Assembly: GCA_020630015.1 (NCBI GenBank) | Contig: JAHDCF010000002.1 | Location: 13,505-77,504 of the forward strand | Source: Planktomarina sp. | Lineage (GTDB): Bacteria > Pseudomonadota > Alphaproteobacteria > Rhodobacterales > Rhodobacteraceae | DNA: 64,000 nucleotides | Reading direction: 5' to 3' | Shown here: in pieces, positions 1 to 64,000 of the stretch | Position numbering within the stretch: position 1 is the stretch's first letter | Layout: every line of letters begins with the position of its first letter | Made by a program: the position numbers and the translations under genes | Notes under the pieces: model-generated | Database searches by the model: none | Seen by the model: the letters and a program-made list of their open reading frames with translations, nothing else | Told to the model about the DNA's origin: nothing

Positions 1-515
1 ATCTCAACCTTCATGTTTTTGGATTTTTTCTGGATCAGGGTCTGCGTGGCCAAAACATGCTCAACCTCAGACGTGCCGATGCCGTGGGCCAAAGCGCCGA
101 ATGCGCCGTGGGTGGCTGTGTGACTGTCGCCGCACACAACGGTCATGCCGGGCAATGTCCAGCCTTGTTCAGGGCCAACGATGTGCACGATGCCTTGGCG
201 GATGTCGTTCACTGGGTAATAGACCACACCGAATTCTTTGGCGTTTTTATCCAGCGCTTCCACCTGAATGCGGGATTCTTCGTTGTCGATGCCATCTTCA
301 CGGTCCCACGTGGTGGGAACGTTGTGATCTGGCACGGCGATGGTTTTTTCGGGTGCGCGAACCTTGCGCCCGGCCATGCGCAATCCTTCGAAGGCTTGGG
401 GGCTGGTCACCTCGTGCACCAGATGACGGTCGATATAAAGCAGGCAAGTGCCATCATCGGCCTCATGCGCAACATGCGCGTCCCAGATTTTGTCATAAAG
501 CGTTTTGCCAGCCAT
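1..515 (-). CDS. leuC: 3-isopropylmalate dehydratase large subunit (partial, C-terminus outside window)
   Basis: This is the N-terminal 171 residues of LeuC, the aconitase-family subunit that with LeuD isomerises 2- to 3-isopropylmalate in cytosolic leucine biosynthesis. The protein starts [14 protein letters not shown] and carries the family motifs [20 protein letters not shown] near residue 27, IVGPEQG near 112 and [20 protein letters not shown] near 128. The last visible residues are still in frame, so the gene runs off the left edge, and the Fe-S cysteines that lie further on are not visible. The start is the ATG at 515, at the family's usual N-terminus. Confidence 0.95.
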
Positions 516-557
516 GTCATAGCCCCCATAGAGTCGGGGAAGAAATAGCCTTGCCCC

Positions 558-806
558 TTACCCGGCGCAACCCAAGAGGCCGGCAGGAAGCACCAGCCAA
601 GCACCATTGGCATAAAGTTCTTTCACAAACCCCGGTTTGTCGGATTGCAGAGACAAGCCAATCCAAGGATCAGCGGTGATCGCCGCATGATCTGGAATGT
701 GCGCTGGCCCGATCACAAGGGCGGTGGGGGCCTGTTCTGTGATCAGCATGACGAGGGCCAGAAGGGCCAACCATGCGGCAGGCAAAACCATGATTGTACC
801 CAGCAT
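558..806 (-). CDS. small membrane protein upstream of leuC
   Basis: This is an 82-residue protein with one hydrophobic segment near the N-terminus (about residues 4-24), then a short soluble part ending FVKELYANGAWLVLPAGLLGCAG. It lies directly upstream of leuC on the same strand, 42 bases before the leuC start, so the two are probably cotranscribed. I do not recognise a named family. The start is uncertain: ATG 806 lacks a clear ribosome site. The frame stays open upstream through a very GC-rich stretch with a run of seven identical bases (about 854-860) to further ATG codons near 917 and 926, which would overlap the neighbouring gene. No catalytic motif is seen. Confidence 0.6.
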   Translation of the reverse strand: MLGTIMVLPAAWLALLALVMLITEQAPTALVIGPAHIPDHAAITADPWIGLSLQSDKPGFVKELYANGAWLVLPAGLLGCAG

Positions 807-900
807 TTGAGGGATGCGCCGGAAACGCGGGGTGGGGGCCTTGCGCCCGCCCCGGGGGGGCGGTTCGGGCGCATCCCGGTGGTTCCCACCGAGAAGAGAT

Positions 901-1941
901 TTAGTAGTCAAATACATGTTCGACATCACTGGATGACAACAAAATTGAAAGCGCGGCCATGTCCATAATATCAAGGGTCCGTTTATCGCCATACCCCTGA
1001 CGTATCTGGCCCCAATCCGTCTCCGAAGGCATGTTCGCGTCAACGATACTTGCCACCATGATTTCGTTATTCCCCGCAATCTCGATAAATGCGGCACCCG
1101 CCACCGCCAAATCCATCATCAGGTGGGTCAGCTCGCGATATCTTGGTGTTTCGATAATGATCCCTTCGGGAACCTCCTCAATCACCTTTACCTTTGGAAA
1201 TTTCGTCAATTGATCGACGCTTAAGCCTTTCACAACCATCCGAAGGGTCAACTCATCCTTGCCGGTGGCAGCAACAGCATTCGCAATCGCACCTGCATAG
1301 ATTGACTTGAACCCATTTTCCAAACCAAGTGCCACGCGGCGTTCCCAATTGCGGAAACCCTTTGCATCTGCCCCACGCAATTCGGCATTTGCTGCGAGGA
1401 AGTCCCATTTGTACCACGGCACTTGATGCAGGAAATCGGCATAGTCACGGGCCTGTCTGGTCGACAACTTGTCCAGTTCCGCGTGATCCGCGCCGCGCAC
1501 CCACGTGGCGGCACGCCCCAGAGTTTCCTCATATGCCGCTTTGGCCAGCCATTCGGCGGTAAAGCTGACCCCAATCACATAAACCATTTGCATGGTCGCG
1601 CCGCGATCACCGTGCAAGCTGTCTGCCAGTTCGGTCAGCTTACAAAGTGACGACCAGAATTCGCCGACACTGCGTAAAAATGCATAGTGATGCGGGTCAC
1701 CTGTTTCCAAAACCTTGGCGTAATCATCATAGGCGTTCACGATGTGCCATTCGGGGTACGTCAGCAACGTGCGCAACTCGGCGCGTTGGTGTTCCGTACC
1801 AACAATCGGTGCGGGCGCAGACCCGGCTGGTCCGGGGCCGCGACAGGCCAGTTCATTGCGGGCCACCGGCACCAACAGCAAGACCACCAGAAACACTAGG
1901 GCCAGAACCAGCCCCGCCGCCCAACGCAACAGGCGCATCAT
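901..1941 (-). CDS. membrane-anchored protein of unknown function in flavin-oxidase cluster
   Basis: This 346-residue protein has one N-terminal membrane anchor (about residues 5-28, LVLALVFLVVLLLVPVA). A mostly helical soluble domain follows, predicted to be outside the membrane. It is rich in aromatic and histidine residues (LLTYPEWHIVNAYDDYAKVL near 60; HHYAFLRSVGEFW near 85; FLHQVPWYKWDFLAAN near 165). I do not recognise the family. The start is ATG 1941, which overlaps the TGA of the gene before it (ATGA), so translation is probably coupled. It is the last of three minus-strand genes beginning with the Tat-type flavin oxidase at 3831. A partner role in a periplasmic redox module is inference from position only. 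Confidence 0.8.
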   Translation of the reverse strand: MMRLLRWAAGLVLALVFLVVLLLVPVARNELACRGPGPAGSAPAPIVGTEHQRAELRTLLTYPEWHIVNAYDDYAKVLETGDPHHYAFLRSVGEFWSSLCKLTELADSLHGDRGATMQMVYVIGVSFTAEWLAKAAYEETLGRAATWVRGADHAELDKLSTRQARDYADFLHQVPWYKWDFLAANAELRGADAKGFRNWERRVALGLENGFKSIYAGAIANAVAATGKDELTLRMVVKGLSVDQLTKFPKVKVIEEVPEGIIIETPRYRELTHLMMDLAVAGAAFIEIAGNNEIMVASIVDANMPSETDWGQIRQGYGDKRTLDIMDMAALSILLSSSDVEHVFDY

Positions 1942-2342
1942 TTGTTTGCCCACCGCAGACCTGAAAACAGGGCAAACCCGCCAAGCCCAATATGTGGCAT
2001 ATTGGCCGCGATCCGCCCAAACGACAGGCTGAACCCAAGGCTTTCGTTTGTAAAAATGGCGAGGTCCAAAAAGCCATAGGCGGTGAAAATGCCAAAAACG
2101 CCATCGGCCAGATAAAGCGCCCCAAACAGGATCAGAAACGTCCGTGCGGCGCGGTGACTGATCAAACCCGCCGCCAGGGCCCAAAGGGCAGAGGCCAGAT
2201 GCAAACTGTCATCAAACACATCCAAGGCAAAGATGCCGAACGTCAGACCGTTTTCATCTGTCATTCCGGGGATGTAATTTAGGGCCGACACAAACAGCAG
2301 GATTGCGAAATAGGCAAAAGAAATTTTGCGAAGTAACGTCAT
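1938..2342 (-). CDS. four-helix membrane protein, DUF4383-like
   Basis: This 134-residue, almost entirely hydrophobic protein has about four membrane spans. It shows patterns that resemble the DUF4383 family: NYIPG near residue 22, FALDVFDDSLHLASALWALAAG near 37, and a GFALF ending. It starts at ATG 2342, only four bases after the stop of the flavin oxidase gene, and its TGA overlaps the next start (ATGA). It is therefore the middle member of a tight three-gene operon. The conserved Asp, His and Gly residues in the second span are the only candidate functional residues. Its function is unknown; a quinone- or heme-linked role would be speculation. The DUF4383 call rests on pattern resemblance, not on a search. 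Confidence 0.75.
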   Translation of the reverse strand: MTLLRKISFAYFAILLFVSALNYIPGMTDENGLTFGIFALDVFDDSLHLASALWALAAGLISHRAARTFLILFGALYLADGVFGIFTAYGFLDLAIFTNESLGFSLSFGRIAANMPHIGLGGFALFSGLRWANK

Positions 2343-2346
2343 GGCT

Positions 2347-3831
2347 TTAAACCTTTCCAATATACTGATCCCACAGATTGTTGCGAAACGTGCGTTCGGG
2401 ATCGATGCTGCGTTTGAAATCGGCAAAGCCCGCGGCACCAGAATAACAGCGCCTAAACTGTTCAACGGTTGGATGCTGGCGATACGGCAAATAATATGCA
2501 CCCCCAATGCCGATGATACCGTCGACCAAGTTTCGGGTCATGCGGGCCATATCAGCTTCGCCGCGCTGGGTTAGCTCTTGGCTAAAGCTCATGACTGCGG
2601 CAATGCGCGGCACGGGCGCATAGGCAAGAATACTGTCTGGGTCGCGATCCACAAATCGCAAGGTCACGTTCAGAAATTCCTGAAAGCTGGCTGGAATAAC
2701 ACGGCGGCAGATTTCAAGAAATTCTGGAAAGCGATCGGGGCTGACAAAATATTCATGCAAAATGTCCACGCGTTCCGGATTGCGATCATCCAATGTGACC
2801 ACCGGTTCATTGATCAAAGAATTGCGGGTTGCATCGCCGCCCATCATTGGGCCAACCTCACTTTCAACCCACCAACGAAAACGTTTCATCCGTTCATTGC
2901 CCAATTGGCTGCGATATAGGCGACTGGCGATGTGGGACGTGGCCCCAGAGCCAGCCGCGGGTGGAAGATCGGTTTGATCTTCGGCGTCTCGATATGTGAT
3001 CAACAAAGCCTGCTCAAAGAAATTGGCGCGATCCACGTTCAGCCGCCCATAAGCCATGTTCACGGCAGGATCGGCCAAGGCATCTGTAAATTCTGTACCG
3101 AATTCTTTGGCATCAAATTCTTCAAATGTTGGGGTCAGGCGTTTGTTTTTAGCCATTTCGACCGTCAGTGATGTGATGGCACCGATCAAGCCATATCCCC
3201 CCATCGCATGGCGAAACAGATCGGCATTTTGGCTGCGTGATGCGGTGACCAGATCACCCGATGGCAGAACCATTTCAACTTCGCGCACGGTGGCACCCAT
3301 TGGGCCAAGTGGCGCAGGCCAGCCATGGGCATTCACCGAAAACGTGGCCGCAACACCAAAATCGTTGTTGGACTGCATAACCTTTGGGGAAAAGCCGGCT
3401 GGATCAAGCGTTTTGATAACTTCGGACCAGCGCGCGCCCGCATGCACCTTATAAAGGCCGTTGGCCTTATCCAATTCCACAGTGCCATTGTTGAAGGTAA
3501 CAGCGCGCCCATCACGTGGGATGGCTTGCCCGCCCATCGAATGTCGCGCGGCCCCAATGTTGAAAGCGCGCCCTTCATTTTGGGCCGCTTTGATTTCTGC
3601 GCGCACGGCATCAACCGTGGCATTGCCCAGATCGGTTTCGATGCGGGTGTGTTTGAATATCGGGGTTGGGTTCAGTTCGCTTGCGTCATTCAGGATCGAA
3701 CCGTCCATCGGGGTGGAAAGATTTGTGGTTCCGTCTTGCGTGGGAAGATGCCCACGGAAACGGTTTGCTGCAATTGCCCCTAGGGCGGCTGCACCACCAA
3801 CCAACAATGCACGCCGAGAAAAATTTGCCAT
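2347..3831 (-). CDS. Tat-exported FAD-linked oxidase (VAO/aldonolactone oxidase type)
   Basis: This 494-residue protein begins with a twin-arginine-like signal (FSRRALLVGGAAALGA), so it is probably exported folded. Residues about 65-210 form a VAO-type FAD-binding domain, with the pyrophosphate loop NIGAARHSMGGQ near 97 and VNAHGWPAPLGP near 167. The C-terminal half resembles the D-arabinono-1,4-lactone oxidase domain and ends in the family-like NLWDQYIGK. Relatives oxidise aldonolactones or sugar alcohols with oxygen or cytochrome as acceptor; the substrate here is unknown. It is the first gene of a three-gene operon with two membrane-linked proteins. It is divergent from a SOUL-domain gene across a 130-base gap that holds a perfect palindrome. 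Confidence 0.88.
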   Translation of the reverse strand: MANFSRRALLVGGAAALGAIAANRFRGHLPTQDGTTNLSTPMDGSILNDASELNPTPIFKHTRIETDLGNATVDAVRAEIKAAQNEGRAFNIGAARHSMGGQAIPRDGRAVTFNNGTVELDKANGLYKVHAGARWSEVIKTLDPAGFSPKVMQSNNDFGVAATFSVNAHGWPAPLGPMGATVREVEMVLPSGDLVTASRSQNADLFRHAMGGYGLIGAITSLTVEMAKNKRLTPTFEEFDAKEFGTEFTDALADPAVNMAYGRLNVDRANFFEQALLITYRDAEDQTDLPPAAGSGATSHIASRLYRSQLGNERMKRFRWWVESEVGPMMGGDATRNSLINEPVVTLDDRNPERVDILHEYFVSPDRFPEFLEICRRVIPASFQEFLNVTLRFVDRDPDSILAYAPVPRIAAVMSFSQELTQRGEADMARMTRNLVDGIIGIGGAYYLPYRQHPTVEQFRRCYSGAAGFADFKRSIDPERTFRNNLWDQYIGKV

Positions 3832-3866
3832 TCAAACATCTTTCATTTGTCCTGCAAAGACATATT

Positions 3867-3879
3867 TGAACAATGTTCA
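3867..3879. promoter_or_regulatory. 13-bp perfect palindrome in divergent promoter region
   Basis: TGAACA-A-TGTTCA lies between the flavin-oxidase operon (start 3831, minus) and the SOUL-domain gene (start 3962, plus). Read on the minus strand it falls between TTGCAT and a TATG-like hexamer about 17-18 bases apart, so it could occupy the spacer of a sigma-70-type promoter for the oxidase operon. It is a candidate operator for joint control of both directions. The binding protein is unknown and the promoter call is inference. Confidence 0.4.
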
Positions 3880-3961
3880 CAAATGCAAGGGTAAATTTTG
3901 ATAAATGATCCAATTCGTGGATCCATACGTTAAAACACAGAAGAATTTCAGGAGGTTGAGC

Positions 3962-4552
3962 ATGTTTACACGACGTAAAATTGTTTTGGCGGCGGCAGCT
4001 GCGGCGGCAACCGTAGGGGCGCAAATGACATTTGCTCAGGAATATCGCGGTTATGAAATGCCACCTTATCGCGTTGTAAAAACCATGGATGGGGCCGAAG
4101 TGCGCCAATACGGGCCACATCTTTTGGCAGAGGTTCGGGTGTCAGGCTCCCGCAGTTCTGCGGCAAATCGTGGGTTCCGGACGTTGGCAAATTACATTTT
4201 TGGTGGAAACGCCAAAGGTGAAAAAATTGCGATGACGGTTCCCGTGGCGCAGACAAAAATCGGCGATGGGTGGGTTGTCAGTTTTATGATGCCGTCCCGA
4301 TATACACGGGCAACCCTTCCCAAAGCACAAACAGATGCCATTCGCTTTTTGGATCAAACCGGTGATCTGCAAATCGTGCGAAGTTTCAGTGGCATTGTTG
4401 GTGGCAAGTTACCGGCGCAAACGGATGCATTGCGGAAGATTGCAGATCAGGCTGGCCTGCAAATTACCGGTTCACCCAAGTATTATTTTTACGACGATCC
4501 GTTCACAGCCCCCTGGAAGCGCCGCAACGAGGTGGCCTTTTCGCTGAAATAA
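3962..4552 (+). CDS. exported SOUL-family heme-binding protein
   Basis: This 196-residue protein starts with TRRKIVLAAAAAAA, a signal peptide with a double arginine, and AQA-like cleavage near residue 21 (TFAQEYRGYEMPPYRV). The mature part is a SOUL/HBP domain: YRVVKTMDGAEVRQYGPHLLAEV at the front, GEKIAMTVPVAQTK in the middle, MMPSRYTRATLPKA, and a C-terminal YDDPFTAPWKRRNEVAF. SOUL proteins bind heme or tetrapyrroles in a surface groove. The start is set by AGGAGG at 3950-3955. The gene is divergent from the flavin-oxidase cluster, which suggests a shared periplasmic redox or heme role, though this is inferred only from position. Confidence 0.9.
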   Translation: MFTRRKIVLAAAAAAATVGAQMTFAQEYRGYEMPPYRVVKTMDGAEVRQYGPHLLAEVRVSGSRSSAANRGFRTLANYIFGGNAKGEKIAMTVPVAQTKIGDGWVVSFMMPSRYTRATLPKAQTDAIRFLDQTGDLQIVRSFSGIVGGKLPAQTDALRKIADQAGLQITGSPKYYFYDDPFTAPWKRRNEVAFSLK

Positions 4553-4602
4553 TTGAAAAGTGACTTGTCAGGTTAGACACAACGCGGTTCAATTCGGGGG
4601 CA

Positions 4603-5949
4603 ATGGAACAAGAAACAACCCTTGAAACCGACGACGCCCCGGTTGTGTCCGATACGGATGCCACCGGAACAGAGGCGACCACACAAGATGTCGCCAAAAC
4701 ACTGTTTGAAGAGGGGCAAAGTTTTCTCGACCGTCTTATGACACCGTGGAGCCTTTATCAGCTGGGTATTGCGCTGGGCCTTATTGTTTTGGCGTGGTGC
4801 ATTCATCGTGTCTTTGGTCCGCGCATTCCCGTGCGGGAAGGGGATGGTGTGCCCCGTTGGAAGGCGGGTATAAACGCCACCTTGCGCAGCCGCCTTGGTT
4901 GGATCGCTTTTGTTGTGATGATTTGGGTATTGGTCTTTGCGATGCGCCAACTGACTTGGCCATCCCGATCCTATCTATTGGCTGTGATTGGGAATTTGGC
5001 AACGGCACTTTTGATTGTTTCGTTGGCCACACAGTTGATCAAAAATGGGTTTTTACGACGCCTCGTCACCTATGGGGCGTGGGCATGGGTTACCCTGCGT
5101 ATCCTTGGCCTGACGACAGAGGCGACGGCGCTTTTGGAATCCATGGCGATTGAGATCGGCGATACACGCATTTCATTGTGGCTGGTTCTGCAGGCGATTG
5201 TGACGTTGGGTGTGTTCTTTGCCGCGGCGCGGTTCATTTCGGTGAACACATCTGAACAAGTGCAGCGCAACGAAGATATCTCTCCGTCTATGCGGGTTTT
5301 GATCATCAAGGTTCTGCAAGTATTGCTGTATGGCGGGGCCTTTTTCATTGGGCTGAAGGCGATTGGATTTGATCTGTCGGGGCTTGCGATCCTGTCGGGG
5401 GCCATTGGGGTTGGTCTGGGGTTTGGCTTGCAAAAGGTGGTGTCGAACCTTGTGTCGGGTGTGATCATCCTTTTGGACAAATCCATCAAACCGGGTGATG
5501 TCATCAGCCTTGGGGATACCTTTGGTTGGATCAATGCCCTTGGGGCACGATACGTCAGTGTTGTGACACGGGATGGTCGGGAATATTTAATCCCGAACGA
5601 AGATTTGATTACCGGCCAAGTGGTGAATTGGTCCCATTCAAATGATTTGGTGCGTTTGGATATCCACTTTGGCACGGCTTATGGGGATGATCCCCATCAC
5701 GTGCGAAAACTGGCGATTGAGGCGGCAAAATCCGTTGACCGGGTTTTGTCTTACAAAGACCCCGTGTGCCATATCGTTGGATTTGGTGACAGCAGCGTGG
5801 ATTATGTTTTGCGGTTTTGGATCACGGATCCAACGGGGGGTCTGACCAATATTCGTGGCAACGTTTATCTTGCGCTTTGGGATACATTCCGAAGCCACAA
5901 TATCAATATTCCATTCCCGCAACGGGAGGTTAGGATGCTGGACGATTAA
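4603..5949 (+). CDS. MscS-family mechanosensitive ion channel
   Basis: This 448-residue inner-membrane channel protein has an acidic cytoplasmic N-terminus (residues 1-45), about four N-terminal spans, a pore-lining helix and a cytoplasmic MscS beta domain. The pore region shows the signature GVGLGFGLQKVVSNLVSGVIILLDKSIKPGDVI (split across residues about 267-300), then GWINALGARYVSVVTRDGREYLIPNEDLI. Such channels release solutes during hypo-osmotic shock. It is longer than E. coli MscS (286 aa), as many alphaproteobacterial paralogues are. It follows the SOUL gene by 50 bases and converges with the XRE gene, overlapping its stop by four bases. Confidence 0.95.
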   Translation: MEQETTLETDDAPVVSDTDATGTEATTQDVAKTLFEEGQSFLDRLMTPWSLYQLGIALGLIVLAWCIHRVFGPRIPVREGDGVPRWKAGINATLRSRLGWIAFVVMIWVLVFAMRQLTWPSRSYLLAVIGNLATALLIVSLATQLIKNGFLRRLVTYGAWAWVTLRILGLTTEATALLESMAIEIGDTRISLWLVLQAIVTLGVFFAAARFISVNTSEQVQRNEDISPSMRVLIIKVLQVLLYGGAFFIGLKAIGFDLSGLAILSGAIGVGLGFGLQKVVSNLVSGVIILLDKSIKPGDVISLGDTFGWINALGARYVSVVTRDGREYLIPNEDLITGQVVNWSHSNDLVRLDIHFGTAYGDDPHHVRKLAIEAAKSVDRVLSYKDPVCHIVGFGDSSVDYVLRFWITDPTGGLTNIRGNVYLALWDTFRSHNINIPFPQREVRMLDD

Positions 5950-6149
5950 GGTTCAAATTCCAACAGGTCCCCCGGCTGACAATTCAGTTCCTTGCAAATT
6001 TTTTCCAGCGTTTCAAAGCGCACACCTTTCACTTTGCCAGATTTCAAAAGGCTGAGGTTTGCTTCGGTGATCCCAACTTTTTCAGCAAGATCTTTGGATT
6101 TCATCTTGCGGTGCGCCAACATAACATCAAGGCGGACAATTATAGGCAT
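5946..6149 (-). CDS. mini XRE-type HTH regulator (YozG-like)
   Basis: This 67-residue protein consists almost only of a Cro/CI helix-turn-helix: MPIIVRLDVMLAHRKMKSKDLAEKVGITEANLSLLKSGKVKGVRFETL, then a short tail CKELNCQPGDLLEFEP. It matches the small regulators encoded beside DUF2975 membrane proteins (the Bacillus yoaS-yozG arrangement). The start is ATG 6149, overlapping the TAA of the DUF2975 gene before it (TAATG), so its synthesis is probably coupled to that membrane protein. A likely role is DNA-binding control of its own operon, possibly tethered or titrated by the membrane partners. That control model is inference. Confidence 0.92.
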   Translation of the reverse strand: MPIIVRLDVMLAHRKMKSKDLAEKVGITEANLSLLKSGKVKGVRFETLEKICKELNCQPGDLLEFEP

Positions 6150-6763
6150 TACACGAAACTCTCGTTCTCTTTTTGAAGTCGAAATCCTTCTTGAAAGACC
6201 CAACCGATTAACCAAAACCCGACACCGCAAAGGGCCAAGGAAATATCGCCCGGATCATATTCAAACCTGGGCCCTATGAACGGCCTACCCATGGACAGCC
6301 CTTTGTCAGTGACAAGGCTTTCTCCTGTATTGTTCCACGTGGCGATCACGTGATCCAAAGAGGCAAACACAGTATCGCCAACCATCGCCAACACCAAAAA
6401 CATACCAAAATATTTGATCGCCCTGCATGTGCTTTCCTGAAAATATTCCCCTGATCGCATGCAATACAAAAGCCTTAGTCCAAAATAGAATGCGGCGGAG
6501 CCAAGGGCAATGACAATGAGCCAAAGTGAAAACAGTGCAATTCTAATCGGAAGTGTGATTTCCATATGATTTTCAACAATACGCCATCGCAGCAATCTGT
6601 CCGTCCAAGAAATTTCAAAAGCATATGTAGTGGCCTGATATATCCAATAAAACCAAAAACAAATCGCAGCTATGAACAAGATCATTGCTGTCAAACGGAT
6701 TCGATGTTCCAGGGATCGCTTTTGATTTTGCTTCGTGGCCGTATCATTGGTTTTCTGGGGCAT
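6149..6763 (-). CDS. DUF2975 membrane protein (second copy)
   Basis: This 204-residue protein has four predicted membrane spans (about residues 28-48, 75-97, 113-135 and 172-193). It has the DUF2975 layout: a span, an extracytoplasmic loop, paired middle spans with RLLYCMRSGEYFQESTCRAIKYFG, and a final span ending QEGFRLQKENESFV. The ending closely resembles that of the upstream paralogue (ENKEFV), marking the two as related copies. It starts at ATG 6763, overlapping the preceding TAA by one base, and overlaps the XRE gene by one base. The three genes therefore form one tightly coupled unit. Function in the family is not established; pairing with a mini XRE regulator suggests sensing or anti-regulator activity. 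Confidence 0.88.
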   Translation of the reverse strand: MPQKTNDTATKQNQKRSLEHRIRLTAMILFIAAICFWFYWIYQATTYAFEISWTDRLLRWRIVENHMEITLPIRIALFSLWLIVIALGSAAFYFGLRLLYCMRSGEYFQESTCRAIKYFGMFLVLAMVGDTVFASLDHVIATWNNTGESLVTDKGLSMGRPFIGPRFEYDPGDISLALCGVGFWLIGWVFQEGFRLQKENESFV

Positions 6764-7293
6764 TAGACGAATTCCTTATTTTCTTGCAGGATTTTTGCCG
6801 ATTCAATTTGCAAAAAGCCCAGTAAGACAAATCCAAGTCCGAAAAAGAAAATGGTGACAGTTTCCATTCCCCAATACCAAGATCTGGCTAAAGGTGGCCG
6901 ATCGGTGAGGGGCCAAATGAGATCAAGTTCAAGGTTGTATGCGATGTTTCCACATAACGTTGCCAGACACGTCGCAAGCCCGATGGCGATCACAGGCCAT
7001 TGGGTTGAAGGTTCGAACATGCGGCCTTGATAAACGCGCAGCGCCCCAAAGATGGCAAATGCAAAGCCAATCAAGCCAATAATCGCCGTCGGCATCCACA
7101 TAAAAAAGAGGCTATTTCGAATTTTTGTTGTGATTAACGCAGGATCAATCCCGTAAACGTTGGCTGTATGATCCAACTTGATGAATCTAACTTCGAACAA
7201 ACCCCAAACAACCTCATACAAATAATAAATGGTCCAAATTGAAAGCCCAATGATCAAAATCAATGAAATCAATTCTATTCGTTTCTGTCGCAC
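6763..7293 (-). CDS. DUF2975-like membrane protein (first copy)
   Basis: This 176-residue protein has four predicted spans. Short loops include GALRVYQGRMFEPSTQWPVIAIG near residue 90, at the place where DUF2975 proteins have the RxxxGxxF region. It ends IESAKILQENKEFV, like its downstream neighbour. It opens the three-gene operon DUF2975-DUF2975-XRE. The start is GTG 7293, placed by AGGA at 7300-7304 on the minus strand. Sequence divergence between the copies is high, so duplication is old or one copy was acquired separately. Function unknown. Confidence 0.8.
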   Translation of the reverse strand: MRQKRIELISLILIIGLSIWTIYYLYEVVWGLFEVRFIKLDHTANVYGIDPALITTKIRNSLFFMWMPTAIIGLIGFAFAIFGALRVYQGRMFEPSTQWPVIAIGLATCLATLCGNIAYNLELDLIWPLTDRPPLARSWYWGMETVTIFFFGLGFVLLGFLQIESAKILQENKEFV

Positions 7294-7496
7294 GATAATT
7301 TCCTCTTGTCAGATAGTAATTATTGTTTTACAGAAAGAATATGTTGTCAATATCAATCATAATTCTCTTGTGGGATCAGCCCATATTGCTTCAGCAAGCT
7401 GAACAAAACTGTATGCCGCGACCGTACCTTGAAACGATCCATGTTCCGGAATGTGAAGAGGTTACGGCACGCCCAATGGTGTGAAAGTCAACTTAA

Positions 7497-8036
7497 ATGA
7501 AGCGATTTTGGTTGATCCCTTTATGTGTTTTGTCGGTTGCTGTTGGGTGCGCCTATGTGAACATGCCCACGGCGTTGGCGCTAAAGAATATTGATCGCGC
7601 TGATTTTGATTTTGCGCATGCTGGCATTCGCATGACCGCTCCTAAAAACATTCGTGTTTTTGATGATCGGATCGCCGTGATTGTGGCTGTGTCGCACGAA
7701 GGATTGGCAAAGCCCGAAAAGCGGCGCTTCCCAATTCAGGTTATCCAAGCGAACAACACTTGGACATTTAAGGCGGATCCCAAAAGCATTCCTGAGATAA
7801 CGCGGTTGCAGGCGCTTTCACGTGAATGGATTGCGCAGGGCAAAGAAGGGATAAATGACCGGTATTGGCTTCAATACGATGGCTGCCGAACCGGTCATGT
7901 TGATATGCGTCAAAGGATTACAGTCTTTGTAAAATGGCAAAAGGATGGGGATTATAAACCCATATTGACGCATGTGCCTTTGCACCTTTTGGCCAAGGGA
8001 ATTGGTGCCAAGGATATCCCACTTTGTAAGCCTTAA
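7497..8036 (+). CDS. putative lipoprotein of unknown function
   Basis: This 179-residue protein has a short positively charged start (MKRFW), a hydrophobic stretch and a lipobox-like SVAVGC with Cys18, suggesting a lipid anchor. The Ala at -3 is a weak match to the lipobox consensus. The mature domain begins with VNMPTALALKNIDRADFDFAHAGIRMTAP and looks beta-rich (IRVFDDRIAVIVAVS, TWTFKADPKSI, RITVFVKWQKDGDYKPI). It has two further cysteines (DGCRTGH and the C-terminal PLCKP) that could form a disulfide. I do not recognise the family. It stands alone between the DUF2975 operon and rsfS and is likely monocistronic. Confidence 0.8.
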   Translation: MKRFWLIPLCVLSVAVGCAYVNMPTALALKNIDRADFDFAHAGIRMTAPKNIRVFDDRIAVIVAVSHEGLAKPEKRRFPIQVIQANNTWTFKADPKSIPEITRLQALSREWIAQGKEGINDRYWLQYDGCRTGHVDMRQRITVFVKWQKDGDYKPILTHVPLHLLAKGIGAKDIPLCKP

Positions 8037-8122
8037 GCGCAGAATTTCAGGAGCGCGAGAATGGTTGAGGAATCTCCCCGAGGGTGTTAATCTTATCCCA
8101 TGGGTGATCTGCCCAAAACCAC

Positions 8123-8533
8123 ATGGAGGACACGGTCCTGTCTTTGACATCCGACGCGACACCGGTTGCGGCACCGACCAATGGGTCGAAAAGCACACGA
8201 AGCGACGCCATTTTGGCGGCAGTCATGAAATCCCTTGAAGACGACAAAGCCGAAGACATCGTGCAGATTGATCTGCGCGGTAAATCGGAAATGGGCGATT
8301 GGATGGTGATTTGTTCTGGCCGTTCCACGCGTCAAGTTGCGGCAATTTCTGAAAAGCTGAAAGATAAGCTTAAGCAGGAATTGGGCGTGGCATCGAAGTT
8401 GGAAGGTAAGGTCGCCGCCGATTGGGTTCTGGTGGATACGGGCGACGTGATTGTTCATGTGTTCCGCCCTGAGGTGCGTGAATTTTATCAGCTTGAAAAG
8501 ATGTGGTTGGATCCTGCGCCAGCTGACGCCTGA
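8123..8533 (+). CDS. rsfS: ribosome silencing factor RsfS
   Basis: This 136-residue protein belongs to the RsfS/Iojap family, which binds ribosomal protein uL14 and blocks subunit joining when nutrients fall. The core contains VMKSLEDDKAEDIVQIDLRGKSEMGDWMVICSGRSTRQV and the C-terminal GEV/D-type motif VDTGDVIVHVFRPEVREFYQLEKMW. It has a non-conserved N-terminal extension of about 28 residues, and an internal start nearer ILAAVMKS cannot be excluded. Its TGA overlaps the rlmH start (TGATG), the standard rsfS-rlmH pair. Confidence 0.95.
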   Translation: MEDTVLSLTSDATPVAAPTNGSKSTRSDAILAAVMKSLEDDKAEDIVQIDLRGKSEMGDWMVICSGRSTRQVAAISEKLKDKLKQELGVASKLEGKVAADWVLVDTGDVIVHVFRPEVREFYQLEKMWLDPAPADA

Positions 8534-9003
8534 TGCGTGTTCGCATTGTGGCCATGGGACGCTTGCGCCAAGGTCCAGAACTTACCCTGATCAATGATTA
8601 CCTTGACCGGTTTGCCAAAACTGGTCGATCGCTCAGCCTTGGCCCTGCTGAGGTGATCGAGGTTGATGACCGAAAGGGCGGCGGGAAATCCACCGAAGGG
8701 GCCGCATTGATCAAGGCCATTGGCAATGATGATTACGTGATTGCCTTGGATGAACGGGGCAAGATTAAATCTTCGCCGGAATTTGCCAAAGATCTGGCCG
8801 ACATTCGCGATCAGGGGCATCAGACATTAAGCTTTGTGATTGGTGGTGCCGATGGATTGGACCAAACGGTCTTGAATCGCGCGCATACGAAGCTGAGCTT
8901 TGGTATGATGGTGTGGCCGCATATGTTGGTGCGGGTGATGATGTCAGAACAACTCTACCGCGCCGCATCCATCCTGTCGGGGGGACCATACCACAGGGTA
9001 TGA
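8533..9003 (+). CDS. rlmH: 23S rRNA pseudouridine-1915 N3-methyltransferase
   Basis: This 156-residue SPOUT-class enzyme methylates pseudouridine 1915 in helix 69 of 23S rRNA using SAM. The trefoil-knot region is clear: VIALDERGKIKSSPEFAKDLADI, LSFVIGGADGLDQTVL and the C-terminal HMLVRVMMSEQLYRAASILSGGPYHRV, where the final YHR is typical. The length matches the family. Its start codon overlaps the rsfS stop by one base, so the two ribosome-related genes are coupled. Confidence 0.97.
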   Translation: MRVRIVAMGRLRQGPELTLINDYLDRFAKTGRSLSLGPAEVIEVDDRKGGGKSTEGAALIKAIGNDDYVIALDERGKIKSSPEFAKDLADIRDQGHQTLSFVIGGADGLDQTVLNRAHTKLSFGMMVWPHMLVRVMMSEQLYRAASILSGGPYHRV

Positions 9004-9321
9004 TCAGCCGCAGTATGCTTTCAAAATAATACCATCCGCATCGGTGCTGATGTTCAGGCGTGTTGGGATATAATCCATCGTTACCGCTGAATTTGGTGGG
9101 ATTATTCGGATATGTCCGTCGGTGATGTCTTTTGGAAGTGTGGAGACATGTTTCCCAATAAAATCTTCGATTCGTTCAGGCCCGCAGTTCGGATCATCAA
9201 AATCTGTAAGGTCCGTTTTCACTTCATTCTCCGACTCTTGTTGATCAAGCGGGATACACGCCGACATGGTGATTAATCCCATGGCACATAGTAAACGAAG
9301 GGTGGTGAAAGCTTGGGTCAT
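9004..9321 (-). CDS. I78-type peptidase inhibitor lipoprotein (second of tandem pair)
   Basis: This 105-residue exported protein has a hydrophobic N-terminus and a lipobox-like TMSAC with Cys22. The mature part fits the inhibitor I78 family: CGPERIEDFIGKHVSTLP, then RIIPPNSAVTMDYIPTRLNIST, and a terminal AYCG. In the family a disulfide joins the two conserved Cys, and the TMDxxxxRLN strand is diagnostic. Members inhibit serine proteases such as subtilisin-type enzymes, probably protecting the periplasm. It follows a paralogue by 15 bases on the same strand. The start at 9321 is preceded by AAGGA. Confidence 0.85.
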   Translation of the reverse strand: MTQAFTTLRLLCAMGLITMSACIPLDQQESENEVKTDLTDFDDPNCGPERIEDFIGKHVSTLPKDITDGHIRIIPPNSAVTMDYIPTRLNISTDADGIILKAYCG

Positions 9322-9336
9322 GAAAAGCGTCCTTGG

Positions 9337-9633
9337 TTATCCGCATGTGATATTTCGAATGATGTCATTCGCATCCAGCATAAAATTTATCCGTGTCGGC
9401 AGGAAATCTTCGGTCACCGCATCGCCGGGCCGGATGATGCGCACAGGTTGTAACAGCAATGTGGTTTCAAGGCTGGTGGATGGTCGCCCGATAAAATGCG
9501 CCATGCCGTTTGCCCCACAGGTGTCTTCGGCAGTTGGTGGAACGGCCGGAACATCCGGAATGGAAGCATCAGGTGTTTGATTGGCGCAGGCGGCCACAAA
9601 AACCAACGGCAATACATGCAGTTTTCTGAACAT
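9337..9633 (-). CDS. I78-type peptidase inhibitor lipoprotein (first of tandem pair)
   Basis: This 98-residue exported protein has a signal peptide ending in a lipobox-like FVAAC (Cys16). A proline-rich linker (TPDASIPDVPAVPPTAEDT) follows, and then an I78 domain: CGANGMAHFIGRPST, RIIRPGDAVTEDFLPTRINFMLD, ending NITCG. The usual TMDY strand reads TEDF here. It is upstream of a second I78 gene on the same strand with a 15-base gap, so the pair is an operon produced by duplication. The two domains differ considerably, which suggests different target proteases; that is inference. Confidence 0.85.
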   Translation of the reverse strand: MFRKLHVLPLVFVAACANQTPDASIPDVPAVPPTAEDTCGANGMAHFIGRPSTSLETTLLLQPVRIIRPGDAVTEDFLPTRINFMLDANDIIRNITCG

Positions 9634-9739
9634 GGTGTGATCATGCCTGTCTTAGTTTGCGGGAACTAGGGGAAATTTCTTGAAAAGAATCCTTTGCCCG
9701 GCCAAGGTGCCCCCAAAGAAGAAGGAAGGGACAGACCCG

Positions 9740-10852
9740 ATGAAAACGCGCGCAGCCGTGGCACTGGAAGCCGGCAAACCACTTGAGGTGATGGAAGTTA
9801 ACTTGGACGGGCCTAAAGAAGGCGAAGTTCTGGTTGAAATCAAGGCAACGGGTATTTGCCACACGGATGAATTTACCCTTTCGGGTGCAGATCCCGAAGG
9901 AATGTTCCCGGCCATTTTGGGCCACGAAGGCGCAGGCGTTGTCGTGGAATGTGGGCCGGGTGTGACCAGCCTGAAACCGGGCGATCACGTGATCCCCCTT
10001 TACACCCCCGAATGTCGGGAATGTGAGTATTGTTTGAACCCAAAGACCAACCTTTGTCAGAAAATCCGATCCACCCAAGGTGCGGGTGTGATGCCAGATG
10101 GCACCAGCCGGTTTTCTATGTTGGATGGGACACCGATCCTGCATTACATGGGCTGTTCGACATTCTCGAACCACACTGTTCTGCCTGAGATCGCTTTGGC
10201 GAAAGTGCGCGAAGACGCGCCGTTTGATAAGATCTGTTACATTGGATGTGGTGTCACAACTGGCCTTGGCGCGGTGATGAACACGGCCAAGGTTGAAATC
10301 GGGTCGACTGCGATTGTCTTTGGTTTGGGCGGGATTGGCCTGAACGTGGTGCAGGGGCTGCGCCTTGCGGGTGCTGATCAAATCGTTGGCGTTGACCTGA
10401 ACCCAGACAAGGTCGAAATGGCCAAACGGTTTGGGATGACTGATTTTGTGAACCCAAAGGATGTGCGCGGCAGCTTGGTTGACCATCTGGTCGAACTGAC
10501 TGGCGGCGGTGGCGATTACACCTTTGATGCCACCGGCAATGTCGGCGTGATGCGTGATGCCTTGGAATCCGCCCATAAGGGGTGGGGTGAAAGCGTGATT
10601 ATCGGCGTGGCACCCGCGGGCGCTGAAATTTCAACCCGCCCATTCCAATTGGTAACGGGTCGCGTCTGGCGCGGCACGGCCTTTGGTGGCGCACGAGGCC
10701 GGACAGATGTGCCAAAGATTGTTGATTGGTACATGGATGGTAAGATCGAAATCGATCCAATGATCACCCACACCATGCCATTGGAAGACATCAACAAAGG
10801 CTTTGACTTGATGCACGAAGGCAAATCGATCCGCGCAGTGGTGGAGTTTTAA
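9740..10852 (+). CDS. frmA: S-(hydroxymethyl)glutathione dehydrogenase / class III alcohol dehydrogenase
   Basis: This 370-residue zinc-dependent enzyme oxidises S-hydroxymethylglutathione to S-formylglutathione with NAD, the first enzymatic step of glutathione-dependent formaldehyde removal. Visible features are [12 protein letters not shown] near residue 37 (catalytic Zn Cys), GHEGAGVV near 60, and the structural Zn site [15 protein letters not shown] near 90-104. The NAD fold [12 protein letters not shown] is near 194, and [21 protein letters not shown] is class III-specific. The start is ATG 9740, with GGAAGGG just upstream. The next pathway enzyme, fghA, lies at 16029. A strong hairpin terminator follows at 10873. 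Confidence 0.97.
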
Positions 10853-10872
10853 GGCGCGGAACCAGAACTGAG

Positions 10873-10910
10873 TTGATGGCATCAATTCAAATGATGCCAT
10901 CAATATTTTC
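10873..10910 (+). terminator. intrinsic terminator after frmA
   Basis: A perfect 12-bp inverted repeat (TTGATGGCATCA, seven-base loop ATTCAAA, TGATGCCATCAA at 10873-10903) is followed by TATTTT. It starts 20 bases past the frmA stop. It could also stop the convergent dioxygenase gene, whose stop is at 10945, on the other strand. Confidence 0.75.
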
Positions 10911-10944
10911 CAGCGGGATCAATTCGAAGAAATCACCTCACCCT

Positions 10945-11784
10945 TTAATCCAAAAACGTATCCGCCCTTTGCCCCGCCCGTTCATAGTGGACGGGCAAGC
11001 ACCGACCATAAAGTTGCTTGCACCTTTCTGGTGTGGCGACCATGTCTGGTTCTTCCACATAAGAAAAGATCGCAACATAACGTGGGATTGTGCCGGCCAA
11101 AGGCGCCACGCGATGCAATGAATACCGTCCCCGAAACAGTTGCAGATCACCGGGTTCCAAAACCAATGTTCGAATTTGATCGGAAGTGCCGCTGAGGACT
11201 TTTGTCACCTCCTCAAAATTCTCACTGCCTTTGCGGATATTCGGGGCATATTCAAATTCGCCCCCATGTTCAGCGTTTTGAATGGCAAGGGTCACGGTAA
11301 AATTGTTGGTGTCAAAGTGCCACGGAAAACCATTGCCGGCATCAGCCGCGTTGATGATGACATCTGCCAATGGATCGGCATAGGGAAAGAAGTTTTCCTC
11401 TTGCAAACAATCCTGCACAAATTTGCTGAGCGCAGGCAGGGTGTATAAGTCGCGCAAGGGGCTGCCGGTGGCGAAATTGTCGGCCGGGATGAAATAATTT
11501 GATCGGTCATAAAATTGTCGACGTGGATCATCTGATGGCAAAGATGGATCGTCTTTGGTGAAATACACATTGGTCCGTGCCGTTGATTTGAACCCTTTGT
11601 CAGAAACGCCTTCAGCTTGGGCCAGAAGGGTTTGAACCCCATCGGGGGTGATAAAGCCTTTCAATACGGCGCATCCATCCTCAGCAAGGGATGCCCTGAC
11701 GTGTTCCACGATGGTGTCGCGCGCGGGACCGCTTTCCAAAACCGGATATTTGGATTGGTCAATCAACGTTTTTGGATCACACAT
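10945..11784 (-). CDS. Fe(II)/2-oxoglutarate-dependent oxygenase, HalD/BesD-like family
   Basis: This 279-residue protein has a jelly-roll oxygenase core. The iron ligands are visible as H156-F-D158 in GFPWHFDTNNFTVTLAIQ and His224 in GRYSLHRVAP, with Arg235 (TIPRYVAIFSY) placed to bind 2-oxoglutarate. The motif GGEFEYAPNIR near residue 174 and the overall pattern recall the HalD/BesD amino-acid halogenase and hydroxylase family. Radical halogenases have Gly or Ala where this protein keeps Asp158, so hydroxylation is more likely. The substrate is unknown, perhaps a free amino acid. The gene stands alone, convergent with frmA. The start at ATG 11784 follows GGGG-rich sequence. Confidence 0.8.
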   Translation of the reverse strand: MCDPKTLIDQSKYPVLESGPARDTIVEHVRASLAEDGCAVLKGFITPDGVQTLLAQAEGVSDKGFKSTARTNVYFTKDDPSLPSDDPRRQFYDRSNYFIPADNFATGSPLRDLYTLPALSKFVQDCLQEENFFPYADPLADVIINAADAGNGFPWHFDTNNFTVTLAIQNAEHGGEFEYAPNIRKGSENFEEVTKVLSGTSDQIRTLVLEPGDLQLFRGRYSLHRVAPLAGTIPRYVAIFSYVEEPDMVATPERCKQLYGRCLPVHYERAGQRADTFLD

Positions 11785-11864
11785 TTTTTACCCCTTTCGG
11801 GGATAATCGTGCTGCGACTTTGGATCGTGATCTAACGCAAAAGCGACAAATTGCATTGCCGCGA

Positions 11865-12263
11865 TCAAGCGGAATTGGCGATATCTTTCAAAATTTCCAA
11901 TGCATCCCCTTCGCGGCCTTCGGGAATAAAAAGATGGTCATGATAAAACCCAGCCACAGGGTTTACCCCCATACCAGCCGCCGCCAGTTTAGTCGCGATG
12001 TGGGCAATGAAACCAACGGCATCCAAGGCGGAATGGACGTTCAGAGTGATCATGCGGGACGGGAATTCATATGACAGGTTCGCGGCGACCGCTTCTTCCT
12101 TTCGCAAAATCAGGGTTGTGCCCTCAGCCTCTTGAAAGATCATCCGTGGGGATAATCCTGAGGGCACCGCACCATGGGGCAACGTAACAAAGACAAATGT
12201 TCCTTCAATCAGTTGCCCAGTCATGGTTGCCAGCAGAGTTTTGAGGTCGGTTTCGCCAGACAT
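11865..12263 (-). CDS. ACT-domain protein (ACT_3, formerly DUF2241)
   Basis: This 132-residue cytosolic protein has two ACT-like halves: GETDLKTLLATMTGQLIEGTFVFVTLP at the front and LNVHSALDAVGFIAHIATKLAAAGMGVNPVAGFYHDHLFIPEGREGDALEIL at the back, typical of the ACT_3 family. ACT domains usually bind amino acids, but the ligand here is not known. ATG 12263 is chosen over ATG 12275 because GGGGG sits five to six bases upstream of it and the first four codons of the longer version look non-conserved. It is divergent from the ClpP-like gene. Confidence 0.88.
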   Translation of the reverse strand: MSGETDLKTLLATMTGQLIEGTFVFVTLPHGAVPSGLSPRMIFQEAEGTTLILRKEEAVAANLSYEFPSRMITLNVHSALDAVGFIAHIATKLAAAGMGVNPVAGFYHDHLFIPEGREGDALEILKDIANSA

Positions 12264-12408
12264 TTTTGCCCCCATTCATCCATCGTGGCCTATCTGAAAC
12301 CACAAAACCGTAAACTGCCAGCGCTTTCCCCCTTTTACCCAGATGAAATTAACTTACATTGCACCAAAGCCACCGTATGAGGTGAGCCCATGTTGAAGGA
12401 GCAGGCGC

Positions 12409-13005
12409 ATGTGGTTGAATGACAACGACGACAACGATCAAAATGACAAAGATGAAAAGACACCAAAAAGTGTCAGTGCCCTGTTCCTGAAAAGTCGCAG
12501 TGTGTTGGTGACCGGTGGTATCAACGATAAATTGGCCGCCAAAGTGGTGACACAGCTTTTGGCGTTGGCCGAGGAATCAGACGACCCCATTAATATGTAT
12601 ATCAGCAGCCCTGGTGGCCACGTTGAAAGTGGTGACATGGTGCATGATATGATCAAGTTCATTAAGCCAGAGGTGCGGTGCATTGGATCTGGCTGGGTTG
12701 CCAGTGCAGGGGCGCTGATCTTTATTGGCGCAAAGAAAGAAAATCGGTTTTGTTTGCCCAACACACGTTTCTTACTGCATCAACCGTCTGGTGGGATTGG
12801 TGGCCAGGTAAGCGATATGCAAATTCAGGCCACGCAGATCAAACTGATGCGGGAACGGTTCGATCGTTTGTTTGCTGAGGCCACAGGACAAAAGCCTGAA
12901 AAGATCGCGGAAGATACGCAGCGGGATTTCTGGCTGAATACGGATGAAGCTTTGGAATATGGGCTTTTGGGCAAAGTCATCACCAGCGCCGATGACCTGA
13001 CCTAA
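12409..13005 (+). CDS. ClpP-like serine protease with acidic N-terminus
   Basis: This 198-residue protein has the ClpP fold and an apparently complete catalytic triad: Ser99 in GSGWVASAGALIF, His124 in LPNTRFLLHQPSGG and Asp173 in DTQRDFWL. The front end is unusual: about 18 residues rich in Asp and Asn (WLNDNDDNDQNDKDEK) replace the normal processed propeptide. SSPGGHVESGDMVHD near residue 66 matches the substrate-gating region. No Clp ATPase gene is adjacent, so this is probably a secondary ClpP paralogue rather than the housekeeping clpPX. The start is fixed by AAGGAG upstream. It ends four bases inside the convergent desaturase gene. Confidence 0.9.
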   Translation: MWLNDNDDNDQNDKDEKTPKSVSALFLKSRSVLVTGGINDKLAAKVVTQLLALAEESDDPINMYISSPGGHVESGDMVHDMIKFIKPEVRCIGSGWVASAGALIFIGAKKENRFCLPNTRFLLHQPSGGIGGQVSDMQIQATQIKLMRERFDRLFAEATGQKPEKIAEDTQRDFWLNTDEALEYGLLGKVITSADDLT

Positions 13006-14072
13006 GCGGCGAAGGGGCGTAAAACCTCCACCTCTGCCCGGTAAGGCTGGGCGGTGGTGGGCAGGGGCGGAACGATAACCGCTTGGTGCTGTCGCAGTTG
13101 TTTGATCAACACGGGAACCATTCTGCGGTAAGCCGCAAAAATGCCGGGTTCGGGCACTGGCAGATCACGTCCAATCAATTCATGCAGCTTCGGCAGATTA
13201 TAATATGGCACCATGGTGAACATATGATGTTCCACATGATAATTCATATTGAGATACAAAAACCGGTTAATCGGATCCATCAAAACGGTGCGGGTGTTTA
13301 ATCGGTGATCCGTCACATTTTCTGCCAGACCCAAATGTTGAAGGGATCCTGTCATAACGCGTTGCCAAGCCCCATAAAACGTTGGCAAACCAATCAACAG
13401 CAAAGGCAAGATCGATCCTGACACAATGGCCGAAATGCCAACCAATGCATGAATACACAGTGTAATGCGTGCTGTGCGGAACACCTTTTGATGATCTGCG
13501 TCGCGCACATACATCATTTCCGCTTCGCTGAGCCGCCCAAAGGCGTGGTCCACCATCCGCCGCAGCATGGCAATGCCATCTGGAATTCCAAACAGATTGA
13601 ACAAAATGCGTGCCAGATCCGGTGGGCGCATGGCTTGGATTTCGGGATCGCGGCCAACGATGATGGTATCAGTGTGGTGGCGAACATGGCTGGCGCGCCA
13701 AACATATGGATTGCGAAACAACATGAAGCTGGCGATGTGGTACACAATGGAATTAAGCCATTGCGTTTTAAATGCAGTTTGATGCCCGCATTCGTGCCAA
13801 CGCGCATCAGATGCAGATCCATAAAGCACACCATAAGCGATCCAAAATGGCACAGACCACCACGTGCCCCAAAGCGCGATACCGGCCCATGCAGTGGCGA
13901 TCAATAGTCCAAGCCACACACCCAAATCGCGCAAGGGGCGGGCATCTTCTTTCACCATCAAAGTGCGAATATCCGCAGGATCAACGGGTGAACGATACCA
14001 GTTTGGATTGGCCAATCCGGCGTCTTGGACGGCGCGATCTGTTTTGGGGGTTAAGGCATATTCACGAGGCAT
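13002..14072 (-). CDS. membrane fatty acid desaturase
   Basis: This 356-residue integral membrane enzyme has the three histidine boxes of the di-iron desaturase family: H93-E-C-G-H97, H129-VRHH near residue 129-133, and a third NYHVEHHMF near 290. Hydrophobic spans lie between them (about 50-90, 205-240). Such enzymes insert double bonds or hydroxyls in lipid acyl chains, using electrons from a ferredoxin or cytochrome b5-like donor. The gene follows a TetR regulator on the same strand with a 57-base gap, so it is probably the regulator's target. It converges with the ClpP-like gene, overlapping it by four bases. Confidence 0.93.
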   Translation of the reverse strand: MPREYALTPKTDRAVQDAGLANPNWYRSPVDPADIRTLMVKEDARPLRDLGVWLGLLIATAWAGIALWGTWWSVPFWIAYGVLYGSASDARWHECGHQTAFKTQWLNSIVYHIASFMLFRNPYVWRASHVRHHTDTIIVGRDPEIQAMRPPDLARILFNLFGIPDGIAMLRRMVDHAFGRLSEAEMMYVRDADHQKVFRTARITLCIHALVGISAIVSGSILPLLLIGLPTFYGAWQRVMTGSLQHLGLAENVTDHRLNTRTVLMDPINRFLYLNMNYHVEHHMFTMVPYYNLPKLHELIGRDLPVPEPGIFAAYRRMVPVLIKQLRQHQAVIVPPLPTTAQPYRAEVEVLRPFAA

Positions 14073-14129
14073 ATGAATACACTAACGCCTGTAATTTGCC
14101 CCGTCAAAAGGAAGGTAATCCAACGCCAT

Positions 14130-14741
14130 TCAGGCCCCGTATCGGGCCATGAACATTTTCAAAGCTTCCTCCGCGACGCGTTCTTTTTGGGCATCCGTAA
14201 ACGTATCTTCACCACCGCAAACGAACCTGTCATGCAGATCCACTTTGCAAAGTTCAATGAATTGAAGGGCGGCGAATTCTGGATCTTTGATCTTTAACTC
14301 ACCATTTTCAATCCCGCGCTGCAAATAGGGAAGAATGGCATCCTTAATGGCCACGGGTCCGGCCTCGTAAAATTCTTTCGAGATTTCGGGGAACCGCGCG
14401 GCTTCACCAACGGACAGGCGAAAAACATCGCGGCTGAATGGTGTCAGGGTTTCAAAGACGATTTTGTATGCGGCAAAGCGCAAGCAATCTTCGGCCTTTA
14501 GGCAGGGATCCATCTCTGCTTGGGCAAGTTCAATTTGGTGATGATATTTTTCCTGTGCAACGGCGATATACATCGCCTTTTTGTCGGGGAAATAGCTGTA
14601 AAGGGTGGCCTTGGACACGCCGGCCGCTTTGGCAATGGCATCAACGCTTGCCCCTTCAAAGCCCTGTGTCAGGAAAACTTCCTTCGCGCCATTGATGACG
14701 TCTTCGTATTTGCGCCCGCGTTTGGGCTCTTTGTCGAGCAT
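14130..14741 (-). CDS. TetR-family transcriptional regulator
   Basis: This 203-residue repressor has an N-terminal TetR helix-turn-helix (GAKEVFLTQGFEGASVDAIAKAAGVSKATLYSYFPDKKAMY, residues about 18-58) and an all-helical ligand domain containing FRLSVGEAARFPEISKEFYEAGP. ATG 14741 is chosen because GGGAG lies upstream at the right distance, and the longer open frame to 14810 adds no family sequence. It is upstream of the desaturase on the same strand. Paired palindromes at 14970-15031 are its likely operators. Regulation of membrane lipid unsaturation is the simplest model and is inferred. Confidence 0.93.
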   Translation of the reverse strand: MLDKEPKRGRKYEDVINGAKEVFLTQGFEGASVDAIAKAAGVSKATLYSYFPDKKAMYIAVAQEKYHHQIELAQAEMDPCLKAEDCLRFAAYKIVFETLTPFSRDVFRLSVGEAARFPEISKEFYEAGPVAIKDAILPYLQRGIENGELKIKDPEFAALQFIELCKVDLHDRFVCGGEDTFTDAQKERVAEEALKMFMARYGA

Positions 14742-14790
14742 GCCGATCTCCCTCAAGCGACTATAGGCCGCTTGAGGGAATATGGGCAAG

Positions 14791-14952
14791 TCAGCCCTCT
14801 TGATCTTCAATGATCAATGGCTGTTCTGGTGTAGGGAAGGTGCCTTCAATTGGAAACTGCAAAGTCCAAGACGGCAAGGTGACTGGAACAAAAGCCTGCG
14901 CTGTTCCAACAAATCCAGCGGTCAAGGCAAGGGCAAGAGCAATCGATTTCAT
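14791..14952 (-). CDS. 53-residue secreted protein
   Basis: This short gene encodes a clear signal peptide, MKSIALALALTAGFVGTAQA, and a 33-residue mature part, FVPVTLPSWTLQFPIEG then TFPTPEQPLIIEDQEG, which is acidic, proline-rich and lacks cysteine. The start at ATG 14952 has AAGGA upstream (ATAAGGACTCACAAA). It lies immediately behind the paired palindromes and 49 bases before the TetR start on the same strand, so it may be the first gene of a TetR-desaturase operon. I do not recognise the family. Signal peptide plus ribosome site make coding likely despite the length. Confidence 0.7.
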   Translation of the reverse strand: MKSIALALALTAGFVGTAQAFVPVTLPSWTLQFPIEGTFPTPEQPLIIEDQEG

Positions 14953-14969
14953 TTTGTGAGTCCTTATAT

Positions 14970-15031
14970 AAACTGAACGGTACAGTTTAGATATTACATA
15001 CAGTGCTTATGTCAATACTAAACTGTTTAGT
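14970..15031. promoter_or_regulatory. paired palindromes, candidate TetR operators
   Basis: Two inverted repeats lie between divergent genes. AAACTG-N7-CAGTTT is at 14970-14988, and the perfect 15-mer ACTAAAC-T-GTTTAGT is at 15017-15031, with centres 45 bases apart. Both contain AAACTG. They sit between the secreted-protein/TetR/desaturase group on the minus strand and the AEC transporter on the plus strand, where a TetR repressor of about 200 residues would be expected to bind. The assignment to the neighbouring TetR is inference. Confidence 0.6.
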
Positions 15032-15085
15032 TTATTTCAAATTCGCAGAGTTGATTGCACGGGGTCGCTTCGATATCGGAACGAT

Positions 15086-16015
15086 ATGCTTGCGATCTTT
15101 CTTAAGACACTGCCGTTTTTTGCCATCATTGGGGTTGGGTATGCCTCTGGGCGGGCACGTTTTTTCACGGATACGGCCACGGCATATTTGACCAAGTTTG
15201 TCTTCTATTTTGCGCTTCCGGCGATGTTGTTCAAATTTTCCACTAATCTGTCTTTGCAGGATGTTTTGAACTGGGACTTCCTTCTGGCCTATCTCATTGC
15301 AAGCTGCGTTGTGTATGGCGTGGCCACGGCGGTGGCATTGGCGCGTCGTATCAGCGTTGAAGAGGCGGCCGTCGAAGCCCAATGCGCGGTGGTTGGGAAT
15401 ATTGGTTTTTTGGGTTTGCCAATGTTGGCATTGCTGATGGGGCCCGCGGCCGTGGCCCCGGTGATGATGATGCTTATGGTGGATCTGTTCGTTTTTGGAT
15501 CACTGATCGTGATATTGATCACGGGGTCCCGTGATGGGCGAATGTCGATTGGAATTCTTAAAACAGTTACATTGAGTGTTTTGAAGAACCCGATGATCAT
15601 GGCATTGTTCCTGGGCCTTGCTTGGACATCGGGTGGTATTGAAACCCCACAGCCGGTCAAAGATTTTATCGACATGTTGGCGGGTGCATCAACGCCCTGT
15701 GCCCTGTTTGCAATCGGCGCATCATTGGCCAGCAAATCCGCAGAACGCGTCAGTGTTGCCGGGTGGCTTTCATTTTGCAAATTGGTTTTGCATCCAGCGG
15801 CCGTTGCTGTGGCGATGATCCTTTGGTTCCAAATCGACGGATATTTGGCCGCAGTTGCAATTTCAGCAGCAGCCCTTCCCGTGGCGGGAAATATCTATAT
15901 CGTGGCGCAAAGTTATGGGGCCGCGGCCCAACGTGCGTCAGCGGCGATCCTTGTATCGACGGTGATTTCAATTGTGACGGCATCGATTGTGATCGGGCTG
16001 GTCGAAGGGCTTTGA
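15086..16015 (+). CDS. AEC-family transporter
   Basis: This 309-residue membrane protein has about ten spans in the auxin efflux carrier (AEC) pattern: IFLKTLPFFAIIGVGYASGRARFF at the N-terminus, a central NIGFLGLPMLALLMGP with the usual Asn-Gly turn, and STPCALFAIGASLASK at the start of the second half. Alphaproteobacterial relatives are secondary carriers for small organic acids or related solutes; the substrate is not predictable here. It is divergent from the TetR group and has both palindromes upstream, so it may share that control. It precedes fghA by 13 bases. Confidence 0.88.
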   Translation: MLAIFLKTLPFFAIIGVGYASGRARFFTDTATAYLTKFVFYFALPAMLFKFSTNLSLQDVLNWDFLLAYLIASCVVYGVATAVALARRISVEEAAVEAQCAVVGNIGFLGLPMLALLMGPAAVAPVMMMLMVDLFVFGSLIVILITGSRDGRMSIGILKTVTLSVLKNPMIMALFLGLAWTSGGIETPQPVKDFIDMLAGASTPCALFAIGASLASKSAERVSVAGWLSFCKLVLHPAAVAVAMILWFQIDGYLAAVAISAAALPVAGNIYIVAQSYGAAAQRASAAILVSTVISIVTASIVIGLVEGL

Positions 16016-16028
16016 AAGGGAGAAAGCC

Positions 16029-16859
16029 ATGCAAACAGTTTCTGAAAACCGGTGTTTTGGTGGTGTGCAGGGTGTTTATACCCATGCGTCAAAATCAACA
16101 GGCGGTGACATGACATTCGGGTTGTTCTTGCCGGAAGAGGCACAAGAAGGCCCCGTGCCGGTGTTGTGGTATTTGTCAGGTCTGACCTGCACCCACGAAA
16201 ATGCCATGGTCAAAGGCGGGGCGCAGGCTTGGGCCGCCGAACAGGGCATTGCACTTGTTTTTCCCGACACATCGCCACGTGGGGAAGGCGTTGCCGACGA
16301 CGAGGCCTATGATCTTGGCCAAGGCGCCGGATTTTATGTGAATGCGACCCAAGATCCATGGAAACCTCATTTCCAGATGTTTGATTATGTTGCCAAGGAA
16401 TTGCCGGCCTTGATCGGAGCTGAATTTGCCATCGATCTGGATCGTCAATCCATCACTGGCCATTCGATGGGCGGTCATGGGGCCCTGACGATTGCCATGT
16501 CAGGTGTCACACAGTTTAGATCGGTTTCTGCCTTTGCGCCGATTTGTAATCCCACGGGATCCGATTGGGGGCGCAAGCAATTGTCAGCTTATCTGGGGGA
16601 AGACGAAACCAATTGGGCGGCCCATGATGCATCGCTTTTGATGGCGGATCGTGGGTGCGACGCACCAGTTTTGATTGATACGGGCACGACTGATCAATTT
16701 GGTGATCTTTTGAAATCAGAAACACTGGCACAGGCCATGGTGGCCCGCAGGCAAGATGGTCAATTCCGAATGCAAAAGGGTTACGACCATTCCTATTTCT
16801 TCATTTCAACCTTCATGGAAGATCACGTTAATTTCCATGCAGAGGCATTGTGGCGTTAA
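16029..16859 (+). CDS. fghA: S-formylglutathione hydrolase
   Basis: This 276-residue alpha/beta hydrolase of the esterase D family cleaves S-formylglutathione to formate and glutathione, following FrmA. Ser146 sits in ITGHSMGGHGAL. The oxyanion region YLSGLTCTHENAM is near residue 48, and GFYVNATQDPWKPHFQMFDYV near 101 is highly characteristic. The last His is in YDHSYFFISTFMEDH. A strong ribosome site (AAGGGAGAAAGCC) precedes the start. It is about 5 kb from frmA. It is in line with the AEC transporter before it and sthA after it. Confidence 0.97.
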   Translation: MQTVSENRCFGGVQGVYTHASKSTGGDMTFGLFLPEEAQEGPVPVLWYLSGLTCTHENAMVKGGAQAWAAEQGIALVFPDTSPRGEGVADDEAYDLGQGAGFYVNATQDPWKPHFQMFDYVAKELPALIGAEFAIDLDRQSITGHSMGGHGALTIAMSGVTQFRSVSAFAPICNPTGSDWGRKQLSAYLGEDETNWAAHDASLLMADRGCDAPVLIDTGTTDQFGDLLKSETLAQAMVARRQDGQFRMQKGYDHSYFFISTFMEDHVNFHAEALWR

Positions 16860-16864
16860 GCATC

Positions 16865-18292
16865 ATGGAACACTATGATCTTATTATCATCGGATCAGGG
16901 CCTGCGGGGCGTTCTGCGGCGATCCAAGCGGGAAAGCTGAAACGTAAGGTTTTGGTGATTGATCGCCGTGACAGGCTGGGTGGTGTTTCGGTTCATTCCG
17001 GCACTATTCCTTCAAAAACCTTGCGCGAAACCGTTTTGAATTTGTCGGGTTGGCGCGAGCGCAGTTTTTACGGGCGATCCTATCGTGTGAAGGATGAGAT
17101 TGAAGCAGAAGATCTGAAGGTGCGCCTGCACAAAACGTTGGATTACGAAGTTGATGTGCTTGAACATCAATTCAATCGCAACCACGTGGAAACCTTGCAT
17201 GGGTTGGCAAAGTTTGTGGGTGAAAACGAACTGGAAGTCGCGACAGAGGCAGGGGATACCGTGCGTGTTGCGGGTGACAAGTTTCTGATCTCAACCGGCA
17301 CAAAAACATTTCGGCCAGATACGGTTCCTTTTAATGGCAAGAACATCGTCGACAGCGATGAATTTTTGGAAATGTCGCGCATACCAAGATCGTTGGTGGT
17401 GATTGGCGCAGGCGTGATTGGGGTGGAATACGCCACCATGTTTTCGGCGCTTGATGTGCGGGTGACGTTAATCGAACCGCGCGACAGCTTTCTCGATTTT
17501 ATCGACAAAACCCTGATCCAAGAATTCACCCATCAAATCCGTGAAAACGGTGTGGATTTGCGTTTGGGATCCGCCATGTCAGAGGTCATCGAAGGTGATG
17601 ACTATGTTGAAGTCTGCTTGGAAAATGGGCGTCGCGTACGCGCAGAGATGCTGTTGTTTGCCGCCGGGCGCATGGGTGCAACTGATCGATTGGGGTTGGA
17701 GTCCGTTGGTCTGGAAACCGACCATCGGGGAAGGATCGAAGTTGATCGGGGAACCTATCAAACCAGCGTGCCGCATATTTATGCCGCGGGGGATGTAATT
17801 GGGCACCCATCATTGGCATCCACCAGTTTGCAACAGGGTCGTATTGCCGCCTGCCACGCATTGGACACACCGACATTGGGGGAAAGCCCGTGGTTCCCAT
17901 ATGGCATTTATTCCGTGCCGGAAATGTCCACCTGCGGGATGAGCGAGGAAGAACTGCAAAAACGTGAAATCCCATACGAGGTTGGGATCGCACGGTTCCG
18001 AGAGACCAGCCGCGGCCACATCATGGGTTTGGAACATGGCATGCTGAAAATGCTGTTTTCCCTGAAAACCAGACGGGTGTTGGGTGTTCAAATTGTGGGT
18101 GAAGGCGCGACAGAGCTGATCCACATCGCACAGGCGGTTTTGAACCTGAAGGGTACGGTTGATTATTTCGTGCAAAACACCTTCAACTATCCCACCTTGG
18201 CAGAGGCTTATAAAATTGCCGGGTTAGACGCGTTCAATCGCATGCCCATTCCGGAAGAATTCAAAAGCCATGGTAAGGCAAAGAAAAAGTGA
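16865..18292 (+). CDS. sthA: Si-specific NAD(P)+ transhydrogenase
   Basis: This 475-residue flavoprotein of the disulfide-reductase fold balances NADPH and NADH in the cytosol. It shows the FAD site [19 protein letters not shown], a second nucleotide fold [19 protein letters not shown] near residue 174, the FAD motif [12 protein letters not shown] near 300, and the dimerisation domain. At the redox-active position it reads [15 protein letters not shown], with no cysteine, which fits SthA and excludes lipoamide or glutathione reductase. ATG 16865 matches the family N-terminus. A GTG at 16850, inside fghA, would add five residues and has AGAGG upstream, so it remains possible. The 3' end overlaps the DUF188 gene by four bases. 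Confidence 0.93.
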
Positions 18293-18738
18293 TTTTTGTT
18301 GACGCCGATGCCTGCCCCGTCAAGGCAGAGGTTGAAAAGGTTGCAACGCGCTTGAAAGTGCCGGTGAAAATGGTGTGCAATGGTGGCCTTCGCCCCAGCC
18401 AAAACCCATTGGTTGAAATGGTCTTTGTGGATCAAGGTGCAGATGTGGCTGACATGTGGATTGCAGATCATGCAGGTGCGGGTGATGTGGTTGTGACGAG
18501 TGATATTCCTTTGGCGGCGCGGGTCATCGAAAATGGCGCACGCGTGGTAAAACACAATGGTGAAGAGCTGAACGAACGGAACATTGGGCAAGTGCTGGCC
18601 ACGCGTGATCTGATGGCAGATCTGCGTGCGGCGGACCCGTTTCGCCAAGGCGGCGGCGCGGCGTTTGGCAAGGCGGACCGTTCGCGGTTTCTGGATGTTT
18701 TGGATCGTGCGGTGCGTCTTTCGGTTGGTCAAACTTAA
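18289..18738 (+). CDS. DUF188 (UPF0178, YaiI/YqxD) family protein
   Basis: This 149-residue protein of the YaiI/YqxD family has a PIN-like fold. It begins [18 protein letters not shown] and continues with [38 protein letters not shown] and [27 protein letters not shown], all hallmarks of the family. Conserved Asp residues (D4, D6 and those in VVTSDIPLA) suggest metal-dependent nuclease chemistry, though no activity is established. The start is GTG 18289, overlapping the sthA stop (GTGA), so it is coupled to sthA. Confidence 0.93.
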
Positions 18739-18832
18739 TCCAAGACACATTGATCAATCAAAAGTCTGAATTCGGCATCGGCCTGGTCGCGTTCAAGACA
18801 GTCAACCCAAACCGCACAGGGCAGGTTGGTGT

Positions 18833-19786
18833 ATGTCAGCAAAACACACATATCTGATTGGTGCGGCTTGGGCTTTGTTTGCGACGTTGTTGTTTTCGAT
18901 CAACGACAGTCTGATTAAATTTCTTGCGGGCGATTACGCGTTGCACCAAGTGGTTTTTGTACGATCCTTTGTTGGGGTTTGTTTGCTTTGTTTGATCGTG
19001 ATCCCACTGCGGGGTGGGTTCGCGGATATAAAAACGGATAAATTGGGCCAACATATTTTTCGAAGCCTGTGTGTGGTTTGGGCCAATTTGTTTTTCTATA
19101 TGGCCCTGGCCGAAATGAAACTGGCCGAGGTGGTGGGCATATTTTTCGTCGCGCCTTTTTTGATTACGATCTTTTCCGTGGTATTCCTGAAAGAACATGT
19201 TGGCCCCCAAAGATGGGCGGCCATTGGCATCGGCTTTGTCGGGGTTTTGTTAATTGTTAAGCCAGGATCAGAGGCCTTTCGCCCAGTTGCTTTTCTGCCA
19301 ATCATGGCCGCCATGGGATATGCCACATTCCACATCATGACGCGCAAACTGGGGCGTTCCGAAACAATCGTTTCCTTGACGTTTTATCCCCCTTTGACGT
19401 TTTTGGCCGTCAGCATCCTTATTGGATTATCTTTGGGTCATGGAACGTTTGATCAAGGTGACGGCGCATTGGGCTTTGTCACACGCGCGTGGGTGTGGCC
19501 GGAATTCCAAGATTTACTTATCATGGCGGCCATCGGGGTTGGGGTAACCTTTGGGGGTGCGGCCATCAGCCAAGCTTACAAAATGTCAGAGGCGGCATTG
19601 GTCGCCCCTTTTGAATACCTCGCGTTGGTTTATGCGGCATTCTTTGGGTGGATGTATTTCGACGAATGGCCAGACGATGTTGCGTGGATGGGCATTGGTC
19701 TGATCTTGGTGTCGGGCCTGTTTATGGTTTGGCGCGAAGCCGTGAATGCCAACACACGGGTTGCACCGCCCAACGCCCCAAGATAG
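18833..19786 (+). CDS. EamA-type (DMT) transporter
   Basis: This 317-residue inner-membrane protein has ten predicted spans made of two EamA repeats. Recognisable parts are LFSINDSLIKFLAGDYALHQVVFVRSFVG in repeat one, FFVAPFLITIFSVVFLKEHVGPQRWAAIGIGFVGVLLIVKPG, and the matching EAALVAPFEYLALVYAAFFGWMYFDEWPD in repeat two. The substrate is unknown; relatives export metabolites such as amino acids. It begins after a GCAGG site and is followed 26 bases later by a HAD gene on the same strand, which suggests a small operon with the next two enzymes. Confidence 0.92.
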   Translation: MSAKHTYLIGAAWALFATLLFSINDSLIKFLAGDYALHQVVFVRSFVGVCLLCLIVIPLRGGFADIKTDKLGQHIFRSLCVVWANLFFYMALAEMKLAEVVGIFFVAPFLITIFSVVFLKEHVGPQRWAAIGIGFVGVLLIVKPGSEAFRPVAFLPIMAAMGYATFHIMTRKLGRSETIVSLTFYPPLTFLAVSILIGLSLGHGTFDQGDGALGFVTRAWVWPEFQDLLIMAAIGVGVTFGGAAISQAYKMSEAALVAPFEYLALVYAAFFGWMYFDEWPDDVAWMGIGLILVSGLFMVWREAVNANTRVAPPNAPR

Positions 19787-19812
19787 CGACTGTGTGGCAA
19801 GGAGGATTGCCA

Positions 19813-20433
19813 ATGCCCATCAAAGCCGTTGTTTTTGATATCGGGAACGTTCTGATCGAATGGCAGCCGGAACAATATTACGATCGTGTCTATGGCGCGG
19901 ACCGGCGCAAAGCCTTGTTCGACGCCGTGGATTTACATGGAATGAATGAACTGATTGATCAGGGGCAACCCTTCAAGGAAGTGATTTATGACTGGGCTGA
20001 ACAGCATCCTGAATTCGCAACAGAAATCCGGGATTGGCATGATGCGTGGATCACCCTTGCTGCCCCGCCGATCTGGCACAGTGTGCGCATTTTGCGATCA
20101 CTGCGTTTGCGGTTGATGCCTGTGTTTGCCTTGTCAAATTTCGGCGTTGAAAATTTTGAACTGGCCCAATCGCACTATGATTTTTTGAATGAGTTTGATC
20201 AGGAATTCATTTCAGGCCGACTGAAAGTCACGAAACCAAGCGCAGACATTTACGCCCAAGTGGAAACGGCATGCGGCATTGCCCCAGAAGATTTGTTGTT
20301 CACCGATGACCGGGCGGAAAATATCAAGGCGGCCCAAGAACTTGGGTGGCAAACCCATCTTTTTGATGGGCCTGAAGGATGGGCCGAAAGATTGGTATCA
20401 GAAGGCATTCTGTCGTCAGAGGAGGCCGCATAA
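19813..20433 (+). CDS. HAD-family phosphatase (YihX-like)
   Basis: This 206-residue HAD hydrolase starts PIKAVVFDIGNVLIEWQPEQYY, the N-terminal pattern of the YihX group, with the nucleophile Asp at residue 9. Motif II is MPVFALSNFG, the Lys motif is FISGRLKVTKPSADIY, and motif IV is DLLFTDDRAENIKAAQELGWQTHLF. E. coli YihX dephosphorylates alpha-glucose 1-phosphate; the substrate here is only inferred. The start at ATG 19813 is set by GGAGG. The TAA overlaps the start of the next gene (TAATG), so it is coupled to the ornithine-cyclodeaminase-like enzyme. Confidence 0.93.
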   Translation: MPIKAVVFDIGNVLIEWQPEQYYDRVYGADRRKALFDAVDLHGMNELIDQGQPFKEVIYDWAEQHPEFATEIRDWHDAWITLAAPPIWHSVRILRSLRLRLMPVFALSNFGVENFELAQSHYDFLNEFDQEFISGRLKVTKPSADIYAQVETACGIAPEDLLFTDDRAENIKAAQELGWQTHLFDGPEGWAERLVSEGILSSEEAA

Positions 20434-21335
20434 TGCGAACAATCTCATTCCCTGAAGGGGATTCCAAAATGGATTGGATGGCCTTGGTGGATGCACTCAA
20501 GGCCGGGCACGCACGCGAAAAGGCATCTGTGGAAGATCTTTTTCTGTATCGCGGGGATGATACAGTTTTGTCGCGGTCTGCATGGATTGATGGCATGGGA
20601 ATGCTGACCAAAACGGCAACCGTATTTCCAAACAATCCCTCACAGGGGCAACCAATGATCGGCGGTGGCGTCATGTTGTTCGACGACACTGATGGATGCT
20701 TGTCAGCCGTGATTGATTTCCATTTGATCACCAAATGGAAAACCGCAGGCGACAGTCTGTTAGGGGCGCTTTTGTTGGCCCCTAAGGATGTGAAAAACAT
20801 ATTGATCGTCGGGGCGGGCACCGTTGGCCATTCCTTGGTTCAAGCATTTTCTGCAGGGTTTCCCGGTGCGCAGTTCAGCGTGTGGAACCGCACCAACGCA
20901 AGCGCGATCAAGTTTGGTATCGAAACTGGGGCCACCGTGGTGGAAAGTTTGGAACACGCGGTTACCAGTGCAGATATTATTTTGACGTGCACAATGTCGA
21001 CAGAGCCCTTGATCCGGGGGGAATGGCTGCGCCCAGGGCAACACTTGAATATGATTGGTGCGTATCGCCCAGATATGCGCGAGGCTGATGATGATGCCCT
21101 GTTGAAATCACGTGTCTATGTTGACAGTTTCGACACCACCTTGGGTCACATCGGCGAATTGAAAATTCCGCTTGAGGCTGGCACCATCAAACGCGACCAT
21201 ATCTTGGCCGAATTTTATGAAATGGAAAAATTCGCCCCAGCTGAAAATGATATCACAGTGTTCAAAAATGGCGGTGGGGCGCATTTGGATTTGATGACGG
21301 CGACTTATGTGTTGGGGGCGGTTGAACCGGGTTAA
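20433..21335 (+). CDS. ornithine cyclodeaminase / mu-crystallin family protein
   Basis: This 300-residue NAD(P)-dependent protein has a Rossmann fold ILIVGAGTVGHSLVQAFSAGFP near residue 128. The OCD-family features are KTATVFPNNPSQGQPMIGGGVMLFD, an AVIDFHLITKWKTAGDS segment holding the conserved substrate Lys, and LNMIGAYRPDMREADDDAL. Family members deaminate ornithine to proline or reduce ketimines such as pyrroline-2-carboxylate. The choice cannot be made from sequence alone. Its first base overlaps the HAD stop codon. It converges with an MFS gene. Confidence 0.9.
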   Translation: MRTISFPEGDSKMDWMALVDALKAGHAREKASVEDLFLYRGDDTVLSRSAWIDGMGMLTKTATVFPNNPSQGQPMIGGGVMLFDDTDGCLSAVIDFHLITKWKTAGDSLLGALLLAPKDVKNILIVGAGTVGHSLVQAFSAGFPGAQFSVWNRTNASAIKFGIETGATVVESLEHAVTSADIILTCTMSTEPLIRGEWLRPGQHLNMIGAYRPDMREADDDALLKSRVYVDSFDTTLGHIGELKIPLEAGTIKRDHILAEFYEMEKFAPAENDITVFKNGGGAHLDLMTATYVLGAVEPG

Positions 21336-21341
21336 CATCCC

Positions 21342-22577
21342 TTATGCGGCGGCTGCCTTTAACGGCCGTTCTTTCACTGGCAAGTGCACAATGGCACTGA
21401 ACAACCCAACGCCAACACCAACCCACCAAACGGCGGTATAATCACCATAGATGTCGTACATCCGCCCACCCAGCCAGACACCCAGAAAGCTGCCCAATTG
21501 GTGGGAAAAGAACACAATGCCATACAGCGTGCCCATATACCGCAAGCCATAAATATGCGCCACCAAACCACTGGTCAGGGGAACGGTGGCCAACCACAAA
21601 GATCCCATCGCCACTGAAAACAAAATCACGCTTGTTGGGGTGATCGGGAATATGATGAATAAGGCTGCAATGATAGTGCGGCCCAGGTAAATGCCGGCCA
21701 AAAGATATTTCTTAGAATATCGTTTGCCCAAATATCCAGCAGTCAAAGTTCCGACGATGTTGGCAAGCCCAATCAAGCTGATGGCCAAGGCCCCCAGTGC
21801 AGATGTGCTGGTAATTCCAATGGAATATAGTGCACCACCCGGCAGGATCGGTCCGCAAAGTTCCGTCACGAATGCTGGAAAGTGTGCCGTCACAAATGCC
21901 AACTGATATCCGCAGGAAAAGAACCCAAGAAAGATAAGTGTATAGGACGGGTCTTTGAACGCTTTGACCAGAACTTGCCCGATGCTTTCTTCCAATTCTG
22001 CCTTGGTGGCGGCGGGTTCGGCCCTCATCAGCGGCAAAACCAAAAGCGTCGCCAAGATGATTCCGGCAAAGACAAGGAAGACCGACTGCCAAGGCATCAT
22101 CGTTAACAGCCATTCAGCAACCGGTGCGCCAACAACTTGCCCTGCTGAACCAGCCGCAGTTGCGATGGCCAATGCCATGGGTCGATTTTCATCAGATGCG
22201 GCCCGGCCAACCACAGCCAAGATAACGCCAAACCCGGTTCCTGCGATGCCAAAACCAACCAGCCAAGCATATGTTTGATGCGCCAAAGGCGTAATCGAAT
22301 AGGCAGATGCAACAAGGCCAACCGCATAAACGATCGCGCCCAAGATGATGGCCTTACGATCGGTCAGCTTTTCGGCGATGGCCCCGAAGATGGGCTGTCC
22401 TATGCCCCACGCCAGGTTCTGAACGGCAATGGCCAAACTAAACTCTGCGCGCAGCCAATTAAATTCTTCCGCGATCGGAATTTGGAAGACACCAAAGGAC
22501 GCTCGGATTGCAAAGCTGATCAACATGATGATGCAGCCAGCAACAAGGACAGGTGTGATCAAAGGGGCGCGGGTCAT
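21342..22577 (-). CDS. MFS transporter
   Basis: This 411-residue major facilitator has 12 predicted spans. The first is VAGCIIMLISFAIRASFGVFQIPIAEEF, and NLAWGIGQPIFGAIAEKLTDRKAIILG carries the conserved loop 2-3 motif. A central loop has EPAATKAELEESIGQVLVKAFKD, and the C-terminal half includes VWLGGRMYDIYGDYTAVWWVG. The pattern resembles the oxalate/formate-antiporter-like group, which moves organic anions. The substrate is not known. It is transcribed alone, convergent with the OCD-like gene and divergent from zapE. Confidence 0.93.
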   Translation of the reverse strand: MTRAPLITPVLVAGCIIMLISFAIRASFGVFQIPIAEEFNWLRAEFSLAIAVQNLAWGIGQPIFGAIAEKLTDRKAIILGAIVYAVGLVASAYSITPLAHQTYAWLVGFGIAGTGFGVILAVVGRAASDENRPMALAIATAAGSAGQVVGAPVAEWLLTMMPWQSVFLVFAGIILATLLVLPLMRAEPAATKAELEESIGQVLVKAFKDPSYTLIFLGFFSCGYQLAFVTAHFPAFVTELCGPILPGGALYSIGITSTSALGALAISLIGLANIVGTLTAGYLGKRYSKKYLLAGIYLGRTIIAALFIIFPITPTSVILFSVAMGSLWLATVPLTSGLVAHIYGLRYMGTLYGIVFFSHQLGSFLGVWLGGRMYDIYGDYTAVWWVGVGVGLFSAIVHLPVKERPLKAAAA

Positions 22578-22689
22578 GATGCGACCTTACGCTGATGTGA
22601 GGTGGGGGCAAGAGGTGATCTTGGCCCCAAGATTGCAAATTCTGATTTGGATATTTGCGCCTTGATACGGTGCAAGGTATGCGAAGATC

Positions 22690-23742
22690 ATGACGTTAAG
22701 CGAAGTATACTCAACCAAAGTGAACGATGGGCACTTAAATTGGGATGAAGCCCAAGTTGCGGCAATTGCAGAATTGGATCGCATTTTGATTGCGTTGAAC
22801 CAACCGGCGAAAAAAGGCTGGTTTGCAAAAACGCCAACGCCGCCCAAGGGGTTATATCTTTGGGGGGGTGTCGGGCGTGGTAAATCCATGGTGATGGATA
22901 TGTTTGCTGATGCAGCACCTGCCACACGTCGCGTGCATTTCCATGCATTCATGCAAGAGGTGCACACAGGCATGGGAGAGGCACGTAAAAAAGGTGTTGA
23001 AGACGCCTTGCAACCTGTTGCGGATAGAATTGCCGACGGCCTGAAATGCCTCGCTTTTGATGAGATGCAGATCACAGACATAACCGATGCAATGATTGTC
23101 GGCCGTTTGTTTGAGGCATTGATGGATCGTGGCGTGGTAATCGTGGCAACGTCAAACCGTGTGCCCGACGACCTATACAAAGATGGATTGAACAGAGCGC
23201 TCTTTGTGCCATTCATAGAGCTTTTGAAATCGCAGATGGTTGTGCATGAATTGGCATCCAAAACGGACTACAGACAAGATCGTCTGTCAGGACGGAAGGT
23301 TTATTTTAGCCCCCTCGGGCAAGAGGCAAAGAAAGCCATGGATGAACTTTGGCTTGATCTTGCAGGCGGCGCTGGGACGTCTTTGGTGTTTGAAGTGAAA
23401 AAACGCCAAGTGAAAATCCCAGAATTTCGTAATGGAGTAGGGCGGGCATCCTTCCAAGATTTATGTGGTGCTGCCTTGGGCGCCGCCGATTACCTTGCCG
23501 TGACAGAGGGGCTTCGGGTTTTGATGTTGGATGACATTCCAATTTTAGGACCCCACAACAATAATGAGGCCAAACGTTTCGTTACCCTGATCGACACAGT
23601 GTACGAAGCGCGCATTCAATTCATCGCTTCTGCCGATGCGATGCCTGAGGAATTATACCCCAAAGGTGCGGGAAGTTTTGAATTTGAAAGAACAGCTTCC
23701 CGCCTGAGGGAGATGCAGGCGGAAAGCTGGACTGCGGACTAA
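22690..23742 (+). CDS. zapE: cell division protein ZapE (AFG1-like ATPase)
   Basis: This 350-residue P-loop ATPase of the AFG1/ZapE family has a Walker A GLYLWGGVGRGKSMVMDMF near residue 55, followed by RRVHFHAFMQEVH. The Walker B is CLAFDEMQITDITDAMIVGRLF near 119, with the sensor region VVIVATSNRVPDDLYKDGLNR. In E. coli ZapE acts at the Z ring during constriction, and in mitochondria the relative AFG1 handles membrane proteins. The length is normal. The stop overlaps the convergent LysM gene by four bases. Confidence 0.95.
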   Translation: MTLSEVYSTKVNDGHLNWDEAQVAAIAELDRILIALNQPAKKGWFAKTPTPPKGLYLWGGVGRGKSMVMDMFADAAPATRRVHFHAFMQEVHTGMGEARKKGVEDALQPVADRIADGLKCLAFDEMQITDITDAMIVGRLFEALMDRGVVIVATSNRVPDDLYKDGLNRALFVPFIELLKSQMVVHELASKTDYRQDRLSGRKVYFSPLGQEAKKAMDELWLDLAGGAGTSLVFEVKKRQVKIPEFRNGVGRASFQDLCGAALGAADYLAVTEGLRVLMLDDIPILGPHNNNEAKRFVTLIDTVYEARIQFIASADAMPEELYPKGAGSFEFERTASRLREMQAESWTAD

Positions 23743-24212
23743 AGCCCTGAAAGTACTGGTATGCGCAGGCTTTGCCCGACTTTGATCGTATTGTCGGACG
23801 TCAATTGATGACGGTTCGCTAGATAGATTTCTTTGGCCTGTGATTGATCGCCGTAATATTGGCTGGCGATGCTGGCGATGCTGTCGCCCGGCAGGACAGT
23901 GTGCATCGCGAGGACTTCCACAGGGGTATCTGGGTCTTCGCGGTTCAAAAATGAAACGATTGATTGAACCCGTGCATCATTGTCTGCCGTGTTTTGCGTA
24001 ACTTCGACAGGTGCTAAATCGCCCGAAGAGATCTGAATTGCCGGCAAAGTTAGATCCGGAATTTGGATGCTGGCGGATGCAACATCTGTACGTCCCCCAT
24101 GCCCAATATCAATCGCGAATTCAGGTGATAACGTCCCCGGTGTTTTGGTTTGAAATACAAGAATGGCCAGAGCCGCGCAAAGCCCTGCCACTGGTAAATA
24201 AAATCGATGCAT
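23739..24212 (-). CDS. LysM-domain membrane-anchored protein
   Basis: This 157-residue protein has an N-terminal membrane anchor (HRFYLPVAGLCAALAILVFQ), an extended variable linker, and a C-terminal LysM domain (about residues 108-155). That domain runs MHTVLPGDSIASIASQYYGD, then IYLANRHQLTSDNTIKVGQSLRIPVLSGL. LysM binds peptidoglycan, so the protein is probably tethered to the membrane facing the wall. ATG 24212 is chosen because the longer open frame to 24308 adds polar sequence before the anchor; the ribosome site there is weak. The 224 bases before folC hold no further gene that I can see. Confidence 0.85.
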   Translation of the reverse strand: MHRFYLPVAGLCAALAILVFQTKTPGTLSPEFAIDIGHGGRTDVASASIQIPDLTLPAIQISSGDLAPVEVTQNTADNDARVQSIVSFLNREDPDTPVEVLAMHTVLPGDSIASIASQYYGDQSQAKEIYLANRHQLTSDNTIKVGQSLRIPVLSGL

Positions 24213-24436
24213 TGCCTGTACCCGATCTGCCCTTTTGTGTGCGAACAGCTGTGCGTCGCCCGGTCTAAAGCCGTTAAGGTGGATATTTGTACGATCCACG
24301 CAGGTCATGACGCATAGTGCCCCTTTTATCTATCACGATATCTTGTGTAGAAACTTGAACAAAAAACTAGATGATCGTGAATTGCATAGATGTTGAAGAT
24401 TTACAGCAGCTATGTCAAGGGGTGAAGCGAATCGGG

Positions 24437-25699
24437 TTAAGCCGCCGTGTCTTCCAGTCCAAAATGCCGAAGCACATGCCCGGCCAAATAAAGTGAACCG
24501 CAAATCAAAATACGGTGCCCAGATTCTTTGGCACGTTGAAAAGCCGTTTCAAAATCTTCGCTTTGGCTGGCGTCAATATTGTAGCTTTGAGCGGCAGACA
24601 TAATATCTTGGGCCGGAACGGCGTTTATTTCATTTGGTATGGTTACCGCAATTAATGCCGACAAATGCGGCGCAATTGGATTTAGAAAACCTGCAACATC
24701 TTTTGTGTTGATCATTCCGCAGATTGCCGTGGTTGGTTTGTCACTTTGGCTGGCCAGCGTTTGTGCAATGGCGGCCCCCGCTGCGGGATTGTGTCCCCCA
24801 TCCAGCCAAATATCCCCATCCAATGGAAGGCGCTGCATTCGCGCGGGCCATTTGGGTTGGGTCATCGCCGACAAACAAGCGATTTCATCAAACCCTAAGG
24901 TGCGCAAAGTGGCGATCGCCGCGCCCGCATTTTGGATTTGATGCGGGCCGGGCAATGCCGGCAAGGGCAAATCTAAAAGACCGGTTTCATCTTGAAAGAT
25001 AAGCCGATCCCGTTCCGTGCTGACGTGCCAATGTTGCCCATGAATCCACGGTACTGCGCCAACGGCATTTATTTTAGCTTCGATCACGTCAAGTGCCGCG
25101 TCTTTTTGTGGGCCGATAATGGCTGGGACGCCACGTTTTAAAATGCCTGCCTTTTCACCGGCGATTTCTTCGATGGTGTCACCCAAGAAGGCCTGATGAT
25201 CCAGATCAACCGGGGTAATGATGGTGGCGGCGGGTGAAGACACAACATTGGTTGCATCCAAACGCCCCCCCAGACCCACCTCAAGCAAGGTGTAATCTGC
25301 CTTGGTTTCCGCAAAGGCCAAAAGTGCGGCGCATGTCGTAATTTCAAAATAGGTGATATCGATGCCGGCATTCGCCTCGTAACACCGATCCAAAAGATCC
25401 GTTAGATCTGGTTCTGAAATCAGGGTTCCAGCCAGACGGATGCGTTCATGAAACCGCGCCAAATGCGGGGAGGTATAGGCGTGAACCTCTTTTTGTGCGC
25501 CTTCCAAGCCGGCCCGAACCATGGCTTGGGTTGAACCTTTGCCATTGGTTCCGGCGATGTGGATCACAGGTGGCATAAGATCTTGTGGATTTCCCAATGC
25601 ATCCAACAACCGCCAAACGCGGTCTAAGGTCAGATCGATCACCTTGGGGTGCAAGGCCATCATCCGTTCTAAGATCAGGTCGGATTTTTGGGTTGTCAC
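24437..25699 (-). CDS. folC: folylpolyglutamate synthase / dihydrofolate synthase
   Basis: This 420-residue cytosolic ligase adds glutamate to dihydropteroate and folates. The ATP loop is HIAGTNGKGSTQAMVRAGL near residue 47, followed by HAYTSPHLARFHERIRLAG. The Mur-ligase-like core has LLEVGLGGRLDATNVV near 140 and ITPVDLDHQAFLGDTIEEIAGEKAGILKRG near 165, and the C-terminal domain has WLDGGHNPAAGAAIAQ. The start is GTG 25699, overlapping the accD stop (GTGA). The accD-folC order is standard in this group. Confidence 0.96.
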   Translation of the reverse strand: MTTQKSDLILERMMALHPKVIDLTLDRVWRLLDALGNPQDLMPPVIHIAGTNGKGSTQAMVRAGLEGAQKEVHAYTSPHLARFHERIRLAGTLISEPDLTDLLDRCYEANAGIDITYFEITTCAALLAFAETKADYTLLEVGLGGRLDATNVVSSPAATIITPVDLDHQAFLGDTIEEIAGEKAGILKRGVPAIIGPQKDAALDVIEAKINAVGAVPWIHGQHWHVSTERDRLIFQDETGLLDLPLPALPGPHQIQNAGAAIATLRTLGFDEIACLSAMTQPKWPARMQRLPLDGDIWLDGGHNPAAGAAIAQTLASQSDKPTTAICGMINTKDVAGFLNPIAPHLSALIAVTIPNEINAVPAQDIMSAAQSYNIDASQSEDFETAFQRAKESGHRILICGSLYLAGHVLRHFGLEDTAA

Positions 25700-26619
25700 G
25701 TTGCGTCTTCTGTTTGGCCGTCTGATGGTGAAACCGAAGTTGGTTTCGGCAAATCCCCCGCCACAGGGGGCGTTTCGCGTAACAACATGCGCGAGACGCG
25801 GATCAGGGTTTCACGCATTGCGTTGCGATCCACGACCATATCCAACATGCCATGATCCAAAAGATATTCCGCGCGCTGGAACCCCTCTGGCAATTTCTCA
25901 CGAATGGTTTGTTCGATGACGCGTGGCCCAGCAAAGCAAATCAAGGCATTTGGTTCAGAGATATGAACATCCCCCAACATGGCATAACTGGCCGTTACAC
26001 CGCCGGTAGTTGGATGTGTCAGCACCACAATATACGGCAGACCCGCTTCTTTCAGCATTTGCACGGCAACGGTGGAACGCGGCATCTGCATAAGGCTCAG
26101 AATGCCTTCTTGCATGCGTGCGCCGCCCGCGGCTGAGAAAAGGATTAACGGGCATTTCAATTCAACGGCTCTTTCTGCCGCTGCAATTATTGCGTTGCCC
26201 ACGTACATTCCCATGGATCCGGCCATGAAGGTGAAATCTTGAACTGCGGCAACGATTTTGGTGCGTCCGATATCGCCTTCGGCCACCAACATCGCTTCGC
26301 GTTCGGACGCGGCCTTTTGGGCGGCTTTCATCCGATCTGGGTATTTCTTTTGATCTTTAAAGCCCAGTGGATCGACGATGGGGGCGGGGACTTCCACCTC
26401 TGTAAAAATGCCGCCATCAAATAGTGCTGAACAGCGATCCCGAGGAGAAATCTGCATATGATGGTTACACTGCGTGCAGACATTAAGATTGTTGGATAGT
26501 TCACGGTGGAACAGCATCGTCCCGCAATCGTCGCATTTTGTCCAAAGGTTTTCGGGAACGTCACGCCGCGAAAAGAGGCTGTTAATCTTTGGGCGGACGT
26601 AATTGGAAATCCAGTTCAC
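25696..26619 (-). CDS. accD: acetyl-CoA carboxylase carboxyltransferase subunit beta
   Basis: This 307-residue subunit transfers carboxyl from carboxybiotin to acetyl-CoA, the first step of fatty acid synthesis. The N-terminal zinc ribbon has four Cys, CDDCGTMLF and CTQCNHH (residues about 29-51). The crotonase-like core includes LFSAAGGARMQEGILSLMQMPRS and VLTHPTTGGVTASYAMLGDV. It starts with GTG at the family N-terminus MNWISNYVRPKINSLF. It is the first gene of accD-folC and carries a short variable C-terminal tail. Confidence 0.97.
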   Translation of the reverse strand: MNWISNYVRPKINSLFSRRDVPENLWTKCDDCGTMLFHRELSNNLNVCTQCNHHMQISPRDRCSALFDGGIFTEVEVPAPIVDPLGFKDQKKYPDRMKAAQKAASEREAMLVAEGDIGRTKIVAAVQDFTFMAGSMGMYVGNAIIAAAERAVELKCPLILFSAAGGARMQEGILSLMQMPRSTVAVQMLKEAGLPYIVVLTHPTTGGVTASYAMLGDVHISEPNALICFAGPRVIEQTIREKLPEGFQRAEYLLDHGMLDMVVDRNAMRETLIRVSRMLLRETPPVAGDLPKPTSVSPSDGQTEDAT

Positions 26620-26712
26620 GGCGTTAATGATCCTGTTTAGTGGGTCATCATCGAATTAAGGCTGACGCTGGGGAATTGCAACTGATCGTTGCGGGTTTAA
26701 ACCGAACGGGGA

Positions 26713-27594
26713 TTAAACTTTCAAACGGGCGCGAATAACCAAATACATGGCCAGCATTGCAATCGCGTTGCTGGGCAGGCGCATCAACACTTCGTTTGTG
26801 TCAGAGATTGAGAAGGGCATCGCCATCAAGGCCAAACCGCCTAAGTGATCAGACAGGCCAATAATTACGATCGCGATTATGTTGTTCACGAAGTGAAATG
26901 CGATTGCGGCACCAATTGATCCGGTGCGGGCCGTCAAATCAGCGGCCAACGCGCCAAACATGATCGCCCATAAAACAATCCATGGGGCGGCTGTGCCAAC
27001 GGCCTCTGGGTTATAGTGGCCAATACCAAACAGCACCGAAGGAATTAATATCCACATGACGGGTGGCAGGCCAAGGGCGGCAACCTGGCTTTGGAGATAG
27101 CCACGGAAAACAACTTCTTCGGCGGTCACCTGAACAAACACCAATGCCACTGCGATCGGCAGAAGAGTTAACCAAAGTGTCGGATCTACGTTCAAAACGG
27201 GGGCTTCGAACACGAAGATTATTGCCACCAGCGCAAAAACAACTGGCCAAACTGCCCAAATGGCACGGCCAAAATCGCGGGTCGCGCGGGATAAGGGCCC
27301 AACAATCGATAATGGATTGGCTTTGTGAACAACGTAAACCGTTAGACAAACCGCACCGATCATCAAAAAGAATGTTGAAAGAAGGAACAGTGTTTGGGCA
27401 GGGCCGATGTTGCCGCCATTGCGTGCAATCGGGGCCAAGAACTCACGGCCCAGTATCAGTTCCGCGCCAGAAACATAAAGAAAGTTAAGCGCGATAAAGA
27501 CGCCAAGACCAACAGCACAACCAAGACCCAACCGCCAAACGGCGGCGTAGGCCCGGGCGGGTGCCACAAGTCTTTCATGTCGGGCGTAATTCAT
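26713..27594 (-). CDS. CPBP-family intramembrane protease
   Basis: This 293-residue protein has about eight membrane spans with the CPBP/Abi (CAAX protease-like) motifs. Motif 1 is AEEVVFRGYLQSQ near residue 157, motif 2 is VLFGIGHYN near 185, and motif 3 is AIAFHFVNNI near 235. The two Glu, Arg and His residues form the likely glutamic protease site facing the membrane. In bacteria these proteins are linked to peptide processing or bacteriocin immunity; the target here is unknown. It is monocistronic, upstream of accD-folC on the same strand, and divergent from ilvD. Confidence 0.9.
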   Translation of the reverse strand: MNYARHERLVAPARAYAAVWRLGLGCAVGLGVFIALNFLYVSGAELILGREFLAPIARNGGNIGPAQTLFLLSTFFLMIGAVCLTVYVVHKANPLSIVGPLSRATRDFGRAIWAVWPVVFALVAIIFVFEAPVLNVDPTLWLTLLPIAVALVFVQVTAEEVVFRGYLQSQVAALGLPPVMWILIPSVLFGIGHYNPEAVGTAAPWIVLWAIMFGALAADLTARTGSIGAAIAFHFVNNIIAIVIIGLSDHLGGLALMAMPFSISDTNEVLMRLPSNAIAMLAMYLVIRARLKV

Positions 27595-27911
27595 TCGCAG
27601 CTTTCTTTACCTTCAGACCCAATTAAATCAGGCCCAAACCCCCACCATCATATAGACAGGAAAGCAGGACCAGATTCAACTAAATCACCGAAAAATGGCG
27701 ATTCTTGGCCTGTATATCGTGAAAAAAATGGAATTTCCGTGGGACTTATGTCTGATTTTCCCCTCATTTGAGAATTTGAATAATCTTCCCGTTAACCAAC
27801 CTATACTTTTGTACATGTCCTTTATTTGTAAAGGGAATCACCCTGAATCAATCTTGCCGGTTGGTGTTTCGTCGCCTAAACCCGTTTTGACCAGTCAGGG
27901 GACCACGCGAT
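27595..27911. promoter_or_regulatory. divergent promoter region between CPBP protease and ilvD
   Basis: This 317-base gap contains no credible gene. It is AT-richer than its surroundings. Features seen are a TATACT hexamer at 27802-27807, the best -10-like match on the plus strand, without a well-spaced -35. A small hairpin CCTTTA-TTTG-TAAAGG lies at 27819-27834 in the presumed ilvD leader. I do not see a leader peptide with branched-chain codons or a convincing attenuator. Promoter placement is tentative. Confidence 0.4.
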
Positions 27912-29645
27912 ATGCTGAAAACAAAATTTGATAAATCCAATCTTCCCAGCCGCCATGTAACCGAAGGCCCGTCCAGGGCCCCGCATCGGTCATACTATTA
28001 TGCAATGGGCATGAGCGCAGAAGAAATCGCCCAGCCATTGATTGGTGTCGCCACCTGTTGGAACGAAGCAGCGCCGTGTAATATTTCCCTCAACCGCCAA
28101 GCACAGGCAGTGAAGCTGGGCGTTAAATCCGCCGCAGGCACCCCACGCGAATTCACAACCATCACCGTAACCGACGGGATCGCGATGGGGCACGAAGGCA
28201 TGCGGTCTTCGTTGGCCAGCCGCGAGGCAATCGCCGATACTGTTGAGTTGACGATGCGTGGGCATTGTTATGATGCGATTGTAGGATTGGCTGGGTGTGA
28301 CAAATCTTTGCCGGGCATGATGATGGCGATGGTGCGTTTGAACGTTCCATCTGTGTTCATTTATGGTGGGTCAATTTTGCCGGGTCGTTTGGATGGCAAA
28401 GACGTGACAGTGCAAGATGTATTCGAAGCCGTTGGTCAACATCAGGCGGGTAATCTTAGCACATGCGAACTTGAAAAGTTGGAGGCGGTGGCCTGCCCGT
28501 CTGCCGGGGCGTGTGGCGGACAATTCACCGCAAATACAATGGCTTGTGTAAGCGAGGCGATTGGCTTGGCCTTGCCAAATTCGTCGGGCGCGCCAGCCCC
28601 ATATGAAAGTCGGGATCAATACTCCATCGCCTCGGGCGAGGCGGTTATGAACCTTCTGGAAAAGAATATCCGGGCCCGTGATGTTGTTACACGCCAATCG
28701 CTTGAAAATGCGGCGCGCGTTGTTGCCTGTACGGGTGGTTCAACCAATGCAGGGCTTCATTTGCCGGCGATTGCCCATGAGGCAGGAATTGAATTTTTCC
28801 TTGATGACGTATGTGAGATTTTCAAAGAAACCCCCTACTTTGTCGATCTGAAGCCCGGTGGCCAATATGTCGCTAAAGATTTGTACGAAGCAGGTGGTGT
28901 TCCCGTCGTGATGAAAGAGTTGCGCAAAGCAGGCCTTATTCACGAAGATTGCATCACGGCAACGGGGCGATCCATCGGCGAAGAATTGGATATCGTAACG
29001 CGAGAGGCAGATGGCCGCGTGATTTATCCAATCGAAACACCGATCACGAAAACAGGTGGCGTTGTTGGCCTGAAGGGTAACTTGGCACCAGAAGGGGCAA
29101 TTGTGAAAGTGGCGGGTATCGACCCGCAACACCAAATTTTCACAGGTCCAGCGCGTGTTTTTGAATGCGAAGAAGATGCATTCGAAGCGGTGAAACAGCG
29201 CGAATACGAAGAAGGCGAAGTGTTGGTGATCCGCAATGAAGGCCCATCAAGTGGGCCAGGGATGCGCGAAATGTTGGCCACCACGGCGGCTTTGTCTGGT
29301 CAGGGAATGGGCAAAAAAGTTGCGTTGATCACGGATGGTCGTTTCTCGGGTGCGACTCGTGGGTTCTGTGTTGGCCATGTAGGACCGGAATCTGGCCATG
29401 GCGGCCCGATTGCAATGTTACAAAATGGGGACGTCATCACCATTAATGCCATCACGGGTGAGCTGAGCGTGGCGTTGACGGATGATGAACTTGCAGAGCG
29501 TAAGTCAAATTGGGCCGGACCACGTGAAACGATTTATGCATCGGGTGCACTTTGGAAGTATGCACAATTGGTTGGTGCAACTTATAAGGGCGCGGTAACG
29601 CATCCCGGTGGAAAAGAAGAACGGCACGTTTACGCCGACCTCTAA
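27912..29645 (+). CDS. ilvD: dihydroxy-acid dehydratase
   Basis: This 577-residue Fe-S enzyme makes 2-oxo acids for valine, isoleucine and pantothenate synthesis. Cluster ligand cysteines are visible in [12 protein letters not shown] near residue 47, [16 protein letters not shown] near 125 and [21 protein letters not shown] near 195. [33 protein letters not shown] and a C-terminal [10 protein letters not shown] complete the family. The [20 protein letters not shown] insert follows the cluster region. A GGGG-containing site lies upstream of the ATG. Two hairpins follow the stop, the second with a T-run. Confidence 0.97.
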
Positions 29646-29715
29646 TTCGCTCGGCAAAAAACCGCTAAAAATTTACAAATTGTTGCGAATTTGGAAACAA
29701 ATTCACACGTACCAT

Positions 29716-29765
29716 CTGGAACCACAGGCGACTTTATCGTTAACGTGGTTCCAGCAAGATTTTTG
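29716..29765 (+). terminator. hairpin with T-run downstream of ilvD
   Basis: CTGGAACCAC (29716-29725) pairs perfectly with GTGGTTCCAG (29745-29754) across a 19-base loop, and CAAGATTTTTG follows. It lies 70 bases past the ilvD stop and only 15 bases before the next start at 29780, so it may attenuate rather than fully end transcription. A second perfect hairpin with a GAAA tetraloop (GAATTTG-GAAA-CAAATTC) precedes it at 29687-29704. Confidence 0.55.
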
Positions 29766-29779
29766 TTTGGTATGTGTGC

Positions 29780-30550
29780 ATGGCAAAAAGTAACAGTTTT
29801 TTGGAATCCGGTTTGGATCGGATGAGCCTGGCCCGCTGGACCAGCCGTGCGCAATCTGCAGAAACGACACCACGTTCGAAATTGCGGGGCCTGTCAGATC
29901 GGGCCCGATCCCTTCGAATGCAATTAGACAGATTTTTAAATGCAGCCGATGACCGGTTGACCATTCCACGTGTTGGATCTGATGCCTTTCAAAAGGAACG
30001 CGGAACTGATTGGGCTTGGCGGGCAGATGCTTGGCGGTGGCGTTCTGAAAAGGCAGGTGCGGCCGCTGTTGAGAATGGCGATTGGATTGGCCCCGGTTTG
30101 CGCGTTTTCCACGATTGTTCCAGCAGTGAGATTACATCGCGCCAATTGCGGAATTCATCAGCTGAAGATTTAGCCCCATTTGCAATGCGTTTAGATGTTT
30201 TCGCCTTTGACGGTTCGTTTTTATCGGTGGCATTGGATTTGCCAGAGGATGCCGCCAAGGGGTTGCGCAAAAGTCATTTGGTTAAGCTTAAAATGTGGGT
30301 TGAAACAGAGCGGGACATGGAAATCTTTGCTCGTTTAAATGTGCAGCATGGGCCGAACACCGAACAAATTGTGCGAGAGATCCCAAAAGGTGCCCAAGAG
30401 GCTTCGATTGAATTTGATATGGATGTCGCCAACCTGAATGAAAAACGCATAGAGGGTATGTGGCTGGATTTGATATTTGATAATCCTGCGATGACACAAG
30501 TTACTGTTCGGGATCTTACAATGTCACGCAGTCCGCGTGCGGAACTTTGA
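29780..30550 (+). CDS. uncharacterised protein, probably DUF6478 family
   Basis: This 256-residue protein has a basic helical N-terminus (LDRMSLARWTSRAQ, SDRARSLRMQLDRFLNAADDRL) and a beta-rich C-terminal domain. Around residue 72 it has RGTDWAWRADAWRWRSEKAG, and later DCSSSEITSRQLRNSS and VALDLPEDAAKGLRKSHLVKLKMWVE. I associate this pattern with DUF6478, a family known mainly from Rhodobacterales, but could not search. It has no signal peptide or membrane span. ATG 29780 is preferred over the GTG at 29774. A partner gene begins 12 bases after the stop, so the two are probably an operon. Confidence 0.75.
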   Translation: MAKSNSFLESGLDRMSLARWTSRAQSAETTPRSKLRGLSDRARSLRMQLDRFLNAADDRLTIPRVGSDAFQKERGTDWAWRADAWRWRSEKAGAAAVENGDWIGPGLRVFHDCSSSEITSRQLRNSSAEDLAPFAMRLDVFAFDGSFLSVALDLPEDAAKGLRKSHLVKLKMWVETERDMEIFARLNVQHGPNTEQIVREIPKGAQEASIEFDMDVANLNEKRIEGMWLDLIFDNPAMTQVTVRDLTMSRSPRAEL

Positions 30551-30562
30551 TAGGACGCCAAG

Positions 30563-30916
30563 ATGATTGAAATCACGCGCACTCGATTAACAGATGGTGT
30601 TTGGCAAGGTGACTTGGTTGGCGTGCCTGATACAGCGGTTGTTACAGTATCCATTCGTGGAAACGTACTTGATGATTTTGACGCTGAAGCCGCAGATGAT
30701 GATGCACTGCGCCTGAGTGTGCGTATTCCCTCTAAACATATCTCAGAAGGGGTTAACACATTTGTTATATCTTCCGATGATGCCCCGGTGGGCAATTTCA
30801 CCCTGATCGCAGGGGATTTGGCCGGCGATGATCTTCGTGCAGAGGTGGATCTGCTGCGTGAAGAGTTGGACCTTCTGAAAAAGGCCTTCAGAAGCCACGT
30901 GCGGGAAACAATCTAA
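30563..30916 (+). CDS. small uncharacterised protein with C-terminal coiled coil
   Basis: This 117-residue acidic protein has a beta-like first two thirds (IEITRTRLTDGVWQGDLV, AVVTVSIRGNVL, LRLSVRIPSKHISEG, NTFVISSDDAPVGNFTLIAG). It ends in a heptad-like helix, LRAEVDLLREELDLLKKAFRSHV, that should form a coiled coil. I do not recognise the family. It follows the DUF6478-like gene by 12 bases, and co-occurrence suggests the two proteins work together. It is followed by a 243-base gap before the LysR gene. That gap holds a small inverted repeat, TGTGGCA/TGCCACA near 30922-30952, as a possible terminator. Confidence 0.75.
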   Translation: MIEITRTRLTDGVWQGDLVGVPDTAVVTVSIRGNVLDDFDAEAADDDALRLSVRIPSKHISEGVNTFVISSDDAPVGNFTLIAGDLAGDDLRAEVDLLREELDLLKKAFRSHVRETI

Positions 30917-31159
30917 GCTGATGTGGCACCATTGTGGACAGTGCTTGCCACAATTGATTCTCCCTGAATTTTGAAAAAATTAATATAAACAAATACTTAG
31001 GCGTATATTTCCGGTAAATCCCATTGCCTAATTCTAGTGTTTCCAGATTGAACACAGTTCTAGAAGAAACCGTTTTATTGTCCGCAACCCGTCGAACAGC
31101 GAACAGAATCAGACTGCATAGATTGTCCTCAGAACAATAAATTTGTGACGAGGAGCGTT

Positions 31160-32065
31160 ATGGATCGTCTGACAGAAATGGAAGCATTCGCCACGGTCGT
31201 TGACCAAGGTGGATTTACAGATGCCGCCCGCAAAATGGGGATTTCTAAATCTGCTGTATCAAAGCATGTTTCAGCTTTGGAAGCCCGGCTTGGTGCGCGC
31301 CTTTTGAACCGCACAACACGTCGGGTCAGCCCCACTGAAATCGGGCTTGCCTATTATGATCGTGCCAGACGCGTGTTAAATGATGCGGGAGAGGCGGATG
31401 CATTGGTCACCTCCATGCAGTCAGCGCCGTCTGGTGTGTTGCGCATATCAGTTGCCACCGATTTTGGCGTGAATCATTTGTCACCAGTCCTTGGTGATTT
31501 CTTGCAGGAATTTCCGGATATCAACGTGAATATGGTGTTGAACAACCGATATGTTGAGTTGATCTCCGAAGGCTTTGATATGGCCATTCGGATCGGGGAA
31601 TTAGAGGACAGCTCTCTTCGGGCGCGAAAACTTACAGAAACGAATCTTCGAATGATCGCCTCGCCTGAGTATTTTGAAGAAAATGGTCGCCCCACTAAGA
31701 TTGATGATTTGAATGAACATAAATTGCTGCACTATTCCAGCCAGGCAAACGGCGCGGTTTGGAAATTGACAGCCCCATCTGGGGAAAAACGTCAGGTGCG
31801 CACGGCTGGCTCTTTGTCCGTGAATGATGGGCAGTCCTTGCTCAACGCGGCGATATCGGGCCTTGGGATCGCGTATCTTCCATCATTCCTTTACGCAGAC
31901 GCGTTGGAAGACGGGTTGGTTGTCGATGCGATGCCAGAATTGCCGCAAGATACCCAAGGTATCTATGCTGTGTATCCCCCGGGCCGGTTCACCCAGCCAA
32001 AGGTTCGCGCATTTATCGATTTCTTGGTGCACGCATTCGCAGAGAAAGGACCACAGCAATGGTAA
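31160..32065 (+). CDS. LysR-family transcriptional regulator
   Basis: This 301-residue regulator has the N-terminal winged helix MDRLTEMEAFATVVDQGGFTDAARKMGISKSAVSKHVSALEARLGARLLNRTTRRVSPTE (split here only for description) and a periplasmic-binding-protein-like effector domain starting near residue 90 (GVLRISVATDFGVNHLSPVL). It belongs to the CrgA/DsdC-like branch by pattern (FDMAIRIGELEDSSLRARKL). ATG 31160 has GAGGAG just upstream, so the longer frame from 31145 is rejected. Unlike many LysR genes it has no divergent target next to it, so the regulon is unknown. It converges with the OmpA-like gene. Confidence 0.92.
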   Translation: MDRLTEMEAFATVVDQGGFTDAARKMGISKSAVSKHVSALEARLGARLLNRTTRRVSPTEIGLAYYDRARRVLNDAGEADALVTSMQSAPSGVLRISVATDFGVNHLSPVLGDFLQEFPDINVNMVLNNRYVELISEGFDMAIRIGELEDSSLRARKLTETNLRMIASPEYFEENGRPTKIDDLNEHKLLHYSSQANGAVWKLTAPSGEKRQVRTAGSLSVNDGQSLLNAAISGLGIAYLPSFLYADALEDGLVVDAMPELPQDTQGIYAVYPPGRFTQPKVRAFIDFLVHAFAEKGPQQW

Positions 32066-32079
32066 CCGTTCATGGAATT

Positions 32080-32991
32080 TCATTCACTGGAAGTAATGAT
32101 TACTTCGACCCGACGGTTTTGTTCACGACCCGCGTCTGTGGTGTTGGGACCCACCGGCGACAGGTATCCCATCCCCTCCGCCGCGACCCGTTTGCCGTCG
32201 ACGCCATAGCGCCCAACAAGCAAGGTCCGGACCGCGCCCGCGCGTTTCTTGGACAAGGCAATGTTGCCGTCAAGCGATCCAGTGGCGTCGGTATGGCCCA
32301 CCAAAGCTATCGTTCGATGTGGGTTGGCTGACAAATAGTCAGCCAATTCAGACAATGATTTAAATTCTTCGCCATCAAGGTTTGAAGAACCAACCTGAAA
32401 AACAAGGTCAGACAAAATGAAAAAGCCATTCGCCTCAAGCGTTTCTGCCAAGTCACCGGTTATTCGTGTGGTGGCCTGTGTCGTTGCCGCCGTTACTTTG
32501 GTGCTTTTGTTGCCGGGTGGGCTCACCTCCGTAATTTGGACGTGCGCTTTATTTGGGCTTTGGCTTGCCATAACCATAATTCCAGAAGAACTGTCTTTGA
32601 GGGCGCTGACAAAGGCATAGTTTCCCAAATCCACAAACATGTGTGGCGGATTTTCGATGGGAAGTGCAAAGCGGAAATCAAATCCACCACAAGCACGATC
32701 GGTGCAGGCCAATTGAATTATGTATCCTGCATCCGTCAGCTGCTTTTGCAAATTTGTCAAAAGGGCGGAAGGTGGATCAACGATATCGGCCTGAAAAATG
32801 CGTGTCGTTACTTGGCCGGTGATTGCTGTGCCCAAAACCGCTTCGCCGTTCCAAGGTGTTCCAGGGATCAATATCGTATCAACCGCAGTGATCTGTTTGT
32901 CTTTTTCTTTTGGTTGCCCAGGCAAATCCAGCGTTAAAGCTTGCAAAGGGGCGGACAAAATAGCCGCAAAAAAGAGAGCGTACCGGATCAT
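32080..32991 (-). CDS. OmpA-family protein
   Basis: This 303-residue exported protein has a signal peptide (MIRYALFFAAILSAPLQA), an uncharacterised N-terminal domain of about 160 residues with a Cys pair (QLACTDRACGGFDF), and a C-terminal OmpA peptidoglycan-binding domain. The latter includes QVGSSNLDGEEFKSLSELADYLSANPHRTIALVGHTDATGS near residues 215-255 and GMGYLSPVGPNTTDAGREQNRRVEV. It likely links the outer envelope to peptidoglycan. It is the last of four coupled genes: its ATG overlaps the TGA of the AhpD-like gene. Confidence 0.9.
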   Translation of the reverse strand: MIRYALFFAAILSAPLQALTLDLPGQPKEKDKQITAVDTILIPGTPWNGEAVLGTAITGQVTTRIFQADIVDPPSALLTNLQKQLTDAGYIIQLACTDRACGGFDFRFALPIENPPHMFVDLGNYAFVSALKDSSSGIMVMASQSPNKAHVQITEVSPPGNKSTKVTAATTQATTRITGDLAETLEANGFFILSDLVFQVGSSNLDGEEFKSLSELADYLSANPHRTIALVGHTDATGSLDGNIALSKKRAGAVRTLLVGRYGVDGKRVAAEGMGYLSPVGPNTTDAGREQNRRVEVIITSSE

Positions 32992-33554
32992 CTGTTTTGC
33001 GCGTGGTATTCTTTGTTTGGCTGCATATCCGTGGCGCTTGCAACGCGGTTTGTCATATTGAAAAATCCAGCAACCGCAGCGATATCCCAAATATCGCGAT
33101 CCGAAAACCCAACATCACGCAGGACTTTGCGATCGTCCTCGGTGATTTCATGGCTGGCTTTGGTCATCTTTTCAGCGAATGACAGCATCGCTGTTTGCCG
33201 TGCATTCAGGTTCGCAACGCGCCAATTCATCACCATTTGTTCGCCCAAAATCGGATCACCTGACATTTGGCGAACAGCCGCGCCATGGGCGGTTAGGCAG
33301 TAAAAGCACTTGTTAATTGATGATACCACAACGGCGATCATTTCCCGTTCTAGTTTCGAAAGGCCGCTGTCGGCCAGCATCACGTCATTATAAAGACCGG
33401 TGAACGCATTAAGCTTTTCTATGTCAAAGGCATATGCCTGCAAAACATTGGGGATCATTCCCAGCTTGTCTTGGCAAACATCGAAATATTTTTGTGTTGC
33501 CGCCGGTAGGGGATCCACCATGGGCAGGTCCAGGGCCGTTGGTTTGTCACTCAT
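32988..33554 (-). CDS. AhpD-like peroxidase-related protein
   Basis: This 188-residue protein of the carboxymuconolactone decarboxylase/AhpD superfamily has the redox motif C83-F-Y-C86 followed by His90 (SSINKCFYCLTAHGAAV) and LEREMIAVVVS just before it. The N-terminal part (QDKLGMIPNVLQAYAFDIEKLNAF) matches the peroxidase-related subgroup. It likely reduces peroxides through the cysteine pair. It sits in the middle of a coupled operon, with ATGA overlaps on both sides. Confidence 0.92.
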   Translation of the reverse strand: MSDKPTALDLPMVDPLPAATQKYFDVCQDKLGMIPNVLQAYAFDIEKLNAFTGLYNDVMLADSGLSKLEREMIAVVVSSINKCFYCLTAHGAAVRQMSGDPILGEQMVMNWRVANLNARQTAMLSFAEKMTKASHEITEDDRKVLRDVGFSDRDIWDIAAVAGFFNMTNRVASATDMQPNKEYHAQNR

Positions 33555-34285
33555 TCTGCGTCCTCTTTTATACGGTAACAATAGTGGCCAATGCGATCCA
33601 TTCCAAGCCCACGATATAATGCCTGCGCCGCAGAATTTTTTTCGGTAACGGCGAGCGACATGAATTTTGCACCGTTTCGATGCGCCCACACAGCAGCAAA
33701 TTCCATGATCTTTCGTGCCACGCCAACCCGGCGGTGATTTTGGGCAACCTCAACCGCGTGGATCATTGCCACCTCTTTGTGAATGCCGACAAAGGCGGTT
33801 CCCGCCACACTATCCTGATTTCGGGCCAAAACAGCGGTTTTGGGTCCGGTAACCCTGTTCATGACCTGTAACCGCGATGGGCCAATGCCGCCTGCCGTCC
33901 AAATCTCTTGCATGGTGAACAGGGGTGGCCAGACTGCATAAGTTTGTGCCGATGGCATGGGCCCCGATGGCAAAAGGTTTTCGATGGGTGCGATCAACAG
34001 ATCGGTGTGATCAACGATCTTGTAATTGCGATTGCCCAATTCCCGAAACAGCGCATCTTCCCCATTCATCATCTGAAAAATTGGGGTTTGGTTTAACCGG
34101 TACATTTGGTTTTCGGCAAAACTGATGTCGGGTTGGCCGGTTCCCATCCAAAGGGCCGAAGATACCCTTTTTCCACCTCCACGCCCGTCTCGGATTATCC
34201 AACCGTTTGTTTCCAGGCGTGTCGCAGCAGGCCAAGTGTATTCCAATACCTCCAACAATGGGGTGGACAAGCCAGTCAGGTTCAT
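33551..34285 (-). CDS. GNAT-family N-acetyltransferase
   Basis: This 244-residue protein has a C-terminal GNAT domain: VAGTAFVGIHKEVAMIHAVEVAQNHRRVGVARKIMEFAAVWA near residue 160 contains the acetyl-CoA loop (HRRVGVA), followed by KFMSLAVTEKNSAAQALYRGLGM. The N-terminal 130 residues, with MYRLNQTPIFQMM, look like a second degenerate GNAT lobe. The substrate is unknown. The start ATG 34285 overlaps the stop of the CinA-like gene, and its stop overlaps the AhpD-like start. Confidence 0.92.
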   Translation of the reverse strand: MNLTGLSTPLLEVLEYTWPAATRLETNGWIIRDGRGGGKRVSSALWMGTGQPDISFAENQMYRLNQTPIFQMMNGEDALFRELGNRNYKIVDHTDLLIAPIENLLPSGPMPSAQTYAVWPPLFTMQEIWTAGGIGPSRLQVMNRVTGPKTAVLARNQDSVAGTAFVGIHKEVAMIHAVEVAQNHRRVGVARKIMEFAAVWAHRNGAKFMSLAVTEKNSAAQALYRGLGMDRIGHYCYRIKEDAE

Positions 34286-35004
34286 TGGGGAAACGTTTCT
34301 TGAAGAGCTTGAAATGCGGCTGAGAGGGTCTGGCGATCTTGGCTGCGTGCCACGATATTCGCACCGAATTTCCCGTCTTTTTGAAATGGGTAACATCCGA
34401 AGGAAACATTGGGATGGTCTCGGGTTAATTCGGCCAAGGGGGCAGCAATATCACCTTCCCCTTGATCGACGCGCCAGGTTTCCGAAATCAAAGGATCGCC
34501 GCCCGTAAGGCCCGGTAAAACACTGGCCACCATCGCCTGAAAAATACGGGGAACACCTGCCATCACGTGTACATTTTCCAAGATAAAACCTGGTGCTTTA
34601 CTGACGGGATTTTCGATCAAAATGGCACGGCTTGGAATGCGTGCCATCCGTAAACGCGCGGCGTTCAATTCCAGACCTTGGGCATCATAGTGATCTTGCA
34701 AGATGGCGCGGGCATCGGCGCGAACATCGATGGTATCTTCGAAAGCAGCTGCAATGCAATCGGCGGTGATATCGTCGTGGGTGGGGCCGATGCCGCCGCT
34801 TGTAAAAACATGGTCAAACCGACTGGCTAAGTCGCGCACAGCTTTGATGATGCTGTCACGATCATCGCTGACAACACGTGCCTCTTTTAGATCGATCCCC
34901 GCATCGGTCAGCCGCCCCGCCAAATGATGGGTATTGCTGTCATGGGTGCGGCCAGACAATATTTCATCCCCGATGACAAGCATGGCGGCAGTTGGGTTCG
35001 GCAT
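34282..35004 (-). CDS. CinA-like molybdopterin-binding-domain protein
   Basis: This 240-residue protein is the MoaB/MogA-like (competence-damage) domain alone: AAMLVIGDEILSGRTHDSNTHHLAGRL at the start and HVFTSGGIGPTHDDITADCIAAAF near residue 65, then APGFILENVHVMAGVPRIFQAM. The C-terminal nicotinamide-nucleotide amidase domain of full CinA is missing, as in many alphaproteobacteria. In relatives this domain has ADP-ribose or NAD-related pyrophosphatase activity; that function is possible here. It is the first gene of a four-gene coupled operon and divergent from sfsA. Confidence 0.92.
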   Translation of the reverse strand: MPNPTAAMLVIGDEILSGRTHDSNTHHLAGRLTDAGIDLKEARVVSDDRDSIIKAVRDLASRFDHVFTSGGIGPTHDDITADCIAAAFEDTIDVRADARAILQDHYDAQGLELNAARLRMARIPSRAILIENPVSKAPGFILENVHVMAGVPRIFQAMVASVLPGLTGGDPLISETWRVDQGEGDIAAPLAELTRDHPNVSFGCYPFQKDGKFGANIVARSQDRQTLSAAFQALQETFPQ

Positions 35005-35049
35005 GGGGGCATCCTTGTTTTGACTGTGTCAGAGGTATAGGGCGGTCCT

Positions 35050-35757
35050 ATGCGCTTTCAAACCCCTCTGATCCACGGCACGTTGATTAAACGATACAAA
35101 AGGTTTTTGGCTGACGTTCGTTTGGACGACGGAACAGAGGTTACCGCCCATTGTCCAAATCCCGGCGGGATGTTGGGCCTGAAGGATCCGGGACTTTCGG
35201 TTTGGTTGGAACCCAATGATGATCCCAAGAAAAAGTTGAAATACGGTTGGCGGGTGGCCCAATTGGGCGATGGAACATTCGTTGGCATTGATACGGGGGT
35301 TCCAAACCGCGTTGTGAAAGAGGCGCTTTTGAAGCAACAGGTTTCTCAACTGGTTCAGTATTCCCAGATCCTGCCCGAACAACGATATGGAAAAAATTCG
35401 CGAATTGATTTTTTGTGCCGTCAAGCCGGGCTGCCGGATGCGTATGTCGAAGTGAAAAATGTGCACCTTCTGCGCGGTGATGGGTGGGCGGAATTTCCCG
35501 ACAGCGTCACGGCCCGCGGCACCAAGCATTTGCGGGAACTGTCTCAGATGGTGGGGCAAGGCTATCGCGCGGTCATGCTGTATCTGGTTCAACATATGGG
35601 ATGTGATAAGTTCAAGTTGGCACAAGACATCGATCCAACCTATGCTTCGGCCTTTCGGGCGGCACGGGATGTTGGTGTTGAAATGCTGTGCTATGGCTGC
35701 ACCGTATCGACCAGCGAAGTTGTTTTGGATCGCGAATTGCCCATCAAAGTGGGCTAG
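35050..35757 (+). CDS. sfsA: SfsA family protein (sugar fermentation stimulation)
   Basis: This 235-residue protein has the SfsA pattern: KRYKRFLADVRLDDG, TAHCPNPGGMLGLKDPG near residue 33, IDFLCRQAGLPDAYVEVKNVHLLRG near 120 and a C-terminal FRAARDVGVEMLCYGCTVS. The family resembles restriction-type nucleases (Asp, Glu-x-Lys arrangement in YVEVKN). Its cellular role remains unclear; DNA or cyclic-di-AMP binding has been discussed. It is followed 53 bases later by map on the same strand. Confidence 0.96.
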   Translation: MRFQTPLIHGTLIKRYKRFLADVRLDDGTEVTAHCPNPGGMLGLKDPGLSVWLEPNDDPKKKLKYGWRVAQLGDGTFVGIDTGVPNRVVKEALLKQQVSQLVQYSQILPEQRYGKNSRIDFLCRQAGLPDAYVEVKNVHLLRGDGWAEFPDSVTARGTKHLRELSQMVGQGYRAVMLYLVQHMGCDKFKLAQDIDPTYASAFRAARDVGVEMLCYGCTVSTSEVVLDRELPIKVG

Positions 35758-35810
35758 CGTCGGCGGATCAGCTTGCCTATATACCCCCCCAACCGCTTGG
35801 AGTGACCGAT

Positions 35811-36620
35811 ATGACTGCTGCTGACCGATTGACCAAAGATGGTATTCGCCTGTTCAACCCAGAAGATTTTGTGGGCATGGCAGAGGCGGGTCGCGTGGCC
35901 GCCACAATTTTGGACGACATCGCATCGCATGTTTTTGTTGGGCAAACCACGGGTGAAATTGATCGCGTGATCACAAAAATGGTTGATGCGCATGGGGCCA
36001 AATCGGCAACCATTGGATATAAAGGGTATCAACATGCCTCGTGTATCTCAGTGAACCATGTGGTCTGTCATGGGATACCTAGCGACAAAAGGCTAAAGGA
36101 TGGGGATATCCTGAACATCGATGTGACTGTGATTATCGATGGGTGGTATGGGGACACCAGCCGCATGTATGTAGCCGGAAAACTTGGCCGCAAAGCGGAA
36201 CGGTTAATTCAAGTCACCCACGACAGTCTTTTCAAAGGGATCGAAGCCGTCAAACCGGGCAACACCTTTGGGGATATTGGACATGCCATTCAAAGGTTTG
36301 TTGAAGGCCACCGCATGAGCGTTGTCCGTGATTTTTGTGGTCATGGATTGGGACGTGTGTTTCATGCGCCACCCAATGTTTTGCATTATGGCCGACCCGG
36401 CACCGGACCCGTCTTGGAAGAGGGTATGTTTTTCACCATTGAACCCATGGTGAATTTGGGCCGGCCAGAAACAAAGATTTTGGCCGATGATTGGACGGCG
36501 GTAACCCGCGACAAATCATTATCTGCCCAATTTGAACATACCATTGGCGTGACGGCAGATGGGTTTGAAATTTTCACACTGTCGCCGGGTGACAAATTTC
36601 ACCCGACTTATGCCACTTAA
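35811..36620 (+). CDS. map: type I methionine aminopeptidase
   Basis: This 269-residue enzyme removes the initiator Met from new proteins. Metal ligands are visible in order: Asp in ILNIDVTVI, Asp in WYGDTSRMY, His in FCGHGLGRVFH, Glu in FFTIEPMVNLG and Glu in SAQFEHTIGV. The substrate-binding His is in CISVNHVVCHGIPS. The length is normal. ATG 35811 fits the family start, and earlier in-frame codons overlap sfsA. The C-terminus extends slightly (SPGDKFHPTYAT). Confidence 0.97.
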   Translation: MTAADRLTKDGIRLFNPEDFVGMAEAGRVAATILDDIASHVFVGQTTGEIDRVITKMVDAHGAKSATIGYKGYQHASCISVNHVVCHGIPSDKRLKDGDILNIDVTVIIDGWYGDTSRMYVAGKLGRKAERLIQVTHDSLFKGIEAVKPGNTFGDIGHAIQRFVEGHRMSVVRDFCGHGLGRVFHAPPNVLHYGRPGTGPVLEEGMFFTIEPMVNLGRPETKILADDWTAVTRDKSLSAQFEHTIGVTADGFEIFTLSPGDKFHPTYAT

Positions 36621-36632
36621 AGTGATTTAAGA

Positions 36633-38195
36633 TTAAGCAGACCGGCGGCGTGGTGTATCAAACCCACCGCCCCGTTTGCCGCCCCCAGATTTCGCCTTTG
36701 GATTGCCTGCCGGTTTGCCGGGGCGTTTGCCTTGTGGCTTGCCTTTAGGCTTCCCTTTTGGTTTTCCAAATGGTTTCCCCTTTGGCTTTTCAATTGAAAC
36801 GGCATCGGCTGCCTCAGGCTTCGATTTGCGCCCATTTTTCTTTTTGGGTCCATCGAAAGAAGGGCCATCATCGGCGGGTGACCAACCGCCCTCTTTTGGT
36901 TTGCGATCCCCCTTGGGCTTCCCACCAAATTTGGGTTTTCCACCACCCTTCGGTTTGTCTTTCGACCATGGTTTCGCGTCACCCCATGTGTCTTCGTCAC
37001 GTCTGGGTGCACCACGACCCCGAACGGTTTTCTTGCGGGGTTTTTTGCCTGATGGTCCTTCGATGTTATCCCATCGGCGGCCACTGGCCACTGGGATTTC
37101 CATTTTCAGAACCTTTTCAACATCCTTTAAACTGCCCATTTCATCTGGTGCGCAAAAGGCGATGGCGCGTCCGTCACGCCCGGCCCGCGCCGTACGTCCG
37201 ATACGGTGCACATAATTTTCGGGCACGTTTGGCAAGTCATAGTTGTAAACAAATCGCACATCTGGAATGTCCAATCCCCGCGCCGCAACGTCTGTGGCAA
37301 CCAGAACAGTGATTTTCCCGGATCGCAGGGCATCGATTGCCCGCTGGCGCTGTCCTTGGCTTTTGTTGCCATGCACACTGTCCGCTTTGATACCTTCGCG
37401 CACCAAAGCCTTCATCAAACGTTCTGATCCATGTTTTGTACGGGCAAACACAATTGACAGCTCGTCAGGGTGATCTTGCAGCAGTTCAACCAAAAGCCCG
37501 GTTTTGGCTGGCCCCGCCACGTAGTGTATGGATTGTTCCACCTTGTCGGCAACTTGTCCGGGGCGGGCCACTTCGACCCGAACTGGATCTTGCAGATATG
37601 TATCTGCAAGTTCGGCCATATGTTTCGGCATTGTTGCCGAAAACAACATGGTTTGACGTTCACTGGCCAACAAAGGCGCGATCCGGCGCAAGGCATGGAT
37701 AAATCCCAAGTCCAACATTTGGTCTGCTTCGTCTAGGACAAGATATTTGGTTTGGGATAAATCAACTGCCTGACGATCGATTAAATCGATCAAGCGGCCC
37801 GGTGTGGCGATCAACAAATCCGTTCCCCGCGACAGGCGATTGATCTGTGCATTGATGGCCGCGCCCCCCACCACAAGACCGCATTTGATATGTGTATCTT
37901 TGGAATACCGGGTCAAATTATCCTTGATCTGCTTTGCCAATTCGCGGGTTGGTGCCAAGATAAGACCGCGAACCGTTTTTGGCGCAGGTTTCTTTCCTGC
38001 CTTCAAAAGGTGGTGCATGAGCGGCAAACCGAAGGCCGCGGTTTTGCCTGTGCCTGTTTGGGCAAGCCCCATGATATCGCGCCCTTCAAGGGCAAGCGGG
38101 ATCGCCTTTTGTTGAATGGGTGTCGGGTCTGCAATGCCTTGTTGCGCCAATTGATCTTGAAGACGGGGCAACAACCCCAAGTCGGTGAACGACAT
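36633..38195 (-). CDS. DEAD-box RNA helicase with Lys/Gly/Pro-rich tail (RhlE-like)
   Basis: This 520-residue helicase has motifs in order: Q motif GIADPTPIQQKAIPLAL, Walker A AQTGTGKTAAFGLPL, PTRELAKQ, VATPGRLIDL-type ATPGRLIDLID, VLDEADQMLDLGF, SAT in LFSATMPKHM, and motif VI HRIGRTARAGRDG near residue 335. From about residue 395 the tail is highly basic and repetitive, with KPKGKP-type units and GGGKRGGG near the end. This would bind RNA without specificity and may promote condensate formation. The core function is remodelling of rRNA or mRNA structure. The gene converges with map. Confidence 0.95.
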   Translation of the reverse strand: MSFTDLGLLPRLQDQLAQQGIADPTPIQQKAIPLALEGRDIMGLAQTGTGKTAAFGLPLMHHLLKAGKKPAPKTVRGLILAPTRELAKQIKDNLTRYSKDTHIKCGLVVGGAAINAQINRLSRGTDLLIATPGRLIDLIDRQAVDLSQTKYLVLDEADQMLDLGFIHALRRIAPLLASERQTMLFSATMPKHMAELADTYLQDPVRVEVARPGQVADKVEQSIHYVAGPAKTGLLVELLQDHPDELSIVFARTKHGSERLMKALVREGIKADSVHGNKSQGQRQRAIDALRSGKITVLVATDVAARGLDIPDVRFVYNYDLPNVPENYVHRIGRTARAGRDGRAIAFCAPDEMGSLKDVEKVLKMEIPVASGRRWDNIEGPSGKKPRKKTVRGRGAPRRDEDTWGDAKPWSKDKPKGGGKPKFGGKPKGDRKPKEGGWSPADDGPSFDGPKKKNGRKSKPEAADAVSIEKPKGKPFGKPKGKPKGKPQGKRPGKPAGNPKAKSGGGKRGGGFDTPRRRSA

Positions 38196-38389
38196 AAAAT
38201 ATTCCTTTATCGCAGGCCCATATGAACCAACGGTATGTGGCGGATCAGACTGATCAGGGACGGAATTGCCCGGTGACCGTTAAAACGCATCCCACCCAAA
38301 TTGGGTTGGGTTCGGTTAGGTCAAACGGGTGCAGATTTGCAAACTATGCCAACCGGATGATCGGCACCTATGCTGCAGTCGCAGCAAAG

Positions 38390-39034
38390 TCAAATGCCGA
38401 TCAAATCTTTCAAAGCATAAAAGCCGTTAACGTGATGATCGAAGGTTGTTTTTGGCAATGGGTCCCCATCGGGTGTAAACGCAACCGTGGTGGCACCTGC
38501 ACGTTTCCCGGCGGTGAGACCAGAAACACTGTCATCGACCATGATGCATTCCGATGGTTCAGCACCAAACCGCTTTGCCGCAGACAACAACATACCCGGA
38601 TCAGGCTTTGCCGGGCCATGTTCGTGGCAAGAATAAATGCGGCCCGCCATGCGATCCCACAAACCTGACGGGCCAAGGGATATTTCCATCTTTGCCATTG
38701 GGCCGTTCGAAATCACACATGTTTCAATGCCAGCCTGATCCGCCGCATCCAAAAATGCCATGACACCGGGAAATGTGGGAACACCGGCACGCAAACTTTC
38801 GAAAACGGCCTCGTAGATTTCTTCCACCCAGGTCTCAGGCAAGGTAATTCCCTTGGCCCGCACAATATCACCCACACCCGGCAAAGTGCCCCCGACAAAC
38901 ATTTCGATACAATCTTGCGCAGTAACCGTCATCCCATACCCCGACAGATTGTCAGCCAAGGCTTGGTTCGTTGTGGGTTCGGTGTCGACAAGGACTCCAT
39001 CGCAATCCAGCATGATGAGTTTTGGTGTTTTCAT
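38390..39034 (-). CDS. HAD-family phosphatase (beta-phosphoglucomutase-like)
   Basis: This 214-residue HAD hydrolase has motif I LIMLDCDGVLVDTEPTTNQAL, a helical cap (SGYGMTVTAQDCIEMFVGGTLPG), motif II TCVISNGP, the Lys motif EHGPAKPDPGMLL and motif IV CIMVDDSVSGLTAGKRAGATTVAF. The cap type groups it with sugar- or glycolate-phosphate phosphatases; the substrate is undetermined. ATG 39034 overlaps the rsmD stop (ATGA), so it is translated with rsmD. The 194-base gap before the helicase start contains only a short palindrome, ACCCAAATTGGGT. Confidence 0.93.
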   Translation of the reverse strand: MKTPKLIMLDCDGVLVDTEPTTNQALADNLSGYGMTVTAQDCIEMFVGGTLPGVGDIVRAKGITLPETWVEEIYEAVFESLRAGVPTFPGVMAFLDAADQAGIETCVISNGPMAKMEISLGPSGLWDRMAGRIYSCHEHGPAKPDPGMLLSAAKRFGAEPSECIMVDDSVSGLTAGKRAGATTVAFTPDGDPLPKTTFDHHVNGFYALKDLIGI

Positions 39035-39570
39035 AATACCTCTGCGATTGTGATTTGCGTTGCGCCGTATTTCCGTTGATCCAAAACCGTCCATCCAGCC
39101 GGAATAACCGGGGGAAGATTATCTTCCCAAACCAGGATCGCGCCGGGCGCAATCCAACTTTGCATGGATTCAATCGCGCGTTCCCCCATTCCTTTTCCAT
39201 ATGGTGGGTCCATGAAAATCAGATCATGGGGTGTGCCAGCCCCCAATTTCAACGCATCGCGAGGGATCAGTTTTGCCACATCCGCGGTGCGTGTGATGCG
39301 GATGTTTTCGACAATCAACTTTTGCGCAATCCGACCTTTTTCAATGAAAGTTGCGGACTTTGCACCGCGCGACAACGCCTCAAACCCCAGGGCGCCTGTC
39401 CCTGCAAATACATCCAGAACCGTCTTTCCGTCGAAATCAATTAGATTGCCCAAAACGTTAAACAGGCTTTCACGCACGCGATCCGTTGTGGGGCGCAAGT
39501 GGGCATTTGCATCGCCTTTGCCCACATTGGCCAAACGCAGGCCTTTCATTTGGCCTGCGATGATCCTCAT
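39031..39570 (-). CDS. rsmD: 16S rRNA (guanine-966-N2)-methyltransferase
   Basis: This 179-residue methyltransferase modifies G966 of 16S rRNA. It has the family N-terminus MRIIAGQMKGLRLANV, then LRPTTDRVRESLFNVL, the SAM loop VLDVFAGTGALGFEALSRGA near residue 52, and catalytic LIFMDPPYGKG near 118. The start overlaps the stop of the reductase gene before it, and the stop overlaps the HAD gene, so three genes are translated as a unit. Confidence 0.96.
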   Translation of the reverse strand: MRIIAGQMKGLRLANVGKGDANAHLRPTTDRVRESLFNVLGNLIDFDGKTVLDVFAGTGALGFEALSRGAKSATFIEKGRIAQKLIVENIRITRTADVAKLIPRDALKLGAGTPHDLIFMDPPYGKGMGERAIESMQSWIAPGAILVWEDNLPPVIPAGWTVLDQRKYGATQITIAEVL

Positions 39571-40769
39571 CTCAGGAAGGCTTTCAAATCTGATTGGGGA
39601 TCAGATGCCGCTTCTTGGGGAATGGTTTTTCCGGCTTCGATGATCCGTTTGGCCACCATATAGGCGCGAGGATCATTCATCGCGTCCACAGCAATCAGCG
39701 TGCCTTTTCGGTAGTACCAATGGCTTTGGGCATCCCCGCCGTCACGGACAACAACTTCGTCATAACCGCTGTTTAAACCGGCAATTTGCAATTTGGTTTC
39801 GTATTGGTCGGACCAAAACCAAGGGGTGGCAACATATTCTTTTGACCCGCCCATCATGTTTTGTGCAACAATTTCGGCCTGATCAATCGCATTGGGAACA
39901 CTTTCTAATCGGATACGATTGCCTTGAAATGGAAAAGAGGCGCAATCGCCCGCCGCCCAAATGAATGGATCAGAGGTTTGCCCATATTCATTGGTTTCAA
40001 TACCGTTGTTCAGCGTAATACCTGCATCTTTTGCAAGGCTATCTTCAGGTATGATCCCAACGCCAACAATTGCAAAATCGATATCCAATTCCGAACCATC
40101 GCTGAGGACGGCCCCGGCAACCTGTTCACCGCCAGTCAGTTCTTTCAAACCAACACCTTCCAAAATCTCGACACCATGACTTTGATGCAATGATCGAAAA
40201 TAATCAGATGTTTCTGCGCAAGCCACCCGTTGTAAGATGCGATCTGCCATTTCCACCAAAGTGACCTTTAGCCCCTTTTTGGCAGCAACGGCAGCGGCCT
40301 CAAGCCCGATGTAACCGCCCCCGATGATTAATACATGACCCCCTGCATCAAAGGCCCCTTGCATTGCGTCCACGTCGGCCAAAGTGCGCACAGCAAAAAC
40401 ACCAGCCAGATCGCCACCAATCGCGGCGGGCAGGGTGCGTGGGGCCGAACCAGTGGTGAATGCCAGTTGGTCGTAAGACATCACCTCATCGCCAACCGTT
40501 AAGGTCTTGGCTTGGGGGTCAACGCCACTGACTTTGGTGCCCAGCCTAAGGGTTATGTTTTGATCGGCATAAAATGCCTCAGGGCGCAGGAAAAGGCGTT
40601 CCAAATCCATTTCACCAAGAAGATATTTCTTGGACAGTGGTGGACGTTGATAGGGCACAACAGGTTCTTCACCGATCAAGGTTATTTCCCCATCAAATCC
40701 CAAAGCGCGTAGTTTGCACACAAGGGATGATCCGGCCTGTCCGGCCCCAATGATAACGAAATGAGACAT
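39567..40769 (-). CDS. ferredoxin reductase-like FAD/NAD(P) oxidoreductase
   Basis: This 400-residue flavoenzyme has the FAD site FVIIGAGQAGSSLVCKLRALGF, the signature VPYQRPPLSKKYLLGEM near residue 38, the NAD fold HVLIIGGGYIGLEAAAVAAKKG near 147, the second FAD motif PFIWAAGDCASFPF near 272 and a C-terminal reductase dimerisation domain (TPWFWSDQYETKLQIAGL). Such enzymes pass electrons from NADH to small ferredoxins feeding P450s or dioxygenases. No partner ferredoxin is adjacent. ATG 40769 is chosen because AGAGG lies six bases upstream. It heads the operon with rsmD and a HAD gene. Confidence 0.93.
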   Translation of the reverse strand: MSHFVIIGAGQAGSSLVCKLRALGFDGEITLIGEEPVVPYQRPPLSKKYLLGEMDLERLFLRPEAFYADQNITLRLGTKVSGVDPQAKTLTVGDEVMSYDQLAFTTGSAPRTLPAAIGGDLAGVFAVRTLADVDAMQGAFDAGGHVLIIGGGYIGLEAAAVAAKKGLKVTLVEMADRILQRVACAETSDYFRSLHQSHGVEILEGVGLKELTGGEQVAGAVLSDGSELDIDFAIVGVGIIPEDSLAKDAGITLNNGIETNEYGQTSDPFIWAAGDCASFPFQGNRIRLESVPNAIDQAEIVAQNMMGGSKEYVATPWFWSDQYETKLQIAGLNSGYDEVVVRDGGDAQSHWYYRKGTLIAVDAMNDPRAYMVAKRIIEAGKTIPQEAASDPQSDLKAFLR

Positions 40770-40846
40770 GCCCAACCTCTGGTAAGTTGCTGTTCGCAGC
40801 CTATAACTGTCTTAAGTAAAGTTGCAATCAACGAAGGATAAGTAAA

Positions 40847-41335
40847 ATGGCAATTTCTGTGGGTGATAAACTGCCCGAGGCAACATTTGTGCGCATGGGG
40901 GCCGAAGGTCCAGAAGAGGTAAAATTGTCTGATCTGACATCTGGGCGCAAAGTTGCGATCTTTGCGGTGCCCGGTGCATTCACGCCGACCTGTCATTCAG
41001 CGCATGTGCCTTCTTTCATCCGTACCAAAGATGAATTTGTGGCCAAAGGCGTGGACGAAATTGTTTGTATTTCTGTCAATGATCCATTCGTGATGAAGGA
41101 ATGGGCGGCGGCCACCGGTGCGGATACGGCGGGGATTGCAATGTTGGCTGATGCCGAAAGTGCGTTTACCACCAGTATTGGGATGAATTTTGATGCACCT
41201 CCGGTTGGCCTGATGGCCCGTTCAAAACGTTACGCCATGTTCGTAGACAATGGTGTCGTGAAAGTTTTGAACGAAGAGGCAAGCCCTGGCGAGTGTGAGA
41301 TCGCAGCGGGCGAAACCCTTTTGGACGCGATTTAA
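40847..41335 (+). CDS. Prx5-type peroxiredoxin
   Basis: This 162-residue thiol peroxidase reduces hydrogen peroxide and organic peroxides. The active site [16 protein letters not shown] has peroxidatic Cys49, and the family features [25 protein letters not shown] and [17 protein letters not shown] follow. It is a single-domain protein without a fused glutaredoxin, so reduction is by a separate thiol donor. It is divergent from the reductase operon across 77 bases, and its stop overlaps the convergent phhB gene by four bases. Confidence 0.95.
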
Positions 41336-41619
41336 TCTGCGCTGGCATCCATCTTGGTTGCCAGTTTCACATCCAGTTCTGACAATCCATCGCAGTCATG
41401 GGTTGTCAGTACCACATTCACCCGATTGTATACGTTGAACCATTCAGGATGATGATCCAGCTTTTCCGCCCACAGTGCCATCTGTGACATCCAAGCCCAA
41501 GCTTGCCGAAAGGTTTTGAAGCTAAAGTCCTTGGTGATGGCGTCACGCCCATCCACCAATTTCCAACCCGATGCGAACAATGGGTCAAGCGCCGAACGAT
41601 CAACTAATTTATCTGTCAT
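41332..41619 (-). CDS. phhB: pterin-4a-carbinolamine dehydratase
   Basis: This 95-residue enzyme dehydrates 4a-hydroxytetrahydropterin to recycle the cofactor of aromatic amino acid hydroxylases. The signature [25 protein letters not shown] near residue 48 holds the catalytic His pair (HH) and Pro-Glu-Trp. The N-terminal [22 protein letters not shown] is typical. No phenylalanine hydroxylase lies in this window, so the partner is elsewhere or the protein has another role. It overlaps the upstream gene by four bases. Confidence 0.95.
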
Positions 41620-42803
41620 TGCTGTTCTTCCACGTCTGTTTTTTTAAACGGGCCATACGTCGTCAAGATTTCAATTTCATCATCCACGGCATCCGCCTCT
41701 GCCTTCAGGTATTCTGAAACCGCATCTGCAAAGCCGGGATCCCCAAACCAATGCAATGAATGAGTTGTGACAGGCATATATCCACGGGCGAGTTTGTGCG
41801 AACCCTGTGCGCCAGCCTCAACCCGGTGCAAGCCATGTGCAATGGCAAAATCAATGGCCTGATAATAACACAGTTCAAAGTGCAAGCAGGGATGATCTTC
41901 GATGCATCCCCAATACCGCCCATATAAGGCATCTCGACCGATAAAATTCAAAGCCCCCGCAACAAACACACCACCGATTTCCGCAAGTACCAAAAGCATA
42001 TCGTCACGCAATGTCTTTTGCGCGTGATCAAAGAACGAACGGGTCAGATAGGGTGTTCCCCATTTTCGTGCACCGGTGTCTTGGTAAAATTTCCAAAAAG
42101 CATCCCAATGATGGGGAAGAATATCTTCCCCTGTCAGGGTATGGATCGTTCCCCCAAACCCATGGGCTTGGGCCCTTTCTTTGCGAATGTTTTTGCGTTT
42201 GCGGCTGGACAGGGTTCCCAAGAAATCTTCAAAATCATCATACCCGTTATTGTTCCAATGAAACTGCTGGGATTTGCGATGCAACAGGCCCATGGCGGTG
42301 CCGGCTGAAACCTCTGCTTCTGTGCAAAAAGTGATGTGCAAAGACGACAATTGATTATTCGCGGCCAATTGAACCGCCCCTTGCACCAAGGCGGATTGGG
42401 CCAATTCGCTTTGATCCGGTTTTACCAACAATCTGCGGCCCGTGGCAGGCGTGTGCGGCACCGCCATTTGCAATTTTGGATAATACCTGCCGCCTGCGTT
42501 TTCATAAGCATGGGCAAAGTTGTGATCGAAGATATATTCACCCTGACTGTGGCTTTTAAGATAAAGAGGGGCAACGCCGATCGTTTCGCCATCACGCACC
42601 GCTTGCAAATATTGCGGCGACCAACCGGTGCCAGACCCAACCGAATTGCTGGCCTCTAGCGCGGTTAAGAAACGATGTGTTGTGAAAGGATCAATCGGCC
42701 GACCGTGGCTGCCTTCGGGGCAGGCGCAAGCATCCCATTCTTCCGCGCTGATTTGTGTCAAAGTCGGAAGAACACGGATCTCTATGTGCTGATCTTCAGG
42801 CAC
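41616..42803 (-). CDS. FemAB-like acetyltransferase-fold protein (DUF482)
   Basis: This 395-residue cytosolic protein resembles the PEP-CTERM/FemAB-related DUF482 family. It begins [24 protein letters not shown], then [74 protein letters not shown]-type sequence (described in part), [17 protein letters not shown] and a GNAT-like C-terminal part with [15 protein letters not shown]-like helices. Relatives add amino acids or acyl groups to cell-wall or other acceptors, but activity is unproven here. The start is GTG 42803, and the stop overlaps phhB. Confidence 0.85.
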
Positions 42804-42858
42804 CCTTGCCCCTTTTTACATTACCTTGCTTTGCATGATGGATTGAAGCACCATCAGG

Positions 42859-43614
42859 TCAAGCCAGATACCCTTCAAAGGTAACATTATCGACAATTCG
42901 TCTTGCCTTATCTTCCGCTTCTTTGCTTTTGATCGTCCAACACAAGATTGTGGCGCCCTGGGATTTGACGCGTGCAACGGCCGCATCATCCAATTGACTT
43001 TGGTTATGGGAAATAAAGGTCAGACCCAGTCGATCATAATCAGGAATGTCTGCAAGTTCTGCGCATCGTGACGCAGGCACCGTAGGCCAATCAGATTCCT
43101 CAAAACGATCTGTTACCAGACCAAGTGCACGGCCGGTTTTCAAGGATTGTACAGCGGCCATTGCATGGGGATTAAATGACATCACAGCCGCATCCCCATC
43201 ATATCCATCAAGGCAATCTGCAACGGCCTGTTCCAATGGCCCAACGTTTGGCCCCATGGCACCGTCTTGATCTTTGATTTCAATCAGAACCGGCACTTGC
43301 CCGGCGATTTGGTTTAACACCATTTCTAATGTGGGAATTGTGTCGGTGCTATCCTTCAACTGAATATCTTGCAGTTGCGCACTGGTGCGTTGGGCAACGG
43401 GCCCATCTTCGTGTGTGAGACGGCCCAGATGGTAATCATGAAACACCATGGCTTTGCCGTCAGACGATAACTGAACATCCAATTCGATCCCGTATCCCCC
43501 TTCAATGGCTGCCGCAAAGGATAAAGGGGCGTTTTCGATGCGCCCCTTGGATCTGTCGTGCAACCCACGATGAGAGATCGGTGATTTGAAGAAGCTGTCA
43601 GGCAGACCGATCAT
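42859..43614 (-). CDS. glycerophosphodiester phosphodiesterase
   Basis: This 251-residue TIM-barrel enzyme hydrolyses glycerophosphodiesters to glycerol 3-phosphate and alcohol. The catalytic His pair and metal ligands are visible: SHRGLHDRSKGRIEN near residue 15, GIELDVQLSSDGKAMVFHDYHLGRLT near 38, and LIEIKDQDGAMGPN near 115. It has no signal peptide, so it is a cytosolic UgpQ-like form. The ATG overlaps the RidA stop (ATGA), so the two are a coupled pair. Confidence 0.94.
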   Translation of the reverse strand: MIGLPDSFFKSPISHRGLHDRSKGRIENAPLSFAAAIEGGYGIELDVQLSSDGKAMVFHDYHLGRLTHEDGPVAQRTSAQLQDIQLKDSTDTIPTLEMVLNQIAGQVPVLIEIKDQDGAMGPNVGPLEQAVADCLDGYDGDAAVMSFNPHAMAAVQSLKTGRALGLVTDRFEESDWPTVPASRCAELADIPDYDRLGLTFISHNQSQLDDAAVARVKSQGATILCWTIKSKEAEDKARRIVDNVTFEGYLA

Positions 43615-44075
43615 TTGATTTGAAAAACGCCTTCGATCTCAACCGCGACGCCCATTGGAAGCGAGGGGGAGGAAACAGCAGCCCGTGCATGTTTGCCCGC
43701 TTCGCCCAACGCTTCGCCCAGAAGGTTTGATGCGCCATTGATAACTTGCGGTTGTTCCGTGAAATCAGGCGTTGAATTCACAAATCCAGAAAGTTTTATA
43801 ACACGCACCAAACGATCCAAATCGCCGCCACATGCGGATTTTACTTGGGCAAGAAGGGAAATGGCACACCTGCGTGCGGCCTCTGCCCCATCTTCGACGG
43901 ACATATCCTGACCCAGTTTTCCAGTAATCAAGCCATCTTCGTTTTGGCTGATCTGGCCAGAAACATAAACGATATCACCAACCTGCACATAAGGGACATA
44001 GTTTGCAGCCGGTGCCGGTGCATCAGGCAATGTCACACCCAATTCAGCAAGCTTGGTTTCAAAATTTCCAGACAT
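43611..44075 (-). CDS. RidA-family protein
   Basis: This 154-residue YjgF/YER057c/UK114-family protein belongs to the longer subgroup with an N-terminal ETKLAELGVTLPDAPAPAANYVPYVQVGDIVYVSGQ. The C-terminal EQPQVINGASNLLGEALGEAGKHARAAV includes the Arg that binds enamine carboxylates in RidA. Family members hydrolyse reactive enamine/imine intermediates, but this subgroup is less well defined. It is upstream of, and overlaps, the GDPD gene. Confidence 0.93.
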   Translation of the reverse strand: MSGNFETKLAELGVTLPDAPAPAANYVPYVQVGDIVYVSGQISQNEDGLITGKLGQDMSVEDGAEAARRCAISLLAQVKSACGGDLDRLVRVIKLSGFVNSTPDFTEQPQVINGASNLLGEALGEAGKHARAAVSSPSLPMGVAVEIEGVFQIK

Positions 44076-44140
44076 GGGACTTTCCTTATAAAATGTTGCC
44101 CCATGGTTAGGCTGAAAAACTTGGCGAGGGAAGACCTTGC

Positions 44141-45433
44141 TTATCCTTCTCGCAAAGCTTTGCGGAAATAGTCGACCAAGGGTTGGGTTAGATATGCGAT
44201 GGGCGATCGGTCTTCTGTTCTGATAAAGCTTTCGACTGGCATACCCGGGATCAATGCGCGGCCTTCGGGAAGCTTGGCCAATTCACCTGGGTTCAATACG
44301 ATTTCTGCGCGGTAAAAGCTGGCTTGCGTTGTTTGATCTGTAAACGCGTCAGCGGACAATTGAATGACCTTGCCAAATAATTCCGGTGTTGTGCGTTGAT
44401 CAAATGCCGACAGTCGAACAATCACCTCTTGGCCAACAAAAACCTGATCAACGTGAATGGGATCAACTTGGCTTGCCACAACCAGCGGACGGTCTTGCGG
44501 CACCAGATACATGACAGGGTCTGCCGGTCGGATCACAGAGCGCGGGGCGAATACTGACAATCCATACACAACCCCAGAAACGGGGGCTGTGATGTTCATC
44601 CGTGACAATCGTTCTTGGATCCCACGTCTTTGTTCGGCGGTCGTGTTTTCACGAAACTGCAATTCGCGCAGTTGGGTGATTGCTTCTTCACGGCGGGCCG
44701 TTTGGCGGCGAATGATTTCGATTTCAAGCTCTGTTATGCGGCCTTCTGATTCCGCTTTGGCCGCTGTCAGGTTTCCAAGATTGCCTAAAATATCTGCCTC
44801 TTGCCTTTGTAAGTTCAGCACAGAGGAAGCTTTGGCCAATCCCTTTTTAAGAAGGGATTGCTGATTTTCCAGTTCCTCTTTCAATAGGTTGCTTTGAATG
44901 CCCAGGGCCTCTTGTTGGGCCGATATGCCTTCGATCTGGCTGTTGATCTGATCGCGGCGTTTGCTCAATTGTTCGAATTCTTTGGCTTGCGTATTCTTTC
45001 TGGCCTCGAAAAGGCGGGCTTGCCCATCAATAAGGGCTTGTACCTCTGGCGTGGTTTCGCCTGCCGCGATTAAATCAGGATCAAAAGTAAGCTGCTCTGC
45101 TTCATCGCGCTCTGCCTCTAAACGGCCACGTCTTGCCATAAGTTCAAACAGATTAGATTCCGTAATCGCAAGTTCCGAGGCAAGTAATGTGGCATCCAAT
45201 TCAACCAATACGTCGCCTTTTGTAACAAGGTCCCCTTCATCTACACGGATGGCGGCAACAACCCCCCCGTCAGGGTGTTGAACCACCTGTCGGTTCCGAT
45301 CGACTTCGACAGCACCGCTTGCGATGATGGCACCTGAAAGGTTGGAAAATGTCGCCCAAGTTCCAAACCCACCAACCAATACGATTAGTCCCAAAATACC
45401 AATCACCAACGGAAGTTTCGCAGACCATTTCAT
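44141..45433 (-). CDS. type I secretion membrane fusion protein (HlyD/PrtE family)
   Basis: This 430-residue adaptor has one N-terminal span (LPLVIGILGLIVLVGGFGTWATF), a biotinyl-lipoyl-like hairpin (VVAAIRVDEGDLVTKGDVLVELD), about 150 residues of heptad-rich coiled coil (LFELMARRGRLEAERDEAEQL to ARREEAITQLRELQ) and a beta-barrel C-terminus (LPEGRALIPGMPVESFIRTEDRS). It bridges the ABC exporter to an outer-membrane TolC-type channel. It starts on the TAA of the transporter gene (TAATG). No tolC or RTX substrate gene is in the window. Confidence 0.95.
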   Translation of the reverse strand: MKWSAKLPLVIGILGLIVLVGGFGTWATFSNLSGAIIASGAVEVDRNRQVVQHPDGGVVAAIRVDEGDLVTKGDVLVELDATLLASELAITESNLFELMARRGRLEAERDEAEQLTFDPDLIAAGETTPEVQALIDGQARLFEARKNTQAKEFEQLSKRRDQINSQIEGISAQQEALGIQSNLLKEELENQQSLLKKGLAKASSVLNLQRQEADILGNLGNLTAAKAESEGRITELEIEIIRRQTARREEAITQLRELQFRENTTAEQRRGIQERLSRMNITAPVSGVVYGLSVFAPRSVIRPADPVMYLVPQDRPLVVASQVDPIHVDQVFVGQEVIVRLSAFDQRTTPELFGKVIQLSADAFTDQTTQASFYRAEIVLNPGELAKLPEGRALIPGMPVESFIRTEDRSPIAYLTQPLVDYFRKALREG

Positions 45434-47166
45434 TAGGTAACCCCCGCCTGTTTGGGTGGGGTGGCCTTAATGGCCTCGTGATTTTTCACAACTTCTTTCA
45501 AAACTTGGTCCTTTGGCCCGAATGCTTTGCGCGTTCCGTCTTCTATCATCAACAGCATATCACACTCTTGGATGGCGGCGGGGCGGTGCGCCATGATCAA
45601 AACGATTTTCCCTTCTGCCTTGAACCGGCGAATGGCCTGATTCAAAGCTTGGTTCCCTTGATTATCTAAATTTGAGTTCGGTTCATCCAACACCAGCAAA
45701 ACTGGATCGCCATACATGGCACGGGCAAGGCCAATGCGCTGAATTTGCCCTCCTGACAAACGCCCACCATTTGCGGAAACTCTTGTGTCGAACCCATCTG
45801 GCAACTCCAATATCATGTCGTATGCGCCCGCATTTTTGGCCGCTTTATGGATGGCTTCTGCATCTGGGTTTTCTGAAAGACGGGCAATGTTTTCAGCAAT
45901 CGTACCATCAAAAAGCTGAACCCGTTGTGGCAGGTATCCAATATGGCTTCCCAGAACATCTGGGTCGTAATTATCAAGGGATGCACCATCCAACCGAACA
46001 TGCCCACCCGCCGGGCGCCATACCCCGGTTAATGCGCGGGCCAATGTTGTTTTACCAGCGCCTGATGGGCCTATCACACCGCAAGCCTGTCCTGGGGACA
46101 GCTTGAACGAAACCATTCGCAGCGCAGCTTGCTGCTGACCCGGAGGAATGATCGTCATTTGTTGAACATCAAGGTTCGCCTTTGGTTTTGGAAGTGGGGT
46201 CTTTTCTTGTTCTGGGGCGACTTCGCCCAAAAGTTCGGCCAAGTTGTTCCAACTTTTCATTGCGCCTTGGAACATAGGCCATTGCCCGATTGCCATTTCG
46301 ATTGGGGCCAATGCACGACCCAATAAGATTGAACCGGCAATCATGGCACCCGGTGTCAATTCCCCTTGCAACACCAACCACGCCCCAAGACCCAACATCG
46401 CCGATTGAAGGATCAAGCGAAACGTTTTTGTCAGGGTTGTGAAAGTGCCACCGATATCCGCAGTCGACATCGTGGATTTCAACGCACTGGTGCGTGTTTC
46501 AAACCAACGCCTGAATGTGGCCCCTTGCATACCTAAAGATCGCACCATTTCAGATTCTGATCGGATTTGTTCTGACATAATCTCAGCTTGGATGGTGGTT
46601 TGTTGCGCTTTGGCTTGCGCATTCCGTGTCAGCATTTGGTTCATCAGTGTGATGATCACCAAAACAATGCCACCACCGATGGCCATCATTCCAAGCAAAG
46701 GATTAAAAATCCAAATGCCAAACAGAAAAATTGGTGTCCAAGGCAAATCGAAAAGCGACATCAAAACCGGGGATGTCATAAGCCGTTGTACAGTTTCCAA
46801 ATCTCTTAAACCTGTTTCCGGTGATGCATTTGGTTTGAGTGATGATTTGCGCAGCACGGCGGAAAAAACGCGACGATCCAAAGCAGATTGAAATCTGGCA
46901 CCCACGCGCGCCATTATTCGCCCACGCGAATAATCAAGCAGGCCCATCGTTCCATATAAAAACAGAACAAGAACTGACAAAGCCACCAAAGTTGCCTCTG
47001 ATCGACTGCTTAGAACGCGGTCATAAACCTGAAGCATATAAAGCGGCCCAGTCATCATCAGCATATTCGCAAAAAAGCTGAAAATACCCACAGCCCAATA
47101 AAGCTTACGACTTTGCGCGCGCGCTTCCCTAAGCTCTTCACGTCCACGCTCTATGTTCCCCGCCAT
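45433..47166 (-). CDS. type I secretion ABC transporter (PrtD family)
   Basis: This 577-residue half-transporter has a six-helix membrane domain (from LYWAVGIFSFFANMLMMTGPLYMLQVYDRVL) and an ATPase domain: Walker A GPSGAGKTTLARALTG near residue 365, Q-loop SHIGYLPQRVQLFDGTI, signature LSGGQIQRIGLARAMYGDP and Walker B LLVLDEPNSNLDN. It lacks a C39 peptidase domain, so substrates carry uncleaved C-terminal signals. The start is set by GGAGGATGCCC before ATG 47166. With the HlyD-like gene it forms the inner part of a type I exporter. It is divergent from mlaA. Confidence 0.95.
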   Translation of the reverse strand: MAGNIERGREELREARAQSRKLYWAVGIFSFFANMLMMTGPLYMLQVYDRVLSSRSEATLVALSVLVLFLYGTMGLLDYSRGRIMARVGARFQSALDRRVFSAVLRKSSLKPNASPETGLRDLETVQRLMTSPVLMSLFDLPWTPIFLFGIWIFNPLLGMMAIGGGIVLVIITLMNQMLTRNAQAKAQQTTIQAEIMSEQIRSESEMVRSLGMQGATFRRWFETRTSALKSTMSTADIGGTFTTLTKTFRLILQSAMLGLGAWLVLQGELTPGAMIAGSILLGRALAPIEMAIGQWPMFQGAMKSWNNLAELLGEVAPEQEKTPLPKPKANLDVQQMTIIPPGQQQAALRMVSFKLSPGQACGVIGPSGAGKTTLARALTGVWRPAGGHVRLDGASLDNYDPDVLGSHIGYLPQRVQLFDGTIAENIARLSENPDAEAIHKAAKNAGAYDMILELPDGFDTRVSANGGRLSGGQIQRIGLARAMYGDPVLLVLDEPNSNLDNQGNQALNQAIRRFKAEGKIVLIMAHRPAAIQECDMLLMIEDGTRKAFGPKDQVLKEVVKNHEAIKATPPKQAGVT

Positions 47167-47236
47167 GGGCATCCTCCGGCACATTTGTAACCTGTTTACC
47201 ACAACCATGTGACGTGCAATGATTAGTATTTGCCGA

Positions 47237-47255
47237 ATAAGATGTGGAATCTTAT
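47237..47255. promoter_or_regulatory. inverted repeat upstream of mlaA
   Basis: ATAAGAT-GTGGA-ATCTTAT lies in the 116-base gap between the divergent secretion operon (start 47166) and mlaA (start 47283). It is 28 bases before the mlaA start and could be an operator or leader hairpin. No protein is known for it. Confidence 0.3.
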
Positions 47256-47282
47256 CTCAGAACACGAAAACAAGGCAGATTT

Positions 47283-48044
47283 ATGTTTGATATCTTTATA
47301 CGCCCTGTAAAGGGTGGAAAAATTATTGGTTGTTTGATGCTGGTCGCACTTAGCGCGTGTTCTGTAGCGCCAGATGGGGTCAGCCCTCACGATCCTTACG
47401 AAAAATTGAACAGAAAAACGCATGCCTTTAACAAAGCTGTGGATCGAAGTGTCGTTCGTCCGGTGGCAAAGACATATGATGCTGTCTTGCCGGATCCGGT
47501 TGAAGATGGGATCAGCAACGTGGCCAGCAACCTGAGCTTGCCGGGAAAAATCGTCAACAATATTCTTCAAGGTGATTTTCAGGGTGCAGGGCAAAATACG
47601 GTTCGTTTTGTTCTGAACTCCACCTTTGGTTTGGGTGGATTGTTGGATCCTTCCAGTGAATTTGATTTGCCTGAGGTGGATACTGATTTCGGCGAAACTT
47701 TGCATACTTGGGGTGTCCCTGAAGGGGCTTACATAGAGCTTCCAATTTTGGGTCCTTCCACCGAACGCGATGCGGTGGGCGAGGTTGTCGATATTTTCCT
47801 TGATCCCATGGGATACGTTTTGGGCACACCAGAAGCATCCTATCGTCGTGGTGCGCGGGTGGGTGAGCTTTTGCAAAAACGTCATAGTCTTGGTGATCAG
47901 ATCGACGAAGTTTTGTACGAAAGCGCAGACAGTTATGCGCAATCGCAACTGATTTTCTTACAAAACCGCCGGTTTGAACTCGAAGATACCACTGGCGAAG
48001 ACTATATTGATCCCTATATAGACCCGTATGAAGATTTTGAGTGA
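47283..48044 (+). CDS. mlaA: MlaA (VacJ) outer-membrane lipoprotein
   Basis: This 253-residue lipoprotein has a lipobox LSACS and the MlaA core: DPYEKLNRKTHAFNKAVDRSVVRPVAKTYD near residue 38, NILQGDFQGAGQNTVRFVLNSTFGLGGLLDPSSE, and DFGETLHTWGVPEGAYIELPILGPSTERDAVGEVVD. It removes phospholipids from the outer leaflet of the outer membrane and hands them to MlaC. The C-terminus is a repetitive acidic Tyr-rich tail, EDYIDPYIDPYEDFE, whose coding sequence overlaps the start of mlaC by 17 bases. ATG 47283 is selected over an upstream non-hydrophobic start. Confidence 0.94.
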   Translation: MFDIFIRPVKGGKIIGCLMLVALSACSVAPDGVSPHDPYEKLNRKTHAFNKAVDRSVVRPVAKTYDAVLPDPVEDGISNVASNLSLPGKIVNNILQGDFQGAGQNTVRFVLNSTFGLGGLLDPSSEFDLPEVDTDFGETLHTWGVPEGAYIELPILGPSTERDAVGEVVDIFLDPMGYVLGTPEASYRRGARVGELLQKRHSLGDQIDEVLYESADSYAQSQLIFLQNRRFELEDTTGEDYIDPYIDPYEDFE

Positions 48045-48633
48045 TATTCAGCCAACGCGGCGTGCCTTCCTTGTCGGGGCAGGTGTTTCCATCATGGCTG
48101 GACCCGTGTTTGCGCTAAGCAAATCGCAAGCCACACGGTTAGTTGACAGTTTGGTCGGTGAAATCAACAAGGTGATCGCATCGGGCAAATCCGAAGGTGC
48201 CATGATCCGTGATTTCGAAAAGATATTTGTGCGCTATGCCGACGTTCCCACCATCGCGCGGTCCGCGCTTGGGCCGAATGCAAGGCAAGCCAGCAAAGCA
48301 GAGCTTTCTGCTTTCACAAAGTCTTTCCAAGGGTATATCGCCCGAAAATATGGAAAGCGTTTCCGTGAGTTTATTGGCGGCGAGATCAAGGTGAAGAAAA
48401 CCATCAGCCGTGGCAAGTTCTTCGAAGTTGTTTCAAGCGTTGATTTGCGTGGGTCCAGCCCATTTGATGTTGCCTTCCGGGTATCTGATCGTTCCGGACG
48501 CGACCTATTCTTTGATATTATCATCGAAGGCATCAGCCTTCTGTCCAGCGAACGTGTGGAAATTGGCGCCTTGTTGGATCGTCGTGGTGGCAATATCGCG
48601 CGTTTGACCAAAGATTTGAAATCTTTGGGATAA
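48028..48633 (+). CDS. mlaC: MlaC-type phospholipid transport protein
   Basis: This 201-residue periplasmic carrier shuttles phospholipids between MlaA and the inner-membrane Mla complex. The core includes FEKIFVRYADVPTIARSALGPNARQASKAEL, SFQGYIARKYGKRFREFIGGEIKVKK and FDIIIEGISLLSSERVEIGALLDRRGGNIARL. The N-terminus PTRRAFLVGAGVSIMAG carries a twin-arginine motif, so export may use Tat. The start lies inside the last codons of mlaA. The mlaFED permease genes are not in this window. Confidence 0.94.
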   Translation: MKILSDIQPTRRAFLVGAGVSIMAGPVFALSKSQATRLVDSLVGEINKVIASGKSEGAMIRDFEKIFVRYADVPTIARSALGPNARQASKAELSAFTKSFQGYIARKYGKRFREFIGGEIKVKKTISRGKFFEVVSSVDLRGSSPFDVAFRVSDRSGRDLFFDIIIEGISLLSSERVEIGALLDRRGGNIARLTKDLKSLG

Positions 48634-48655
48634 AACGCTTCGCAAAAAGCACACA

Positions 48656-48680
48656 ACAAGGGGGACATTACCCCCCTTGT
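48656..48680 (-). terminator. hairpin at the mlaC/PBP junction
   Basis: ACAAGGGGG and CCCCCTTGT form a perfect 9-bp stem around a loop that includes the stop codon of the penicillin-binding protein gene (48668-48670). On the minus strand, TTTTT follows about eight bases later, consistent with an intrinsic terminator for that gene. On the plus strand there is no T-run. Confidence 0.5.
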
Positions 48681-50863
48681 AAAATTCCCTTTAACAAATC
48701 GACGATCGCCTCTTCCGTTGATGACGGTTTTGGTTGCTCTGGTTTTGGTTGTGCGGGCTGTGGTTTGGCAGGTTTACTGCCACCACCCGCGCGACCTGTA
48801 CCACTGGTGGCTGGTTTGGCGGGTTGTTTTGGTGCGGGTTTGATCATCGGCAATGGGGCGGGTGCTTTTCCGTTGGAAACGCCCAACATCACCTGTTTCC
48901 AGATCTCAGCCGGAAGGCCACTGCCGGTCGTACCCTTAAGGGGGGTGTTGTCATCATACCCAAGCCAAACACCAATCACATAATCTGATGTGAACCCAAT
49001 AAACCATGCGTCTTTTGCGGCCTGCGTCGTACCGGTTTTGCCGGCTGCTTCAAAACCTGGGATTCGTGCGCGTTTTCCAGTGCCCTTTTCGATCACCAAA
49101 TTCATCATATAGGTCAGCTGTTCCGCAGATGATTGCCGGATTACCCGTTCCCCAAGCCCGCCAGATTTTCCGGCCAATGGTTCGCTGTCACCTTGGAAAC
49201 GCAGTTCTTCCAATCCGTATGGGATCACCGCCACACCGCCGTTTAAAATGCCGGCGTAGGCACCCGTCATTTCCAGAACCGTGCTTTCAGAAACGCCCAA
49301 TGCGACGGCCGGGCCTTTGGCCAATTCATTGTTGATCCCAAAATCAGCGGCCAATTTGCGCACGTTGTCGCGTCCCACCGCCTCTGAAAGTTTGACGGCG
49401 GGGATATTGATGCTTTCCATTAAGGCGCGGGTCAGCGTGACATTGCCTTTGAAGTTCTTTGTAAAATTCTTTGGCTTCCAAGGTGCAGAACCGCGCTGTC
49501 GATAGGTCACGGGTTCATCCTTGATGACGTCATTGGGGGACCAACCCATTTCCAATCCTGCGGCGAACACAAAGGGTTTAAAGATCGATCCGGTTTGCCG
49601 TTTCGCTTGCGTTGCACGGTTGAAAGCGCCGGTGATGTCTTTCTCGCGCCCGCCGACCATGGCCAACACAGCACCGTCCGGCGCCATCACCACAACGCCG
49701 ACTTCTGCACGGGATGATTTGCTTACCTTTTCAAGAAAAACCTTATCGATCGCTTTTTCTGTGGCGCGCTGAATTCGAGGATTCAAAGTTGTGCGAATGA
49801 TAACGTCTTCGGTGGTGTTGCGGGTGAAATATTCGGGGCCGGATTGCATAACCCAATCGGCAAAGAACCCACCAGTTTGGGCACGTGCCGCCGGGCTGAG
49901 CGTGGCTGGTTTTGCCCGGGCAAAATCTGCCTCTCCTTTGGTGAGATATCCTTGCGCTTCCATCAATCCCACAACCACTTGGGCGCGCCCTTGGGCACGT
50001 TCAAGATTCCGGGTGGGTGCATACCGCGATGGCGCCTTCAGAAGGCCCGCCAACATAGCAGACTGTGCACCATCCACATCTTTCGCGGATAATCCAAAAT
50101 ACCGCTGTGAGGCTGCCTCCACACCACGAGATCCAGCACCCAAAAAGGCGCGGTTCAAGTAAATTGTCAGGATTTCATCTTTGGTAAATTTGGCTTCCAT
50201 CGCCAAGGCATAGACAGCCTCTTTCACTTTGCGCCAAATGGTGGTGCGGCGACAATCCTCTTCGTATTCGCGTTCTGAATCCCAAACCTCTGAATCGAAA
50301 GGAACCCCAAGGCACAACAGTTTTGCGGTCTGTTGCGTAATGGTTGATCCGCCATTTCCGGAAAATGGGCCGCGCCCTTCGCGCATGTTAATCCGAATGG
50401 CCGAAGCCACACCCCGGGGACTGATGCCAAAATGACGGTAAAATCTTTTGTCTTCTGTCGCGATGACGGCATTTTTCAAATATGGTGAAACACTGTTTGT
50501 TGTGACCAGCCCACCAAACTGATCGCCGCGCCATGCGAAGACATCTCCGTTCCCGTCCAACATGGTCACCGACCCTTTGGACCGGCCATCCACCAATTCC
50601 ATGGCATCAGGCAATGTTGTGGTGATGTAATATATCGACAACCCAAGAATGATTGCGATGATCAATCCGATGCGCCAAGAGAAGCCCCACGCAATGCGGA
50701 ATGGAAACATTAACATAGACCACAATGCCCGTCTGATTTTTCCCGTGCTTTTTTGTTTTCGCACAGGTTTTTTGCCGCCCCGTTTTTGTGGGGCAGGTCC
50801 AGCTGCGTTTCGTCGTTCAGCACGCAGAATTTTGCGTGGTTGTTTTGGTGTGCCTGCTGCCAT
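48668..50863 (-). CDS. mrcA: class A penicillin-binding protein (PBP1a-like)
   Basis: This 731-residue bifunctional peptidoglycan synthase has a basic cytoplasmic N-terminus, one span (IGLIIAIILGLSIYYITTTLP, about residue 65), and a GT51 glycosyltransferase domain with IATEDKRFYRHFGISPRG and GGSTITQQTAKLL. The transpeptidase domain has Ser in QTGSIFKPFVF, the SxN motif SINIPAVKLSE, and KTGTTQAAKDAWFIGFT. The C-terminus is a Lys/Pro/Gln-rich flexible tail (PAKPQPAQPKPEQPKPS) ending LLKGILQGG. It acts outside the inner membrane in wall elongation or repair. Confidence 0.96.
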   Translation of the reverse strand: MAAGTPKQPRKILRAERRNAAGPAPQKRGGKKPVRKQKSTGKIRRALWSMLMFPFRIAWGFSWRIGLIIAIILGLSIYYITTTLPDAMELVDGRSKGSVTMLDGNGDVFAWRGDQFGGLVTTNSVSPYLKNAVIATEDKRFYRHFGISPRGVASAIRINMREGRGPFSGNGGSTITQQTAKLLCLGVPFDSEVWDSEREYEEDCRRTTIWRKVKEAVYALAMEAKFTKDEILTIYLNRAFLGAGSRGVEAASQRYFGLSAKDVDGAQSAMLAGLLKAPSRYAPTRNLERAQGRAQVVVGLMEAQGYLTKGEADFARAKPATLSPAARAQTGGFFADWVMQSGPEYFTRNTTEDVIIRTTLNPRIQRATEKAIDKVFLEKVSKSSRAEVGVVVMAPDGAVLAMVGGREKDITGAFNRATQAKRQTGSIFKPFVFAAGLEMGWSPNDVIKDEPVTYRQRGSAPWKPKNFTKNFKGNVTLTRALMESINIPAVKLSEAVGRDNVRKLAADFGINNELAKGPAVALGVSESTVLEMTGAYAGILNGGVAVIPYGLEELRFQGDSEPLAGKSGGLGERVIRQSSAEQLTYMMNLVIEKGTGKRARIPGFEAAGKTGTTQAAKDAWFIGFTSDYVIGVWLGYDDNTPLKGTTGSGLPAEIWKQVMLGVSNGKAPAPLPMIKPAPKQPAKPATSGTGRAGGGSKPAKPQPAQPKPEQPKPSSTEEAIVDLLKGILQGG

Positions 50864-50901
50864 GATGGCTATGCTCTTATTATTTTTCTGAGATATTACT
50901 G

Positions 50902-50941
50902 AAAAAATTCAGATTTGTAGAGGTGAAGAATCTGAATTTTT
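50902..50941 (-). terminator. AT-rich intrinsic terminator after the aminotransferase gene
   Basis: AAAAATTCAGATT (50903-50915) pairs perfectly with AATCTGAATTTTT (50929-50941), a 13-bp stem with a 13-base loop. Read on the minus strand the stem ends in a T-run. It lies 59 bases past the aminotransferase stop and 39 bases before the PBP start, so it likely separates the two transcription units. The symmetry could also work on the plus strand. Confidence 0.55.
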
Positions 50942-50999
50942 CCCGCAAAAGGCGGCAGGTGCGATGAATTTGCACCGCAAAACACCAAGATTTCAGGGT

Positions 51000-52181
51000 C
51001 TAAAGAACTTTGGCAATCGCCGAGGCCAGAACCGGAATGGTTTTTGCGTTTAGTCCGGCAATATTGATGCGGCTGTCGCCGACCATATAAATCCCGTGAT
51101 CTTGGCGCAGGGTTTGAACTGCATCCGGCGAAATGCCCAAACGGGAAAACATTCCACGGTGTTCTGCCAAAAATCCAAACCGGTTGGAACCACATTCACT
51201 TTGAAGTGCTTCGGTAAGCTGTACGCGCAACGATAACATCCCAGTGCGAATTTCTTCCAATTCGGTTTGCCAATCAGATCGCAGGTTCTCATCTTCGAGG
51301 ATCATCGTCACAAGACGTGCGCCATGATCGGGGGGGAATGAAAAATTTTGGCGGTTCAAATATGCCATGTTTGCCTGCGCAAGATCCCGCGTGGGTTGGT
51401 TATCGGACACAGCAAACAACACGCCGGTACGTTCGCGGTAAATACCAAAGTTTTTGGAACAACTGGCCGCAACCAAAGCTTCGGGACATCCCGCAACAAT
51501 TGCACGTGTAAAGGCGGCATCTTCTGATAATCCATCCCCAAAACCTTGGTATGCGATATCCACAAATGGAATTGCGCCAGTCTTGTTCAACAGATCAATC
51601 ACCGCTTGAAACTCTATTGGTTTCAAATTTGCACCGGTTGGGTTGTGACAACAGCCGTGCAATAATACCACGTCGCCCGCTTTCACTTGTGCCAAATCAG
51701 ACATCATCCCATCAAAATTAACTGTGCAGGTCTCAGGATCGAAATACCGATAATGTGTCCGTGGAAGCCCAAGATGATCAATGATGGACGGGTGGTTTGC
51801 CCAAGTTGGATCTGACAGCCAAATCGTGGCACCAGTATCGGCCAAAGCGATCAGCTCCAAACCTTGTCGAATGGCACCAGTCCCGCCGGGTGTGGCAACG
51901 GCGGCCACACGATCGGCTTTCACGGCATCCCCCAACACGAGGCTTTTCATTGCGTGAGAGAATGCAGGATCACCGGCCAAGCCAACATATGTTTTTGTTT
52001 GCTGTTCTTGCCACAGGCGAAGTTCAGCATCTTTGATGGCGCGCATAATTGGCGTGACCCCAGATGCATCTTTGTAAACACCGACACCCAGATCAATTTT
52101 CGTGTCGCGTGGATCATTGCGATACAAAGCCATTAAGGCCAGAATTTTGTCTTCGGATTGTGCGATCAACTTAGTTAACAT
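51000..52181 (-). CDS. aromatic/aspartate-type aminotransferase
   Basis: This 393-residue PLP enzyme belongs to the class I aspartate/tyrosine aminotransferase group (TyrB/AspC). It has LGVGVYKDASGVTPIMRAIKDAE at the start, ATPGGTGAIRQGLEL near residue 97, HGCCHNPTGANL near 178 and the PLP Lys in ASCSKNFGIYRERTGVLF near 245. RINIAGLN near 378 contains the substrate carboxylate Arg. It transfers amino groups between aromatic amino acids or aspartate and 2-oxoglutarate. The start ATG 52181 overlaps the last base of the sseA stop (TGATG), so the pair is coupled. Confidence 0.95.
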   Translation of the reverse strand: MLTKLIAQSEDKILALMALYRNDPRDTKIDLGVGVYKDASGVTPIMRAIKDAELRLWQEQQTKTYVGLAGDPAFSHAMKSLVLGDAVKADRVAAVATPGGTGAIRQGLELIALADTGATIWLSDPTWANHPSIIDHLGLPRTHYRYFDPETCTVNFDGMMSDLAQVKAGDVVLLHGCCHNPTGANLKPIEFQAVIDLLNKTGAIPFVDIAYQGFGDGLSEDAAFTRAIVAGCPEALVAASCSKNFGIYRERTGVLFAVSDNQPTRDLAQANMAYLNRQNFSFPPDHGARLVTMILEDENLRSDWQTELEEIRTGMLSLRVQLTEALQSECGSNRFGFLAEHRGMFSRLGISPDAVQTLRQDHGIYMVGDSRINIAGLNAKTIPVLASAIAKVL

Positions 52182-53038
52182 CAGGTGTCTCCTGTTGCGA
52201 CGGAAAGGGTTGGGAATTGCCCCCATTCCGTCCAACTTCCATCATACAAAGAATGATCATGTTTCCCAATCAGATCGAGTGCGAGGCTGAGAACCGCCGC
52301 AGTGACACCTGACCCACATGTCGTAATGGCAGGCTTGGTCAAATCAATCCCAGCGTTGATGAATATGTCTTTCAGGTCATCAATGGGCTTCAGGGTGTTG
52401 TCCGCATTAAACAAATCCGAATATGGCACATTTTTTGATCCAGGAATGTGGCCTGCACGCAATCCTTCACGGGGTTCAGGGGCATCGCCGCGGAACCGTG
52501 CGGCGGCGCGGGCATCAATTATTTCGTGGTCTTTGATTTTCATCGCGCGGGCAACTTGGGTCACATCGCGCAACATATCTGGGGTCGGTGTCGCGTACAT
52601 GTGCCGATCTTTTATGATCGGCGGGGTTGTTGTGATGTCACGCCCCTCGGCGCGCCATTTTGGAAGGCCGCCATCCATAACGGCAACATTGGCATGGCCG
52701 AAATACCGAAACATCCACCAAACCCGGGCGGCACTGAACAGGCCCTTCGCATCATATACAATGATGGTGTGCCCATCACCCACACCCAGCTTCCGCACAC
52801 GCGATAAAAATTTTTCCACCGGTGGAACCATATGTGGCAGGGATGATCTATGATCAGAGATGTCATCAATATCAAAAAACCGGGCACCGGGTATGTGCCC
52901 TTTGGCATATTCCTCTGCCCCTGTTTCGGGTTCAGTTGGCAAAAACCAAGTGCCATCCAGAATGCGAATATCGGGATGATTGATATGATCCGCCAACCAA
53001 GCGGTGGAAACGATATGTGTGGCGTCTGCAAGGCTCAT
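52181..53038 (-). CDS. sseA: 3-mercaptopyruvate sulfurtransferase
   Basis: This 285-residue enzyme has two rhodanese domains and transfers sulfur from 3-mercaptopyruvate to thiols or cyanide. The active-site loop is ITTCGSGVTAAVLSLAL near residue 235, with the CG[S/T]GVT pattern specific for mercaptopyruvate as against thiosulfate. The first domain has ILDGTWFLP, YAKGHIPGARFFDIDDISD and IVYDAKGLFSAARVWWMFRYFGH. The start has GGGGGAAG upstream. It precedes and overlaps the aminotransferase gene; amino-transfer of cysteine would supply its substrate, which fits the pairing. Confidence 0.95.
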   Translation of the reverse strand: MSLADATHIVSTAWLADHINHPDIRILDGTWFLPTEPETGAEEYAKGHIPGARFFDIDDISDHRSSLPHMVPPVEKFLSRVRKLGVGDGHTIIVYDAKGLFSAARVWWMFRYFGHANVAVMDGGLPKWRAEGRDITTTPPIIKDRHMYATPTPDMLRDVTQVARAMKIKDHEIIDARAAARFRGDAPEPREGLRAGHIPGSKNVPYSDLFNADNTLKPIDDLKDIFINAGIDLTKPAITTCGSGVTAAVLSLALDLIGKHDHSLYDGSWTEWGQFPTLSVATGDT

Positions 53039-53082
53039 TTTTGCTTCCCCCTTTTCAAAAGGGGACCTAGCCTTGGCCTGAA

Positions 53083-53117
53083 CATAAAACAAGGGCCGCA
53101 CCAAAAAGGTACGGCCC
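53083..53117 (-). terminator. intrinsic terminator of the glycine-rich protein gene
   Basis: On the minus strand GGGCCGTACC-TTTTT-GGTGCGGCCC (53117-53093) forms a strong stem with one mismatch, followed by TTGTTTT. It starts 24 bases past the stop at 53141 and separates this gene from sseA. Confidence 0.7.
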
Positions 53118-53140
53118 CAAAACTCGCAAATGTGAGTGGC

Positions 53141-53419
53141 TTATTTGCCGATCATGTTGCGCACTGCGCCCACGATTGCCAAAACAACACCACCGCCAAC
53201 GCCGCCTGAAACGACTTGGCCAACGATGCCCATCAGGTCCATGCCGCCGTCACCAGCCATGGCACCAGCGCCAACTGCACCCAAGATGGTTGAACCCAAG
53301 CCACCGCCAACGATACCAGAGATAGAGTTGATCAATGTACCTTGGTTCAGTTTGCCAAGCAGACCACCTGCGACGTTACCACCAACTGCACCTGATACCA
53401 GTCCAATAAGCATTTCCAT
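53141..53419 (-). CDS. glycine-rich small membrane protein
   Basis: This 92-residue protein is made of alternating Gly and small hydrophobic residues: LIGLVSGAVGGNVAGGLLGKL, SISGIVGGGLGSTILGAVGAGAM, then GIVGQVVSGGVGGGVVLAIVGAVRNMI. This is the look of a small membrane or glycine-zipper protein with two or three tightly packed helices. I do not recognise a functional family. It has its own strong terminator, and AGGGGAA is seven bases before ATG 53419, so it is a well-supported independent gene. It probably is expressed highly. Confidence 0.85.
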   Translation of the reverse strand: MEMLIGLVSGAVGGNVAGGLLGKLNQGTLINSISGIVGGGLGSTILGAVGAGAMAGDGGMDLMGIVGQVVSGGVGGGVVLAIVGAVRNMIGK

Positions 53420-53579
53420 AATTCGGTTCCCCTTTATTTTGTTCAGACAATTGGCGTCCAAACATCCATGGGCGCACCATACTGGTCAAAATGTTGCGAA
53501 CTATGGGAAATTTATCAATATGACCTCAAAATCCTGCGGAAAATTGCGGTCCATGGCCAATTTACCACATAATATAGTG

Positions 53580-54053
53580 TTAGCCTTGCTTCAAAAGCCG
53601 TGCTTTTTGGCGATTCCAATCGCGTTTCGCATCTGATTGGCGTTTGTCATGGTTCTTTTTACCCTTGGCGATGCCGATCTTCAGTTTCACTTTTCCCGTA
53701 TGGTTAAAGTACATCACCAAGGGCACCAAAGTCATACCTTCGCGTTGTGTTGCATTCCAAAGTTTGCTGAGTTCGCGTTTGGATGCCAACAACTTGCGGC
53801 GACGCTTTTCCAAATGGCCCCAAGTTTTTGCGGGCTCATACGGGGCAATATAAGAGTTGATGAGCCAAAGTTCCCCATCTTCTACAGCGGCATAGCTTTC
53901 AGCGATATTTCCAGATTTTTCGCGCAGGGATTTGACCTCGGAGCCTTGAAGAATAATGCCCACTTCAAGATCATCTTCGATGGCATAATCGTACCGCGCC
54001 CGCCGATTTTCAGCGAGGACTTTGTAATTTGGATCTGTTTTTGTTTTCGCCAT
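53580..54053 (-). CDS. smpB: SsrA-binding protein SmpB
   Basis: This 157-residue protein binds tmRNA and delivers it to stalled ribosomes. The oligonucleotide-binding core shows [53 protein letters not shown]. The tail [28 protein letters not shown] is the DKR-type extension needed for trans-translation. ATG 54053 gives the family N-terminus [22 protein letters not shown]. It lies downstream of dapA on the same strand, separated by a GC-rich hairpin. The ssrA gene itself is not visible here. Confidence 0.97.
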
Positions 54054-54173
54054 AGTCCGCTGCATATAGTGGGCGGTGCGCAAGGTTTCCAGAAAAACAT
54101 TTTCTATTCATCTGGCAAATATTTTCGATTGGGGGGCGCTAAGAAACCTGACGTCTCATGCAATAAAGCATTG

Positions 54174-54192
54174 GGCGGGGAATTTCCCCGCC
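54174..54192 (-). terminator. GC-rich hairpin after dapA
   Basis: GGCGGGG-AATTT-CCCCGCC forms a perfect seven-pair GC stem 11 bases beyond the dapA stop on the minus strand. The following bases (CAATGCTTTATTGC) contain only a short T-run, so it may be a partial terminator or an mRNA 3'-end stabiliser before smpB. Confidence 0.5.
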
Positions 54193-54202
54193 TTCTTTGT
54201 GA

Positions 54203-55075
54203 TCAGTTGATCAAACCGGCAAAACGCATGGCTTCGTCCATTTCTGCTTTTGCCCCGTCGGTTAAACCAACATGCGGAAGACGAACATCTTCTTCCGCCA
54301 AGCCCAGTTTCGCCAAGCCATATTTGGCACTGATCAGGCCGGGCTCTTTGAACACTGCAATGTGCAGTGGCATAAGTTTATCTGTGATCTCCAAAGCCTT
54401 GTCATAATCACCTGACAATGTTGCCTCTTGCATTTCGGCGCACAGTTTTGGCGCAATATTTGCCGTGACCGAGATACATCCAACACCGCCGTGCACGTTA
54501 AATCCAAGGGCCGTTGCATCTTCACCCGAAAGCTGAACGAAATCCTTTCCGCAAGACAGACGTTGTTTTGGAACACGGCTTAAATCACCGGTGGCATCTT
54601 TTACCCCAATGATATGAGGGTGCTTCGCCATGGTCGCCATCGTATCCACCGTCATGTCCACAGAGGATCGTCCCGGGATATTGTAAATCACTATCGGCAA
54701 ACCAACATCAGCGGCGGCGGTAAAATGGGCGATCAATCCCGCTTGTGTCGGCTTGTTGTAATAAGGTGTTACAACAAGTGCTGCATCGGCACCCGCCTTT
54801 TTGGCGGCCTGTACCAAGCGTACAGTTTCATCTGTGTTGTTGGACCCTGCACCCGCAATAACGGGAACACGCCCTGCTGCTTGCTTGACCACCGTTTCAA
54901 CAACAAGGTCGTGTTCGTCGTGGGTCAAGGTTGGGCTTTCACCCGTTGTGCCCACAGGAACCAATCCATGGGAACCTTGGTCGATATGCCAATCCACAAG
55001 TTTCTTCAGCGTCTCAATATCCAGCTGGCCGTTTTTGAACGGCGTGACCAGTGCGGGCAAAGAGCCTTTGAACAT
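54203..55075 (-). CDS. dapA: 4-hydroxy-tetrahydrodipicolinate synthase
   Basis: This 290-residue class I aldolase condenses pyruvate with aspartate semialdehyde in lysine and diaminopimelate synthesis. It has [16 protein letters not shown] at the start, [17 protein letters not shown] near residue 41, [16 protein letters not shown] near 107 with the catalytic Tyr region, [12 protein letters not shown], and the Schiff-base Lys in [14 protein letters not shown] near 162. The start is fixed by AAGGA upstream. It is divergent from the lytic transglycosylase, giving two wall-related genes back to back. Confidence 0.97.
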
Positions 55076-55197
55076 GACGCATTCCTTTTTGTGTTGTGGG
55101 GTTGGCCCCAATGAAAGTCGCCGGACCCTAGCTGGGGTTTTCACATTTGCCAAGTTTCCCGCTTGCAGTTTTGTGTCGAACAACCCAGATTCCTGTT

Positions 55198-57249
55198 ATG
55201 AGAGCAGTATATTTATTTTTGTTGGGCATGAGTTGCGCCCAAATTGGAATGGCGCAAGCGCCGGATCGCAGTTTGACCATTGAAACAACTCCGGCTTCTT
55301 TGGCGTTGTCGAATGCCTTTGTGACCAAAGCAAGTGGCGATTGGGAGGCCGCATTGGCCACGGCAGCACCCGCCGGTCAAATCGCCATTGATCTGATCGA
55401 ATGGCAACGACTTCGGGCCGGCAAAGGCACATTCGAAGAAACCCTTACCTTCTTGCGCAGGCGGTCGGATTGGCCAGGATTGCCATTGTTACGCAAGCGA
55501 AGTGAAAAGAACATTCCTGCGACGGCGGATTCTGCAACAGTCATCAGTTTTTTTGAACGCCAAGCCCCCCGAACCCTTCTTGGATCTTTGCGATTGGCGC
55601 AGGCCTTGTCAGCCCATGGAAAACCCGAAATGGCACGCGCGGAAATGCAGCGCGGGTGGATCAATTTTGCAGGCGAAGAAGATCACGAAGCCGAGGTCTT
55701 AGCCACCTTCGAAGAAGTGGTGAAAACAGTGCACGAACAACGCCTGACAGCGTTGTTGTGGCAAGGGGCCGACGAAGCCGCCAATCGGATGTTGGACAGG
55801 GTGCCCACACCTGCGGCGGATCTGGCGCGTGCACGCATGGCGTTGCAAAGTGAAACGGGCAGCGTTGATGCCGCTTTGGATGTGGTGCCGGCGGCACTGA
55901 AATCTGATCCCGGTTTGGCCTTTGACAGATTCAAATGGCGGTTAAATAAGAAACGAAGGGCAGAGGCCGTAGACCTTATTTTGGCCCAATCCAAATCTGC
56001 AGGGATGCTGGGCAAGCCTGAGAAATGGGCGCCAAAAAGATTGCGTTTGGCCAGGGCCCGCTTGGATGATGGAAAGTATGTTGTTGCCTATCGATTGGCC
56101 GCAAATCATCATCTGTCATCAGGTGCAAAATTCGCAGAATTGGAATTTCTCGCCGGGTTTCTGGCGCTTCGAAAATTAAACCGTGCCGATGTTGCGCTGT
56201 ATCATTTTGAACGGCATGCCACGGCCGTCACTTCCCCCATATCTTTGGGGCGGACACATTATTGGCAAGGTCGCGCATTCGAAGCGATGGGAAAATCTGA
56301 GGCGGCTTTGGCCTCTTTCCGGAATGGTGCAAAATATCAAACCGGCTTTTACGGTTTGTTGTCGGCAGAAAAGGCCGGTGTGCCTTTGGATGGAAAGCTT
56401 GCCGGTGGGGATGTTTTTCCCGGCGCACTGCAGGCGGAGTTTACAGATTCAAGTGTTTATCAAGCGGGACAAATCCTTTTGGATGCTGGGCAGCTGCGCA
56501 TTGGGGTTCGGTTTTTAACGCATCTGGCTGAAAGCCTTAATCGCGATGAAATTGGCCAAATGATTTCCTTGGCAGAGGCGGCTGATTTACCTGAAATCGC
56601 CCTTTTGATCGGCAAGCGTGGATTGCAATACGGATCATTGGTGGAACAGGGGTATTACCCCCTGCATCCATTGGTGGACAGTGTGCGTGACATCCCTGTG
56701 GAAATGGCTTTGTCCATTGCCCGCCGGGAAAGCGAATTTTTCGCCGATGCGCGATCTGGTGTTGGGGCGCTGGGATTGATGCAACTGATGCCTGCCACTG
56801 CAAACGAAGTTGCAGGCAAACTGGGACTTCCGTTTTCCAAGGACCGTTTGATCAGTGATCCAAAGTATAACGCCAGATTGGGGTCTGAATACCTGCGCGG
56901 ATTGTATGAAACGTTTGGCAATAGCCCGGTTCAAATCGCAGCTGCTTATAATGCTGGTCCTTCGCGACCAAAACGGTGGATGAAAGAACGCGGCGATCCG
57001 CGGTTGGGTGAGGTCGATGTTATCGACTGGATTGAGCAGATCCCGTTTGCAGAAACGCGGAATTATGTGATGCGCGTGACAGAGGTTTTGCCGATTTACA
57101 AAGCACGGCTTACGGGCAAGGCGGGCCCGTTGGAATTTCAGAAGTTGTTGAAAGGCACCTATGTGGCGCCACCTCCGCCGCCGAAACCTTTGGCGCCAAA
57201 TTCTTCTATGCGTCCGCTTGCGCGGCCAGACGTTCCCGCCACAGAGTGA
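55198..57249 (+). CDS. soluble lytic murein transglycosylase (Slt70-like)
   Basis: This 683-residue periplasmic enzyme cleaves peptidoglycan to anhydro-muropeptides. A signal peptide (RAVYLFLLGMSCAQIGMAQA) is followed by about 450 residues of helical superhelix (TPR-like repeats such as RTLLGSLRLAQALSAHGKPEMARAEM), then the SLT domain. That domain has the catalytic Glu in IARRESEFFADARSGVGALGLMQLMPATANEV near residue 515 and AAAYNAGPSRPKRWM near 590. It has a proline-rich C-terminus (PPPPPKPLAPNS). The last 44 bases overlap the convergent EamA gene. Confidence 0.95.
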   Translation: MRAVYLFLLGMSCAQIGMAQAPDRSLTIETTPASLALSNAFVTKASGDWEAALATAAPAGQIAIDLIEWQRLRAGKGTFEETLTFLRRRSDWPGLPLLRKRSEKNIPATADSATVISFFERQAPRTLLGSLRLAQALSAHGKPEMARAEMQRGWINFAGEEDHEAEVLATFEEVVKTVHEQRLTALLWQGADEAANRMLDRVPTPAADLARARMALQSETGSVDAALDVVPAALKSDPGLAFDRFKWRLNKKRRAEAVDLILAQSKSAGMLGKPEKWAPKRLRLARARLDDGKYVVAYRLAANHHLSSGAKFAELEFLAGFLALRKLNRADVALYHFERHATAVTSPISLGRTHYWQGRAFEAMGKSEAALASFRNGAKYQTGFYGLLSAEKAGVPLDGKLAGGDVFPGALQAEFTDSSVYQAGQILLDAGQLRIGVRFLTHLAESLNRDEIGQMISLAEAADLPEIALLIGKRGLQYGSLVEQGYYPLHPLVDSVRDIPVEMALSIARRESEFFADARSGVGALGLMQLMPATANEVAGKLGLPFSKDRLISDPKYNARLGSEYLRGLYETFGNSPVQIAAAYNAGPSRPKRWMKERGDPRLGEVDVIDWIEQIPFAETRNYVMRVTEVLPIYKARLTGKAGPLEFQKLLKGTYVAPPPPPKPLAPNSSMRPLARPDVPATE

Positions 57250-58087
57250 ACAAGCCCGCCGCGATGATAATGCTGCAACCGATGATCACGTTCAGGCCAA
57301 CGGTTTCAGCATAGATCACAACCCCGATAACGGCTGCAAAAACAAAATGAAAATAAACGAATGGCTGAACGGCGGATGCTTCGGTCAATTCGTAGACCTT
57401 GATCAATAAGAAATGGCCAGTTGCCCCTGTGATGCAAAGGGCACCCATCCAAAACCAATCTTTGCCAGACATCGGTTCCCAAAACCAGATGCCAACACTG
57501 GTCATGACAATTGCACCTACGGTGCCTGTCCAGAAAAAGCTGGTCGCGGCACTGTCTTGTCGGGCGACATATCGCGTCAACAAAGCATAAACCGCAAACA
57601 TAAGCGCAGAGAGAACAGCAAAAAGTGACCAAGGGGAAAACACCCCAAATCCCGGTTGCAAGATAATAAGCACCCCAGCAAACCCAAAGAAGATGGCAAG
57701 CCATCGACGCCAACCAACGATTTCCCCCAATATTGGCCCGGACAGGGCCGCGACCAACAATGGGTTGGCTGTGAAAATGGCCAGACTTTCAACCAAGCCA
57801 ATTTTCACCAATGCGAACATCATGACGCAAATTTCAGCCGCCAATAAAAACCCGCGAAATGCTTGCGTTTTTGGTTGGCGTGTGCGTGCGGCATTACGCA
57901 GGCCGCCCGCTTGTTTCGCTGAAATTGTCATCACAAAACTTGCAAAGAACCAATAACGGACCATTACAACCATAAAGACATTGTAAGTCGAGGTCAGGTG
58001 CAAGCTGATCCCATCCTGACATGCAAAAATAAACATTGTCAGGATCATTAGTCCGATACCGGCGGAATTAGTTTTGGATTGGATCAC
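57206..58087 (-). CDS. EamA-type (DMT) transporter
   Basis: This 293-residue membrane protein has ten predicted spans in two EamA halves: ILTMFIFACQDGISLHLTSTYNVFMVVMVRYWFFA in the first, then IFTANPLLVAALSGPILGEIVGWRRW, and in the second GATGHFLLIKVYELTEASAVQPFVYFHFVFAAVIG. The substrate is unknown. The start is GTG 58087, overlapping the mnmD stop (GTGA), so it is translated behind mnmD without an obvious functional link. The 3' end overlaps the transglycosylase gene by 44 bases. Confidence 0.92.
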   Translation of the reverse strand: MIQSKTNSAGIGLMILTMFIFACQDGISLHLTSTYNVFMVVMVRYWFFASFVMTISAKQAGGLRNAARTRQPKTQAFRGFLLAAEICVMMFALVKIGLVESLAIFTANPLLVAALSGPILGEIVGWRRWLAIFFGFAGVLIILQPGFGVFSPWSLFAVLSALMFAVYALLTRYVARQDSAATSFFWTGTVGAIVMTSVGIWFWEPMSGKDWFWMGALCITGATGHFLLIKVYELTEASAVQPFVYFHFVFAAVIGVVIYAETVGLNVIIGCSIIIAAGLFTLWRERLAAQADA

Positions 58088-58770
58088 AACAACGTGCCTT
58101 TGGTCATATGCCTTTTGCGACCATATCCCGGCACCCGTTCAACACGAAACCCCGCTTGCGACAATCCGCGTCGTACATGACCTGCGGCTGTATAGGTGGC
58201 AAATGTTCCGTCCGGTTGCGTATGATCCGCAACGGATTGCATCAAGGCCTCTCCCCAAAGTTCGGGATTTTTGGCCGGGGAAAATCCATCCAAATACCAT
58301 GCATGCGCCGCACCTTCCCAATTTGGCAATGTGTCGCGGGCATCGCCGGTTATCATCTCAAAAATCAGATCTTCGGTTGCAAATGACCTTGCGCCAAGGT
58401 GATGGGTCAATTCCTCAACCAAGGGTGCCAATGTGGGAAAGGCGGAAAGGGCGGTTTGCATATCTTTACCTGCCATCGGAAACGCTTCGAAACTGGTGTA
58501 TCGCAAGGTGCCGGATATACCCGTTTCGCGCCATGCCTTAAGCGTCGTCAAAAGGTTCAGGCCGGTGCCGAATCCAAGCTCTGCCACGCAAAATCCATCT
58601 TCAAACCGCGTGGGTAAATCATTGCCGTGCAAAAAAACATGTTCCGTTTCTGCCAATCCATTTTCCAGTGAAAAATAGGGGTCATCAAATCGTCGGGCGA
58701 TGGGAATTGCACCGCGCCAGTCCAACCCGTTCTGGTGATCTGTGTCTTGGTCGGTTAGGTCAGATGGCAT
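58084..58770 (-). CDS. mnmD: tRNA 5-methylaminomethyl-2-thiouridine methyltransferase MnmD
   Basis: This 228-residue SAM-dependent enzyme completes mnm5(s2)U34 of tRNA. The core shows IARRFDDPYFSLENGLAETEHVFLHGNDL near residue 26, the SAM loop VAELGFGTGLNLLTTLKAW near 61, and the signature AWYLDGFSPAKNPELWGEAL near 153, then YTAAGHVRRGLSQAGF. In E. coli this domain is the N-terminal half of bifunctional MnmC; here it stands alone. The start ATG 58770-58768 shares two bases with the start of the divergent oxidoreductase. A GTG at 58785 would add five residues. No ribosome site is evident. Confidence 0.93.
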   Translation of the reverse strand: MPSDLTDQDTDHQNGLDWRGAIPIARRFDDPYFSLENGLAETEHVFLHGNDLPTRFEDGFCVAELGFGTGLNLLTTLKAWRETGISGTLRYTSFEAFPMAGKDMQTALSAFPTLAPLVEELTHHLGARSFATEDLIFEMITGDARDTLPNWEGAAHAWYLDGFSPAKNPELWGEALMQSVADHTQPDGTFATYTAAGHVRRGLSQAGFRVERVPGYGRKRHMTKGTLL

Positions 58771-59815
58771 GGCGGTTGATGTCACAATATTGGGGGCAGG
58801 GGTGTTTGGCCTGTCTGTTGCCTATGCCTGTCTGAAGGCAGGGGCAAGTGTGCGTGTGATTGATCCCGGCGGGGTGGCCAATGGCGCCAGTGGTGGATTG
58901 GTGGGGGCATTGGCGCCGCATACGCCGGATAATTGGAATGAAAAGAAACAATTTCAGTTCGAAAGTCTGATCTTTTCGCGTGAATTTTGGCCCGATGTTG
59001 AACACGTTTCGGGCCTTTCCACCGGGTACACTACGGCGGGGCGTTGGCAACCGATTTTGCAGGATCGACAAATTCCGTTGGCATTGGAACGTGCGCAAAA
59101 TGCCCAGACACTTTGGCAGGGAAAAGCGCATTGGGATGTTCGTGATCGGCCCAAAACGGATTGGGCACCGCCGTCTGAGACGGGAATGCTGATCTTCGAT
59201 ACTTTGTCTGCACATATCCATCCAAGGCAAGCCACAATGGCGTTGGCCGGTGCGGTTGAAAACCTTGGAGGCACCGTCACCGCGGCGGGGGCCATTGAAG
59301 GGCAAGTGGTTGATGCAACCGGTGTTTCAGGGTTGAAGGCTTTGTCCGATGAACTGGGTTATGAGGTTGGAAACGGTGTGAAGGGCCAAGCCGCTTTGCT
59401 GGATTTTTCCGCCCCCAATCATGCACAATTGTTTTGCGATGGTTTGCACATTGTGCCCCATCTGGATGGAACAACTGCCATCGGTTCCACCAGCGAGCGA
59501 AGCTATAAATCAGCGTCGAAAACCGATGGCCAATTGGATGATGTTGTGGCCAAGGCGAAACGCCTTTTCCCTGTATTACAAGGGGCAGAGGTGATCGAAC
59601 GTTGGGCCAATGCCCGGCCGCGCGCCATCAGCCGTGCCCCACTGTTGGGGCGTCATCCATCAAAACAAAATTGGTTTGTGGCGAATGGGGGGTTCAAGAT
59701 TGGCTTTGGCATGGCCCCCAAGGTGGGGCACGTTATGGCGAATTTGATCTTGAATGATATCGATGAAATTCCCCAAGATTTCTCTGTTCAAACACTATTG
59801 AAAAGGGGTTCTTAG
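58769..59815 (+). CDS. FAD-dependent oxidoreductase, candidate MnmC oxidase half
   Basis: This 348-residue D-amino-acid-oxidase-fold protein begins directly with the FAD strand VDVTILGAGVFGLSVAYACLKAGASVRVIDPGG, then ASGGLVGALAPHTPDNWNEKKQFQFESL. The C-terminal part has RWANARPRAISRAPLLGRH and NWFVANGGFKIGFGMAPKVGHVMANLIL, typical of DAO/MnmC-C proteins. E. coli MnmC joins this oxidase, which removes carboxymethyl from cmnm5U, to the MnmD methyltransferase. Being back to back with mnmD, it is a good candidate for the separate oxidase. ATG 58769 is favoured; a GTG at 58742 would place nine residues before the fold. Confidence 0.88.
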   Translation: MAVDVTILGAGVFGLSVAYACLKAGASVRVIDPGGVANGASGGLVGALAPHTPDNWNEKKQFQFESLIFSREFWPDVEHVSGLSTGYTTAGRWQPILQDRQIPLALERAQNAQTLWQGKAHWDVRDRPKTDWAPPSETGMLIFDTLSAHIHPRQATMALAGAVENLGGTVTAAGAIEGQVVDATGVSGLKALSDELGYEVGNGVKGQAALLDFSAPNHAQLFCDGLHIVPHLDGTTAIGSTSERSYKSASKTDGQLDDVVAKAKRLFPVLQGAEVIERWANARPRAISRAPLLGRHPSKQNWFVANGGFKIGFGMAPKVGHVMANLILNDIDEIPQDFSVQTLLKRGS

Positions 59816-59818
59816 ATC

Positions 59819-60226
59819 ATGCAGCCTCAGTTGAATTCGTTGGACCATCTTGTTCTGACCGTTGCCAATATTGATGCCACCGTGCGGTTTTATTCCCTTT
59901 GCCTTGGTATGGAATCAGAGGTTTTCAAACCCGCCGATGGAACCACAAGAACGGCATTGAAATTTGGGGAACAAAAAATCAATCTTCATCAATCTGGGGC
60001 AGAGTTTTTGCCCAATGCCAAACAGGCATGCGCGGGCAGCGCAGATCTTTGTTTTCTGAGTGATCAACCCCTGTCGGATTGGATCAAGCACCTGCAAAAT
60101 TGTGGTGTTTCGGTGGAAGAAGGCCCCATCACCCGCACAGGTGCAAAGGGGCCAATCCTTTCGATTTATGTGCGCGATCCAGATGGGAACTTGATTGAGA
60201 TTTCAAACCAAATGGATCACCCTTGA
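59819..60226 (+). CDS. VOC-family (glyoxalase-like) protein
   Basis: This 135-residue protein has two beta-alpha-beta modules of the vicinal oxygen chelate fold: SLDHLVLTVANIDATVRFYSLCLGMESEVF at the front and ILSIYVRDPDGNLIEISNQ at the end. Candidate metal ligands are His9 (LDHLVLT) and Glu near residue 129 (NLIEIS), with His53 in KINLHQSG. The subgroup is small dioxygenase or resistance-like proteins of unknown substrate. It starts three bases after the oxidoreductase stop, so it is cotranscribed with it, and it converges with the Lin0512 gene over 10 bases. Confidence 0.9.
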   Translation: MQPQLNSLDHLVLTVANIDATVRFYSLCLGMESEVFKPADGTTRTALKFGEQKINLHQSGAEFLPNAKQACAGSADLCFLSDQPLSDWIKHLQNCGVSVEEGPITRTGAKGPILSIYVRDPDGNLIEISNQMDHP

Positions 60227-60561
60227 AAGGGTAAGAATGCCTCGACCGCTGCGGTCGCGATGACCAGTATATTTCCGGTGTCTGGATTGGTAACGTTCAA
60301 GCCACCTTCGACTGCAGATACCGTTGCACGGCCGCGTGGCAGCTTGCCTTCCAAGGCTTTTAGATCAACCTGCGTTGGGTCTTGAACGCCAACCGTAACT
60401 TGCACGCGCATTTGGTCATGGGGGATGTTTAAGGCGTCAAACATGGGGATGGAAGAATGGCGAATGGCATCTTCAATCGCGCGCATCGCGGCCTTGGTAT
60501 AATCTTGGCCATATTGATCGTTGCCCATTCCCATTTCGATGATGAAACGTTGATCGTTCAT
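60217..60561 (-). CDS. Lin0512-family protein (second of tandem pair)
   Basis: This 114-residue protein has the Lin0512 pattern: IIEMGMGNDQYGQDYTKAAMRAIEDAIRHSSI, VQVTVGVQDPTQVDLKALEGKLPRGRATVSAVEGGLNV and VIATAAVEAFLP. The family has no established function. It resembles its upstream neighbour through the whole length and overlaps it by four bases (ATGA), so the pair is a coupled duplication and may form a heteromer. Its 3' end overlaps the VOC gene by 10 bases. Confidence 0.88.
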   Translation of the reverse strand: MNDQRFIIEMGMGNDQYGQDYTKAAMRAIEDAIRHSSIPMFDALNIPHDQMRVQVTVGVQDPTQVDLKALEGKLPRGRATVSAVEGGLNVTNPDTGNILVIATAAVEAFLPFQG

Positions 60562-60905
60562 GAGGTGCCCTCCAGATCAAGGCTGACGGAAATGGCCACA
60601 TTCGCGATCACGGTTGGATTGCCCACGGGGCGGGGAACATCCAACCCACCTTTCACGGCTTTCACACTGATCTGGCCGTATGGGAACACAGATTTCAGGG
60701 CTTCTGTATCCACTTGATCGGGGGCTTGAACGCCAACCTCAACATCGATTTGCATATCCGATTTGTCTTTTCCAAACAGTTCGGCAAGGTTGATGGAATT
60801 GTGCCACAACGCATCTTTTAGGGCGCGGGTGGCGGCCTCTGTATAATCTTGGCGTCGCAGGGATGATCCCATTCCAAATTCAGTTAAAAGGCGTTTCTTA
60901 GCCAT
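60558..60905 (-). CDS. Lin0512-family protein (first of tandem pair)
   Basis: This 115-residue protein is a paralogue of the next gene, with LTEFGMGSSLRRQDYTEAATRALKDALWHNSI, DVEVGVQAPDQVDTEALKSVFPYGQISVKAVKGGLDV and IANVAISVSLDLEG. The conserved EMGMG/EFGMG start, GVQ motif and GGL(N/D)V turn define the family. Function is unknown; the compact fold and conserved turn suggest a small-ligand or ring-forming protein. It starts 10 bases after the FMN reductase stop, so the three genes are probably one transcript. Confidence 0.88.
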   Translation of the reverse strand: MAKKRLLTEFGMGSSLRRQDYTEAATRALKDALWHNSINLAELFGKDKSDMQIDVEVGVQAPDQVDTEALKSVFPYGQISVKAVKGGLDVPRPVGNPTVIANVAISVSLDLEGTS

Positions 60906-60915
60906 CGTTTGCCCC

Positions 60916-61443
60916 TTAATTATCTGCGATCGCGGAAAGATTTTGCATCAATCCATCCATCGCTTTTTGATACCGTTCATTGATCAAAGCATTGTCTTTG
61001 ATTTCGTTGTGACACCCTGCAACCATCACGTTTGGGGCGCTGATCAGGCGCGCGTTGAATGCCGCCATCGCAAGCCTGAGAGAGGCGATGGCCATTTCAC
61101 CGCCGGTGCGCCCGGCCGTGGCCGACATCAAGCCAACAGGTTTGTCTAACCATGGATTTCCGTCAACGCGGCTGACCCAATCCAAGGCGTTCTTCAAAAC
61201 CCCTGAAAGGGATTTATTGTATTCGGGGGTGGCAATCACAATCACATCCGCGGCGGCGATTTGGTCAGCCAGTTTTTGCACGGATGTTGGGATTCCATTT
61301 GCCTCTGTATCGCCGGAATAAAGGGGCAGGTTCAGATCGCCCATTGTGAATGTTGTGGGGTGCGCTGATGTGGCGGCGGCGTGCACCAATTGCGTGTTGA
61401 AACTGTCTTTTCGCAAGCTGCCAGAAAGGCCGAGAAGATGCAT
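60916..61443 (-). CDS. NADPH-dependent FMN reductase
   Basis: This 175-residue flavodoxin-like reductase has the phosphate loop LLGLSGSLRKDSFNTQLVHAA near residue 3 and the isoalloxazine-binding ATPEYNKSLSGVLKNALDWVSR near 77. The substrate-side loop is LMSATAGRTGGEMAIASLRL. Family members reduce FMN, quinones, chromate or azo dyes with NAD(P)H. AAAGGA lies upstream of ATG 61443. It heads a probable operon with the two Lin0512 genes, and an unusual repeat element lies in its upstream region (61508-61605). Confidence 0.94.
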   Translation of the reverse strand: MHLLGLSGSLRKDSFNTQLVHAAATSAHPTTFTMGDLNLPLYSGDTEANGIPTSVQKLADQIAAADVIVIATPEYNKSLSGVLKNALDWVSRVDGNPWLDKPVGLMSATAGRTGGEMAIASLRLAMAAFNARLISAPNVMVAGCHNEIKDNALINERYQKAMDGLMQNLSAIADN

Positions 61444-61507
61444 GTTTGGATCCTTTGTTTGCGTCAACTTGGCTTACGCGATCGGGCCACCGGGGGCAAC
61501 GCACGTT

Positions 61508-61605
61508 AGGTTAACCTTTGGCTTGGAAAGGCAAATCCGTGTGCACAACCCGTACACAATCCGTACACAGGCCGTACACCGCTTGGTTTGGGGTCAAAGG
61601 TTAAC
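61508..61605. repeat. palindrome-flanked 11-bp direct repeats
   Basis: Exact 11-bp period units, CCGTACACAAT (61550-61560), CCGTACACAGG (61561-61571) and CCGTACACCGC (61572-61582), follow a diverged CCGTGTGCACAA (61537-61548). The array is bracketed by a perfect 11-bp inverted repeat, GTTAACCTTTG (61510-61520) and CAAAGGTTAAC (61595-61605); the left arm is itself inside the palindrome AGGTTAACCT. It lies between two minus-strand genes, 65 bases before the FMN reductase start. A protein-binding array, with one unit per DNA turn, or a chromosome-maintenance site are possible; neither is proven. Confidence 0.75.
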
Positions 61606-61634
61606 GAAAATGTCTGCAAAGCGTTGATGAATTC

Positions 61635-61889
61635 TTAACGTCGATCCGTGGCGGCGCGCCCGATCACGATGGCCAAAACCCACGCGGCCAACACAATGGC
61701 CCCGGGTGCGATCACCATGAATATCAAATCTTCTCCCGACAGCCCCCATGGTGGTTTAACGCGACAGTTTTGCGATCCCGATGGTCCCGAAAATGCGCAG
61801 GCCAAAGCCGACACATAAACATATCCAAACACCCAAAGACCGGTTGCCAAAATTGCCAAGACATAAAGTATGATTGAAAGCACCCGCAT
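61635..61889 (-). CDS. small membrane protein of unknown function
   Basis: This 84-residue protein has two predicted spans, LSIILYVLAILATGLWVFGYVYV and FMVIAPGAIVLAAWVLAIVIG. A short outside loop between them has two cysteines (LACAFSGPSGSQNCRVKPPWG) that could form a disulfide. It ends in a basic RAATDRR, probably cytoplasmic. I do not recognise the family. It sits between cysH and the repeat element on the same strand, 54 bases after the cysH stop. Confidence 0.7.
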   Translation of the reverse strand: MRVLSIILYVLAILATGLWVFGYVYVSALACAFSGPSGSQNCRVKPPWGLSGEDLIFMVIAPGAIVLAAWVLAIVIGRAATDRR

Positions 61890-61943
61890 TTCGAAACCAT
61901 ATCGCCCCCCAAACGGTTGGGCAATGTGGCCGCTGCCAACCGG

Positions 61944-62627
61944 TTACAGGTGAATTCCACATTCCGTTTTGCCCAATCCCCGCCAACGACCGGCACGTGG
62001 GGCTTCATCATCTTCGACACGGGTTGTGCACGGCCGGCAACCAATCGAAGGAAATCCCTGCGCAACCAACGGGTGCCGGGGCAGGCCATGCGCATCGATA
62101 TAGACGCTGGTTTTTCGGGCATCCCAGTCCACAAGGGGATTCACTTTGATCCTGTGGTCCGCCTTTTCGTAAATCGGCAGCTGGGCACGCCGCCCGCCTT
62201 GATAACGTTTGCGACCGGTGATCCAACTGTCGAACCTTTCCAATGCAACTTCCAAAGGTTTGGTCTTGCGCAAATCACAGCATTGATCCGGAAAATCGCG
62301 TTGCAGCAATCCATCCACATCATGCACCAGAAGGCTTTCACGCGATGGGGAAATGACCCGCACATCCGTCAAGCCAAGGTGATCGGCAACCTGCCGTTGG
62401 TATTGAAGGGTCTGATCAAACAACAATTCGGTATCGATAAATAAGATCGGCGTGGCGGGATCGACCTGTGCCACCATATGCAACAGGGCAACGCTTTCAG
62501 CGCCAAAGCTGCTGACGACGGCGGTGTTGCCCAATGCCAGATCCCCAATTGCGTGTTTTACGATCGTTTGTGGGTCAGATTTTTTGTGCAAAAGATTGCG
62601 ACGGGCGGCGAGTTCTTTCAAAGGCAT
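61944..62627 (-). CDS. cysH: assimilatory adenylyl-sulfate (APS-type) reductase
   Basis: This 227-residue enzyme reduces activated sulfate to sulfite using thioredoxin. It has VSSFGAESVALLHM near residue 38 (nucleotide loop) and FIDTELLFDQTLQYQ near 63. It carries two Cys pairs for a [4Fe-4S] cluster (Cys116-Cys117 in DQCCDLRK and Cys197-x-x-Cys200 in IGCRPCTT) and the C-terminal catalytic Cys223 in ECGIHL. The cluster ligands indicate the APS-using, plant-type class rather than the E. coli PAPS enzyme. ATG 62627 fits the family start. No other sulfate assimilation gene is adjacent. Confidence 0.95.
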   Translation of the reverse strand: MPLKELAARRNLLHKKSDPQTIVKHAIGDLALGNTAVVSSFGAESVALLHMVAQVDPATPILFIDTELLFDQTLQYQRQVADHLGLTDVRVISPSRESLLVHDVDGLLQRDFPDQCCDLRKTKPLEVALERFDSWITGRKRYQGGRRAQLPIYEKADHRIKVNPLVDWDARKTSVYIDAHGLPRHPLVAQGFPSIGCRPCTTRVEDDEAPRAGRWRGLGKTECGIHL

Positions 62628-62885
62628 GGGCGAAGTTCCTTTTCGCCCAAAATAAAACAAAGTTCTGCAAATTGGCCATATGTTGCAACAAATAGGAACA
62701 ATGTATTGGGGTAATCTTATTTTGTGGGGCAAAATTCCAAGAGCGATGGTTTTTCGGGATTTTGGGTGCGCGTATCAAGGCAAACTTTGGAACGGCTGAC
62801 AAATTTGTTCATGTTGCGCGTTGGGTGTTGATCACCGAATTGCAGGGGAATCGCATCCCTTCCGGTTATCGCGGCCAGGGTGAAT

Positions 62886-64000
62886 TCAAAGTGTCCAACC
62901 AAGGTCTTTCAAACGTTTGATCAACTTTTGAACATGTCCTTTTTCAGCCAGATCAATCGCGTTCAGTTTCCAAAACCAAAAAATGAACTTGGCGAACTCG
63001 GGTGATGATCTTTTCAAGGCTTCAAAGGCCTTGGCGGGGGGGTGTTGCCCGATGGATGTAAACGCATGGTGAAATTCAGCCCCAGCAAACAACAGGGCCT
63101 TCTTTTTGAAGAATGCACCGTGAAACGCGACGCTGGAATTTTGGGTTACCACGAAATCGCATCGCCGCAACAAGCTTGCCATTGGATCTTGCCCCAAGGT
63201 GAAGCGCGGCGTGTCTTGTTCAAGGTTTGACAGAACCTGAAGTTCCTCTTCTGTGTAGGTTTCATTGGGGTGAAGCGTTGCGATGATCGGCAGTTTGGTC
63301 TGCGCCAAGGTTGTGGAGATCATATCCACCGGGGACATGGATTGAAACAATCGGTGTTTAAGCAGGCGACCCTGCATGGGCATGTATATAAATCCGTCTT
63401 GCGTTGGGGTGTTGGCATCGGCACCAAACAACGTATCACGCCAATGTTCAAAGAATGGCTGCGCCACATCTGACGAAATTTTGTCTGGATTGAATTTTGC
63501 TTGTGCCAGTTGCCAATGCCAACGTTCGGCCAAATTTTCGATCCTGTAGAAGGATCCCCCATACAGCTTGCGAAACACCAATCCATTTGGCCCCGCAGGA
63601 TGGGACATATGAACAAGGGTTTGCGCGCCCGAACCCAATGCGTTGCGGTTTGCGGGTGTGTCCTGTGCTAGTTTTACGATGCGGTTTTTGCGCTTTGCGA
63701 TTTTTTGAATGGCCTGTACGAATTCGTGGTCGCCATCGTGCGCGCGCTTTAAACTTCTGCTGGTAAGAAACACGGTGGCCAAGACATCGTTCTTTTCAGG
63801 TGTCTCTTTCGAAGGCGTCACCCCAAAGGCCGTTTGTGCAATCGGCGTCAGAAGGCTGAGGGTGCGTTCTTTGCCCAAGCTGCGCTCAGACGGGTTGGCA
63901 GGTACAAGGTTCAAGGTGCCCAGAACGCGTGCAATGATCAAGAAACGAAAGCTGGGATCATCCGGGCCCACCAAAGTGTATCCGTCAAAGAAGGCATCAA
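62886..64000 (-). CDS. capsule-synthesis-like protein (partial, N-terminus outside window)
   Basis: The frame is open through the right edge, so the N-terminus is missing; 371 residues are visible. The C-terminal half recalls capsular polysaccharide synthesis (KpsC/KpsS-like) glycosyltransferases: IYMPMQGRLLKHRLF, then PIIATLHPNETYTEEELQVL, and a nucleotide-sugar-like stretch FVVTQNSSVAFHGAFFKKKALLFAGAEFH. Upstream, AERWHWQLAQAKFNPDKISSDVAQPFFEHW looks like a helical linker. Assignment is by pattern only. The family would act in the cytoplasm on surface glycans. It ends 258 bases before the cysH start, a gap in which I see no convincing gene. Confidence 0.7.
   Translation of the reverse strand, partial: DAFFDGYTLVGPDDPSFRFLIIARVLGTLNLVPANPSERSLGKERTLSLLTPIAQTAFGVTPSKETPEKNDVLATVFLTSRSLKRAHDGDHEFVQAIQKIAKRKNRIVKLAQDTPANRNALGSGAQTLVHMSHPAGPNGLVFRKLYGGSFYRIENLAERWHWQLAQAKFNPDKISSDVAQPFFEHWRDTLFGADANTPTQDGFIYMPMQGRLLKHRLFQSMSPVDMISTTLAQTKLPIIATLHPNETYTEEELQVLSNLEQDTPRFTLGQDPMASLLRRCDFVVTQNSSVAFHGAFFKKKALLFAGAEFHHAFTSIGQHPPAKAFEALKRSSPEFAKFIFWFWKLNAIDLAEKGHVQKLIKRLKDLGWTL

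Follow-up and report, generated by a model that had tools for sequence, protein, structure and literature searches.

The locus under study lies in a 64,000-nt stretch of DNA (herein the window, meaning the whole of this stretch) in the gap between the gene for an NADPH-dependent FMN reductase and a small ORF, beyond which is a gene with a PAPS-reductase domain. Because both flanking genes are read on the minus strand, the array described here is upstream of the FMN reductase and between two same-strand genes. Table 1 lists the features. Four units start at 61539, 61550, 61561, and 61572, a spacing of exactly 11 bp, and they are bracketed by two arms, GTTAACCTTTG and CAAAGGTTAAC, that are perfectly complementary and separated by 74 nt. 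The left arm also overlaps a palindrome, AGGTTAACCT, at 61508 through 61517. Within the window the two-unit pattern (at most two mismatches) matches three times against 0.01 expected, and three or more matches were reached in 0 of 100 shuffles. An earlier note on this DNA had described 11-bp-spaced units between perfect inverted arms, and units, spacing, and arms were all found as described; the 11-bp period also bears out its proposal that proteins on successive units would lie on one face of the helix.

Table 1. Features of the array locus and the gene of the presumed binder
Feature	Coordinates	Strand	Remarks
NADPH-dependent FMN reductase gene	60916..61467	-	PF03358, Pfam E 2.8e-38; left flank, context only
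Left arm GTTAACCTTTG	61510..61520	+	motif associated with arrays in the window genome
Four-unit array GTGTGCAC/CCGTACAC/CCGTACAC/CCGTACAC	61539..61579	+	presumed RHH binding sites, from sequence
Right arm CAAAGGTTAAC	61595..61605	+	reverse complement of the left arm
Small ORF	61635..61889	-	right flank, context only; no Pfam match at E 0.01
RHH gene of the window genome	G000:C12:54708-55112		outside the window

The array is one member of a dispersed family. A BLAST search of the window genome (G000) with the element returned 33 matches, itself included, and searching by pattern yielded 75 hits, compared with 2 for the backwards pattern used as a control. The hits merge into 35 places, of which two pairs at assembly breaks (the start of contig C11 with the end of C12, and both sides of a run of N in C19) may each represent a single array; overlap with predicted genes never exceeds 10 bases. 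The earlier view that the site is not an ordinary promoter is borne out, and its suggestion of a family of chromosomal elements has its counterpart in the 35 places. Among the 32 other BLAST matches, nine continue beyond the array across a spacer toward an arm (73 to 84% identity); the rest consist of the array alone. Right array ends in many loci share a signature such as GTACATAC or GTGCAGAC, and the arrays seem to possess a defined polar end. Two near-identical arrays with common flanks, 1.5 kb apart in contig C53 (positions 71047 and 72510; L072), represent a local duplication. Several contigs start, end, or nearly end in an array (the start of C11, the end of C12, and C3, C18, and C68 near their ends); arrays may break the G000 assembly.

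In some lineages the arms represent a genuine second motif. A TTAAC-type motif occurs within 100 bp on both sides of 16 of the 35 arrays of the window genome, and GTTAAC is present in 17 of 21 array regions versus 4 of 143 other intergenic regions there (p = 6e-16). The corresponding counts are 12 of 20 versus 4 of 169 in G209 (p = 6e-11), 3 of 20 versus 10 of 166 in G266, and 2 of 20 versus 6 of 168 in G179, where GTTAAC is not above background. Of the palindrome-array-palindrome design proposed earlier, the association of GTTAAC arms with arrays thus stands for the window genome; the closed design is not general, as the 16 of 35 arrays and the counts in G179 and G266 indicate. The constant part of the element is the 11-bp array.

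Across the window's family (295 genomes of 294 genera), the exact unit pair is found in 5 genomes and the three-unit pattern (at most two mismatches) in 32; the backwards control of the latter also matched 14 genomes, with most hits in G266 (11), which carries its own ATGCACA arrays, and G295 (5). Single hits with two mismatches in four genomes that have no RHH match (G012, G112, G167, and G191; the RHH protein is introduced below) may be due to chance. In genomes of named species the three-unit pattern marks at least 115 stretches, and 84 of the 97 listed with a usable origin are from Rhodobacterales; Yoonia litorea and Nioella sediminis are among the species that carry arrays. The array family recurs patchily across this order. 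A lack of conservation in close relatives would have counted against the earlier note, and this applies by half: within the genus, BLAST matches the element in 2 of 20 genomes, leaving 18 without a match, whereas elsewhere the period is kept and the unit changes with the RHH protein. Far outside Rhodobacterales, similar GTACAC arrays with an 11-bp period occur in Limisphaerales (L142, 9 units; L182, 10 units) and in Verrucomicrobia (L107), possibly as independent cases. A three-unit GTACAC-type 11-bp pattern is likewise seen in the short stretches viewed of three viral contigs (L079, L080, and L081). A plasmid or phage origin of the element was considered and dropped, as no match was obtained at E 1.

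We clustered the genes flanking 177 arrays (175 distinct) and found one small protein that recurs beside arrays in six genomes; its gene starts 55 to 81 bp downstream of the array and is transcribed away from it. This ribbon-helix-helix (RHH) protein, an orphan that resembles BrnA antitoxins, is the likely binder. All three of the RHH proteins scanned match Pfam BrnA_antitoxin (PF14384) with 50.5 to 57.4 bits against a cut-off of 26.1. In the window genome, a contig end truncates the array that belongs to the RHH gene, leaving two units visible. A profile built from the six proteins (A1) matches in 113 of the 295 family genomes and in 3 of the 20 genus genomes; some of the weak matches are probably true BrnA antitoxins. 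RHH matches are present in 14 of 16 genomes with at least three CGTACAC-pattern hits versus 99 of 279 other genomes of the family sample. A search for RHH in viral contigs gave one weak match, and 11 plasmid records hold distant BrnA relatives, all below 60% identity. The predicted structure of the RHH protein (helix 10-37, strand 60-62, helix 68-75, and helix 80-96) has an order that fits RHH at a mean pLDDT of only 59.7; a PDB fold search with this weak model returned no match at E 0.001, and a profile search for PDB relatives gave one meaningless match.

The gene on the far side of the RHH-linked array differs in all four cases where it was called, and in the larger set of RHH loci the upstream neighbors recur in groups of 9, 8, 5, and 3, so the link between gene and array holds over several different surroundings. 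Clustering of 118 neighbors of called RHH genes yielded recurrent families, named by eye, of release factor 3 (9), ketoacyl synthase (8), and carbamoyl phosphate synthase (5). No recurrent toxin-like gene and no recurrent motor-like gene of the ParM/ParA type was seen by eye among these 118. Beside some arrays (L367, L059, L190, and G000:C38:9691) lies a similar membrane-protein gene and, at L367, also a release-factor-like gene (by eye). Four genomes, G283 (35 pattern hits), G277, G263, and G173, have arrays and no RHH gene matching two profiles, and no RHH ORF was found near 14 arrays fetched from them. The arrays at gltD in G283 and at lpdA in G263 (by eye) occupy usual places. In these genomes either the RHH gene has been lost, or a diverged or different protein reads the arrays.

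In most genomes an 11-bp array is found upstream of the best RHH matches, with a spelling that varies (CGTACAC, CGTGCAC, CATGCAC, CGTATGG, CGTCTGG, CGTCTTC, and others). A sequence-free scan of periods 6 through 25 gave period 11 as the best in 45 of 72 upstream regions of RHH loci, the next being period 12 with 5; in downstream control regions, taken from the second batch of loci only, period 11 was best in 0.3 of 40. Protein and unit were compared at those 45 of the 72 loci where three units are in register. Residue 50 (R/K) against unit base 6 (A/G) gives counts of 23, 2, 1, and 12 (p = 4e-7), residue 50 (R/K) against base 5 (C/other) gives 25, 3, 1, and 14 (p = 1.2e-7), and residue 54 (R/other) against base 2 (G/A) gives 30, 1, 5, and 9 (p = 2e-5), with off-diagonal controls at p = 0.13 and 1.0. 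In a scan of all well-filled protein columns, the top rank goes to residue 50 at each of bases 5, 6, and 7 and to residue 54 at base 2. Residue 52 comes second at base 6, and base 4 has W62 first and residue 50 second. Residues 50, 52, and 54 would be every second residue of the strand that RHH proteins insert into the DNA major groove.

The tables were repeated after registers at four loci (G083, G266, G058, and G231b) had been corrected by hand. Residue 50 against base 6 then gives 24, 3, 0, and 13 (p = 5e-8), and the counts for residue 50 with base 5 (25, 3, 1, and 14) and for residue 54 with base 2 (30, 1, 5, and 9) are the same; of the off-diagonal controls, residue 50 against base 2 reaches p = 0.017, with the association reversed, and the second control has p = 0.73. 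A tree built without the strand columns requires nine or more changes in each of the two characters, the residue 50 class and base 6. Edge-disjoint pairs give, for residue 50 and base 6, six same and none opposite of 7 (sign test p = 0.031) and, for residue 54 and base 2, eight same and none opposite of 12 (p = 0.0078); the control pairs give none same and three opposite of 7, and two same and two opposite of 8. Repeating the pairing over 40 seeds on the corrected registers most often gave 7 same of 7 and 7 same of 11; the outcomes listed contain no opposite pair, and the control of residue 50 against base 2 tends in the reverse direction (4 of 8). Restriction to well-supported branches leaves three to four independent pairs, mostly not opposed and too few for significance. 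In these alignments, then, unit bases covary with β-strand residues 50 and 54 and less clearly with 52, and this covariation strongly supports the view that the RHH protein would recognize the array units. One genome, G231 (L211 and L295), carries two RHH genes whose upstream units differ from each other, and spells its lpdA array as that of the second.

The unit read upstream of an RHH gene was used as a pattern to scan whole genomes (one array may give several hits), and it located dispersed arrays in 13 of 15 genomes. GTCTGGC gave 68 hits in G209, 27 in G319, and 17 in G225. It had no hits in G314 and G086, where the RHH-linked units depart somewhat from this spelling. ATGCACA gave 95 hits in G266, 84 in G067, 36 in G118, 7 in G164, and 4 in G081, and CGTATGG gave 164 in G101, 76 in G179, 31 in G083, 19 in G139, and 8 in G150. 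Foreign patterns served as controls: GTCTGGC had no hits in G000, G266, and G083, ATGCACA none in G000, G225, and G083, and CGTATGG none in G000 and G266 and one in G225, so that eight of nine genome-pattern pairs were without hits and the ninth had one.

A second comparison concerns position. Upstream of the lpdA orthologue, on the strand opposite to lpdA, a clear 11-bp array (at least 16 of 26 matches, and the best of periods 6 through 21) is present in 13 of 22 RHH genomes, with G290 left out since only a paralogue was found there. In genomes without RHH the count is 0 of 4 in the first set, and G263 (no RHH match) has one. By eye, the lpdA unit equals the RHH-linked unit in nine genomes (G179, G083, G067, G118, G266, G319, G209, G111, and G174), resembles it in G265 and G155, and is unlike it in G139. 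Nine of the 22 RHH genomes are without a clear lpdA array, among them G019, a relative of the window genome, which shows two units. The lpdA site is often kept while its spelling changes.

The 177 arrays comprise 95 in tandem gaps, 39 in convergent gaps, 13 in divergent gaps, 20 at contig or locus ends, and 10 that overlap a predicted gene. Pooled over four genomes, 24 of 81 arrays lie in convergent gaps versus 84 of 716 background gaps (p = 5e-5), and 9 of 81 lie in divergent gaps versus 187 of 716 (p = 0.0025). G179 alone has no convergent excess (2 of 20 arrays versus 17 of 183 background gaps). Array spacing is more regular than expected by chance in G209 (p = 0.04) and on one contig of G266 (p = 0.005). 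Recurrent neighbors, named by eye, are lpdA (7 proteins; 8 for the gene on the other side) and gltD (5 proteins), the gltD site being at the 3' end of the gene. An RNA-level (Rut-like) element was ruled out, as the arrays have no fixed orientation to genes.

Array direction follows composition. For each of G266, G000, G209, and G179, 20 regions were picked from hit lists blind to skew, giving ten arrays per strand in G266, G209, and G179, and 21 arrays in G000, two of them possibly a single array split by an assembly gap. Of the resulting 81 arrays, 8 overlap a predicted gene. In 20-kb regions array direction equals the sign of the GC skew in 20 of 20 (G266), 17 of 21 (G000), and 19 of 20 (G209), and the fourth genome, G179, taken afterward as a test, agreed in 20 of 20, for an overall 76 of 81 (p = 2e-17). 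Agreement is 20, 17, 19, and 19 in G266, G000, G209, and G179, respectively, when the skew is computed from third codon positions with a correction for the strand of the gene. It is weaker in G000 at a range of 1.5 to 6 kb (13 to 15 of 21). GC skew changes sign many times along G209, so the axis of the arrays is one defined by composition and is presumably that of replication. One study describes the GC-skew pattern of Rhodobacterales as distinctive (PMC9836097).

The array family, its period, the linkage of gene and array, the covariation with strand residues, the orientation along the skew, and, in many genomes, the kept lpdA position can all be read from sequence. From these we infer physical binding, cooperativity, and autorepression by the RHH protein. 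We consider it fairly probable that the window array belongs to an autoregulated RHH-iteron system that resembles ParR/parC but has its directional nucleoprotein sites spread along the chromosome, with a role in chromosome architecture or segregation. An orphan RHH protein, small and of the BrnA-antitoxin family, would bind direct 11-bp units side by side on one helix face, and the array before its own gene would probably give autorepression. The remaining arrays, between genes and off divergent promoters, would point along the local GC-skew (presumably replication) axis, and protein and arrays would change sequence together between genera. That the arrays are directional anchors or boundaries for chromosome organization or segregation, rather than operators of neighboring genes, is our guess. 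A stronger version, which we put forward only tentatively, is that each genome keeps private directional signposts, read by RHH and marking the replication axis, and that the whole set is respelled in place when contact residues change.

Several features would also suit a global transcription regulator, with RHH as repressor or activator and the arrays as the operators in a regulon of metabolic genes (lpdA, gltD, and others, by eye): an array precedes most RHH genes, sites recur at lpdA (7 proteins) and at the gltD 3' end (5), and operators that co-evolve with their regulator are ordinary. The cooperative operator suggested earlier does fit the promoter of the presumed binder; it misfits most positions, with convergent gaps enriched and divergent ones depleted. 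As arrays thus favor convergent and avoid divergent gaps, have no fixed distance or orientation to neighboring genes, and follow the GC skew in their direction, a metabolic regulon seems unlikely. We find it similarly hard to credit that RHH filaments act as roadblocks against read-through at gene 3' ends and between convergent genes. This would account for the convergent-gap enrichment over four genomes and for a neighbor's 3' end that, from the listed distances, is often close; it leaves unexplained both the GC-skew direction and why only tens of intergenic gaps carry arrays, and G179 is without the convergent excess.

The arrays might instead be selfish or REP/MITE-like repeats, spread by copying that is perhaps linked to replication, which RHH merely binds and whose strand bias stems from the mode of spreading. 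The patchy distribution, the 9 of 32 other matches that reach through the spacer toward the arm, the two near-identical copies in contig C53, and the arrays in genomes without a detectable RHH gene are in keeping with such a history. Some elements that insert into single-stranded DNA are replication-oriented, and this, too, is counted in its favor. Set against these points, most of the 32 other matches are the array alone, the lpdA position is kept though the unit changes, and covariation with strand residues points to recognition; we regard a selfish origin as very improbable. The preferred reading remains a directional RHH-iteron system of the chromosome.

RHH proteins on iteron arrays are already known from plasmids and toxin-antitoxin operons. 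What appears undescribed in the literature found is a directional set that spans the chromosome, consists of tens of arrays, and diversifies in spelling together with one small protein from genus to genus; a literature search, with most subscription papers outside reach, found no description of such arrays. That the RHH genes of related bacteria each lie next to arrays of a different, matching spelling hints at an undescribed chromosome-wide marking system. The 45 protein-site pairs form a natural recognition-code data set for RHH proteins; the system also exemplifies a large set of sites respelled in parallel with the protein that reads them, and through it one could ask about the function of polar chromosomal sites in Rhodobacterales.

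Several known systems share parts of this arrangement. MatP is an RHH-type protein whose matS sites are many, dispersed, single, and confined to the terminus region. It has in common with the present system the type of protein and the many dispersed chromosomal sites, whereas here multi-unit arrays run along the whole 4.16-Mb G209 contig and their spelling varies between genomes. KOPS is a polar leading-strand motif bound by FtsK; like it and other polar motifs, the arrays have a direction that follows the GC-skew axis, but they are multi-unit, number tens per genome, and have RHH rather than FtsK as the inferred binder. The DNA uptake sequences of Neisseria are dispersed dialects private to a lineage, a likeness in both dispersal and lineage-private spelling; the arrays are far fewer, phased at 11 bp, and linked to the gene of a DNA-binding protein. 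The match to Pfam BrnA_antitoxin recalls the BrnT-BrnA toxin-antitoxin system, from which the present one differs in having no recurrent toxin-like neighbor seen and dispersed arrays in place of one promoter operator.

Partition systems come nearest, and of the suggestions of the earlier note the partition-like site is the closest. In plasmid R1 the parC unit is 11 bp, and ParR has the RHH fold. ParR-parC and the omega-parS system of pSM19035 share with the present system iterons upstream of their genes, here direct 11-bp units ahead of the RHH gene; the present system differs in that no motor gene recurs beside the RHH gene and in its tens of dispersed arrays with spelling that varies between genera. 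As set out in PMC5016525, these plasmid systems have iterons upstream of the partition genes and repress their own promoters, with ParR binding as one dimer per iteron, and the type Ib binders have the RHH fold. By analogy, the closest known working principle would be that of ParR, ParG, or omega proteins on iterons with self-repression.
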